A DNA stretch of 64,000 bases from Phoenix dactylifera. Its lineage: Eukaryota; Streptophyta; Magnoliopsida; Arecales; Arecaceae. Below, in pieces: positions 1 through 64,000 of this stretch. The translations under genes and the position numbers were made by a program. The notes under the pieces were generated by a model. The model made no database searches. It saw only the letters and a program-made list of their open reading frames with translations, and had not been told where the DNA came from. The DNA lies in the NCBI RefSeq assembly GCF_009389715.1, contig NC_052400.1:20739674-20803673 (forward strand), in the 5' to 3' direction. Position 1 is the stretch's first letter, and each line of letters opens with the position of its first letter.

Positions 1-957
1 CACAAGATGATGGTGGTCGAGGCGGATGGAAACTATGTCGAACCATTCTTTGTGTTTGATATGGACATCTACTCAGGTGAAAGTTACTCTGTCCTCATCA
101 CCACTGATCAGGCACCATCGTCAAACTATTGGCTCTCTGTTGGTGTCAGAGGAAGGCTTCCCCAAACACAACCTGCTCTCGCTATCTTAAATTACCAACC
201 CAATTCCCCATCAAAGTTACCTTCATCCAAACCTCCCATTGCTCCCACATGGAATGACTATGCCCATAGCAAATCTTTCTCCTACAAAATCCTTGCTCGA
301 CAAGGCACACCCAAGCCTCCAACGAATCCTGTCCGACAGATCGCCCTACTCAATACCCAGAACAAGATAAATGGCTGCACTAAATGGTCCATCAACAACA
401 TCTCCTTGGTCCTTCCACCCACTCCCTATCTTGGTTCCATGAGGTACCGCTTGAAGAATGCTTTTGATGACAGAAAACCACCTGAGAATTTTGCCAAGGA
501 CTACGATGTAATGAAACCTCCAAAAAATCCCAGCTCAATACAAGGTAGTAATGTATACAAGCTTGAGTTCAACAGCACAGTTGATGTGATTCTTCAAAAT
601 GCAAATGCGCTCTCCTATAATGTGAGCGAAATACACCCATGGCATTTGCATGGTCATGACTTTTGGGTGCTAGGATATGGAGATGGGAGGTTCAGCAAGA
701 AGGATGTCACAAAATTTAATCTAAGGAATCCACCACTGAGGAACACGGTGGTGATCTTTCCCTATGGATGGACAGCAATAAGGTTTGTGGCAGACAATCC
801 AGGAGTCTGGGCATTTCATTGCCACATAGAGCCACATTTACATATGGGCATGGGTGTAGTACTTGCTGAAGGTGTTGAATTGGTCAACAAGATACCAAAA
901 GAAACACTAGCTTGTGGAATGACTGGGAAGATGTTAATGCGCAACCACCTTCCATAA
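1..957 (+). CDS. L-ascorbate oxidase, C-terminal part (cut by window start)
   Basis: Apoplastic multicopper oxidase that oxidises ascorbate and reduces O2 to water. The frame is open from base 1 (His-Lys-Met) to the TAA at 955-957, giving about 318 residues, or roughly the last 55-60% of a normal ascorbate oxidase. What remains is part of cupredoxin domain 2 and all of domain 3. The copper ligands are visible: HPWHLHGH at about 634-657 and [13 protein letters not shown] at about 817-855, with the Met as probable type-1 ligand. The family phrases [11 protein letters not shown] and [14 protein letters not shown] are intact. No stop or frameshift is seen and the copy looks functional. The N-terminal signal peptide and domain 1 lie outside the window. 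Laccases and SKU5-like proteins share the fold, but the wording of these motifs favours ascorbate oxidase. Confidence 0.93.
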
Positions 958-1757
958 GTATGTAGCATTTCTTACAGTTTACTCATCCATTTTCAGTTCC
1001 ACGGTGAGGCTGCTGTGTTCATGTATTTGTGCACAGATAAAGACAATTATTTATGGTTTAACCAAAAACTCAGTAGTTTTGCTCGCTATGGTAACTTAAA
1101 TTACATTGTACGCATGTCTAATTTCCATTGCACAACTTATCAGGAAAAAAAAGCAGTTTGAGCTCAATTTTTATTATAATTAACTTTAAAAGAACAAACG
1201 ATGCATTGAACAATAACATTTCATAATAAATGACAATGCAAAAAACTACTTGAATTTCTAAACTGATTGAATATATTTCATTTCCACATGATAAAGACAA
1301 ATCTAGTACATTTATAAACATATATGACTATGACCAATGTACAGACAATCCATAATTAAGAAGACATTGTAAATTTAATGAAGGCATCAGTAAGTACCAA
1401 ACCTGCGCTGCCTGTCCTGAATTGATTTTTTTGTTCCACATATATATCGGCTCCAGAACAATGAACCAGTGGAGGTGGTTCTCCAACAATAATTAGTGTA
1501 TCATTCATAGAGCTCCAATCTAAGTTAAATGGCTTTCTGTTGATTAAATCTGCTCTCAGAAGGCATCCAGCTCAGTGATAGCAAACCTTTAAAGATATTG
1601 GTCCTCAGCAGACACATGCATGCATCTGACTTTCAAACTTCTCGCAAGACTGGAAGGACTATATATATTAAAATCAAACTTCTTCTCAGACTGGTAGGTC
1701 TCTGTATTAAAATCTACAGCTAAATAGATCGTAATGGTATGAAAAACAGTACTGTCT
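958..1757. other. Spacer between convergent genes
   Basis: This 0.8 kb AT-rich spacer lies between the stop of the ascorbate oxidase gene (+) and the stop of the uncharacterised gene (-). It must hold both 3' UTRs and polyadenylation signals. I see no convincing open frame or repeat. Confidence 0.6.
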
Positions 1758-4700
1758 TTATTCTACTATTCTGAACCTTTTGGCAAAGTCATCAACAACA
1801 TCATCAAATGCCTTATATCCCTCAAACCCTTCTGGACCTTGTTGTCTCCACGTCACTAATCTCCTGTAAAGGTCCAACACATTGTCTCTTACTCCAATTG
1901 CACCATTATAGAATTCATGGCATTCACATTCAAACAATAATTTTACACACTTGAGCAAATACCTACTGGCCTTGCCTTTCATCTGGTGAAGAAAATCAAC
2001 CCTAGTATCTTCACAGTCGAACAACATCACTGACATATCTTCAATTAAATCTAGTAAATTAAATACGAGACAGGCTCCATTCAAAGCCCATTTCGTCGCA
2101 TCATCTGCAGACCAGGGAGTGAACTCATCATGACCAATGCAGCCTTTGGCTTTCCTCTGCATCTCTTTTACCTGTTTGATTTCACCAGAGGCAGCATAGT
2201 GAAGCAGCAGTTCACAATCCTTTTCATTGATATCACTAAGACTAGTAATAAATATGCCCAGTGGAATTTTTGCAGACAGTAAATTAGGATACATGCTAGT
2301 ATCTTGTTTTAATTTTGCTTCAGTTGGTATGTGGCTGTTGGTTGTTTGAGTGCAATAGTTAACACAACATTGATCAAATTTTTTCAGCCATAATCTGATA
2401 CTGGAGGCCCTGTCTCCTTGAGCAGTCACATGCAGCTTGTCACAATCATTGGGCTTGGGTATTCGGAGCTTCTTACTGCAATTAAGTTTACTTTTGTAAT
2501 GGATATCTGAGCAGGATCGTTGTTCATAGCTACAACTTTTTTTATTTTTCATGATCCAAGACCTTGACAATTCATATATCTGGTCAAATAGCATCCTGCG
2601 GTTGGCTTCATCAATCGGGCACAAAATCCATGAAAGGTATAGAGTAGCAGCCTGATGTAGTTCCTCATTGTTTACCGTCTCGGTTTTCACTTCACCACAT
2701 ATTACGCTAGATATATAATCTTGGGAATCATTTCCATGGAAGATTAAAGCAGTTGCAAAATAGAACCAGGCAGGGAAATCCATCAACATTGTCCTGCAGC
2801 AGGACGATTAAAATGGCTCAGGTAGTCAGTTTGCTTAACAACCAAAGACAAATAGCACTCAGATTTCAAACGAATGATAGACTGTACATACCAGGCAGAA
2901 TCATTATCTACAAGATCCACTAATGCTTCATGCCCAAAAATCCCATGTGAAGGATGAGAAGCAGTTGGATCTGAATGTTTGGCCAAGGGAGCAAGTCTGG
3001 TTTTAATATAATGAACCAGATCCAGAAAGCTATTGCATGAAATGTGTCCACTTATTATTGCCAGAAGTTCATGATGTCTGCATGGAAAATAGGCATAGGA
3101 AGATGGATATTTCATTCCCATTTCCATGGATATGCCCCACCACATTGGCCTTGAAAGAATATCTAATACTGATGAGACTATACCAATTTGAAGATCTAAT
3201 ACAGAAGGCAAGCCTCTGATAAAAAAAAACCCCACCAATAAAAACATGAAAACTATATAATAATGGTAAGTAATGTACAGGGCAATGAATGAAAGTGCCT
3301 ACATCTTACTACATGTAATTGGATTGTATAATCAAAAACTGTCACCAAGTCAACCAAGGCCATTCAAAGGGATAAATTCAAATAAAACAAGATTTTTTTT
3401 TTAACATCAGAAACAAACAAGAGTGAACTAGCAAAAATCAGGTCCCATTAAATACCTTATTTAAGTTCAATTTTGTTAATACGCCATCTATATTATGTGC
3501 TTCCAATGGAGATGATGAAATAGCAGATTTCTATTATATGCTGCAAATTCACTTACATACCCTAAAACCTTTGAATAATAATTGGAAGCATCCAAAAAGT
3601 CTAAGCAGGATGATGCAGAATGTCATACAATCACATAGCATGTGATAAGGTCAATAGGTCAGATAGGTCAATAGCATGTCATTCTGCTCAAGCTTACTTC
3701 TAGTTATGCTAGAGTTTTTTAAGAAAGAAAGTCCACAAAATCCAGAACCTACCACATACAGAAAAGAACATCATAAAGACTGAATACTTTCCATGTCTAA
3801 CAAAAACAGGCATGATATTTGGTCTAAATGAAGAGTCCTACAAACAAATAAACCATATTAAAAGAAAATGATGCCTCTTTTTTCTGTTATCACCAATTCA
3901 TCAGATTATAAAAACACATCAAGAAACATATATCAGACTTAAAAATTCAGCAGGATTATGATATATGGATGGCCTTGACTAGAGGTTTATTAGGATCCTA
4001 TTTTTTGGATTGATCGGTAGTGTCTAGCAAACACATAATTTGGTATTTAATGTTGCAATAAACTACATATACAGTTGTATCCTTGTATACTACTTTTTGG
4101 AGTTAAATCCTAACACCTATACCACCTCTTTGACACTAATGCACCCTCTCAGCTACATAACCATAAAGACAGTCAGGAGTCCAAAAGAAGATAGCCAACA
4201 TAACTTAAGATGTATGCAATGTCCTGTTCTGTTTAAATAAATAAAAGGATGTTATATGTACTATTTCACTCTCCATTATTGCATGTTAACTTCTAAACTA
4301 TTGGAAGTTTGCAGAGGAAGACAAAAAAAAAAAAAGAACGAGCAACTAGTTATTTAAGACCAAAAAACAAGACAAAATAAATGCAGAAAAACAGACAACT
4401 AAATGATCATATGTGTAACGTGCTAGTTTCAGGACTTAAACCATTCTGAGTAAGTGGAACATATCTTGGTAACAGTCACTGTTGAAAATGTCTATAACTG
4501 GAAAAGGAAGACTGATTGCAATTAGAAAGTACATTAGTAAACCAGAGGAGCATGTAATTGGTTCTCAAAGTAATTCCATAACTTGAAACTGACATGAACA
4601 TTTAAGCTTCAGAAAAGATGAGCAGCAATTAATGGATTCTGAAGGAGAAATTTTTTTGACACTATAATAGAAATGAACATGCTAATGTATGTGTAGTTTG

Positions 4701-7696
4701 ATGTACAAGTGTAAAAACAGTTGAGAGTCCAGAAAGGTGCATCAGGCTGAAGCCTAAGAAAGAAAGATTCTTGTAGAGCTCATAGATGCAGGCATGCATA
4801 CAAGGTGCAGCTATAAGCAGTAACTAAGCATATGAGAACAAAACACAAAACACTAAAATAAGAAATCTCATAGTCTGTCAATTTCTTAAGGCAAGAAACA
4901 GGAAAAAAAGAGAAAGAGATGATCTTGCTATAAAATACTATCATATACCTTCCTGCATTGATGCAATAAATGCGAACACCAGCTTTGTGAAAAAAATGGA
5001 ACTTACGTCAAAAGAAACCAGCTATGCAGTAGTGCCCTTGCCTCTATAAACATAGTTGGAGAAATTACCAAGCATATAATTATCGTATGCCAAGCCATCC
5101 TATCGTGCAATTCTGTCCTCAAGCAAAGAAATGGTCTTTGAATAGCTTCATGTAAAATTTCTGAAATGTCATGCTTTAGAACCGGTGGATCAAGATACCA
5201 CAGAAATAACCTGCCACAAAGAATGAAGGAAAAACAGTTATAAGTAAGTGCAGGACTACTTTTGAAGCTACAACAGCATTGAGTAAAACTATAAAATCAG
5301 ATCTCTATACAGAAATAAATAATATAATTGCACAGATGGTAAGACCATAAGATAGCAGAGCGTGTGGGGGCAACACACGGCCAGAAAAGTCCAATCAGCA
5401 AGGCAGTCTGACAAACAGTCATGACTCTGCTACATGATGTCTATAACGAGATTTACAGGGGATGACTATAAAGGCATGTTTTTTTAAAAAAAAATCAATG
5501 GATATGTACAGCCATCAAAAACAGGATATAAACAAAAGTTACATCACCATCCACCAACATCATTAAGAGGGAAAAAAAAGAGTAAACTTTTTTTGACAAA
5601 ATGATGGGGGAACCCCATCACTTAAATTTTGTGAGAGAAGGAACACAGCAAATTGGTAGGAGAGAAGACTTTCAAGTACTTTTAATTTATATCTCTGTGA
5701 TCTTAAGAAACCAGCTGAAAAATAATCTTTTGCTTAATTTTTGTATGCTGTATATGTATGTACTATTCTTGATAGCAAGTGTCAAATACAAATATCTAGC
5801 AAAACTAGTTGTATAAATTGACATAACACAATACATAAAGGTCAATAATCTGAAGGTTCTCAAATGAACAAACCATTCATTGGTTGATTTATGCATAGCC
5901 AAACATGCATATATTCAGCACCAGTGTACCTCATTGGAATTTCATGGCTACTGGAAGGGCTTCCTTTAGGCAAAAAGCACATCAGCTTTGAAATTGCAGC
6001 TCTCCTATCACAAGGTGTTCCTTCATTTTCTTCATAAACTAATGGTGATAAAGGGAGAAGGCTTTGATAGCTAGATGATGATACAACTGCTTTCAGAATA
6101 GCATATATTAGAGTTTGGGAATGCCCTGTGTTTGTTGGAAAAGAAGATTTCTCTCAGACAAAAATCCAAATATTGTGATGTCACAGAACAAATGAAATGT
6201 CAATTTGATTTTAAAAGAAACTTCAAGATTTTAATTGGTGCACACTCCTGGAAACCCTAAACTTTTAAACTACATAAGTACAATTGGAAGGCAAAATATC
6301 ACTAACCCATAACTAAGAATAAGGAACAAATGAAAGGACAAACTAAGCCTTCTACATTAAGAACATCCCACTAAATTAAAAGACAAATCATTTAATAGTA
6401 AAAAACAAATGAGATGGGGTGAGGGGTGGGTAAAGCAAAAGCTTAAAAACAGGCCACTTACAATTATTAAAGCCATGTAAAATAAAATACCTTCTAGCTG
6501 ACAACCCAATTTCTTGATGTTATAATGAGTATAGAATCACAACGATCATGACGAATCTTGTTTTTTAAGAAAAAAACAAATGTTGAGATAAGAAGAAAGA
6601 CATGTTAATGATCGGAGGGTATAAAGTATATGCTATATGAGGATAGATCAAGGCTGCAGGAGCATCTAGGGAAGTAAATAGAGGTATGGTGAGCGAAATT
6701 ATTTTTTGCAAGTTTTGGCAGACCAAAACTTCGTCTCATATTAAAAAGTCAAAATTTGGATCTTTCCTTTTTGCCCGTGTCTGTGTGGCTGAAGTGATGG
6801 GGTATTTCCATCCTCCTAACCACATTCTCATTTAATTCTTAAATTAGAATAACCAGCAACAGTCCTATTGGCTAATGCAAACAGGAATAAATAAATAAAT
6901 AAATAAATAAATAAAAAGAAACAAAGAACAAAACAAACAGAACCCCCTGAAAACAATGCAGCATCACGCAGTTCTTGAGTGAGGAAAGAAACAAAACAAA
7001 GGAAGAGGAAATTAAAAAAAAAGTAAATAAATATATCTTCCTATGTATTATAAAAAAAGGAAAAACTCATGCAATCATAACTATCGATTCTTCTGGTGTC
7101 CAAATCTACTCAACACCACCACTCTTAAAACACTTCTCGCGATCAAGAATCCTGAAAAGTCCACAAAAAAAAAGCTCTAGAAGAAGCCACTGAGGATGAA
7201 TATGAAGTAATTCAAGAAACTAAACCAACTGTACCACCGTGACCCTCCAAGCTCTCAAGAACATCACCGCAGACTCGAATCAGGCGGTGGCAGTCTCTGG
7301 AGGAGATCGAACTCCCAACTTTCAGAAACTCCGCCCCACCCCCTTCCTCGGGCCGCAAGACCTTGCAAGAGATGGACGAATTGAGCACCGACACAATGGT
7401 GCGAACCAGGCATTCGATCCGCGAGCTGCACACCTGGAAGTAAAATGGTTCAAGAAGCCAACCGAAAAGGAGGAGAAAAGGAGGAGGAATACCTCGGGCG
7501 TTTTAAAGCACATCAGAGAAAGCGCCGGATCCAAAACCCTAACCCTAGGCGTCATCCGATCGCCAAAGTTGAGGGAGGTGGCGAGGGAGGAGATAGCTTC
7601 GTCGTCGTCGTCGTTAATGGTGGGAGAGGCATTGGATCGGCGGAGATTGGAGGCCAATTTACTCAATAAGAGGATTGTGTCGGTCAAACTCCTCAT
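1758..7696 (-). CDS. Conserved plant protein of unknown function, six exons
   Basis: The splice model by eye is 7696-7493, 7433-7238 (or to 7235), 6125-5930, 5210-5007, 3215-2892 and 2793-1758. All introns are GT-AG, every phase joins cleanly, and the product is about 719 aa. The start is the ATG at 7696. Recognisable blocks include VRVLDPALSLMCF (exon 1), DCHRLIRVCGDVLESLEG (exon 2), RLFLWYLDPPVLKHDISEI (exon 3/4 junction), MAWHTIIICLVISPTMFIEA (exon 4), LDILSRPMWWGISMEMG (exon 5) and DFPAWFYFATALIFHG (exon 6). The C-terminus has a charged stretch, GFEGYKAFDDVVDDFAKRF. I recall the same blocks from uncharacterised proteins of other flowering plants, but no named domain and no catalytic motif. 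The many hydrophobic and aromatic helices suggest an all-alpha repeat-like fold (inference). The gene has no internal stops and appears functional. Intron 3 to 5 sequence (3216-5006, 5211-5929) holds nothing recognisable. Confidence 0.8.
6885..6916. repeat. (AAAT)n microsatellite
   Basis: About seven tandem copies of a four-base AAAT-type unit, lying in intron 2 of the uncharacterised gene. It is a likely length-polymorphic marker. Confidence 0.8.
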
Positions 7697-7933
7697 GGCG
7701 AAGAGGGAGAGCGGGAGAAATGGTGAGAACCCGCCCTGCTCGTATTTCCGTTCTTATTTATACGGCCTCAAGAAGAAGGCTACCGGAGCTACGTAAGTTC
7801 GGAGAACACGATAAAAGACGCGCGAGAGTTGGGGGATTCCCTACCAGACTCGAGTTTGGAGGCAGAGTAGATACCTGTTGGATTAGGTTTTGTGGAAGCT
7901 GCAGTCGGCATCTGGAATTAACAAATTGCCGGC

Positions 7934-8419
7934 TTAATATTAAGGTTTTTTTTGTTAAGGGCTTTTTTTTTTTTGCATGAATATTTTTCTAAAAATTTAA
8001 ATTTGCATGAATATCTTCTTAAAATTTATATTTATTTTTGTAACCTCATAAAACACTATTTTTGCATAAATGCTCCTAATATAATGGTTCTTCTAACACC
8101 ATTAATAAAAACCATATTTATTTTAATTAAAAATAAAATAAAATATTGAAATTATTTTTTTGTCCTCCATCTCAATCGCCTTATAAATATTTCTTTTCGT
8201 ACATCTATCCATTAAGGTATTTTAGTCATTTTAATTTGAAACTGTTAATTTTTTAACGACGTTAGATGATGTGGGTACATATGAAAAAAAGAATAAAAAA
8301 AGGTAGAAGAGCAAAACAAGTGTTTTACGAGGATATACATGCAAATATTAGTTTTGAGAGGATATTTATATAAAATTCAATATTTAGGAGGGTATTCATG
8401 TAAAAAATCTTAATATTAA
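7934..8419. mobile_element. MITE-like element with terminal inverted repeats, upstream of the uncharacterised gene
   Basis: The left end begins TTAATATTAAGG and runs into repeated TTGCATGAATAT motifs. The right end is the inverse: ATTCATGTAAAAA, then CTTAATATTAA. The matching arms extend roughly 150 bp on each side (for example CTCATAAAACACT on the left mirrors AGTGTTTTACGAGG on the right), so the element could fold into a long imperfect hairpin. There is no coding capacity. The family is not identified, and a TA-type target site is possible because the ends are TA-rich. It lies 238 bp upstream of the start codon of the neighbouring minus-strand gene, so it may carry part of that promoter. 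Confidence 0.6.
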
Positions 8420-9095
8420 ATATAACTTTCTTTTGCCCACTAGATATTAGGAGGCTATTTAATTAATTATTTAAAAAAATCATCTTAGAAAATATCTATG
8501 TATTTCTTAAAAATAAAAAAAATAATTTCTTCTTCACAAACATGAGATCCTAATAAAACCAAAATATTGTATAACTAATTTAGTTATATCATCATGTCAT
8601 TGCGGTGAAAGAAAAACAAATAATGTACATGTAACTTTTGATTATTTGTCATTTATCTTCACTTGATATACACAGCTACAATTGAAACTGTAAATATTTT
8701 TTATTTAAGGATTTTCCATTCAAGACTTGAGAAAATCAAAACCTTCGCATTTCTCGTCATTTTTCCATCAGCAATAGCAAAGGTTCCAACAGTACAGATA
8801 TTCCCAAGACCTCGCTCCAAAGTTATTATTTTATAATGATAAGATAATTAGGCTTTTTTACTTGCAGATCATCTTGGAAATTAAATAACGGCTAAACAAA
8901 CAGGCATTTTTAGCCATCATAATAGGACATAATGGATAATGCATCATTAGGATTGTTAATGAAGGATAAGCAAAGGCTGATTGAAATGTGTGATGCTAGT
9001 ATCCACCGGTACGAATGTATAAATATATGACTGTAGTATGCGTTGAAAAAGTATTACTTTGCGTCGGCTAAGTGTTGATTCCGTGTAACGTAACC
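8420..9095. other. AT-rich spacer
   Basis: No open frame, tandem repeat or inverted repeat is recognised in this stretch between the MITE and the decayed hAT-like element. Confidence 0.5.
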
Positions 9096-9945
9096 AAGGG
9101 ATGGCAATGGACTCGAGTCAGACCTGATCTTACAAGTGTAGGGACGTTCCGAAATGCTCCTCTACCCGGGACTCGTTTCCCACTAAATAGAATTTCATAC
9201 ATGAATATCATGCTCCAACCACGTTTAAAATTCTGAGAGTTAAGTCCAAGCAACTTTCAGGATTCAAAGCTACCTGCTATAAATAAAGGTAACAAACCAT
9301 AGATTAGGCAATTAGCTATGCTAATTAAATAATATATATATATATAGGCATCTCCATATGTATTTCACAAATATATGTTGCAATTTATGACTCGATCCAT
9401 TAACTTGACCCGAAAATGACTCACTTTAAGTATGTTCAGGTTTGACATAAATAAATTTATAGGCCAATACATATAAAGGTACCTCCACATGTATTTCATG
9501 AGTAGAAGTAGCAATTTATGACTCAATCCATTAATTTGACCTGCAAACAACCCACATTAAGTATGTTTAAATTTGACATAAATAAATTTAGAACATAAAT
9601 GGACCACCCGTCTAGATGAGTTGAATTTTGGTTTAAACCTTTTAAACTATTTAACCCATTTTAACCTATTTAATAATTAGATCTGATCATAATCATACTT
9701 ATTTAATAAGTTTAACCTATTTAAAATCTGCTTAATCTATTGCTATCCTATTTAATCCAAGATGCTTTACCTTTTTAAAATTATTTAATCCATTAAAAAA
9801 TCATTTAATCTATTTAACAAATGGACTATATGAGTTAAATCAGACAGGCCCAAATATGAATTTTTCACATGTTTAATAAATAAGTTGAAATTGATTTGAC
9901 GAATTTTTGATCCGACCAACATCCAATCCAATTGCCACCTCTCAC
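9096..9945. mobile_element. Decayed non-coding hAT-like element
   Basis: The left end reads AGGGATGGCAATGGACTCG and the right end, reverse-complemented, reads AGAGGTGGCAATTGGATTGG. These are the GGCAATGG-type inverted ends common in plant hAT MITEs. I could not find a clean 8-bp target duplication, so exact borders are uncertain. The interior is AT-rich and non-coding, with an imperfect internal tandem duplication (separate entry). Confidence 0.5.
9347..9592. repeat. Imperfect tandem duplication, two units of about 115 bp at 131 bp spacing
   Basis: Unit 1 (9347-9462) and unit 2 (9478-9592) share AATTTATGACTC, ATCCATTAA, TTGACC, TTTAAGTATGTT-type and TTTGACATAAATAAATTTA blocks in the same order. 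It lies inside the hAT-like remnant, which suggests the duplication is internal to that element. Confidence 0.7.
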
Positions 9946-10021
9946 AAGCCCTTGTATGCCAATGTTATAGGATAGACTTACATAAGCAGTCAAGTTTAGT
10001 AAAGCAACACAATATATGTGC

Positions 10022-10046
10022 ATATATATATATATATATATATATA
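10022..10046. repeat. (TA)n microsatellite
   Basis: About 12 TA units in the 3' flank of the TM9SF gene. A (GT)n run and a G8 tract follow at about 10285-10311. Confidence 0.85.
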
Positions 10047-10661
10047 AGAGCCTTGAACCTTCAACAAGAAATGTTTTGCTTTTATCAAAAAAAAAAGGAA
10101 GAAATGTTCTTCAGGAAAATCCCAGGCATCCAATGCATTCCCATGATAAGCTATTTCTTGCCTGCCTTTTGTTGGTTGCTCTCAGAGAAACCAAAGGCTA
10201 ACTGTTGAAGTTACATAAACATGAAAAATACGTTACTCGCAATAACCTCTTCTTCTTTTTTCTTTTTCTTTTTGTTTTTTTTGCATGTGTGTGTGTGTGT
10301 GTTGGGGGGGGTGGAGACGCTCCTTCTTTGGGTTTCACACCCTACTGATAAAATTAAAAAAAACGAAAAAAAAAACAAACAAAGATGCTCAATGTACATG
10401 CATGGACAAAGGTGCCCACAATTTCTGAAGTTTTTCATGCAGATCTTTCTATGCTTGCTAAGATGTATAAATCCATACACGTAACAGTCCAGAAAAGAGT
10501 TCAATTCTAAATCAAACAGAAATAATAACATGCTATCTTGCCTCCAACAAAAGTACTAATTCTCAGAGCATTTTAAAAATCTGCACGCGTGAGATGATGC
10601 TCTTTGTTTCTGTCCAACTGCTTACCGGACCAGACGAAAGCTCTACTCTGGCATCATACCA

Positions 10662-13600
10662 TCAGTCTATTTTCACAGATGAATATATCTTGCGGACAAA
10701 CCAGAAACAGGCGTAGAAGCCAATTGTTCCCGTCAACACGAAGAAAGCATAAGACCCAATCAACATATACCCAAAGTAAAGGATACCTGAAACCACCTTT
10801 GTTATCTCCAGCTTGGTGAAGAAATAGAAGCCAGCATATGCGAAAAGGTAGAGTGCCGAAGACCCTGCAGTCAAATATGCCCTCCACCACCAATGGTAGT
10901 CCTCACTGCACAGCTGGAAGTAGCAAAGTACGATCGTTATCTCAGCACATGTTATGATGAGAATGATGAAGACTATGAAGAGGAATCCAAAAATGTAGTA
11001 GAACTGGTTCAGCCATATGGAAGTCAGGATGAAGAAGAGCTCAATGAAGACCGCACCAAATGGAAGAATGCCTCCAATCAGAATAGAAAATGCTGGCTGC
11101 ATATACCAGGCATGCTCAGGAATTTGTCTAGGAATCTTGTTGGTCTTTACTGGACCCTCCATGGCTGGCTTCTTGAAACCTAGGTAGCTACCAACAAAAA
11201 CCAATGGCACTGATATACCAAACCAGAGGAATACCAAAGCAAACATGGTCCCAAAAGGAACTGCACCGGACGACTTCTCCCCCCAGATTAAAGCATTCAG
11301 AACAAAGAAGATGGCAAAGACAATACCAGGGAACATGAATGCAGTTTTCAGTGTAATCTTCTTCCACTCTGTACCTTTAAACATTTTATAAAGGCGAGCT
11401 GAGGAGTATCCAGCAAATAGACCCATAAAAACCCACAAAAGAACCATAGCAGTCATTAGACCCCCTCGGTTGGAAGGGGAAAGAAAGCCTAGCAATGCAA
11501 ACATCATAGTGACCAAGGTCATCCCAAAGAACTGCACCCCTGTTCCCACATAGACACAAAGCAGCCCAGAGTTAATGGGTGGCCTAAAGACATCACCATG
11601 GACTAATTTCCATCCAGATTCTTCCTGGGCTTCATCCTGAGTCTCCAACTGGTTATAATTAGCTATATCTCTGTAAAGGGTTCTCATCATGATCATGGCC
11701 ACCATCCCCGACAGAAAGAGAACTATCATTAAAGAATTGATAATGGAAAACCAGTGTATTTGATCATCATTCATGAGAAGGTAAGTGTCCCAACGAGATG
11801 CCCACTTAATTTGACTGGTCTGCAAGAGTTAAACTGAAGGTAAGAATCACACTCAGAAAGGTACAATTGAGTTTAGGAAAGTGAGTACAAACCTGGAAGT
11901 TAACATCATATGTGAATACAATGTATGTATCTGCAGCTACTTCCTGGGGACTAAGATTACCGGGAGTTATTTTAATGCTTGGACTGCATGTTGATAATTT
12001 AGGATTCTTATCATCCCACTCAGCATAGTCATGCTTAATACTGTATCCAAAAAGAAAAATTGAGGATTAAAGGCAAAGGTAAAAGTCAAGATAGTGGAAC
12101 AATTATGATGCAAATCAGCAAACAAAAATGGAGGGCTTTTTGGCTACATATTTGTTAAGCTACCACACCATGCAATCAGTAATGCCATGAATATAATTTA
12201 ATAAAACACATAACTAAATCCTAAAATGGTTCATGATTACTTTTACTTGATAAAAAGTTAATTTAGAACTATATATCTTGTTAAATAATTTTTATACATG
12301 TAGCCTAATTTTTATCATTAGATCAGTTTTCTAATTCAAGAGTATCAATACATCGAACAACTTGAATTTTGCGGGTTATATATCTGACGGCAGTTAGAAG
12401 CAAAGTTCAAAAACCAGTGACCTGGCCTAAACCACTATAGGGACTGGGTCACAATTTCCAGGACTGCAGATTTACCACAGATTGAACTCCTAACCTCCCA
12501 AATTTCCATATAAGGTTTAAGCACTTGATTCTCAAATCCAAAACCATTTCTATTCCCCAATCTTCATCCTTCCCAAGTCCCAATCCACATTGAAGAGAAT
12601 ACCTTTGCCATTGTTGCCAGTTCTCTCCCAAATCAACCAAGACCAAGAAGAGAAAAAATCCTCCTCCAAACTGTGGATTGACCATCCCATCTCATTCAAG
12701 ATCACTACCCCCAATTATCTTCTTTCCCAAATCAACCCAGAAAGACGAGGGTTGGAAGGCCTCTCTCGTCTTGGATTTTCCTCTCCTCCAATGATAGCAT
12801 CATGTCCTCGCCAGCAACATTATCATATTCATGCATTCCTCAATCCCTAACAGCAGAGTCCTCCCTAGCAGCTATGATAGAGAGAAAGAAGGGAGAAGAG
12901 GGAGTAGAAAAACATGTGGAAGCTTTCATGTATGCGGTACAGTTTGTTAACTACATTTACTAATCGGATAGGTGAAACCCACCCAACCAAGTGGTTTAGC
13001 TCTATGGACGGGTTTTTAAAAAATGGTACTGATGTTGGTATCAACTTTTGGCTGGACTAGTACTGCATGAGGCTGTCCCATACCAACAAACTGTATAGGG
13101 CTTCATATTGGTCCCATACCAGGATGATCAATTTTTTTTCTTTTAATGTTTTTTTAGGTTTTTATGCACAGTGAAGATATTTATCTTCTTTTGTATTTTT
13201 TTAGTATTTAAGGGATATTTTTAAAGGGTATATTATAATTGAGTGTTGACATCGACACCAACACTCAATGATCAATTAACTAACAATATTTATGAGTGAA
13301 GAATGGCATATACGACATAGTATTGTAAAAAGAAAATCATCATAAGTCACTTTAATAGTCTAATCCCATATAACATGTCAATAGCTTTTATATACATCTA
13401 GGTTTACTAGCAGTCCTAGCCTGGAACATTAAACCAACTTGGATATTATCCCCATTGCTGCTAACCATAAGATACTGAATAATGACATGATTGTGGCTCC
13501 TGATGCTGCAGATGAGTATGCATCTAGTACTCATCAGAGCCCGACCATCCTTGTTCAGGGTAGTAGGAAGCAACACTATACTTCGATCCCTCCAATCTAA

Positions 13601-16600
13601 GTAATAGCCTGGAGTTTTCTGATACTGCTCCTCATCTCCTTTTGCCTCCCATCTAATCTTTTTCATTAACTCAGCTTCTAAATGTATTAGGCATGCAATC
13701 GCAAATGAGCCTCCAATCTCTCTAAATACCTAACCCCATAACCTTGATCTTATATAGCCAGGGCTGCGCCACTCCTGGATCCTCTCATATTGTACAATAG
13801 TGTCTCCTGATCAGATCTAGTTTTTATCGGGGTCTCGTGGCCCCTATCTTGCATGACAAGCATAAACTTTGCCTTGCCAGTGAATAGACTGAGCCCTGAG
13901 ATAACCACCGCCACCATCTCCAGACTGCCCACCGTGCTCACTGTAGCCTCCAGACCCATCACCTGAACTATCATTCTTATCGTCATTATTATTGCAAGAT
14001 GATCTGGGCAAGCCAGGATTTGATGGTTCTAGAGTCTCGCTGTCATCTACCTAGACTAATATGTCATCTGATGCCTCAACCAAATCAATGACTGTCGCTT
14101 AGACGTGCCCTTAGATTTGCCCTTCTTACTATCTTGACTAGCCTTGGAGGATTGCGCATCACGCGTAGACTTGAACATCTGGAAATTGAATTGCTAATTA
14201 GATTCACACACATCGAGTATTCTATTGAGCCTTTTATTAAGTCTCACTCGTGGTGGGTGTGTCATGCTTCTTTGCCCATATGTCTACATCATGCACCCTC
14301 AAGTCCTTTGAGATGGTTTGGTCCAATCATGGAGGGTCCTTTGGCTCATCTAGCACCAATGTCTCTCGAGCCCGCTCATTCGCCACCCATCCAAGGATAG
14401 GATCTTCCTCATCACAAACAAAGTCATCCTCCAATTGATCTTCTGGTCTCCTTTTTCTTCTCTGATTAAAATACTTTGTTTCAATCTCATGTTGTAGCGT
14501 GTAAATACCAAGTTGTGCGGTCACTTTCTTGTCAGTTGGTTTCACACCTTGCTGTGGATTAGAGCAAATGTGGACCGGTTTCATTTGTACCCTTTGAATG
14601 ACACAATCTGCGAGAGGACTTGAATGACAACCTTCCTCAGATTGGGTAAATCAGTGCCCTTGAATGACAACCTACCACTTGCTTATAACTAGATAATTTA
14701 GGATGACATAATCCATGGAGACAAAAAAGCTTTATGATTTTCTACTGAAACAATTTCCTATAGGTACCTGAAGACATCCTGCCTAGTGATCGTTGAGCTC
14801 CATTTTCCCCGAAAGTTTCATGTCTTTTGCAGAATATTTTCCATAATTAGATACATAGGACCGAGTGTTAATGTCATTTAGTTGTGAAATGTAGTACACT
14901 GCTATGTATATTACCTCAACAATTGCTTTTGCAATGTGACTCTGATCAGAAAACATCCACTGCACCACCGCCCTAACTACCTGTAGTAGCTCCTCGTAGA
15001 CAATTATGTCCTCTTCATACTGGGGTTGGGTATGAAAAAGCATAAAATATGCAGTAATTAAGTTGTAAAAAATATCAAATAAATAAACACCACTGAGGAT
15101 CATGCTATTATATCACCAGGTGCAACTCCCTATCCATCTGCAGGCCCCATTTTTACTCAACGATCTGAATACAAGGATGCCTTCCTCTCACCCATTCCAT
15201 CAATAATCTGCTACTTGACATCCCGCATTTTGGGTAAAGAAAACACATTTGTGGAAATTTCTCATGGTCAACCATTCACAGCACCATATACAAGCTCCAC
15301 TACGTTTACCACATCTGCACATTGATTACAGAATGCATTGTTCAAAACAATTCCCTCAAACCATTGGTTGATTCGCTGTACTTACTCATCATCCACTCGT
15401 TGCATGTAAATATAGTTTTGAGCCCGACTTTATTATCAAGGAGGCTCCTCAATGCAATGTAGCGCATGGCAGACAGCATCATGCCTGGCCACAGCAGCTC
15501 CCTGCCCAGCTGCTACCTCATCGGTGCAAGGACTCATGTGGGATTGCATATAAACTTTGAGATAGCCTGCCCTTGCTCAACAACCAACTTCACCTGTGGC
15601 AAGTCCCCAATCTCTTTCATCATCAAATCATTATAATTGGCTGCACATGTTGTTCAATAAGTATGGGGCATGTCCTCCATGAGAACCTCACCTGCTCACT
15701 TGTATTTTGGACCATTATTTGTCACCTCATGATATATCCAACATCCTCAAACACCTTCTTCATCATATACAGGATGCAGTTAGAATTTTGGATCCGGTTA
15801 GATGCATCAATCGACATCTAAAAGAAAGTTAGCATATTACAATACACTAGGAGGTTGATGGATGCTCCCTCCTAGTCTGCTTGGACCAGCCATCACATAT
15901 TGGTGACAAGCCATAGAACTGATTCTACTATTTATATCCATCAATCCACTTCTTCAGACCCTCAGCCTTTGCCTTCTTCCTCTCCCTCTCCTCTCTTTCT
16001 CTCTCTCATCAAATGCATCAAAAGGAGCCTTGGGAATCCCTCCCGAGATGCCTAAAAGGATTAAAGGACCCAGCTAGCCCCCCTATACCCCCTTTACAAC
16101 TTTAAGAAATTCCTAGGGCATCCTAGATGAGACACCTTCAAATCAATAATACAGGGTTCGGTAACAATTAGTACTACCCCAATTTGGCCAAGATGACTGA
16201 TATGAGCGTCATACTAGCTGAAGCAAGGTTCGTACTGGTTGGGATGCCTGCTTTGGCTATGTTCTGGTGACCAAGCCCTAGGCTGATGTTCGAACCTTAT
16301 TGGAATAGTATGGTACTGGTGGTACCATCCTGTTCCACCATTTTTTGAAACCTTGCACATGGATGACCGAGTTAGATGGTTTTTTAAACTTTACGGGTTT
16401 CTATGTTGCCTAACCTGCTAATTGTCTTGAGTGATTGGTTGCTTCCTACTGATTGAACAAGTCAAACCAGTCGACCCACCTGGGTCTTAAAACAATTGGT
16501 TAGAAGATTGCATTACGTATTAAAGAAAAAATGGTTGAACTTGAAACATCTGCAACACAAGCAAATGCCAGAACCACAATGCGGAAGGATATGAATAGAT

Positions 16601-19600
16601 CTGCCAATACACTTCACTTTAATGTGCATGAATATCACTACTTCATAGGGCTAGAAGCGGGTCCGCGCTAGGCCAAGCCAACTTTGGGTCAAGCTACGGG
16701 CTAGGCCCGAGTAATTCTAGATTGGATTTAGGCTTAAAATTAGGGTTTGAATGCATTTCAAGCCGGGCTCGAGTAGTTATGGGGCCTAGCTCGAGCTTGA
16801 GGACGAACCTGGCTCGAAAACCGAACCTAGATTCAGGCCTGGAGCCGACCCAATATCTGGTCCGAAGCCTAGTCCAGAAAACTTGGATAAGTGGTATGAC
16901 CAAACCAACTATTGCATGGGTCGATTTGATTCACTGGTTCGGCCGAAATCATGGCCGTTGGGTTCGCTAGGCTCTTCTTCTCTCAAAGAGTCCCAATCCC
17001 TAATCAAAATCATCGATCATAGGCTAAGGTTCTCAACTTCTTGTCTCTCTGCCTCCATCGCCTCTTCGATCCCTAGAGCTCTTCTTTCATCGTCGATCGT
17101 TGGTCCAAGCAAGACGAAGGTGAGCCTCTTATCATCAGCTAACTGCAGTTCCATTGAGATGCCATGATCTCTCTCCAACCTCTATTTCATCTTCACTCTT
17201 GTATAGGCCTATTGTTGTTTTCTACTGCTCCATCACTATGATGTCTAATGGCCAACTACGGTTCCATCACCGTGTTGGCCCAGCCTTGCCAGCCTCCTAT
17301 TAAGCCGCTTGCTTTAGGGGCTGAACCCCATCTCCACCGCCAACCCCCTTGCCACCACAACCTCCTTGAGCGGCACCGGTGGTGACATCACCTCCTTTTT
17401 GCTGCCGCCGGACTTCCTAGCCTGCTGCTGCTCCGCCTTCTTCCTAATGCTGCTCTAGTACTTGAGTTGGACCCACGCCAGCCAATTCTCGAAGGTGGGG
17501 TCAGCAGTGGCGGATGTCAGAGATTCGGCTAAGCAGCGGTGGAGGAGGAGACTTGCTCGGGCTTGGGATCATCAACGAGCGCATGAGGGGCGAGGGAGAG
17601 TGGTTTTCCTCTTCTGGTGGTTAATGGGGAGGAATTCAGGGTGGGAGTGATGGATCGGGGATTTTGGAGGGATCTGCGGACGGCGTTGCCATCCTCTCCT
17701 ATTCCTTGTCTTTTACTTTATGTTCTTTTTCTATTTATTTCTTCCTTGTAACAGGATGAATCTGAGAGATGGCTTTGTTTGTCAATCCCTCTTCCACTTG
17801 TCTCTCAGTCACTAGGAAAGCTAAATAAAGTTCTATTATGTTTATTACGTTCTTTAGTTCAGGGAATCTGATCTATCAATTTATACAGACTGTCCATGTC
17901 ATCAATGTCTATGATTTCTTTCAAATGCTCTTCTTGAGTGAGTAGTCCTTATCAACTTTTGAGATATTTAATAAATTATGTTGTTGATCATCAATATCTC
18001 AAGTAGTAAGATAACCATGGAGGGGGGTTGAGCAGTTATTATGCATTAATGACTTAATCCCAGTCGGGCCAAATCGAGTTGGCCCAATTTTTGGCCCTAA
18101 TGTCTCATTCAGGTTGGTCTGATTAGGTCTTGGGTCGGGCCCGGGTTTGATCTTGGGTCGGGCTCGGGCCTAGTTTTTTCTAAAATTTTCGGACCAAAGC
18201 CTAGTCCAAAGCTCAAGAAAAATTTTGGGCCGGGCTCGAGTAGAGGTGTGGCCTGGCTTGACGCGGCCCATTTCCAACCCTATTACTTCAATACTCTTAA
18301 TATCTGATTAACAATTCTAGCTTTATTATAGTATGATTCTACACTAATTTTGTATTAGTTGTTTCTTGTAGACCGGTTAAAAGTTAAAATCCAGCATCTA
18401 TAACCATGTCAGCTGCTCCTTTCTACCCTACTATTCTATAGTAGACCCAAGTTATAAAAATGGCAACAAATGACCTAGCATAATAAAAAAACAAAACCAC
18501 AAATTAGAATAATATATGATTATAAATTTATTAAGCTGCATTAATGCATCCTCACCTGCTTGGAATCACTTCAAAACCTACAATACGAGCATCCTCACTC
18601 TCAGGATCTTTATGGTACATGACTTTGAAAGTCAGATGGTTATTTATGTAATAACGGCCATCTTTGAGCTAGCCAAAATATATAGCATGTTAACTATCAT
18701 AAAATAACAAATAATTCATCATTGAGGAAACAACAGTTGTTTCTAACAGCAGTTTATTAGCTTACCTTATAACCAACACGAAAACCCTGTTCATAACTTG
18801 GTGCTTGACTTTCATCTCTTCTTTGTCTAGGAACTGCAACAGGAAGATTATCCAACATCCTGTAAAGAGCAACTAATGAGGGCCAAGTGGATATAACATC
18901 AGGAATTGAATTTAAGCCAAGTTCTAAATTTGTTATAAAACCAGCAAGGGTAGAAAAAAACTGTAGCAATATGCAAATTGAGTATATAACCATAAAGCAT
19001 ATAAAACAAAATGTCAATTTTAATGATCATATATGTGAAAAGCCAGCATAGATTGACAACTTACATGTTCACTCGATATTCATCATCAATCTTCTCCTTG
19101 AAATTTTTCGCAGCTTCTTGACTAAGTTTTGTGCGACAAACTACTTTGCAAGTCTCATCCCTTCTCATTTTAAACTGAGTTGTGAGCCACACATACCCCA
19201 AAAAAGGTTAACCAGGTAAAAAAAAGATGTGTTACATTTAACATTGTATAGTTTCTCTTTAAAATGTACGTGATCTTCACTAAATTATAATTTCCCAACA
19301 ACATATTTACAGATGCACTTCACTTGTTTATTAGACTAAAATGTTGGTGAATACTCACTGCATAGACAGAATTCTCAATGCGGTCACCACGAAGGACCTC
19401 CCCCAAATTTTCAGCACTGTTCATAATCTTGGGAGGCTTACAATAATCCAAGAAGTAATAATCATATGGAAGTTGTGTCTTCGTAGATGAAAGTTTATTT
19501 ACTTTCACCTGAAGTTCATCATCCTGTATGAAAGGAGAGAAAAAATATTGAACCACAAAATGATTGTATTTAGGTAACCAATCTTAGCAAATAAATATTT

Positions 19601-22600
19601 AACAGATACTATATAGGACAGATTCAAAATGATACTGAGACTAAGTTCAATAAGAAAGAAAGCACAAGTACAGAAAGTTGTTAAGTAGTAAAGCATGGAA
19701 AAGTGATAACATAGATTCAAAGAACCATACACATTATGATACTCGGGAATAAAGAAACAGAAAAAGTGTTCATAGCAAGGTTCGCCGTACCGGTACCGGT
19801 GCCACAGTAGCATAGTGTCGGTACGGTATGGTACGAATTTTTTTTTACGTACCGAGGGTCGGTACGCCACCCGTACAGGTACTGGTACCGTCCAGTATGG
19901 TACAGCATACCATGGTTCATAATAAATCAAACATAATATTTCAAAAAAAATTGTACGAATATCTATTAATATCATATCAGTTGAAAACCCAGAATAAATG
20001 ATCTACCTCAGTTTATTTTCCAGGTTATCTTTAATGACAAAGGCAGATGTATCTAAGCAGAAAACAACTCCAGGATAAGGAGAAAAGATTTAGGTTTATC
20101 TTTTCTCTTTCTTTCTTTTTGGCAACCAGAAGATACTTGTACATAAGTACACTATACAACAAATATTGAAAATGCTAAAAATAATCACACAAAGCAAAAT
20201 AGCTAACGATTAACTGGCAAGTGATATGCTGGACAAATTTTTTGCTTTAAGGAAACAAATGTAATGACAAGAATTGACAAAACCAGGAAAGAGACAAACA
20301 AAACTGTAGACTTGCAAGTATTCTCAAAAAAAAAAATGTAGTAAAAAAGACCACAGTAAAGAATAATATATAGTTAAGCTTACATATATAACCACAATCT
20401 TATCAATAAAAATTAGCCTTGTCACAGTTAACATAATTAAGAATACTGCAAAGTGAAGAGTTGCCGCTTATGGAAAATCCTTTAGACCTAGAAGCTCAGA
20501 CAGTTGTGGCTCTTCGGTGCAGGTAGGGAAGGATTGCACTGTACAATGGTTAACAGGCCAGGATGACACAATATTATTTTTGTTTATGTTTGTTTCTTTC
20601 CTTCTATGTTCTATTAAGGATGCCAATGGGCAAGACCAGGCCTAGTTGATTCCTGAGTGAGCCAGCCTGAAGAGAACCACCAGGACTGGCCAGGAACAAG
20701 CCCAAACAAAGTCCAGGTTTGGGTTATTTATTTGGTCAAGCTTTGCATGTAGCTGAGCCCGGCTAGAATTTCTTAAAATCCTGAAAATGAGTGTGACCTA
20801 AAATCATCCAGACTTCAAATTCTTAGTCCAGCCCTCAGATCTAATACATGTCCTAGGCCCAGAATTCTAGAGGTGGTCGGGCCTGCCTAGTCATTGATAC
20901 CTCAAGACCCATTTCAGCATAATGACATGCATCTTGGAGCTTCTATTAAAATGTTTCACAAAATAATGCAATAATTTTAGCTGCAGATTACTACTTAGCA
21001 ACTTGCACAGTGTGCAAAAAATAGAATTGTTAAGCAAATGCTTAACTTTCACCAGACAGTCCCTTATATAAGACACATTTAAATCCATGAAAAACAAAAA
21101 TAACCATGGAGTAATAAGGTAATGACCATCAGGATGATGGTATTAGCATAAGCATGCAATGCTACACAAGCAAATTCTGCCAATGTTGATCTCGATCCCA
21201 GTTTGAATAGCGGAGCACATACATGCAAACTCATTTCATCAGAGTTGACAGCCAGATGGTGTAAAGATTATCATGCATAATCAATATCTATTTATGTTTT
21301 ACAAAAAAATATCAATATCTATATTTTTAGGCGACTGGAGGCTGTTGATATTGTTAGCCCACATTTATTACCTTGTAGATAGATAGCAAAACAAGCTTGA
21401 TGACCTTTATACAAGCAATGAGCTCAAATGTTGGACAATAATCATATTTAGTGAAGATCTCACAAGAATATGAATAATATAGCAGGATAGAGACTTGAGG
21501 AGTAATTCATCATAAGATTTTCGTTGTCACCAACATGATCAAAATTGAAAAAGAAACATGGTTAGACAGGCACCAACCTATATTCCTACCCTGCCAATTT
21601 GAGGCGTGATAGTGGAGTTGAGACAGGCAAAGGTTGGCTTCACAAGTGCTCAAACAGAACCATTTTCAATATTAAAATTTTGGCAATGAATTACTAAACC
21701 TCGGTTTACATACAAACAGGTTGAATTCAGGTCACGTTAGAAATAGACTCGGTCCAATCTATATTATATTCAAGTTGTATCTTAAATCTTAATTACATGG
21801 TCCAAACTTAATTTTTAAAATTATGTTTTATTGGCTCCTTGAATGAGATTGAGCACTGTGATATCCAAGCCGACCTGACTCGAGAATAGAATCTAGGTTT
21901 CAGGCATGAGTCACTTAATATAAGATCAGCTTAAGATCATAACCAAGGTTACCTTACCCACTTGCATGCGTTATGTTTGACACTTTTAAGTACTTTAACA
22001 ATTCGTTTCTTTCATTAAAGAAAAATGTGAAACCAAATCATTTTGTACTCCAGTAATTAGGTTCTTGTAATACACAATACCTTGTAATCATCTCTATTAA
22101 TCATGATATCTTGAATCTATGGCCAACCCATGTAGAATAACCACCAACCATCAAACCCAACATCAAGCAGGGAAAGAAAACAATTACTAATAACACAATG
22201 AAAAATAATCTACCCTTTAATGATAGATCCTTACTCCATATAGGACTGAAAAATTGTCAATGCAACAAATAAACTTTGCCAAAAGGTGCATGGAAACCAT
22301 GAATTGCTGATGTAAACACAAACAGCAAACTTTAATCTGTATGCTTACAAATTTTTATTTCAAAGAAAAATGCTTCTTTGAAGATGTTTTGCATTTCTAT
22401 CTCTGAAAGAAAATAGGAAGGAATAATTTGTAACCAAACTAGGACCTGTTTTAGCTTATTCCAGATGAAAACAACTGATTTCATACAGAATAGTTGAAAT
22501 TTATACAGAATGTAATTTAAACCTGTACAGTAGATAGCACCAATCAAAAGTTATCAGGTGTACTACGTTCTGAACCATAATTTCAGTTTTCTATATAGTT

Positions 22601-23871
22601 AGTTATTTAATTTCGTGTTACAACTTATAAATATAAATTTAATTTCTTCATGAAAACATTGATGCCCCAAATTAGACTTGCAAATAGTCATTTTGTCGAA
22701 CACCACTACAGAAGGGTGCCATAAACCAATAATCAAAATTTTTTACCATCTAGTACCAACTCCTCTCATTTCACACCTAGCAATCCTATAATCCTATCAT
22801 GCTAGAACTATCATTCCTCATTCAACCACATTCATTGCAAACCATCCATCCCTGCCTAGGCCATCTCATGCAAATTTGCATTCTTAATGAAGATCCTGAT
22901 CCATAAATAATAATTTATTTTACAAAATTATTTGATTTTCATCAAATTACACGGTTGGCAAGGGGGAAATTCATAAACTATCATTCCACGTGGAGGCCAA
23001 GTTTCAATCAACAAAAAGGCTTGAAAGATCACGCCAAAGGCATTCAAGAAATTTGTGCACCAAAGGACTGAGAGGGGGTAAGATCATGAAAGTTATTTGA
23101 GTAATAAAATGCCTCCACTGGGAGAGCCCAATAGAATACTTCAGAGTGTAACAGATATAAACAGAGCTCAAGCTACATTAAGGCAACCGATAACTTTGTT
23201 TAAGTTTGATTAAATCAGGAAAAGACATCACTCCATCGCGTTTTAGAGCAAATATTGCCTGCGATGTAAGCTACAACTACCGATCTCTATCATGGTAACG
23301 TCGAATAAGACTCCAAGAACAAGGCATCGTACCGTGATTAAATGATGTGCCGGTAACACGCGTAAATTAAAAATCCTTAAAATTCTTCACTGATCCTATA
23401 GAGAACTAGAAATCGACAGAGAACATCAAGAACCATCATCTGACCAAACTCAGTTCTGTCTCCGTAAAAAGAAATCTCAAACCCAAAGATCTTGTTTCAG
23501 GACCCTAATTCGAGAAAAAAATAGCCAAGATTCAAGGATCTACAAGCTAACAAAATGATCCACGCGTTCGAACTCTTCGGACAATAAGCGAACCATAAAT
23601 CTAAGCCTTTCAATCCCAGATCCAACCAAAAAAACAGGGGAAAACAACATACATCAAGATCCGGAGAGAAGTACGAATAGACCGCGAACCCTAGCTAGTT
23701 CCGTAAGATTTCGATCAAAAAATATAGGTAATAATAATAACAACAACAAATTACCTTCTGGAAATCGCGAGGAGCGACGCCGGGGAGGTAGAAGGCGTGG
23801 GTCGGCGGCGAGACAAGAAGGCACGAGAGGAGAAAGAGAAGGAACGCGACGATATCGCCCAGGTTCCCCAT
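10662..23871 (-). CDS. Transmembrane 9 superfamily (TM9SF/TMN, endomembrane protein 70), seven exons
   Basis: A nine-pass Golgi/endosome membrane protein of the nonaspanin family. In yeast, fly and mammals, relatives help sort membrane proteins and support adhesion. Exons are 23871-23755, 19523-19359, 19174-19065, 18859-18766, 18668-18556, 12040-11893 and 11819-10662, all GT-AG and in phase, giving 634 aa, the usual size. The start is the ATG at 23871, followed by a signal peptide (residues 1 to about 27: a hydrophobic core then THAFYLPG). The lumenal domain contains LPYDYYFLDYCKPP and AENLGEVLRGDRIENS. Exon 7 carries the nine membrane segments, with WKLVHGDVFRPP after the first. The tail ends KIYSSVKID, containing the KxD/E Golgi-retention motif known for plant TMN proteins. 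It resembles the TMN7-10 class. The gene is intact; introns 1 (4.2 kb) and 5 (6.5 kb) are swollen by transposons. Confidence 0.93.
13390..15840 (-). mobile_element. Decayed hAT transposase relic in TM9SF intron 5
   Basis: On the minus strand, 15820-15555 encodes in broken frames a DUF659-type hAT core: DASNRIQNSNCILYMMKKVF, then VTNNGPKY, YWTTCAANYNDLMMKEIG and VVEQGQAISKFICNP. These match the family's VTDNA..Y, W.PCAAHC.DLML.DIG and K.I..FIYNH blocks, with the usual CAAH His changed to Asn. Further along come SLLDNK/FTCNEWMMSKYS-like residues (about 15450-15370), then a C-terminal KYFNQRRKRRPEDQLEDDF block (about 14480-14400) and a Gly-rich/aromatic tail (about 13980-13760). Stops and frameshifts are frequent and the transposase is dead. 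Element ends were not resolved. Orientation is the same as the host gene. Confidence 0.7.
16646..18282. mobile_element. Non-autonomous hAT element, 1.64 kb, with 8-bp target duplication
   Basis: The ends are inverted: TAGGGCTAGAAGCGGGTCCG on the left, and TAGGGTTGGAAATGGGCCGC as the reverse complement of the right. Direct repeats flank it: CTACTTCA at 16638-16645 and TTACTTCA at 18283-18290, which is 8 bp with one mismatch, the hAT target-site length. Sub-terminal regions are rich in GGGCTCGAG/GGCCCGAG-type motifs in both orientations, as expected for transposase-binding repeats. The interior has a GC-rich patch (about 17280-17680) but no recognisable transposase, so mobility would need a helper. 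It sits in intron 5 of the TM9SF gene. Confidence 0.75.
19786..19915. mobile_element. Short GTACCGG-rich MITE-like repeat
   Basis: A compact run of GGTACCGG/CGGTACGG palindromes. The left end is GGTTCGCCGTACCGGTACCG, and the right end reverse-complements to GGTATGCTGTACCATACTGG. Similar runs recur at the right edge of the window (63895-64000), and weaker versions occur near 13010-13115 and 16155-16345. It lies in intron 1 of the TM9SF gene. Confidence 0.5.
20616..20903. mobile_element. Short element with GGCAATGG-type inverted ends
   Basis: The left end GGATGCCAATGGGCAAGACC is approximately inverted at the right end (GCCTGCCTAGTCATTGATACC). The interior is rich in GAGCC/CAGGCC motifs. It resembles the hAT MITEs elsewhere in the window, but no matching target duplication was found, so the borders are approximate. 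Confidence 0.4.
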
Positions 23872-23989
23872 CTCGAGCACGGAGCGGGGAGAGCGCGACC
23901 CGCAGAGACGACGGATGCAGGCGACCATAAGAAAGCAAGAGTGATGCGAAGGAAACAAGGAGATTATTAGATTAAATTAAATAAATAAA

Positions 23990-25488
23990 GTAGCATAATT
24001 TAATTTAACGACTTTTTCTTCTTTTTTTTTTTATCTTGGCGTGCTTGTAGATCCGACGTCCATATTTGCCGTCTTTCGCCCGGAAGTCTCATCTACGGTT
24101 GCTATTATATTACTGAATACCGATTAAGTGCAAATTACGCGACGTGGGTAAGTCGATTGTTGTGGGTCCCGCGTTCGGAGGAACGAAAGCGCGATACTGC
24201 ACGCAGTAATTCTTTTCTTCAAGATTATTCTGGTCCCCGAGTCAATACAACGAGATCTACTAGTGGTTTGAACGGTCATGATAAGGTTTGGCGTTCGGGC
24301 AAACCAGATGTGACAGTGACGCGGACCGGGGAGATAGCAACCTATCGGATTCATGTCCGAATCCGATGCATTCCATGTCATACCTGATATAATTCCTCTT
24401 CTACTTTCTTTTTCACCTTTTTTGGGGCGCCCGCAGAATTCTCTTTCAAACATAAGCGACATTACTAGTATTTGTCGAAAATATTCCGATATATGCCCGG
24501 TTCGTTCGGGCTCAAAGATGTACGAAAAGGCCTGTCAAAAAATTTCACATAAGTTGGCGATCATTTCTGGTAACTTCCAACCTATCTTTTTAGTGGCTTC
24601 CTACCGAACGCTTATTTGTATATGATACAAGTTTCTTCCACAGCAGACAAAAAAAAAGAAAAAAAAGAAGGCAGCAAACACGAAATTAACATACCTGGGT
24701 ATCTGGAATATCTGATTTTCTACGTACACAAATATATATAGATTCATTACCAAGCACACAAGCAACATACCACACGCGTTTGACGATATAAGAGCCAACC
24801 AGGCCTAAACTTAATATTTGGGCTGCAAAGAATTTGAACCTAGACTACCTTAACAAAAAGGGTCGCGTTTCTGATCTTTAAATGTAGCCATGAATTTATT
24901 TCCACCTTGCTCAATAAAACTTGAGTTCTACTGACACGTCAGTGGGCTGCTTCTCTGCTGTAATACTGATCTAATATCTTAGCTTTCATGGCCTGAACAT
25001 CCTTCCCAATTGCATAATTGGCATAGAGATGGAATATTAAGTCAAGTCCAGAATGGCCAGGCTAGCAAAAGCAAATTAAACAGCTCTATGAGATTTTCAT
25101 GATGAATCTGCTGTTAACATAACAAAATGATTCTTAAAGAGGAAAATCAGTATCTTCTTCATGGCGAGGCAGCATGGAAGGTACCTGCCGATTATGAAGT
25201 TGTCTGTCAATATATATCTGGCCTTCAGTAATGTAGCCGGTAAGATCAGGAGTGGGATGTGTAATATCTGTCGAGCAAGAGAATAATTTAGCCAGAGCAA
25301 GACAACACCAACAGCAAATGTTCCTATTCCCTAAGAGTATGGAAACTATCTCGAGTAGGAAAAATGAATAGAGACTAGAGAGCAGGCTCCCAGGTGGATT
25401 CTCAAAACATCAGTCCGTGCATAAATTACCATCATTTGGTATGGTTAGGATGGGTATCTGCGTAATGGAGCCTTTTCTTTCTTCTATA
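23990..25488. other. Gene-free stretch 5' of the TM9SF gene
   Basis: This holds the presumed TM9SF promoter (minus strand; an AT-rich TTATTTATTTAATTT tract about 100-115 bp upstream of the ATG). It is followed by unclassified sequence with several short, unsupported open frames. No protein family was recognised. Confidence 0.5.
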
Positions 25489-26008
25489 TGTGAGGTTTAA
25501 TAGTCGCATATCGGAAAGACTCGGTTCAGAGTCTGAGCATATGAGATAGGTATCTTCTAATCCTGCAGACGCGTTTTGGATGGAAAACAAAATTAGGGAG
25601 CAGTCTGAGCGGCGCGTGCGGGCTCTAGGTTCTAGCAGGGGAGCCCCGTATTTCTCCCTCATGTAGCCCCCATATGGGCACCAGGTGTCTCACGTGCCCC
25701 GCGTAGGCGGAAGCGTGATATTTGGTATCAGAGTCGAGGGCGACTCTTGTCCGATGGTGGGAAGGGTGTGAGGCCTAATAGTTCCACGTCGGAAAAACTC
25801 GATCCGAAGCATGGGCATATGAGGTGGGTGTCTTCTAATCCCGCAGACGCGTTTTGGGTGGAAAACAAAACCGAAGAGGGCTTTGTGCGGCGCGTGCGGG
25901 CCCTAGAACCAGACAATATCTGGAAGGGAAGCCCCGTGTTCCCCCCTCATATGGTCCCTACGTCGGCACTAGGTGCCTCACGTGTCTCGTGTAGGCGGGG
26001 GCGTGACA
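25489..26008 (+). mobile_element. TRIM (miniature LTR retrotransposon), older copy
   Basis: The parts are an LTR at 25489-25720, an interior of only 46 bp (25721-25766) and an LTR at 25767-26008. The LTRs begin TGTGAGG and end GTGACA or a variant. The interior starts with TTTGGTATCAGAGTC, a primer-binding site complementary to initiator tRNA-Met, and ends with a purine tract (GGTGGGAAGGG) directly before the second LTR. The flanks are CTATA and CAATA, a possible 5-bp target duplication with one mismatch. There is no coding capacity, as normal for TRIMs. The two LTRs have diverged clearly, so the insertion is old compared with the copy at 27647. Confidence 0.85.
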
Positions 26009-26013
26009 CAATA

Positions 26014-27390
26014 TGTCCAGCACATTTATAAATTGTTGCCAGTTCGGTGTACATATAACCAGGATAACCGCATTTACCTGGCACCTCCTCTCAAGCTGCT
26101 GATACCTGAAATGAGAACAAAAAATTTGCATTTCAATCACAAGAAAAATGACCTCAAAACCAACATTTTTTGTCAGGGTAGTTTTCCTACTAAGTGGAGT
26201 AAATCTGATGAGCTTATGCCTTCTTCAGAATTAGTTCCCTAGCAATTTACAAGGTTTCATCTGCCCCAAAGGACCCAAACCCACCCACTCCCCACCATTA
26301 GGGAAAAAAAAAACCCTCCGCCCGACACAACCACACCTCTTTAAGAAAAGGAAAAAGATTAGAAAACATATGGTCTTCTGAGTGTTACAAGTTACAACCC
26401 TTCAATGAAACTGTACAACCAGGGCTTGTTCTTCAGCAAGGCTTATTCTTTTTCCTTTCTTTCTTGTTTCTTGGAAGCAATATGCATATGCCTCCTATTT
26501 CTCTAACAATACCGTAGAATGAATAAGGGAAACAAGATCCAACTGGAATGTTTAGTGCCTACTGTTTTGTATATCAAAAAAGTAAAACATGGATTCCTAG
26601 CTATCCAAGTGGATGGACGACTCAGGCGAGCTAACTCGAGTTACAACAAAATCAATAAAGCTATCATAAAATTTTGAAATTGTAACAAGGTAATGGAAAA
26701 TGGGTAACAAGGAAAATATGTAGAAGATGAAAAATATAAAAGAGTTGTTTTTCTTAACTCATGTTAAATGAAATTCTACATAGATAGCCTCCACAGTAAG
26801 CATTAAATCTTTAGTAAAATATTTAATGATTCAAAAAAAAATAACGGGCTGCCCAAATTGGAAATTCATACCGTTAATCAAGATCTAGAATTCCAAAAAT
26901 ATATAGAAATCAAAGATCATATGTTTGGTGGTCTCCTACCTTTGCATTAAGCACGAACAAAATGGACAGCCCTAATTGTGCTAATGTGCTAAAATAGTAT
27001 GATAGGACGTATACGAAATGAAAATCCATATCATTTATCATGTACTCATACTAAACATGCATAGATTGAAAAAAAACATAGTCGTATGGAGTATATGGGA
27101 TTTTTCATTCTCTCCAAAGAAGAACGATGATAAGGATGACGCTTTGATATCTTTGAATCATTAGTGGAGATGGACTCATGATAGCTGCACTTGAAGGGCT
27201 TATAAGTAAACTTACTGTTTGTGCGTATTTGTAAAGACTTATAAGAAAATGAAAAATAAAGAGAGGACTTGTTATAGTACAAGAAGTTGAATGGGTGGGG
27301 CAGACAGTTGATTCTCTCCCACCATTCTGAAATAGAATTCAGTATAAGATTGTTAAAGGTCTCAACACTCTTTTTTAGAAGAAAAGAGTC
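26014..27390. other. Gene-free stretch between TRIM and LINE fragment
   Basis: AT-rich sequence with no recognised protein or repeat family. Short open frames here have no family resemblance. Confidence 0.5.
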
Positions 27391-27646
27391 TAGGACGGAG
27401 GCAAGATCGCAATGGTACCTCGTCTACGGCCTCCATGTATCAGCTTCTAAATAAAAGAGGTATCAAGTGCTATTAGGCTGTCTCAATATGGAAGCTAAAA
27501 ATGCCTATGAAGATTGAATGCCTTCTCCAGTTATGCTTGAAGAACAAACTAATACTAGAGATGAACTCCATAAAAAGCTAGGGAGATACATAGGAGGGTG
27601 TGTCAGTGTCTTCTATAATGATCCAACAGAATTGGTTGATCATATC
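27391..27646 (+). mobile_element. LINE remnant, left part (zf-RVT domain)
   Basis: This encodes a decayed zinc-binding reverse-transcriptase (zf-RVT) region: WKLKMPMKI, then TRDELHKKLGRYIGGC and FYNDPTELVDHI, the last in an open frame ending exactly at the insertion point. It continues at 37983 after the 10.3 kb insertion. Upstream RT and endonuclease domains were not found, so this is a fragment of an old plant L1-type LINE. Confidence 0.7.
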
Positions 27647-28160
27647 TGTCACGCCCCCGCCTCTGCGAGGCACCTAGTGCCCACGTGGGGGCCACATGAG
27701 GGGGGACCGCGGGGCTCCCCTGCCAGATATTGTCCGGTTCTGGGGCTTCACGCAAGCGTCCTTCACCCCTCCCCGATTTTGTTTTCCACCCAAAACGCGT
27801 CTGCAGGATTTGGAGTCACCCGCCTCATATGCCCAGGCTCTGGAACGAGTCTTTCCGATGTGGGACTATTGGGCCTCACACCCTTCCCACCATCGGACAA
27901 GAGCCGTCCTCGGCTCTGATACCAAATGTCACGCCCCTGCCTCTGCGAGGCACCTAGTGCCCACGTGGGGGCCACATGAGGGGGGACCGCGGGGCTCCCC
28001 TGCCAGATATTGTCCGGTTCTGGGGCTTCACGCAAGCGTCCTTCACCCCTCCTCGATTTTGTTTTCCACCCAAAACGCGTCTGCAGGATTTGGAGTCACC
28101 CGCCTCATATGCCCAGGCTCTGGAACGAGTCTTTCCGATGTGGGACTATTGGGCCTCACA
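27647..28160 (-). mobile_element. TRIM, young copy, left part of the composite
   Basis: The LTRs are 27647-27880 and 27927-28160, each 234 bp and differing at only about two sites by eye. The interior of 46 bp (27881-27926) carries, on the minus strand, the TTTGGTATCAGAGCC primer-binding site and the purine tract. It is the same family as 25489-26008. After 28160 the sequence runs three bases further (CCC) as if into another interior copy, and then LTR-A begins. Confidence 0.88.
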
Positions 28161-28164
28161 CCCA

Positions 28165-30223
28165 TGTCACGCCCCAAATCCGGATCATGACACGGCCGTG
28201 CTATTGCAATCTTATGCACACAATAACACGAAGCCACTTAAAATTTCGTAATGAAAATAAATAGTTTCATTTACTAATGTCATAACATTGTTCATGAAGT
28301 TGGAACAGTACAGAGCTTCTAAAATTTAATTTTACATAATATTTTCAATTACCCCAACCCTAAATAACACCAAGCTCCCTGCTCCTAGTAGTCTTATTCA
28401 TCTGTAGAAAAAAAATAGATGAAAAGATATGAGCTACACAGCTCAGTAAGTAACCATGTACTATCTTATTGGATCAAGTACAATTATGCCAATGCAGTGA
28501 TAAAAAAAAAAATAACAGTTGTAGTAAAATAAAACATTTTATAGATGATATACACAAATCAGGTCATAAAGCAATGCATGATCCATCCATGAAAGTTCAT
28601 AACCATGATAATGCAAGTCATATAGAAATATTGCCATTTATCCATACTTTATAAAACATACTCTCAGACGGATGTGCTGCTATGGTCACTATAATCCCGT
28701 GACAGGGCCTGTTAATCTTAGTCGACTAATTCTGTTATTCGTTACCAACTTTAACCCGTTGGCAGAGGGCCTGTTATTCTTTGGATGCTAGCTCCAGGGT
28801 GTCGACTGGCCTCTATTTCTAGAGGTGGTCATAGCTACCTGAGAGTTCATAAATCATATTCTTTTTCTTTCATAAATCATAATCATCATAAATAGGTTGG
28901 AAAATGATAAATGGCATTATATAATTTAAAATGCATAAACATGCCTCAAATATCATTTTTCATGCAGTCTAACATAATCATAATTTCATAACTCATACAT
29001 CATCAAATATTCATGAAGGATGCTCTTTAATCAAATTCATGTATCACATGCAATCATATACTTGATCCTAATTTTGAGGAAAATATATCATAAGCAATAC
29101 ATTTTCATAATGATGAATAAACAGTAATTTAAAAACTTTAAGATCAGTGCCAAGGTTACTTACATTGATTCGCTCACGAATCCCTAAGTACAGTTGGGCA
29201 ACTCCACTGTACCTATTAATATCATATAAAATCAATTATTTGCTATTCTCAACTTTACTATTTATTTTATTTTATTTTATTATATTTATTTATTTATTTA
29301 TTATTATTATTTTATTTCTTTTCTTTTCTTTTTTTTTTCTTTCCTTTCTTTTTTTTTTCTTTTCTTTTTCTTTCCTTTTTCCTTCTTTTTCTTTTTCTTT
29401 CCTTTTCTTTTCTTCTCTTCCTGTTTCTTCCCGAAGCTTCTCCCTTGCTTTCTTCTTTTTTTTTTTTTTCTCCTCCTCTTCTCTTCTCCCGACTCCTCCT
29501 TCCTCTCTTCTCCATTCTTCTCCCACGAAGGGATGAGGGCGAGGTCTGCAGGAGCTGAACCATGGCCGGCGGCGTCCATGGCGATCGACCCTCTCCTTTT
29601 TCCCGCGGAGGAGACGCGCACGGGAGAAGAAGAAAAGCCGCGACAGTTGGCCTTCTCCTTCTTCTCTTTTTCTTCTTCTCTTCTTTTCCTTTCACGATTC
29701 ATTAGATCTTCCCTCTTTTCCCGCGAAGCAAAGGGGGAAGACCTCCATGCCGGATCGCTTGGGAGGTGATCGGCCGAGGCCGATGACGCCCGCGACCGGC
29801 CAGCAGCGCCCGCAGGACGGCTGTGGCTGAGCCTGCGGCCGCTTCCCGCGATGGATCCGCCGTCGAAGACCACAGGTAAAGCCCTTCCCCTTCCCTTCCT
29901 CTTCTTCTTCTTCTTCTTCTTCTTCTTCTTCTTTTCTTTTCTTTTCTTTGTTTTTTTTTTTTTTGTAATTGATCTATCCTCCCATGTGGATCGGGAGAAG
30001 GAAATGCAGGAAAGAAAACAGGTGGTTAGGGGCTTACCTGGCTTCGGGGATGAACTGCGACGCCCCTCTCCGGCGGCATCAACGTGGGTTCAGAAAACCC
30101 TATCGCTGAGGAAGGACGTTCGAAGCTTTTATAGCCCCCGAAGAGTTAGAGGCCGCAACGGCCAATAGGCCTGGCCCACTGGTCTAGCTGTATGCGGGCC
30201 GGTTAATGAACTGGGCTCTCACA
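28165..30223 (-). repeat. LTR-A (2.06 kb) of LARD-like element, reverse orientation
   Basis: Reverse complement of LTR-B and LTR-C over its full length, from TGTGAGAGCCCAG (at 30223) to GGATTTGGGGCGTGACA (at 28165). It contains the same pyrimidine-rich tract (about 29255-29520), the GC-rich patch and the TATA box found in the other copies. It is a lone LTR in this orientation: no interior or partner LTR lies to its left. Confidence 0.88.
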
Positions 30224-30237
30224 TACAGCTAGACCAG

Positions 30238-32277
30238 TTCATTAACCGGCCCGCATACAGCTAGACCAGTGGGCCAGGCCTATTGGCCATTGCGGCCTCT
30301 AACTCTTCGGGGGCTATAAAAGCTTCGAACGTCCTTCCTCAGTGATAGGGTTTTCTGAACCCACGTTGATGCCGCCGGAGAGGGGCGTCGCAGTTCATCC
30401 CCGAAGCCAGGTAAGCCCCTAACCACCTGTTTTCTTTCCTGCATTTCCTTCTCCCGATCCACATGGGAGGATAGATCAATTACAAAAAAAAAAAAAAACA
30501 AAGAAAAGAAAAGAAAAGAAAAGAAGAAGAAGAAGAAGAAGAAGAGGAAGGGAAGGGGAAGGGCTTTACCTGTGGTCTTCGACGGCGGATCCATCGCGGG
30601 AAGCGGCCGCAGGCTCAGCCACAGCCGTCCTGCGGGTGCTGCTGGCCGGTCGCGGGCGTCATCGGCCTCGGCCGATCACCTCCCAAGCGATCCGGCATGG
30701 AGGTCTTCCCCCTTTGCTTCGCGGGAAAAGAGGGAAGATCTAATGAATCGTGAAAGGAAAAGAAGAGAAGAAGAAAAAGAGAAGAAGGAGAAGGCCAACT
30801 GCCGCGGCTTTTCTTCTTCTCCCGTGCGCGTCTCCTCCGCGGGAAAAAGGAGAGGGTCGATCGCCATGGACGCCGCCGGCCATGGTTCAGCTCCTGCAGA
30901 CCTCGCCCTCGTCCCTTCGTGGGAGAAGAATGGAGAAGAGAGGAAGGAGGAGTCGGGAGAAGAGAAGAGGAGGAGAAAAAAAAAAAAAGAAGAAAGCAAG
31001 GGAGAAGCTTCGGGAAGAAACAGGAAGAGAAGAAAAGAAAAGGAAAGAAAAAGAAAAAGAAGGAAAAAGGAAAGAAAAAGAAAAGAAAAAAAAAGAAAGA
31101 AAAGAAAAAAAAAGAAAAGAAAAGAAATAAAATAATAATAATAATAAATAAATAAATATAATAAAATAAAATAAAATAAATAGTAAAGTTGAGAATAGCA
31201 AATAATTGATTTTATATGATATTAATAGGTACAGTAGAGTTGCCCAACTGTACTTAGGGATTCGTGAGCGAATCAATGTAAGTAACCTTGGCACTGATCT
31301 TAAAGTTTTTAAATTACTGTTTATTCATCATTATGAAAATGTATTGCTTATGATATATTTTTCTCAAAATTAGGATCAAGTATATGATTGCATGTGATAC
31401 ATGAATTTGATTAAAGAGCATCCTTCATGAATATTTGATGATGTATGAGTTATGAAATTATGATTATGTTAGACTGCATGAAAAATGATATTTGAGGCAT
31501 GTTTATGCATTTTAAATTATATAATGCCATTTATCATTTTCCAACCTATTTATGATGATTATGATTTATGAAAGAAAAAGAATATGATTTATGAACTCTC
31601 AGGTAGCTATGACCACCTCTAGAAATAGAGGCCAGTCGACACCCTAGAGCTAGCATCCAAAGAATAACAGGCCCTCTGCCAACGGGTTAAAGTTGGTAAC
31701 GAATAACAGAATTAGTCGACTAAGATTAACAGGCCCTGTCACGAGATTATAGTGACCATAGCAGCACATCCGTCTGAGAGTATGTTTTATAAAGTATGGA
31801 TAAATGGCAATATTTCTATATGACTTGCATTATCATGGTTATGAACTTTCATGGATGGATCATGCATTGCTTTATGACCTGATTTGTGTATATCATCTAT
31901 AAAATGTTTTATTTTACTACAACTGTTTTTTTTTTTTTTATCACTGCATTGGCATAATTGTACTTGATCCAATAAGATAGTACATGGTTACTTACTGAGC
32001 TGTGTAGCTCATATCTTTTCATCTATTTTTTTTCTACAGATGAATAAGACTACTAGGAGCAGGGAGCTTGGTGTTATTCAGGGTTGGGGTAATTGAAAAT
32101 ATTATGTAATAATTAAATTTTAGAAGCTCTGTACTGTTCCAACTTCATGAACAATGTTATGACATTAGTAAATGAAACTATTTATTTTCATTACGAAATT
32201 TTAAGTGGCTTCGTGTTATTGTGTGCATAAGATTGCAATAGCACGGCCGTGTCATGATCCGGATTTGGGGCGTGACA
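30238..32277 (+). repeat. LTR-B, 5' LTR of the LARD-like element
   Basis: Matches LTR-C closely from TTCATTAACC to the terminal GGGGCGTGACA. The expected first bases (TGTGAGAGCCCAG) are replaced by TACAGCTAGACCAG at 30224-30237, a copy of sequence lying a little further inside the LTR. The probable promoter TATAAAAG is at about 30315-30322. A strongly purine-rich stretch occupies about 30920-31160. Confidence 0.88.
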
Positions 32278-35200
32278 TTTAGTGGTATCAGAGCCAGGTT
32301 TAAGATCATTAGGATTATGACAATTAAACTATCAGAAGCTAGGTTTAAGATCACTTAGGATTGCGATATGAATGATACAAGAACTTAAGGTTTAAGACTA
32401 CTAAGGACTGTGGCACAAGTGGCTTTAAGTTGGAAGTTTAAGATCATTGAGGATTGTAATAAAATTGGAATCAGAACAAAGGTTTAAGAGTAATAGGGAA
32501 TGTGACAGGAATATATGAGAGCTTAAAGTTTAAGATCACTAGTGATTGTGATAGAAATGTAGCAAATTTTTAAATTATGATTAAATTAGATTTTGACTAA
32601 TATTAAGTGGAGTACTAGCCATGGAATGTTAAAGTACATTGTGATTGTTTGTGTATTAGTATATAAGTGATTTTGGAAGATCAACTTGATATCGGGTACT
32701 GTGGATAATATTTCTAGTTTGTAGTTAATTATTTTAATGGCAAGATAAGGTTCATTCATAAGTTGTTTAAGGCTTGGACAAGAAAAGATTTTATATTCTT
32801 CGAGAATGAAATATGTATGACAATTATGCATGAAACTGTTATATAGAAAGAAAATTTATTTGAGGATGAGACTTAAGAGTTTTTCCTTTGTTTACTTGGA
32901 ATATGAAATATTAGATGTTTTCCAATTACAATGCGAATTGGTATTTTGATTGAAAGTCATTTAGTAAATTTTGAGAATAATTATCAATCTTGAAAAATAT
33001 TTGAGGCTCAAATGTTCTACTATGGATAAAGTGTAGTAGTTTATGATCCTGCAATAAATCAATTAAATGAATATTAGTTGATGTTTTGACAAAAAAAAAA
33101 GTCAAGGCTATGAGTTGATTTTGGCTTTTGTATCACCATTGATGAAATGCTAATGTGATTTCGTGAGAGGCCTAAATAAGTTTAACCAAAAAAAAAAAAA
33201 AAAGGATTCGGGATGGTTGAATGTGCTTATGAGTAAGTTAATTTGAAATCTTTTAATTCATCGGAGTATAGAATTAATATTCTTAAAAAAAAAAGAAATC
33301 AATATCAAATTGTAGAATGGAATTATCAAGGAAATTTAGAGTTGGCTTAGCTCGAATTGGATTTAGAATATGATTACATGATAATTCAATGATGCAAATA
33401 TGGCAATTATCTCGAGGATTAACCTTGATCTAGTATGCATCGGAAGCAAGGATAAAAAATAAAAAAAAAATGCTTGGATATTAAAAAAAAATGAAGAATG
33501 ATGATGATATGGGCTCAATTGGAAATGTAAGTGGAATCAGCAATAGAGTTTGATATGGGAACATGTTCAATAACACATGATGTTTCACAAGTTGTATTTA
33601 GTGATCCCTGTTTCTAAGATTTGAAATAAATTGTTTCATCTCTAATTGATGGGCAATTATTAAATACCTTTGTTTACCACTGAGAAGCAAGTTTAAATTG
33701 TTTCATGAGGAAGGTGAAAGTTATGCATAATAATTCCACATATCATTGTCTAGTGGAAGGAGCACAAGAGAAGAAGATTTTTTTTTTAAATAGAGATCTT
33801 ACGATAAAAGTATGCATCCCTTTCTTTTAATGGATATGTGAAATTCAGAATCACCTAGCAATGCTAAATTAGGGCAGATTATTGTTCATGCAATTTAAGG
33901 ATACCTAATATAACATATTAGGATATTGAGAAACAATTTCAAGAAGTTTACACCTTCCGAGCTTAAAATTTTTCAAGATGACTTGAAAGTTCATCTCTTA
34001 CTAGGAAAGAAGGCTCATTTTCTACGGATGAAGTTGCTGAAGATGGAAAATTTGTTTAAAGCATTTGTCACTTATTTAAGGAAAAAAAAATTCTAGCTAA
34101 GTAAATTCGATCAAGATGGAGGAAAGATTTGAAGTGCAAATACACATGTGGTGGAAATATTTATGATGATTTTGTTAACAAACCACATAAATTATAGTTT
34201 GACGGGCTAAGCAATTTTTCTATGGAGTTATAGAGAGTGAAGAAGAGAATTGTGGTATTTTCATTACTAGCTTATATGAATTAAAGGAGAAAAGTCACAA
34301 CTTTAGAACTGCCTGTGTAGCCCTCAACTCAATCAATATCCATCAACTGCTTCTCCAAACTGTATGAATGAACTTAGTAAGTATCAAAAAAAAAAAAAAA
34401 GGTGGTAGGATGCTCAATCCTTTAGCAGCTTAAAAAAAAAAAAAGATTTATGCTATTAACAAGGAAGGAATCAAAGAAGAGAAACAAGTTCATCAAAATG
34501 ATATGCAAAAGGCAGAGAAATGAGGTATTTAATAGTTTTGTTTGTAGACAAGTAGTATTTTGATCAAAAGTTATTAGTGAATCAAAAGGATTTTGATGTT
34601 TTGAATTAGAGTGCGCAGCGAAAACATAGTGATCTAAATTATTTATCTAAGTTGGTCAGAAGTATTATTTCTTTGATTCAGAAAGTTTTAATAATAAAAG
34701 ATTTGATTTGTTTTCTTGTGTAGTAGAACTTTTCTTGATAAATGAAAGAAAAATGTTCTGATTTTTGGATGTCGTTGTGCTATCTTAGATTCTCCAATTT
34801 TATGTCGAGTTAAGAAATTCTTAGCATCTTTTGACTAGAATTAATGGATCATCAATTTTGATCTTGGATTTGGAATATATTGGTATAGACCTCCTCCCTC
34901 CTAAATCTAAAGCTTGAATTTCTTCAATTAAGATCAACCCTCTATCTGATTGAAAGAAATTGCAGTTGTCAATCAACTTTGATGAATATCTATCAAGGGT
35001 GGATTAGAGTTGTTTATGATCTAATCTTGTGATAGATCGGTTAATTGAGAGAAGTTGATATTTTGACAAAGAAACTTAATGTTTTTATTCAGAATTAAAA
35101 CGTTGTTTTTTTTTTTTTTTTTGGTTTATAAGAGAAAAGCTTGATTTAAATCGCTTACCAAAGGAATTAAATGTGGAAGTATCGGACCTTATTCTTTCGA

Positions 35201-35917
35201 TAAAATCTAATGATGAAGTTGTATTGATAAGTAGAATTATTGGAAGACTTGAGTTAGTTTTCTAGTGGAGAAGAATGTTGTTGATTCTATGGATAATTTG
35301 GAGGTAGCTATGTAATTTTCACCAATGGGTTCTGTTATAGTTGACTATTCTTGGGAGAATTTTGGAAATCTTAAATTTAGTGTTAACGGATTGACAGTTC
35401 CTTGGTTGGGCTTAGATCTAGAATGCTTTAATATTCATTCCCTACTCCTAGTTATGACATTGTCAATCTATCTAAATGAAAGGGTTTGAGGTTTTTTTCT
35501 AGGATAAAGGTTGATCATTAATTCATGGGTAAAGTTAAGAGAAGAAAAAGGATTATAGATTATGAAAAGTATTTGATGCTAATGCTTTAACCTATTTGCA
35601 TTAAGCGGTTATAATTACTGTCCGGAATTAATCATGAACAATTAATTTCTTGGGCAAACAATTATGGTATTTGAAATCCAAGGTTGAAAGATTAGTCTTC
35701 TTTTGGAAGAGATCAAAATAACTCCTATGTGTTACAGGTAGAAAGGGTCAAGTTTTGAGATGCCGTGATTTTGCCAAAAAAAAAAATTTGTGAGTAAGCA
35801 CTCTCTGAGCGAGACTACTTTGGAGCTCGAGAATGATATGATGGTTACATACCTTCAAAGTTTGAAGCTCCAAGTAAGTTAATTTCGAGGACAAAATTTC
35901 TTTTAAGGGGGGAAGAA
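32278..35917 (+). mobile_element. Interior of LARD-like LTR retrotransposon
   Basis: Begins with TGGTATCAGAGCCAGG (32283-32298), a primer-binding site for initiator tRNA-Met, and ends with the polypurine tract AAGGGGGGAAGAA (35905-35917) next to LTR-C. The 3.6 kb between is AT-rich, full of oligo-A runs, and shows no gag, protease, RT, RNase H or integrase resemblance on either strand. Long LTRs with a non-coding interior define a LARD, which depends on enzymes from another element. Confidence 0.8.
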
Positions 35918-37977
35918 TGTGAGAGCCCAGTTCATTAACCGGCCCGCATACAGCTAGACCAGTGGGCCAGGCCTATTGGCCGTTGCGGCCTCTAACTCTT
36001 CGGGGGCTATAAAAGCTTCGAACGTCCTTCCTCAGCGATAGGGTTTTCTGAACCCACGTTGATGCCGCCGGAGAGGGGCGTCGCAGTTCATCCCCGAAGC
36101 CAGGTAAGCCCCTAACCACCTGTTTTCTTTCCTGCATTTCCTTCTCCCGATCCACATGGGAGGATAGATCAATTACAAAAAAAAAAAAAACAAAGAAAAG
36201 AAAAGAAAAGAAGAAGAAGAAGAAGAAGAAGAAGAAGAAGAAGAGGAAGGGAAGGGGAAGGGCTTTACCTGTGGTCTTCGACGGCGGATCCATCGCGGGA
36301 AGCGGCCGCAGGCTCAGCCACAGCCGTCCTGCGGGCGCTGCTGGCCGGTCGCGGGCGTCATCGGCCTCGGCCGATCACCTCCCAAGCGATCCGGCATGGA
36401 GGTCTTCCCCCTTTGCTTCGCGGAAAAAGAGGGAAGATCTAATGAATCGTGAAAGGAAAAGAAGAGAAGAAGAAAAAGAGAAGAAGGAGAAGGCCAACTG
36501 CCGCGGCTTTTCTTCTTCTCCCGTGCGCGTCTCCTCCGCGGGAAAAAGGAGAGGGTCGATCGCCATGGACGCCGCCGGCCATGGTTCAGCTCCTGCAGAC
36601 CTCGCCCTCGTCCCTTCGTGGGAGAAGAATGGAGAAGAGAGGAAGGAGGAGTCGGGAGAAGAGAAGAGGAGGAGAAAAAAAAAAAAAGAAGAAAGCAAGG
36701 GAGAAGCTTCGGGAAGAAACAGGAAGAGAAGAAAAGAAAAGGAAAGAAAAAGAAAAAGAAGGAAAAAGGAAAGAAAAAGAAAAGAAAAAAAAAAGAAAGG
36801 AAAGAAAAAAAAAAGAAAAGAAAAGAAATAAAATAATAATAATAATAAATAAATAAATATAATAAAATAAAATAAAATAAATAGTAAAGTTGAGAATAGC
36901 AAATAATTGATTTTATATGATATTAATAGGTACAGTGGAGTTGCCCAACTGTACTTAGGGATTCGTGAGCGAATCAATGTAAGTAACCTTAGCACTGATC
37001 TTAAAGTTTTTAAATTACTGTTTATTCATTATTATGAAAATGTATTGCTTATGATATATTTTCCTCAAAATTAGGATCAAGTATATGATTGCATGTGATA
37101 CATGAATTTGATTAAAGAGCATCCTTCATGAATATTTGATGATGTATGAGTTATGAAATTATGATTATGTTAGACTGCATGAAAAATGATATTTGAGGCA
37201 TGTTTATGCATTTTAAATTATATAATGCCATTTATCATTTTCCAACCTATTTATGATGATTATGATTTATGAAAGAAAAAGAATATGATTTATGAACTCT
37301 CAGGTAGCTATGACCACCTCTAGAAATAGAGGCCAGTCGACACCCTGGAGCTAGCATCCAAAGAATAACAGGCCCTCTGCCAACGGGTTAAAGTTGGTAA
37401 CGAATAACAGAATTAGTCGACTAAGATTAACAGGCCCTGTCACGGGATTATAGTGACCATAGCAGCACATCCGTCTGAGAGTATGTTTTATAAAGTATGG
37501 ATAAATGGCAATATTTCTATATGACTTGCATTATCATGGTTATGAACTTTCATGGATGGATCATGCATTGCTTTATGACCTGATTTGTGTATATCATCTA
37601 TAAAATGTTTTATTTTACTACAACTGTTATTTTTTTTTTTATCACTGCATTGGCATAATTGTACTTGATCCAATAAGATAGTACATGGTTACTTACTGAG
37701 CTGTGTAGCTCATATCTTTTCATCTATTTTTTTTCTACAGATGAATAAGACTACTAGGAGCAGGGAGCTTGGTGTTATTCAGGGTTGGGGTAATTGAAAA
37801 TATTATGTAATAATTAAATTTTAGAAGCTCTGTACTGTTCCAACTTCATGAACAATGTTATGACATTAGTAAATGAAACTATTTATTTCATTACGAAATT
37901 TTAAGTGGCTTCGTGTTATTGTGTGCATAAGATTGCAATAGCACGGCCGTGTCATGATCCGGATTTGGGGCGTGACA
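35918..37977 (+). repeat. LTR-C, 3' LTR of the LARD-like element
   Basis: A complete 2,060 bp LTR, TGTGAGAGCC to GGGGCGTGACA. It has a TATA box (TATAAAAG, 36008-36015), a GC-rich segment (about 36050-36610), a purine-only-like tract of about 250 bp (about 36620-36870) and an AT-rich U5-side half. It is nearly identical to LTR-B by eye, indicating a young element. Long open frames on both strands reflect the low-complexity tract and are not genes. Confidence 0.9.
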
Positions 37978-37982
37978 ATATC

Positions 37983-38310
37983 TTTGCCCAATGCCAGTTT
38001 TCGAGAACAATTTGGAATGTCATCGGTCAGAATTTGTATGTATTACAACCTCCAAACAGGTTTATTGGTCTCTGTTTACCTTGGAAAGCAAAATTCTTTG
38101 GGAAGGACCTTCAGAAATTTGTTTTCATATTGATTGTTGCAATCTCTTCAGAATCTTCTTACACAAAAACTCCTCTATTGCATCCGCAATGTGGGAAGAC
38201 AGTAGCCTTTTCAATGATTGGTGTTTGCTCTACCAAAACAAAGATCTATCTGCCTTTGCTAAAATCTTGTCCAAGTTAAAGGATGTCCCAAGAGAATTGT
38301 CAAATAAATG
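37983..38310 (+). mobile_element. LINE remnant, right part (zf-RVT domain and following)
   Basis: Continues the left part at 27391-27646. Directly after ATATC the frame reads FAQCQFSRTIW, so with the left side it gives DHI-FAQC, the H-x4-C half of the zf-RVT zinc site followed by the usual FSRxxW. Beyond about 38060 the family resemblance is weaker and the frame shifts. Confidence 0.65.
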
Positions 38311-39434
38311 AACGATGGAAGTATATTAATGATTCTGGAGAATCAGTCTAAAGCAAAGAAAGAGGGACTATGTCCTCGATCTTCGCTTTCGGTTTTCTTC
38401 TCTACTTCTGATTTCTGGGGAAAGTTATTGTTGAGACTAATTTGATTTCCGCCATTTGGACCGCCATAATCTCTCCTCAATTGGCTGCTAGAACTGTAGA
38501 GCTGAAATTTGCATTGTCTGCAATCTATAAGCCAATCCATTTTGCCTAAGTTTGATAGCCGATCCTAAATGTACATGTAGCGGACATAAGGGCAAGGATC
38601 GAAATCTATATCTCCTATGATCCTGAATGGACAAAATAAACCATATGAAGCGGCTAAAGATGAAGCAAAAGCAAACCAGTTAGCACTTGGCAGTTCTGGT
38701 GGTCAAAATCTTTAGAAAAGGACTAGTATTATAGCTGTCATATGCTTAGTTGCCCCCATTTAGCCACAAATTAGGTTGTCACTGGCTTTACGTTTGCCTT
38801 TAAGCTCTCGACTCCGCCTCGCCAAATTCTTGATCTCCTGACAGTCTCCAGCTTTTTTATGGCCTTGAAATTAGGTGAAAATCAAACTAATTCCATTTTA
38901 TAAACGGTAAAGAAATATGGACCAGGACCAAGGAAACAATCTAGCCTCAAGATCAAGCACAATCTGGTTTCCCAAGTTGGCATGATCATATTTGGATTTC
39001 TTGTGCGATAATAATAAAGAAAGCATGAAACCAGGTGCTTGGTTATAATTGCAAGAACACTTTATTTCTGTTATCTGCATGCAACATAAGAAAAGTATGA
39101 CAGGGATGTTCAGCAGAAATTTTTGGTATCATATTAACCCATAACCATGATAAAAATACACTTTGGAGAAAATACTAGGATTTTTTTTTGTAATTAAAGA
39201 ATACCAGGGAAATATGCCAATAAATCTGGATAATTCATTAAGGTGACAAATAAAATCGGCCAGTGGGCAGAGTTGCTAAATAGCCTGAAAACTGCAATAT
39301 ACACAGAATTACATCATATTTCATATGAAATTCTAGACCAGGAACACCAGTATTTGTTTGATAAGCTTAATGAAACAAAGATGCTAACACACATGTAATC
39401 AGAAAAGCATAAGAAGAAAAAAGCAGAGAATGAT
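38311..39434. other. Gene-free stretch 3' of ent-kaurene oxidase
   Basis: Contains the presumed 3' UTR of the minus-strand P450 gene near 39300-39434 and otherwise nothing recognised. Confidence 0.5.
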
Positions 39435-42400
39435 TCAGGATGACTGCAGTCCTGAACGATTCATTGCTCTTGGGGTTATGTATGCATGCATAGGATGAAG
39501 TTTGTGGGTGGTGAGCTGAACAGTGTCTATGTTATCTTCCTCTCCTTCTTTCAGTCTCCACTCGAACTCTTGTATGAATCTACCAATGGCTGTACAAGAA
39601 ACTAGCATTGCCTGCAAAGATCCAGCACATGCTCTTTTTCCTGCTCCAAAAGCCATCGTCTTGTGCAGGTCCATTGGTTCAAAATTGCCCCCTAGAAATC
39701 TCTCGGGCTTCCATTCTTTAGGTTCATCCCAGTCCTTTCTGTTCATATTACATGCATAAAGATTGATGGCAATCTGCAAAAATTTGCAAGCGTCATGACT
39801 CATGAGACAACCCATGTAACACTACAAAATCAACAAGCAGATTTGTAAAAGCTCTGCGTTGCTTAGAACTCTCACCTGTGTCCCAGCCGGAACGTCATAG
39901 CCACCTAGTTGGGTGTCTTCATGGGCATATCTAAGAGGAACAACAGGAACAGGAGAATACCTCCTCGTAGTTTCATGGAAAACAGCATTCAAGTATGGTA
40001 GCTGCGGCAGGTGTTCCTCGGTAACCATCTTGGAACCACATACTTCTTGGATTTCACGATAAAGGCGATCCTGAAGATGAAGGAGATAAACAAGGCAGAG
40101 ATAACACAACAGGAAAAGCTAACAAGATGTGCTTTGCCAGTTACCTGACACTTCGGATTCCTAGCAAGTTCGTAGATAGCCCATTCTGTTGTGACCAAAG
40201 TTGTGTCAGAGGCCTCAATTATTGCTTCCCAAATCAAGGTGGCGACTTGCTCCTCTGTCAGTGTGTTTTCAGAGAGTAGAAAGTCCAGATAGCAGTTTAT
40301 TGCCTGTATATTGATGACAATTACATTCACGTTTGACGTTCTGAAACTGGAGTGTAATTGCGAAAAAATATGAGAACTTGCAAGAAGAGAGGCATGGAGG
40401 GATGAAGAAGACCTCTCCAAGTGCAATGCGTTTCTTCTGTTCATTGATCAGGGCCCTTGTCACTGCTCTCTTGCGAGTGACCATTCTCTGAATCTTCATT
40501 TCCATGTTCCTATTAGGAACCCACCTTAGATACGGGAAGAAATCCCTCCAGTCTACCTCTATTGCACCCATCATCGGATCGGTGACTAAGGCATCAAAAA
40601 TTTCTTTTTTCGACATCTCCCGCCCCAGCTCCTCCACATAAATAGATTCTAGATCCTTGCCAAGAGCCTGCAAGGTATTCAGGTGTTTCAAAAGTTTTCA
40701 GTGCGATTCTAAGCTCTAAATAACGTAGCCTGTTCTCATAGCGCCATAAGTACATCCCCAGACAAAAGACGTACGTTATGGGTCGTACTCCATGGCGAGA
40801 CTTACTTGTTTCAAGGCTAAGCGGAAAAGCTCAATCTTAAACGGCTCCCTGAGCTCCACTGCACTTTGAGGATTGTCCTTTATCTCCAAATGCAGCATAT
40901 TTACGATGTTATTTATCATGGTCTCCCTGAGGCCACGATATCGCTTCTGATGTTGGATAGCACAGAACATCATTTTAGCTTATAGAAGTTTTGTGAAACA
41001 AAGAAAAAATCATCCTACATGTGCTTTATATGCATCTATGGTCAAAGGAACATCTCTTATATTGGCATATTGCAAACCTGAGCATTTGTTCCCAAGACGC
41101 TGGCGAGGATATAGCGCTTCGTCATCTTATGGAACTCGCCATAGTCACTTGTGGCAACCATAGATTTGTTGGAAGTGAGCAATGTCAGCGCATTTGAAAG
41201 CTTTCGAGTCGAGATAGAGTTGAATCTAATCACCATTGCCTGAAAAAAAGGAAACAATGTCATGCCTCGCCAGCAGAGCAAATCGACGTCATTAGTGATA
41301 AACATTTCGGCAAACCAATAATCTTATTTGCAGCAGAAGCACTTCGAATGGGAAAGCGTTCGTTCCATTGTTATCTTTAATCCATAGCTTGGATAGATTA
41401 AAGATGCGTCCGGTTCATCTAAAGTTGTAATAAGGCATGACCTTATCCAAAAAGATTAGCCAGGAGGTTATCCAATGAATAACCGATGTGGGACTAAGCA
41501 CACGTCCGCACAAATCTTTACATACTACTTCCATTTAAGCTCTGACGTCCTCTTGATGCTAAAGGTTCAAACGACATGGGACTAAACACACATCTGCACG
41601 GGTCCTCATATACTCATTCCGTTTAAGCTCTGAAGTCCTCGCCAGGCTAAGGGTTCATATTCATTCAAATCTAATCACAAACACAACGATCGACCCGTAG
41701 TCAACCCCACTGAATCCGTGGTGCAGTATCCCCTAATTTACACAGATTATGGGCTAGATTCGCTCGAATACCATTTGTAACAACTCAGAACCTTATCTAA
41801 AAAAACTAGTCAGAAAATATTATTTGAATTCTTTAATCTTATATAAGTATCCAAAATCTACCCAGCGCATAACTGATTGTATAAATATCCAAGATCTATC
41901 TAGTAAATAACTGATATGGGACTAAACACACGTTCGTACGGATTTTCACAAAATTTTTTCTCTAATTGCCTACTATTTAACAGGTATCTACTACATATTC
42001 GGTTCTGTTGAAACCTAAATTCTCTCGTTGAACGAAATTTGCATGCCAAAAGCCAGCCACAATAGCAGACAATTCCGTGGAGATCGTAGACGGAAAATAG
42101 AAGGGGAGCGCCGGCATACCTCTTTGGCAACTTCGGCTGAGTTGAGGACCACCACGGTAGAGGCTCCTGTTCTGATGGAGTAGATAGGCCCATAAGTTTC
42201 GGCCCATTTCGCAAAGGTCTGGTGCGGCTTCTTCTCCCTGAGCTGATGCAGATTCCCAATCAAAGGTAGCCCAGGGACAGCTGCGCCAACAAAAATGCCC
42301 CAATTCAGAAACCACTCGGGAAAAACTAAACAAAACAAAACCAAACCAAACCTGACAAAGGCACAGAAATTAACGCCATATCCTCACAATTCTTTCATGA

Positions 42401-43707
42401 ACAAGATTTTAATTTCTCAATTACAGCATACTCTGTTGCTCTTTTTTTCCTTTTCCCTCCTGATTTCCTCCCTTTGCTTCACAGGTTTTCATACAGATCT
42501 TATAAAATATGAAAGTAATTCGTACCGCACTATTTCAATCGAATACCGCCGGCAGACCTGGATAATTATTATCATCTAACTGGCATATCGGTCCTTTGCA
42601 CATCTCCATATGTATGTGCTTTAGCCCTGACTGTTTAATTTATTTTTTTTATAGAATAGAAAGAAAAACAGATTCATATTGTTTATTGCTTGTTTGGATT
42701 GAAGTACGTGCATGATGCTTCTGACCTAACCCCTCTCGCTTTTACTAAAGATGTTGTTCTATTCTATTGATTATATAAGGTTCCATTCTTCAGTTCAGAA
42801 AACCGCGATTTTGATAGTATTATGGGATAAAAGAAAATTAATGAGAAAAGGATGCGAAAGTAAATAACGTAAGCACAAAAATAATTCTTTAAATAAAGAA
42901 TGAATGGAAAGAAGCCTTCAATAAAGGACATCATTTTTCGACAATCAGAAAGATCTTTTTCGAGTTTGAATTTATTCATTTAAAATTTAGGCTCTTCTAT
43001 CTTTTACTCTTTTTTTTCTATTTATTTATTTTTTTTGGCTTTATTCTTTATTTCATTTCCATTTTTTTCCTTCTTTTTTTTTTTATTTCTTTCCATCATT
43101 CCTTAAGTTCTATAGATTTGTTAATCCTATAAAACCCGACCCATTTTTCATCGAGCAAGATACGAAATCAATTAGATTGATTTTTCGATAAAAAAAAATA
43201 CCATGTAAAATATTCGGTTTTTTTTTTTCAGACAGTTTCTATGGAGCGTAAGCCTTCCAAAAGATAACGGAAGCAAAGATTTTTTCGGATCAGACGGAGA
43301 TTGCCCTCATTCTTCAGTTCCCAATAAGCCTCTTAGAAGATCAGTTAGCTTCCTTTTATGTGAACGCATTATGCAAACTTCTGTTTATTTTACATTAGAA
43401 AACTCAATTACCACAAAAACCTGTTGATTAGACCGGCATCCAAGTCAACTAATAACAGCAAATCACTGAAAATATCAAAGAAAAACCCATTTGTGAAAAT
43501 TAACCAAAGAATCATGGAATGGGAAATATGGCAACGTAGAAGAACAGGACATAGGGCGAAGACCAGGGTACCTGGGGGACGCTTCAAGCTTCGTCTCCCA
43601 CCGATAAGAAGCTTTCCGACGACGATGGCCACAGTGAGGAGGCCGAGAGGGAGGGACGTAAGAACCCCAGCGGAAGTGTTCCGCAGAGACACCAGAACGG
43701 CATCCAT
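39435..43707 (-). CDS. ent-Kaurene oxidase, cytochrome P450 CYP701A class, eight exons
   Basis: Converts ent-kaurene to ent-kaurenoic acid in three oxidation steps, an early step of gibberellin synthesis; family members sit in plastid-envelope or ER membranes. Exons are 43707-43572, 42280-42120, 41239-41078, 40946-40806, 40667-40413, 40303-40145, 40070-39876 and 39773-39435, all GT-AG and in phase, giving 515 aa. The start is the ATG at 43707 ([10 protein letters not shown]); the open frame reaches further upstream only through a non-ATG codon. Residues about 12-35 form a membrane anchor, and [13 protein letters not shown] follows as the proline hinge. Seen: EASDTT in the I-helix (315-320), ETTR as the ExxR motif (371-374), PERF (436-439) and the haem loop [10 protein letters not shown] with Cys452. 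Family phrases [30 protein letters not shown] and TTHKLHP are intact. No defect is seen. Confidence 0.95.
41485..41660. repeat. Decayed tandem repeat pair in ent-kaurene oxidase intron 2
   Basis: Two units of about 88 bp share TGGGACTAA-CACAC, TTTAAGCTCTGA-GTCCTC and GCTAA-GGTTCA in order, starting near 41485 and 41575. A further partial copy of the first motif is at about 41918. It probably derives from a short retroelement or MITE. Confidence 0.55.
42581..43571. other. Ent-kaurene oxidase intron 1, remainder
   Basis: AT-rich intron sequence with many poly-T runs and nothing recognised. The intron spans 43571-42281. Confidence 0.6.
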
Positions 43708-43849
43708 TAGTCGAGTGGCCTCTGCTCTCACTCCGCGGATGGTGGTTTCTTATAGCAGGCCATATAGAAAGGATAAGGGAAATATGGCGACAACTCAGCT
43801 TACGGATTTTCTCACAAACTTACCGTCTGTGGCGTATCTGGTGGGTCCC
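43708..43849 (-). promoter_or_regulatory. Presumed core promoter and 5' UTR of ent-kaurene oxidase
   Basis: Only 142 bp separate the start codon from the first unit of the tandem array. On the minus strand this piece contains CTATATGG (43767-43760) and CTATAAG (about 43754-43748), either of which could serve as a TATA element, but both are close to the ATG. More distal promoter sequence must lie inside the repeats. Confidence 0.35.
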
Positions 43850-46800
43850 TGTGATATCTGATGCCGACATAGCAACGTGGCAGTCCGACTGTGCAGTCAG
43901 TGTAAGGGTGGGGCAGTAGGAAGGAACGGGATAGACAAAAGCGAATAATTGACATCCCAACAAAGTATTTGAGAGGATGATGCCTCCACCTACTTTTTGC
44001 GGTCCATATGTGTAGCACTCACCACGGCAGGAGCGTGGCATGGGCACTGCCGCCCGGGTGAGCCGGTATTTAGGCCCATCTGGCAAATTTTTAGTGACCA
44101 AAAAATATTTTCTGATTTTTTAAAATTATTTTTTAAAAAAATAATAATATTTAATAAAAAATTGAAAAGCTATTTTAATTTTACTAAAAAGCTAAAATGC
44201 TTTTTGAGAAAAGCTCCAAAGTAGAGTTTCTTTTTAAAAAAATACTTTTAAGATATGTCGGAAAGCTTTTTTGATTTATAAATTTTTTTTGGACCAAAAT
44301 ACTCATGATAAAATGTTATAGTTACCGAAAATATTTCTTTTATATTACAGAAATTTGTAGGAGTCCTCGCAAAGAAAAACAAAGAACCCTAATCGGCTTT
44401 GGCTTTTTCGTGATCAAGATATTTTTTTATCTATTTATTTATCCATTGTTTTGATTTTTATTTGTAGAAAAATATTTTTTTAATTTTATTCTCTTTTTTT
44501 TAAAAATAATCCGTGATGAAGCCTCGTCATCCTTCTTATCCTTCATCGAACTCTCATTCTTTTTTTTAAAAAAAAACTCTCTCATTTTTTTTCTCTTTCT
44601 CATCATCCTCCATCTCCCTCTCTATGCCCCCTTCTCTCTATCTCTATCTCTATCTGTGATATCTTATGCCGACGTAGCAAGGAGGCAGTCCGACTGTGCA
44701 GTTCAGCATTAGGGGGGTGAGTAGGAAGAACGGGACAAAAGCGGATAATTGACATCCTAACAAAGTTCCTGAGAGGACGATGCCTCTGCCTACTTTTTGC
44801 AGTCCATACGTGGAGCACTCACCGCGGCAGGAGTGTGGCATGGGCACTGCCGCCCGGGTGAGCCGGTATTTAGGCCCATCTGGCAAATTTTTAGTGACCA
44901 AAAAAATATTTTCTGATTTTTTAAAATTATTTTTTTAAAACATAATAATATTTAATAAAAAATTGAAAAGCTGTTTTAATTCTACTAGAAAGCTAAAATG
45001 CTTTTTGAGAAAAGCTCCAAAATAGAGTTTCTTTTAAAAAATTACTTTTAAGATATGTCGGAAAGCTTTTTTAATTTATAAATTTTTTTTTGGACCAAAA
45101 TACTCATGATAAAATGTTATAGTTACAGAAAATATTTCTTTTATATTACAGAAATTTGTAGGAGTCCTGGCAAGAAAAACAAAGAATCCTAATCGGCTTT
45201 GGCTTTTTCGTGATCAAGATATTTTTTTATCTATTTATTTATCCATTGTTTTGATTTTTATTTGGAGAAAAATATTTTTTTAGTTTTATTCTCTATTTTT
45301 TTAAAAATAATCCGTGATGAAGCCTCGTCATCCTTCTTCTCCTTCATCGAACTCTCATTCTTTTTTTTAAAAAAACTCTCTCCTTATTTTTTTTCTCTTT
45401 CTCATCATCCTCCGTCTCCCTCTCTATCCCCCCTTCTCTCTATCTCTATCTCTATCTGTGATATCTCATGCTGACGTAGCAAGGAGGCAGTCCGACTGTG
45501 CAGTTCAGCATTAGGGGGGTGAGTAGGAAGAACGGGACAAAAGCGGATAATTGACATCCTAACAAAGTTCTTGGGAGGACGATGCCTCCGCCTACTTTTT
45601 GCGGTCCATACGTGGAGCACTCACCGCGGCAAGAGCGTGGCATGGGCATTGCCGCCTGGGTGAGCCGGTATTTAGGCCCATCTAGCAAATTTTTATTGAC
45701 CAAAAAATATTTTTTGATCCTCTAAAATTATTTTTAAATAAAATAAAAAATATTTAATAAAAAAATTGAAAAGCTATTTTAATTTTGCTAGAAAGGTAAA
45801 ATATTTTTTGAGAGAAGCTCCAAAATTGAGCTTCTTTGAAAAAATACTTTTAATATATACAAGAAAGTTGTTTTGATTTATAAATTTTTTTTTGGACCAA
45901 ACTACTCATGATAAAATATTATAGTTACAGAAAATATTTGTTTTATATTATAGAAATTTGCAGGAGTCCCAGCAAAGAAAAACAAAGAACCCTAATCGGC
46001 CTTAGCTTTTTCGTGATCAAGATATTTTTTTCTCTATTTATTTATCCATCATTTTGATTTTTATTTGGAGAAATTTTTTTTTTAAGTTTTATTTTCTGTT
46101 TTTTTAAAAATAATCTGTGATGAAGCCTCATCATCCTTCTTCTTCTTCATTGAACTCTCGTTCTTTTTTTTAAAAGCTATCTCCTTTTTTTTTTCTCTCT
46201 TTCTCATCATCCTCCATCTCTCTCTCTATCCCCCCTCTCTTTCTATCTCTATCTCTATCCGTGATATCTTATGCCAGACGTAGCAATGAGGCAGTCCGAC
46301 TGTGTAATTCAGCATTAGGGAGGAGAGTAGGAAGAACGGGACAAAAGGGGATAATTGACATCCTAACAAAGTTCTTGGGAGGATGATGCATGTGCCTACT
46401 TTTTGCCTTCTATATGAAGAGCACTCACCGCGGCAGGAATGTGGCATGGGCACTGCCGCCCAGGTAAGCCTAGCGTGCTTCCATTTTGATTTAGGCCCAT
46501 CTAGCAAATTTTTATTGACCAAAAAATATTTTCTGATCCTCTAAAATTATTTTTAAATAAAATAAAAAAATTTAGTAAAAATTGAAAAGCTGTTTTTACT
46601 TTGCTAGGAAGCTAAATTTTTTTTGGAAAAAACTCCAAAATGAAGTTTCTTTAAAAAAATTACTTTTAACATACACCCAAAAAACTATTTTGATTCATAT
46701 TTTTTATCAAAATATATATGATAAAATATTATAATTACAGAAAATATCTCTTTTATATTTTGAAAATTTGAAGGAGTCCCAACAAAAAAAAAAATAAAGA

Positions 46801-47160
46801 ACCCAAATCGGTCTTGACTTTTTTATGATCAAAATATATTTTTTTTCTATTTATTTATTTATCATTGTAATTTTATTTGAAAAAAAATATTTTTTAATTT
46901 TTTTAAAAAATAATCCGTGATGAAGCTTCGTCATCGTCCGTCTCTCCCATCGATCTCTCGTTCTCTCTTTCTAAAGCTCTCTCCTCATCTTATTTTTTTC
47001 CTCTTCCTCGTCATCCTCCTTCTCCTCCATCTCCCGCATATGGGAGGAACGGGACAAAAGTGAATAATTTGCATCCCAACAAAGTACGTGAGAGGATGAT
47101 GCCTGTGCTTACTTTTTGCAGGCGCGGCATGGGCGCTGCCGCCCGGGTGAGCCGGGCGTG
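43850..47160. repeat. Tandem array of about 800-bp units upstream of ent-kaurene oxidase
   Basis: Units start at the motif GTGATATC: 43850, 44655, 45457 and about 46259, with a partial fifth unit at 47041-47160. The spacing is 805, 802 and 802 bp, then about 782. Each unit has the same order of parts: GTGATATC/GACGTAGCAA/GGCAGTCCGACTGTG, then ACGGGACAAAAG, TACTTTTTGC, GGCACTGCCGCCCGGGTGAG, TTTAGGCCCATCT, an AT-rich half with AACCCTAATCGG, and a (TCTCTA)n run. By eye, units 1 and 2 are the most alike and unit 4 the most diverged. Open frames of 70-100 codons recur because the unit recurs; they look like no known protein. Confidence 0.9.
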
Positions 47161-48029
47161 GTTGCTATATCCTTTAATTTAGTGGCTGGTCCCAAAAAGA
47201 AAGATCTAATGGTTGCTGCTATTTGTCAAGGGGAGATGGAAGCAAGTGTCAGCTTTGGAAGAAAGATGAATAATTAGTTGTAAATCAACTTCCTTCGTAT
47301 CATATGAATAATATGACATGATCCAATAAATTCAATGAAGTAGTTGGACTCTATCTATTTTATGAGCTGCCACAATTTGATAGGGCAAACAATGACTTTG
47401 TATTTTGGTACAGCAAGATAGTTAATTTGAATATTTATAAAGAAAAATATTATATTTATAAAAATAATAATTTATAATTTATTAATCCTCACGTACACAA
47501 AACAAAAGCATCTTTAGTCACCTAGGCCAAATGTTTGAGCGTGCCCAACCCAAGATGCAAATTTGGAATATTTGCTTGTTAGATATATTTAAGGTAATTT
47601 ATATTTTAATAGCAACTTAATTTATCTGTGCGTACGAATAAAATGTTTGCGAGAAAATTTGTGAAAAGTAAAACACAAGGGTGTACAAAATCAAATCAAA
47701 AGCTAAATATTACATAGTTTGCCAAAGTAAATTGATGATACCGCCGGTCATACTATGTGATATGGAAATGATGCCTACCATAAGGCACTCTATATAAAGA
47801 AGAAGCTACGATGACCCTAGATGACAAGAAAAAAATCTATCGATGCATGTGATATTACGCATGCTACCCCTTCTTCTTTCAAGGGCACTACAATTGCCCA
47901 ACCTATCATTGCCATGAGGTCACCACTAAGCAACCAAGTATTACATCATAATTTTGAGCGATGCGAGTCCTCACGAGTCATGCCACGCGACATGTACACT
48001 ATGATCTTGCTATACTTGTAGAGATATAG
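47161..48029. other. Gene-free stretch
   Basis: AT-rich spacer between the tandem array and a retroelement fossil; nothing is recognised. Confidence 0.5.
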
Positions 48030-48660
48030 GACAATATATTTTTCGAGTGTCCTTGCCAATGCCTTATTACTAAAGTCTACCTTGCTGATATAGATGATGA
48101 GCTGGATGATGAGCCTATCATCAAGCTTGAAGCAAGTTAAGGCTAAAGCCTTATCCTTCGATCTCTATAATATATGCACCTAAAGCTGAAGAAGAGAATT
48201 GGCTTTGAACCAATATCTTTTGCACCCACATTGTTGGCGAATGTGTCTGCAACGTTAACATTAATAGTGGATCATACGAAAATATTGCATTTCAAGAAGT
48301 TGTCGATAAGTTCAATCTAGAAGCGAAGAAGAATTTCTGGTCATACAAAATTGCTTAGCTCAAAAAAAGGCAATGAAGTAACCAAGTCTGAACATTGAAA
48401 TTTTTCTATTTGTGATATTTATATTAACAACCTTCTGTACGATGTAACACCAATGAATCCTTGCAATACATTACTCCGTCACCCTTGGCAATATGACCAA
48501 GGGGTAACTCATGATGAAAGATGTAATGCTTACTCCTTTCACAAAGATAGTGTGAAGACTTTGCCCAAATCCATGAGGGAGGAAAGTCTAATAAAGAAGG
48601 AGGATATGAGTCTCCTTGTTGTCAAAAGCTTCCTTTTAAATAGAAATGGCAATATGTAAG
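48030..48660 (+). mobile_element. Fossil fragment of a Ty3/gypsy LTR retrotransposon (protease region)
   Basis: Isolated segments resemble the gag-pol protease region of plant Ty3/gypsy elements, including a stretch like the MN.CN.LL.HPWQYD..VTHD block. The fragment is short, broken by several defects, lacks other domains and shows no LTRs nearby. It is an old fossil. Confidence 0.6.
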
Positions 48661-51320
48661 TATAATGTGGATCCTAATTCTGGATAGTTAATAAAAAACT
48701 AGTGAGATCTTCGAAAATCGAGAGACATCTATATATATATATAATATTTATGTTGGAGCTTGTGTGAGGTTGGGATACCAAATATCTCAGCCCGAATCTA
48801 ACCTTGAATTTTAGCCCGGTCGGGATTGGGTTGGGATTTTCAGCCCAAACCCAACCCGACCTTGCCTAAACCAAAACAAGGCCGGCCCAGTTTCAGGTTG
48901 GGCTATGGGGACGACCCTCCAATGTTCAACACTAGAGCAAAAGAAAACAATTCAGCATCATATGCATCAATCTTAAACAATAGAGTGCATAAATTGACTG
49001 CTTCGTGAATACAATGAATCAAAAGAATAGTTCACCTGCTTTTCAAACTTTTTAATCAATGGCTTTTCATAAGTAAATTAATTATAATTGTCATGCTAAC
49101 TTTAACAAAACGGCCAACCAACACATGCTGTAAAATGCTATTTTTATTTCTTCGTTCACGACATCATTTAAAGCCAAAGCAATTGTTAATGTTGCTGAAG
49201 AAATATTTTACATGCACCAACCCCCAAAAAAATTGCAGTTTAAACATGATGAGTCTTTGCTCTTCGTCAAACAATTGATTGCTTCTTGAAACTAACTATA
49301 CAAGATCATATGCTCCCTAAGTTAATTGCTACTCTTTTGATCCCGGCCATACACTAAATTACTAATACGAAAATTAGCTAAAGAGTGCGTTGACACTGGT
49401 CCCACGGTAACTACATCTCATAAAATTCCAATATCTATTTCATTGCCCCGACGGGGTCAGCTTGTTCTCGCCAACACCATTAGGGGCATCTGCAATGAAG
49501 AAAATCATTAAAGAAAAACATTTTATATGCATCAAACTTGAACTTCATATAGTTTAAAATCAATCACTCCTATACTCTTAGGCAACCAATTGGCTGCCAC
49601 TTGCACTTATCCACGTAACAACACAAAATAAATTTCTCAAATTAATTAATCCTTAATCTATTAATTCGACTTTCATATCATAACATACCAATTTTATTGG
49701 GACGGGATTGTAAGTTTCGAGCAAAATAAGGATGCACCTTTCTTCATGCAAATCTACTATCAGATCACCTACTCACAAATCTTGAAGCACTTCGAACTCT
49801 ATCATTCATCTACTTGCACATATCTTAAAGCAACCAGCCAACCAATGAATGATCCAACGATAGAATTGGGAGAAGGAAGGTGTATCCTTCCTTCGCGTGA
49901 AGGATACAACTCCGACCCATTTTTTTCATTACTCTGGTGCGTGGTTTCTTTGTTGCTCTTGACATTCAGGATCCTTGCTATTAATTGGCAATGCCACTAA
50001 GAACAACCTTCTAAAGGCAACCACGTCAATTCAAAGCCATTATAATAGCAAATAACAACTTACAATGGCAACATATCATGTTAAGAGTATTATTTTAAAA
50101 ACAATATTACTAAGCATATCATGATGGGCGAGCTAGGTAGGATCGATGTACCTATCTAGAATAATTCAACAAATTGTCTTCTTACCAAAAAAAACTTATA
50201 GTTTAGAGGTGTTGGAAAAGAAATATCTTTGAAAGTTTGGTAATTGTACCAGGGCAAAAAAATGGCTACCCTTACACTGTTATCCCCCTACATAAGTGCT
50301 TGTACATGAATAATTGGATTTACAGTGCTTTGAGATCTATACAGTAGGTAATTCAATGATGGATTCATGCGAAAGAAGGGTTATACAACCCTGACCCCTT
50401 CGACTAAGTGGCACTAGTGGTTATTATGGGTTATGCATGCATCCGCACAACACTTGCAAGGTTTATAGACTTCGAGTGCATGCAACAAAAATGGGATAAA
50501 GAGGGGACAACAATACCCGAAAATATGGAATAGTGACATGATACAAGTTGGGCGAATTGGTCTAGATTAAGAGCCAAGCTCTTACATCAAAGCGCCAACC
50601 TACACCTAAATCAATCAATGATGTAATTACATTTAACTCCAATCAAACCTGACCTAATTCCAAAATTTTCTGTTTAAAGAAATTTCAGATTGGGTTATGC
50701 TAGGAGAAGCAGGGTTTGGTTGGCTGTAAGTAGGCTTTAGACTCAGTCACTTTACGAACTTTACTATAAAGAAATATATATATATATATATATATATTTG
50801 GAGCCCTTAGTCAACATAGCTCATTTTTGGGCTTACCAGATCTCCAATCAGAACCGAGGTTGTCTTGATTTAGATTGGGTGGATGTTGATTCAATCAGAC
50901 TGAAACTATGGGCCGTCCAGGTTATGTTTGGATTAACCAAGGTCAGGTTGCTTCCCTGGATGGTAACCCCCACCCTCTCTCTCTCACTGCCTCCGAGTTT
51001 GACCTTTTCTTTTATGGGTACAGTGAGGCGTTAGTCATCTGTGACCTCAAGAAGGAGAAAATGAGAACAATTTTTTTTTTTTTGAGAGGGAGAGAGAATA
51101 AAAAATAAAAAAAACTCTATCTCCTGGTTTGACTCTTTTTCAAACCCTTGCGAAAGATGACTTTGAACGACTACTTTTCTCCTTCTGAATGCTTCTGGCT
51201 GCCCGATGCTCTCTTATGGTTTATCTGTGGAGTGGGACGTATGAGAGGGAGGAGCAGGGAGAAACCACACCTCCAGAGCTGAGGCTTATATGCCCCCCTG
51301 CCCCTCCATCTCACTGATCA
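48661..51320. other. Gene-free stretch 5' of the bHLH gene
   Basis: Mostly unclassified AT-rich sequence. A patch with repeated CCCAACCC/GGTTGGG motifs at about 48760-48920 may be another degraded hAT-type MITE. A (TA)n run lies at about 50775-50798. The bHLH promoter should lie at the right end, where TTATATGC at 51287-51294 is a weak TATA candidate. Confidence 0.45.
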
Positions 51321-51326
51321 ATGATC

Positions 51327-51690
51327 ATGGACTTCGTCTTTCTCCTTAGCGCCAAGGCCCGCGGGCGCTTCCTCCAGAGCGCAGCGCGGATACTTGGATG
51401 TTCGTATATTTGCCTGTGGAGTCCGCTCCCCCACCAATCCAAGTATGTCACGCTCTCCTCTCCCCTTTCCGCCGTCCTTCTTCCACCATCTCCCCTCTTT
51501 CACCACTTAATTCTCGGTGACACTTCCATCAGCCACCTGGCCTCCGTGGATGGATGGCACCAGGAGGACGACGGTAGCCATTGGAGGTCTCCGTCGGGCA
51601 GCGTCTCCCTGGAGCTCTTCAAGGCCTACCGGAATTCCCTCTTCAGCATCGACAGCAGGTACTATTTATGCGGTAAAAAGTTCTTGAAAT

Positions 51691-51761
<71 letters not shown>

Positions 51762-54700
51762 GTGTGTGTGTTTTGCTCGATGCATAAGTTCTGTTTTGCT
51801 GATATGGGTTTGATTTTTTTTTTCTGTTTCAAGTTGTGTCCCTGGATCGGCCTACAAGGGAGGGTTGACATATGTGGAGCTAGGGGAGTCGGAGCTAATG
51901 ATCTCGGCTTCCATGCAGATCCAGCGGCAGTTCTATCAGGTAAGAGCTGCAGCAAGTGAGGAGAGATGTGGGGTGCTTCCGTTTTCTGTATCATTCGCTT
52001 GTCATGGAGATGCTTACTCTGGGTATGTTTCCATTGTATCAGGAAGCTGGAATTAAGGTTCGTACTTAATAGTAGAGTCACAAACCATTCTTGTTATTTA
52101 TCTTGAAAGTAATTGAAAAGCATATAACCCAACAATGAAATGGACTGTTGTTTCCAAACAGACAGCTGTTTTTATGGGATGCAGAAGCGGGGAGATTGAA
52201 TTGGGGATGGCGACGTTGAGTAATGTAATAAATTTACTTCACATTTCGCCAAAGATCGATTGTTATATCACCACTTCGATCTCCGCTCTAATACATCCAG
52301 TTGTATTTATTCTAAATGGAATGCAGGGGCAGATGTACACGCAAATGAGCATCCAACAAGTGTTCTCCGAGGAATGCATCCAACGTTCCCTTCTAGGGGA
52401 TCCATTCCCAGCACCCGACCAGGGCGGGCCCTCATCATCATCCTCCTCGTTCCGATCTCTGTCGGTGGGAAGTCCGGAGTACTCCTCCCTCCTACTCACC
52501 AAGGCGGGTGCTCATTTCATGCCGCGGGAGGTGGGTGGAGAGCAAGCGTTACTGGTTCCACCACACCAAATGTCCATCATGCAGGGCTACAGCCGCCACC
52601 GAAATGTCCAGCTTCCAACTCCTGCAGACGACGATGCAGCGATCACGAGAGCGATGCTTGCCGCTATCTCTTCACCTTCTACTTCTTCTTCTCCTCCACC
52701 GTTGTTTAATTACCAGTCTCCGCGCCAGGATCAGGCCCAGCAGAGCCGAAGGAGCCGACCGGTAGGGGCATTTGAGCCCTATAACCCAGCTCTCGCTCCA
52801 GATGTCGGACGCAACCCAGCGGTGCATGGACAGAAGATGGTGAAAACGGCGGTTTCAATCCTAAGAAGGATATATCAGATGAGATATGAACGTCGAATGC
52901 AGGAGCCACGGACGGCGAGCAACCAGTTGCACCATATGATATCAGAGCGCAGACGCCGAGAGAAGCTTAATGAGAGCTTTCATGCACTCAGAATGTTGCT
53001 TCCACCATGTACAAAGGTATGCATATATTTCTAACTAAAACTTCTTTTAACTTAACATGATGTCAAGCAAGTGTATCATATAAAGACAACCTTTGTTCCA
53101 CGACAAGAATTGTATTCATATATGCACACTATATGCTCATAGCAAAATATGATTGCTTTACCTATCTGTTGACAACCTGATCAGTAGAAGGAAGTTTCAT
53201 GTAAGACAGTAACTAGGGGATCCATAATTCAGTTTGATATTAGTTTCATGTTTGTTCTGTCTATTTGCGGCAACTTGATCAGGAGGAGAACGTTTTTGTT
53301 GAGAAGAAGTATGGAAATTGGCGCCTGTTCTACAGAAGAAATCCTTGACATTGATTTCATTTCATCGACATTGTAGGCTTTTAATATATATTTTGGTGTC
53401 ACATCTTATACTTGTTATACCTTTCTGTGACAAGTTGATCTGTAGAAAAAATAAGAATACTTGTTGTTAGACAGCAGCAAATTATTGAATGAACAATCTC
53501 TTGATATGTTCCTTCTTTTTCTCTCCCAACAGAAGGACAAGGCGTCAGTGCTTTCCAACGCAAGGGAGTTTGTGAATACTTTGAAAGCTCGAATCTCTGA
53601 GCTTGAAGAAAGACACCGGATGCTAGAAATGCAACTTCAGCCTGCTGATGAAACTAAAGAAGTTGGTGTTTCAACCGAAACAGTAGAAGTTCAGATTACC
53701 AGGGCCTCCGAATCAACGTCGCATGCCCAAAGAATCAACCTTAGAGTTACAGTTAGGGTAGAATGTAATATGATAGATTTAGTTCTCCACATTCTTGAAT
53801 GCCTGAAAGAGATGGGAGATATCAGCTTGGTATCAGTGGATGCAAGCACGGGTTTACCACAAGCGAATACATTTGCACGCTTAAACTTCACATTACAGGT
53901 TCAGGTATGTATAGTTACAAATATCCGTCATTTGATAGCATTGTTTTGGAAGTTACCTTGCCAATATTAATTCTTGTTAATCTTATGCTAAAAAGACTTG
54001 ATGAACTACCAATTTGATGAGATTTTTTTTCTTTTTCACTTCTAAATATTTTATTTCAAAATTTTGACATATTTACGGGATATTTGGTTTGAATTACAAA
54101 CTAAAGTAATTCATATTCTTAAGAGTTTATGCTTAATTTTTTTTGTTAATGAGACCTCCAGAAAGAAGGGATATGGAGCAGCAAATAATGTAACGAACTT
54201 TGTATTTTTTTTAAGCAGAATAAAATGTACCGAAGCATTACGTTTTTTGGAGAGTGGGATAAAGTTCTTAAACTAATCTTATCTTATGCAAAGCTAAAAA
54301 CATTGCCCCAAAGTTTTAGGACATGCATTTTTAGGTGGGCCCTCTTCATGAAATCGTTTTCAACTTTTTTCGGAATTTTCTTTCCTTGACCGGATGGCTG
54401 TCCATGGCTGGGTCAATAACAAACAACTATACCTTGTATCACAAATTTGACTGTCCCATCAAACAATTTAGCCAGGTTTGAACAGCTCGCCAGTTTCTTC
54501 CTACTGTGATGTAACATGTAGTCCCTTCAACTGAATCAATTTTTAATCTACAAGCTAACGTGATCTTTGATCTTTTGATCAGGCTAATGTATTTTGCCGG
54601 TTCTATGCTTCCCAACTTCTTAGCCACCTGATTTTTTTTTTTTCTGGCTGTCCAACTAATCAAGCACCACGGAATATTTATTGATAGGTTGACGCCCATT

Positions 54701-54990
54701 CGTTGCTTGAATTAAGAACAGATGATGACCGGAACAACTCAAGAGTTTTCTGGTCATGCATTCCATGACTAACAACATACTAATACATATTTATTATTAA
54801 TACATAATGAAACATACTAATAATCAAGTAAGGGTTAGTCTAATCTATATTAAAAAAACAAAAGAAGTAATGCTTTTGTGTACTGCTATTGATGTCACAG
54901 GCCAGTGATTGGGTCGAGGAGTTGTTCAAGGAAGCTGTGACCAGGGCGGTTGATGCTGTGGTGGCGCGACCAGCAGCCACGACTCCCTGA
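51327..54990 (+). CDS. bHLH transcription factor, bHLH041-like, seven exons
   Basis: Nuclear DNA-binding regulator; targets are not inferable here. Exons are 51327-51442, 51533-51658, 51834-51939, 52162-52224, 52327-53016, 53533-53904 and 54901-54990, all GT-AG and in phase, giving 520 aa. The start is set at 51327 (MDFVFLLSAKARGRF), though an in-frame ATG at 51321 would add two residues. The N-terminal half resembles the AtbHLH041 family (GCSYICLWSPLPHQSN, LASVDGWHQED, TAVFMGCRSGEIELGM, SLRSLSVGSPEYS-like). The bHLH domain is residues about 336-395: NQLHHMISERRRREKLNESF, loop PPCTKKDKASVLSNA, then helix 2. The His340-Glu344-Arg348 pattern predicts E-box binding. The C-terminus (about 430-510) looks like an ACT-like dimerisation fold. 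The Ser-rich stretch near residues 168-180 is typical. The gene is intact. Confidence 0.9.
51696..51755. repeat. (TA)n microsatellite in bHLH intron 2
   Basis: About 30 uninterrupted TA units, 35 bp after the exon 2 donor. It is likely highly length-variable. Confidence 0.95.
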
Positions 54991-57900
54991 CCTTCGTTCT
55001 CTGGAGGCTGGCCATCAATTTTGACCTATCACTTTACCCAGTCCTATTGCTTGAGCAAAGTTTAAAGCAAATTAAAGGAGCTACATGGAATCCGATTCTA
55101 TTCAAAGATGGAAGATCTGGACAAAGAAGCCAATAGATTCTCGGACTCCAAAATTTGGATGGAGATGGTTGGTCGCTCTTCTGGCGGCTTGACCACATTA
55201 ATGAAGAGCCCTTTGAATGGGTCTAAACTTATCAGGGAGCAGTGAAGGATGGAAACCTCTCCTTAGCTATAATTTCCACGTGTTGCCTAAAATTTTGTCC
55301 TTTAATTAACAATTAGGTGTACGGGAGTGCTGAGTATAAAAATTTCGATGTAGTTTGGTGACTAAATGTCTGTTGTTTACGTAAAAATGCCTCGAGATGG
55401 AGGATTTGACTGAGAAATAGAATATTATACATATATAATTTTTTTTTGGTAATCGCTTTGTTCCTTCAGGCATATAGACTGTTTTAGTGTGAGATTTTGC
55501 ATGATGATTGGTGATTAAATCTTGTTGTTTAAGAGGCCTTGCGACGGCGAATTTGACTGGCTGGAAGTAATTGTATATGAGGTTACTTTGTCTTTTGGGG
55601 CCTCTTTTCATCTGTAGCACATGCTTGGCCACCCACTGCGTCACCTTTCTCTATCCCTAGTCAAACATCATGGTCCCAAGCTTGGCCACTACATAGAAAA
55701 TACTTAGAAATTACATCCTTGCTGAAGTATGTAAGCGACTGCTGGGGACCCTGTATACAGGTGGCGAAAGAAGAGCCATGGCAAATGAAGAGTTTTGCCA
55801 AGATAGAACCTCCCTTTTAATATATATATATATATATACACATACAAACATACACACACACACACATACATACATAGTCGAAAATGAGCATAACTCCTAG
55901 TTGCCACCTACCATGTATCCCAGTTAACAAAAATTCCTATATATTGAAGCATTATCCTCAGAGTACATAGATAATTCTAAATCAAACAACTTTAAAGCTT
56001 GGAACCACCAATTTTCACGAGAACGTACCACATCAATTTGAGGCCGAGTAAGAACTCTACGTTATGAAATCTAGATTGTCTCTCATACACGCAGGCACGG
56101 AGACATACAAGCTGCACGTACGAACACAATTAGCTGTGGAGAACTGCATGGGTCGCTTGCCAAAAGCAAACATGCATATAGATAAATGAAGCCAATCGTA
56201 GCCTAGACTTCACTTGTGGTCAGGAGACGATCGAGTCGACAAGCTTTAGCTTTCTCCAAAGCCCACCCTAGCCTAGAGGCCCTAGACTTCCAAAGCGATT
56301 TAGGAAATGTTCGTCTGATTGGAAAGTCAGTAACTTAGAAGTCACTGAAGACTCAAAAGGCATAGCTCTTCTTGAAAATATTAGATTGGTCGACTAAAGG
56401 GAACGTCCCACACACACATTTTGGAACCATCCTACAACTTGCAAAAATCTAATATGACTTCTAGTCTAAACTCGTACTCCCACTCGTATGGCTTTCCAAT
56501 CAAGACAAAGACTACATGCAGGCAAAATAGAGCAATCTCGTGCCCTGATGGACTGGGAACTGCAAGGAAAAGTATACAGAATGATAAGCTGTCTCCTCTC
56601 AAGCAACAACATGGCTGCTTCTACTTTTCCATGGCCTAGCAATCCATCACTAATAAGATAGTACTGTACTTCTAATACTTTCCCTTCTTTTGGTGTAGAC
56701 GCCCTAACACAAAGTCCCAAACACATAACACAAGCAAATGCTACGAATAGGCGAGGAGAAGTGAAGGCAATCTAAAATTGTGACTTCTGGGATGGAGGAA
56801 CATGGATCTACCGGGAATTCGCGGAGGAGCAAGGCTAACATATATGCGACTCGAAAATATTTGATATAAAACACATAAGGTTGCGACCTCTAAATTATTA
56901 TTAACATCAAAATGGTTTATATTATAATGGATTCATGCACAACGCTATTATGGAAGACAACCTCACTCATAAATATAGGGCTTATGATGCTTGGTGCAAA
57001 GTCTCTATAAAACCAGCTGTCTGCTGGTGGTGGATAGACTTACGTGATAAGCTGTAAGAATTTGCTGGCACTGTGGCACAGCACAGTCTGTCATGTCCAA
57101 ATGAGTTGTAGTCGAAGTTCATAAATGATTACTTAATTCAAAAGCATTCATACCTGGATACTATACGCAAAAATCTTCCCTCGTAGGCACTTCATGGGTG
57201 TCTCACTCAAAAATCAAGGCACATATATATATATATATTTTTAGAATGTCAATCCGACACAACCCTCTTGTGGTCTGATTCAGATAGGAGTGGATGATTT
57301 AGCGCAGGAAAAAAAAATGATGTCTTTGGCTTCGTTGCACATAAAGGTCTAGCATCTGAACGAGTCACCTTCAAAGTGTATCCATAACTAAGCACTTTAA
57401 AAGCATTTATACCATGGATCCATGCATAGTTCCTCTTTTATAGGCACTGGGTGTCGGCCTCACTAATAAATCAAAAGCATACATAATGTGGGTTGTGAGT
57501 CCTCGAAAAAACTAGCTGTCATCTAATTTGAATGGTTTTGCATGGGAGGAATTATTATTCTTTGTCAGCAATACAGATTTTAGGTCTGTGAAATCCTGCC
57601 ATGCATATACTCAAGTTGTTGGATGGCTTATGAAGGGAATATCGAATACATTTCCAAATTTTGAGAGTTAAACTCAAAAGTATGCAAAGTATGGAATTCC
57701 TAGAATCTTGAGGGGTCGAACCATGCGCTCTTCCGTGTGCAATTACAAATGGAAAGCATACAAAATCCATGGTGCAAATGCTCTATGTGCTAAAACAAGA
57801 TGAAGTAGAGTTTTTCCTTGGTGTCCTCTGTTTTGAAATACTTAGAAGCGCTGATAGAAGGTTTCAGACGTGAATTGAGCTTGAAAAAACTCAGATGTAT

Positions 57901-60900
57901 GAGAGAAAGGGAAGGAGAAACTATATGGTAGTTTCTTACATTCCCATAATCACTCCCTCTCATATCTGAATCTTAGATGATCCGGATCGAGCTATCCTAT
58001 CATGGCGATCTAACCAGATCTAAACTCAATAGATTCGTTAACATATATAGCATGTGCACTGAGCATTCCTCTTCTGCAAGTAGGCTTGTAGGCATACAAA
58101 AAAGAACTTCTACTGTGCAACTTTTGCACCATAAAGTATGATATCATCATGGATAGCCACCCCATCATCTATCTCATAGATAGGCGATTCTTCTTTATCT
58201 TGGCAATGCACCGTTTTTAGGATAAATGAGAGCCGTTCATCTTTGAGATGGATGATGCGACAATTATCCGTGGTACCAAATTCTACGGCACAAAAATCGA
58301 ACCGTAAAGGATCCAAACCCATAGGTGTATTAGACCCAGCATTTCTAGCCTTATCACTTGGCACCTACTTAAAGCTCCATAGGGGAGGCATGCCTCTTAA
58401 TGTATGCCTAGGAACTCTACACACACCCGAATTCACTATATTGTACAATCCTTGCAAAACTCTTATTAGCTAAGGTTGAGAAATTATACCTTGCACAACG
58501 CGCACCATGTCGGCAGTGCACCACAGGAACAAACCGAAAGGAGGTGCACAGGCGGCAATCCAAGACTAATGCATTGCATAGGGCTCACATGAATTGAGAT
58601 GTACGATTTAGCATGGTGCACTGGTGCGCATGGTATAGGATATAAATTCTTAGAAGTAGTGCCAAATCCAAGGAAATTTGAATGCATTCATTTGGACTCT
58701 TTGAAAAACCGTGCAGAATCTTACCTTCCTTGAAAAATTTGAATTTTATTATCTTGTTCTTCAACATGTCAGGTAGCTTGCTATACCTTTTTGTTGACTA
58801 TATCTCTCGTTGTAAATTAATATAAAAACAATATTTTTTGCGGAAACACAGGGACCACCTTGCGAAACAGGGAATCGTTCAATGACAAGAAATTTTCGTG
58901 ACAATCTTAAGAACGAATCCTGGCCTTGAACATGTAAAGAAAAATATCTAGCACATGTGCAAATTGGAGAAGAAAGAGTGGACATCAAACCTGACCGAGC
59001 GTCCACATTGACCCAATCGCTTCACAACATATATGGAACAAATGTTCCCCTCTGTGTCCAAATCACCAGCAATTAATGTCTTCATTTCACTACGCGGTCA
59101 GCAATTGATGAATTTTGCGATGTGCACGCTTTCGAATGCTGATTTGTCCTTTCATCCGGGTGATTTAATTGCTTATTGTCATTTGTCGCATAATGACTAA
59201 AACCTCATCAGTAATCCCAACTTGAGGTCCATTCTTATGGTCAGAATGTATTAAGAAACAAGTCATGAAATGAGTTGATGGGCGATCGTTTTCTCAAAAT
59301 ATAGAAGAAGGACATGGACTAGTTGGCCTACGCAAGTGGCCAGAATGTAGTCACAAAAAAAAAAAAAAATCATGAAATGAGAAGATGGCCAATCGTTTTC
59401 CCAAAATATAGAAAAAAAGACTTGGACTAGTTGGCCTCTGCAAGTCGCGTATGGATGAATTTGAGTGGGAGATTCTGGATAAAAAATTTGAGGTATATTT
59501 GGCCGAAGAAAGTTGGACTCTAAAATGAAAATAGAAATATGTGGCTTCTATTTCATCTGTTTGGTTGGAGGAAGTTTCATTTGATTCCTATTTTAAGAGA
59601 GAATGGAATGCTCCAATCTCTCAAAGCTCAATTCCGATTCTTCTTTAGTATGCCAATCCAACTCCCATTCTGATTCCAATTCCACTCACGAGCTAAATGC
59701 ATAATTTTTTCGATTCTAGTTGCGAACCAAATGCGCCCTTGGTGTTCTTGCATGGCCTCTTGCTTTCCCCTAAAAGATATGCCTCTCAACCGAATTAGTC
59801 TTATGGTATGGCCTCTTGCTTTCCTCTAAAGGACATGGCTCTCAGCCTTCCTCATCTAATGGGCTAAGTTGATTATGTCAAACAAGAACCGCTGACTTGT
59901 CTAGATTAATTGCACCTAGAGGATTGCAAGGTACCCAGTCCCTGAAGAAAAAGGTCAGCTTCGTGAAGAGTAAGTTGAAGCCTAGCATCATAGAAGAGGT
60001 TCAAACCTTTCTTAAAATTAACGAACACTAATTCATACATGCTTCATGCTTCGAAGGTGTTGAAATGATTTTCAAAATTGATCTATACCTTTATCTTCGG
60101 TGTACAATATACTCGTTTCTTGCTTTATATGTCTTTCATCGACTATTGATAAGATGGGGCTTTCTCAAGTACTACCGCAAAAATTCAAGTTCTTGCACTA
60201 ATCAGACTCGTTAAAGAACGTCAGATTCATGATTCATAAGATCCAAGATGGATGAGAGAGGGAAGAAAAGTATTCCCTCACCTCGATTTCAATTTAGGCT
60301 TGTTTGGATATTCCACCAGAATTGAGCTAAAAATTTTATAGGAATTATGCCTATTGGCCTATTCATCTTGCTTTTCTAGGAGCCTGTCCAAATCTGACCT
60401 AAATTCTAGCCTTTGCACTGTAGGAATAGAAAAAAAACCCCATCCAATAGAATTTGAGATAGGTAGTATTAGGTTGATATAGGGGCATACTTAAATGTAC
60501 GACCCTATCCACAAATTCTATAGAATTTTCAACCCTATCTTGCAAGAATATTCAAATAGGTCCATATCATTCCTCTTGTCCTAATTCTTAAAATGAGAGA
60601 AGAATGATGGGTGGTGAAAGGAAAAAAAATGAAAACAAATTAGGTAAATGAAGGACTGATTATACTAAAATTCGCTAGTGTCACATACATGAAATGCATC
60701 AAGAGCTCTTATATAATAATAAGAGGTATATATGGACTATGAAGTATCTCATAGACCAACGTGGTAGGCTCGGAGATATTATTTTGTTTTCTTCTAGAGC
60801 CAATTTTGGGTAATTTGGTTTCATGAACAAGTTTTGATAGTTTTAACTTGAACCATGCCTAGTCTCCTTTCTCTATTTATTTTTTTAAAAAAAATACTTA

Positions 60901-60936
60901 TAACCAAAAAAGTTATCCTTAACTACAACAGCTTTG
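54991..60936. other. Long gene-poor stretch
   Basis: The bHLH 3' UTR lies at the left. No protein family was recognised over 6 kb. A (TA)n-(CA)n microsatellite is at about 55820-55875. A minus-strand open frame at 58364-58110 (84 codons, MPSDKARNAG..., with CAVEFGTTDNCRIIHLKDER) is more protein-like in composition than its neighbours, but I cannot assign it and it may be a pseudogene exon. Confidence 0.45.
59241..59448. repeat. Tandem duplication, two units of about 100 bp
   Basis: Units at 59241-59339 and 59340-59448 share CAGAATGTA, TCATGAAATGAG, AATATAGAA and GGACTAGTTGGCCT in order. The second unit has gained an A15 run. Identity is high enough for a fairly recent duplication. Confidence 0.75.
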
Positions 60937-61184
60937 TGTTGAAATCACCACCTGTCCCAAAAGTTTAAGCTGATAGGATGAGGTAGATTTATTTATATAT
61001 TTTATATTTTCTTATACTTTTCCTTATATGTGAAATTTTTAATAATGGGGTTAAAGAGTGCGGAGACAGGATTCGAATTTAGGACTTTTGCTCTAATACC
61101 ATGTTGAAATCATCATTTTTCCTAAAAATTTAAGTTGATAGGATGAGGTAGATTTATTTACATATCTTATATTTTCTTACACTT
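60937..61184 (-). mobile_element. Possible very short TRIM-like element
   Basis: Two direct repeats of about 84 bp (60937-61020 and 61102-61184) begin TGTTGAAATCA and share GATAGGATGAGGTAGATTTA. Just before the second repeat is GCTCTAATACCA, the complement of a TGGTATTAGAGC primer-binding site like that for initiator tRNA-Met. This places the element on the minus strand with an interior of about 80 bp. No certain target duplication was found. The parts look worn, so it is an old copy. Confidence 0.45.
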
Positions 61185-61739
61185 TGAACGTTAGGACTTC
61201 GAGAGTTGGCACTGGACGGAGGTGGCAACTATATTTCACAACTTCGTATCCCATACCATATAATATGCAAATAATTCTGTTGGCAGCAGAGCAGTTGCAC
61301 TTCAGATGTGATGACAAAGTCCACATTTCTGGCATTTTCTCATAAATGACCCAATTCCCGTTACGAATTGGGAGATAAAACCCCTTCCATTCTCTATTTC
61401 CCAAGTAAAAACTGACTCTTTAAACCAGATCCCTTCTCTATATGCTTTCTCACATCCATTCCAGCTCTTCTTTCAGGCTACCTCTGATGCATGTCATGTG
61501 GGAACAATCCCAACTCTTATGTAAGAAGCCAAAGAATGTAGAACAGAACCAAGCAAGCACATACACATATCCTCTATAGATTTTCTTCACAAAATTCTCA
61601 AGTGCATTAAGTCGGAAAAGAATACTGACATACATGAATGGCTTCTCAGTTCAAGGCATAGATAGATATGTTCCAACCGAATCAGAAATTAATGTGAATT
61701 TTGTACAACATCCCAGACCCAGACTAACTATCGATACAG

Positions 61740-62102
61740 CTACCTGAGGGTAGCTTCTGCAGGCTTCTCTTGTGTGATTGATGTTTCAAGGAGGCTAATA
61801 CTGCAGTGAGCAGTGTTATGCATGGCGATAGCATCCTTTATTTTCTGAAACTGCAGGTATGCATAGTAAGAAAAGCGATCACAAAGGACTGATATTTATG
61901 ATAATTTCTTTAGAAGAGATATTTAAGTTAATTCAATGACAATTGCGATGCACGAGTATCTAATAATCACCTGAACTTTTAATCCTGGAGTCAAGCACAT
62001 CTTTCCACTTGCCAGAAAAATGTACATATCATGCCACACATCAGCACTAGGAATGAATTCAAGATCATAGTGCTCTTGACCATACAGGATTGTTAATGAC
62101 AT
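61740..62102 (-). CDS. Unidentified two-exon reading frame (80 aa, or the 3' end of a longer gene)
   Basis: Exon a at 62102-61971 reads from an ATG (MSLTILYGQEHYDLEF...) through IPSADVWHDMYIFLASGKMC to a GT donor. Exon b at 61850-61740 follows an AG acceptor and reads FQKIKDAIAMHNTAHC, then SISLLETSITQEKPAE, to a TAG stop. Both introns' sites and phase fit, and the residue composition is protein-like. I do not recognise the family. Exons further upstream (62103-64000 or beyond) may exist, and then the ATG would be an internal Met. Confidence 0.5.
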
Positions 62103-63079
62103 CTTAGTTATTTCTTGATATAATGAGGCTAGGAAACCTTAGTTGTTATTCAGCAATTCAGCATTTTCATTTATTTCCCTTCTCAATATTCATATTATTA
62201 ACAAATTCATGACAACCTTCCTGGATTTATGTTACAAGCAAATTTCCTAAATCAACGACCCATCACACTTCTTAATGTCTTGAGCAAAGTTCATGTTTTT
62301 AACACAAATCATGGTAACTATAACAATCTTCTTGGAGCAATTGGTCAGACAACTGGAAACAGAAGATAGGCCAACTCTCCTCTAATGTAAACTATAAGAC
62401 AGGTACTTGCAAGCTTAAATATGTTTGCTTATGCTGAGTCCTTATAAGAAAGTAGAGTAAGAAAAGTAGCAGCATCAATTAAATGCTGATGATATATGGG
62501 GATGTTCCAAGAGCTTAAGCTTTTCCAGTAAATTGACTGCAGGTGCTTTAACCATGCCCACACAATTGTTATAGCACTTTTCAGTCTCTAGTACAACTAT
62601 GCTACATGTCATTTTTTTTATCCAGATACAAGAGCCATTCCTGTTATTAGGAGTTAAAAAGAACAATAAGCATGGGAAGGCATGAGCTAACTTTACCCAA
62701 AAGTGCTTTATCCTTTACAAGACACACTTATTAAGTAGAATGCAGTCTTTCTTATGTGGCCAATCATCACAAGAGTTACCCTGTGGGATCCTGTCTCTGT
62801 TCTCCCTTCTCTCTTGGAAATTTTGTATGGTGACTCCCGTAGATGTCTTTATACACATTATTTATAACATATCTGTTCTACCAAAAAAAAAAAAGTACAG
62901 TGCAGCCTCTATATGCGCTATGCTGGAGGCGGGCTACAAGAGCATCTAATACATACCTACAATAAATGTTTCTTCAAATCTCAACTCAATCATAGATTCT
63001 AGGGAATATATGGCAAACATATAAAAGCTTAAGTGAGAAAATGGTGTATTGCTCAACAATGAATTCCTTATGGATTAGT

Positions 63080-63133
<54 letters not shown>

Positions 63134-63894
63134 CGAGACGTATTTTCTTACTCAATAAGAAAATTATAAAAATCTCAACAGTAGAGATGTTATTAAGGAG
63201 ATATCCAGAAGATGGGTAGCATGTTGCAGGCTTGAATAAGAAAAACCAAAAGAAAGGTACCTAGTCATTAACTGCCACTGCAGCTTTTCTCTATTTCTTT
63301 TCTTCTTTTTTTTTTTTCCTTTTTTTCGACATCTATCATGCCATTGACATTAAGATTCAGGTTTGGCCTCTGAATGTTCTAAAGTGCACAGGTAAACAAC
63401 CTTGTCGCATCCTTGCATGCCTCACTTGAGTCAAGTCTTACATTCACAGAACCTTGCATCATATCTGAAAAAAAAATTGTCCTAAAGGAACCTGCCAGGC
63501 GAGCTTCCGTGATGCTAAGTTTTGGTCCTCTTCATGGCTCGGATTCGCACAACCAGATATGTCCTAAGCAGGGCATGTATCAAGTATTGCTTATGTAGCT
63601 GTGTGTGTGTAAGATCCATAAAATATTACACTCCTCTAGAAGGCAACAGTGGTCCAGGTCACCCAATATCAGCTTTTTCTGAATTTTTTTCAGTTTTTTT
63701 TTTTTTTTTGCATAGAAAGCACGAACAAACCTCAACTAGTAAGTTTTCACAGAAGGCACCATTTCTATCTCTCTTTATGAAGAGAATTTCAACTTCAGAT
63801 GCCCAGTAGTGTATGTGCCCAGTTTTGCTCACGTCACGGAGTGTGTTGTCTAAAATCTATAAAATTTATATTTTTTTTTAATCAAAGTTTGTCA
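62103..63894. other. Gene-free stretch or introns of the gene ending at 61740
   Basis: AT-rich, with several poly-T runs; no supported exon. It contains the GA repeat listed separately. Confidence 0.4.
63085..63130. repeat. (GA)n microsatellite
   Basis: About 22-23 uninterrupted AG/GA units. Confidence 0.95.
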
Positions 63895-64000
63895 TTTCAG
63901 TATCGGATCTCGTATCGGTGCTACACCAGCACAATATAAGTATGGTATGGTATATAATATTTTTAGTATACCGAGTGTCGTACGCCATTCATATCGGATA
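63895..64000. mobile_element. GTATCGG/GTACCGG MITE-like repeat, cut by window end
   Basis: Contains TATCGGATCTCGTATCGG, GTATGGTATGGTAT and TATACCGAGTGTCGTACG. This has the same layout as the repeat at 19786-19915, including the CCGAGxGTCGGTACGCCA-like core. Confidence 0.45.

Follow-up and report, generated by a model that had tools for sequence, protein, structure and literature searches.

A two-family LTR-retrotransposon composite with U5 termini at both outer ends in Phoenix dactylifera, probably placed by one integration event

A LINE remnant in Phoenix dactylifera is interrupted by a block of sequence that begins with the LTR end of a TRIM and finishes with the LTR end of a LARD-like element. 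The locus raises the question of how parts of two families came to share one target site, and which joining events produced the order in which they now lie. We analyzed the block within the window, i.e. the whole stretch of 64,000 nucleotides of contig NC_052400.1 (GC content 38%), in which position 1 is the first nucleotide.

Self-comparison and analysis of the ends delimited a block of 10,331 bp at 27647-37977, located between two copies of ATATC and composed of three units. The original prediction described a composite of two families, and both its TRIM part and its LARD-like part were recovered. The third unit, a solo LTR of the LARD-like element in inverted orientation at 28165-30223, was missing from that description. 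The features are as follows.

27518-27646, plus strand: left half of the LINE zf-RVT remnant (...ELVDHI)
27642-27646: left copy of the ATATC target duplication, directly beside TGTCACGCCCC, which starts at 27647
27647-28160, minus strand: TRIM, complete and reversed, 514 bp with two 234-bp LTRs; its outer left end is U5
27647-27880 and 27927-28160, minus strand: TRIM LTRs, 234 bp each
27881-27891, minus strand: TRIM PPT, GGTGGGAAGGG
27912-27924, minus strand: TRIM PBS core, TGGTATCAGAGCC
28161-28164: joint 1, CCCA; CCC would fit the PPT side of the TRIM U3 end and A the PBS side of the LARD U5 end
28165-30223, minus strand: solo LTR of the LARD-like element, complete and reversed, 2059 bp
30224-30237, plus strand: filler of joint 2, TACAGCTAGACCAG, 14 nt, equal to LARD LTR nt 32-45, with an overlap of CA on one side and of CCAG on the other
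30238-32277, plus strand: LARD 5' LTR from nt 14 on, the first 13 nt missing
32278-35917, plus strand: LARD internal region, 3640 bp
32283-32295, plus strand: LARD PBS core, TGGTATCAGAGCC
35905-35917, plus strand: LARD PPT, AAGGGGGGAAGAA
35918-37977, plus strand: LARD 3' LTR, complete, 2060 bp; its outer right end is U5
37978-37982: right copy of the ATATC target duplication, directly beside GGGGCGTGACA, which ends at 37977
37983-38276, plus strand: right half of the LINE zf-RVT remnant (FAQCQFSRTIW...)

The surrounding DNA contains a cytochrome P450 fragment (PF00067) on the minus strand at 39992-40447, approximately 2 kb to the right of the block, which resembles ent-kaurene oxidase. About four head-to-tail copies of a unit of approximately 805 bp, 78-88% alike, are located at 43849-47155. 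Parts of ordinary, plant-type genes elsewhere in the window encode a multicopper oxidase (1-954, plus strand), an EMP70 endomembrane protein (10665-11828, minus strand) and a bHLH protein with DUF7050 and DUF7049 (52117-53967, plus strand).

The left unit displays the features of a TRIM in its total length, its pair of short LTRs and the mere 46 bp between them, which contain a PBS and a PPT and no coding region. The two LTRs differ at two positions, both C/T, and the PBS core is one that we take to belong to tRNA-iMet. The right unit has the organization of a LARD, with LTRs, a PBS and a PPT enclosing a long non-coding interior, the longest listed stop-to-stop frame of which comprises 89 amino acids. 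A comparison of 8 of the 11 listed frames of this interior with Pfam gave three sub-threshold matches (E 0.06-0.17), none of them significant as a coding remnant.

The two families had been described as unrelated, which is not wholly borne out at their ends: identical stretches of 11 nt (U5 end) and 6 nt (U3 end) occur in both, and so does the PBS core. Because all three of these sequences are common to both, it is plausible, judging from the termini, that the TRIM and the LARD-like element relied on a common helper. Plant repeats would not be expected among viral_contigs, genome_contigs or plasmids, and no match was obtained there for the LARD U5-end pattern (viral_contigs and genome_contigs), the TRIM U3-end pattern (viral_contigs) or the TRIM region (plasmids). 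A second TRIM of the same family, approximately 79% identical and older, is located in forward orientation at 25489-26008, approximately 1.6 kb from the block. It has ordinary U3 and U5 outer ends and is flanked by CTATA and CAATA (4/5), which points to a 5-bp duplication as the usual outcome of insertion in this family.

The polarity of the block could be read from the PBS and PPT positions, which agree with the earlier claim that both outer ends are of the U5 type. Along the reverse strand, the TRIM runs from the LTR at 27927-28160 through the PBS core and the PPT to the LTR at 27647-27880, which makes its left outer end U5. On the right, the LARD has its PBS downstream of the 5' LTR and its PPT upstream of the 3' LTR, and this outer end is likewise U5. 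Both U5 termini are intact to the base.

Does the block represent one insertion or several? The original prediction had placed ATATC at both ends of the segment 27642-37982, and the two copies were indeed found immediately adjacent to the terminal sequences. When the block, its units and the adjacent pairs of units were examined for a target duplication, only the block as a whole showed a full match (5/5). The scores for the individual units were 0/5 for the TRIM, 1/5 for the inverted LTR and 1/5 for the LARD at each of two assumed starts, and the pairs gave 0/5 (TRIM and LTR) and 1/5 (LTR and LARD), in agreement with the claim that the internal joints carry no target duplications. Two random 5-mers taken from outside the block match with a probability of 0.0015.

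The LINE remnant also bears on this question. It had been proposed that removal of the block and one ATATC restores the LINE frame, and when the flanks were joined in this manner (CVSVFYNDPTELVDHI followed directly by FAQCQFSRTIWNVIG), a match to zf-RVT (PF13966), the zinc-binding domain in reverse transcriptase, spanned the join. The exact join with a single ATATC scored 22.9 bits (E=1.4e-4), which is below the Pfam cut-off of 27.5 bits and would fit a decayed fragment. It was the best of the ten joins tested: among nine altered versions (1-3 codons lost on the left, 1-2 lost on the right, 1-2 added, the second ATATC kept, or ATATC removed), six produced no match at all and the remaining three reached 16.0, 14.4 and 13.1 bits. 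The left flank alone had no zf-RVT match and only an unrelated one (E=0.22), the right flank alone had no match, and the joined 141-aa query retrieved no LINE homologues from the protein collection searched.

The full duplication register of the whole block, together with the zf-RVT match at the exact join, upholds the view of one net insertion. It is conceivable that the TRIM, the LTR and the LARD were inserted separately and that a deletion or recombination then removed the traces, and the older TRIM nearby demonstrates that the region has received more than one insertion. Such a history is, in our estimation, highly improbable, given that no sub-unit has a duplication of its own, that a 5-mer match of this kind would seldom arise by chance, and that the LINE motif scores best at the exact join. 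Rather, we consider it probable, as part of the overall explanation developed below, that the block is the product of one integration event.

The divergence among the three LARD LTRs is small. With only substitutions considered, 14 private changes were counted outside the low-complexity tracts, 13 of which are C>T/G>A changes (seven in the 5' LTR, three in the inverted LTR and three in the 3' LTR), the last being an A>T change in the 5' LTR. This bias is of the type that deamination of cytosines would produce in the inserted DNA. Four further changes fall within one low-complexity tract of the 5' LTR, and with all private changes counted the 5' LTR has 12 as compared to three in each of the others, so that equal age is unproven by these numbers. 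The inverted LTR is 99.37% identical to the 3' LTR and 98.64% identical to the 5' LTR, and gives no indication of a greater age than that of the LARD pair.

The same comparison bears on the integrity of the assembly at the internal joints. Inverted LTR pairs are a classic trap for assemblers and for palindromic reads, and an artefact at one or both joints was considered as an explanation. The inverted LTR is, however, no copy of the adjacent 5' LTR, from which it differs by 10 C>T/G>A changes, and is closer to the 3' LTR. An artefact would also leave the TRIM and the filler unexplained, and we regard it as very unlikely.

Joint 1 connects the U3 end of the TRIM to the U5 end of the inverted LARD LTR through the four bases CCCA. 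In the TRIM, the PPT-side neighbor of the U3 end is CCC, and beyond the LARD U5 end the first base toward the PBS is A. The joint may thus consist of PPT-side and PBS-side bases, although this fit is suggestive only, because 1.95% of all 4-mers could be split in the same way. We take the arrangement to resemble the junction of a 2-LTR circle, formed here between two families.

Joint 2 connects two LARD U3 ends, one complete and the other without its first 13 nt. The filler between them overlaps the complete end by CA and the shortened end by CCAG, or by CCAGT if the next base is counted. When the filler was shuffled 200,000 times, no version matched either strand within the initial 100 nt of the LTR. 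A short templated filler between microhomologies is the pattern expected for polymerase-theta-type end joining, to which the joint may be attributed on the basis of its sequence. At yeast breaks, inverted templated insertions primed at microhomologies have been described (PMC11724301, in the portion of the text available).

Two other origins of joint 2 were considered and rejected. Autointegration of the LARD U3 end into its own LTR would be a single strand transfer with a 5-bp duplication, whereas joint 2, on inspection, needs two jumps, to nt 32 and back to approximately nt 10-14. The filler and the loss of 13 nt speak against a simple palindrome at the U3 tip.

Template switching and end joining had both been offered as sources of the composite, and the joints look more like end joining, because joint 1 is located at complete LTR termini and joint 2 contains a templated filler flanked by microhomologies. 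The further proposal of one chimeric cDNA formed before integration is not revealed by the sequence. If a reverse transcriptase had built a chimeric cDNA by switching templates in one particle, with one subsequent integration, the common PBS core would be in keeping with this and foldback of the nascent strand could have made joint 2; single-duplication complex insertions in cereals have been explained in this way (PMC1950507). Yet a switch at R or at the PBS would give hybrid or exchanged LTRs, whereas no LTR unit in the block is of mixed origin, and joint 1 coincides with LTR termini. We consider this origin improbable.

The explanation that we favor, and hold to be probable, is that the U5 ends of a TRIM cDNA and a LARD cDNA were paired in one integration, while the U3 sides were sealed by end joining. 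An integrase recognizing the common GGGGCGTGACA terminus would have brought the two U5 ends together and inserted them into opposite strands of one LINE site, and a stagger of 5 bp would account for ATATC being duplicated once. Outside the grip of the integrase, the U3 ends would have been left to the end joining of the host, which would have sealed an additional cDNA fragment of LTR length between them. One seal would be of the 2-LTR-circle kind, from TRIM U3 to LARD U5, and the other a polymerase-theta-like joint from U3 to U3. Plus-strand strong-stop DNA is a natural source of LTR-length fragments, and the middle piece may have been such LTR-only DNA or, alternatively, a foldback copy of the 5' LTR. 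We infer that the parts arrived together.

The joining could have preceded strand transfer, which would make the integrating molecule a chimeric linear cDNA, or followed it, with two cDNAs attached to one broken target. The second order could equally apply, since HIV-1 integrase in vitro favors two U5 ends over the combinations U3/U5 and U3/U3, and a 5-bp duplication was present in most of the products sequenced, according to the accessible part of that report (PMC8742673). As in the block, two U5 ends are joined there to one target, mostly with a 5-bp duplication; unlike the block, the donors are identical and the system is a retrovirus in vitro.

A different history would result if the LARD had integrated normally, with ATATC on both sides, and its U3 junction had then broken and lost 13 nt, after which the TRIM cDNA and the LTR fragment were end-joined into the gap. 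The shortened 5' LTR beside a repair-type filler is consistent with this scenario, and transposon cDNA is captured at breaks, as stated in the part of PMC11724301 that was available. Moreover, the TRIM U5 end reads TGTCACG and the LARD U3 end TGTGAGA, so that the common TGT makes the left joint ambiguous and offers an alternative route by which TRIM U5 could have met the target. We nevertheless rate the capture lower than U5-U5 pairing, and as unlikely, because it requires end joining to have left every base of the TRIM U5 terminus and of ATATC in place at the junction, and every base is in fact present.

Complex LTR insertions attributed to template switching have been described from Triticeae, rice and maize (Sabot and Schulman 2007, PMC1950507). 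These are similar to the block in having more than two LTRs, one flanking 5-bp duplication and an interpretation as one integration. They consist of same-family direct repeats with three LTRs and two cores, whereas the block contains two families arranged head-to-head, U5 outer ends and repair-type joints. One criterion from that study, a single 5-bp duplication around the whole complex, describes the block (ATATC, 5/5). Another, the combination of two complete cores, a shared direct internal LTR and like outer LTRs, does not, as the outer LTRs come from two families and have opposite orientation.

Other published cases resemble the block in part. Tandem LTR-retrotransposons of rice and other plants also have multiple LTRs, some with one 5-nt duplication, but their LTRs and internal regions alternate in direct order, and no inverted two-family joint is seen in the available portion of the report (PMC11899658). 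Arabidopsis epigenetic mutants likewise contain chimeric retroelement DNA, in the form of truncated and chimeric circles and insertions; as far as the accessible text goes, these are circles of one element with gene fragments, unlike the block (PMC10462705). The head-to-head case in the available part of PMC12312487 concerns DNA transposons. Among the titles and abstract openings listed by searches of a literature collection mostly without subscription papers, none described a two-family U5-U5 composite with one target duplication. Complex LTR insertions with a single target duplication are known, and the two-family, inverted, U5/U5 form is a variant of these.

Composites of retroelements tend to be attributed to nesting of insertions or to recombination at a later time. 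A block that has diverged so little, with a single clean duplication and repair joints that can still be read, documents what may befall cDNA ends on the way from reverse transcription to integration. It suggests that one integrase can serve different non-autonomous families and that these can come together in the same complex, and that DNA copies of different elements may be joined by the break repair of the cell and yet integrate cleanly. In its strongest form, which we put forward only tentatively, the locus would mean that in vivo the integrase of a plant LTR-retrotransposon brought together, on one target, U5 ends of cDNAs from two non-autonomous families, and that the chromosome, broken between two elements that were each only partly attached, was restored as a U5-U5 composite by U3 end joining and capture of a strong-stop LTR. 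The combination of U5 at both outer ends and one target duplication is a searchable signature, by which the frequency of two-donor integration, and any accompanying breakage of chromosomes, may be assessed.
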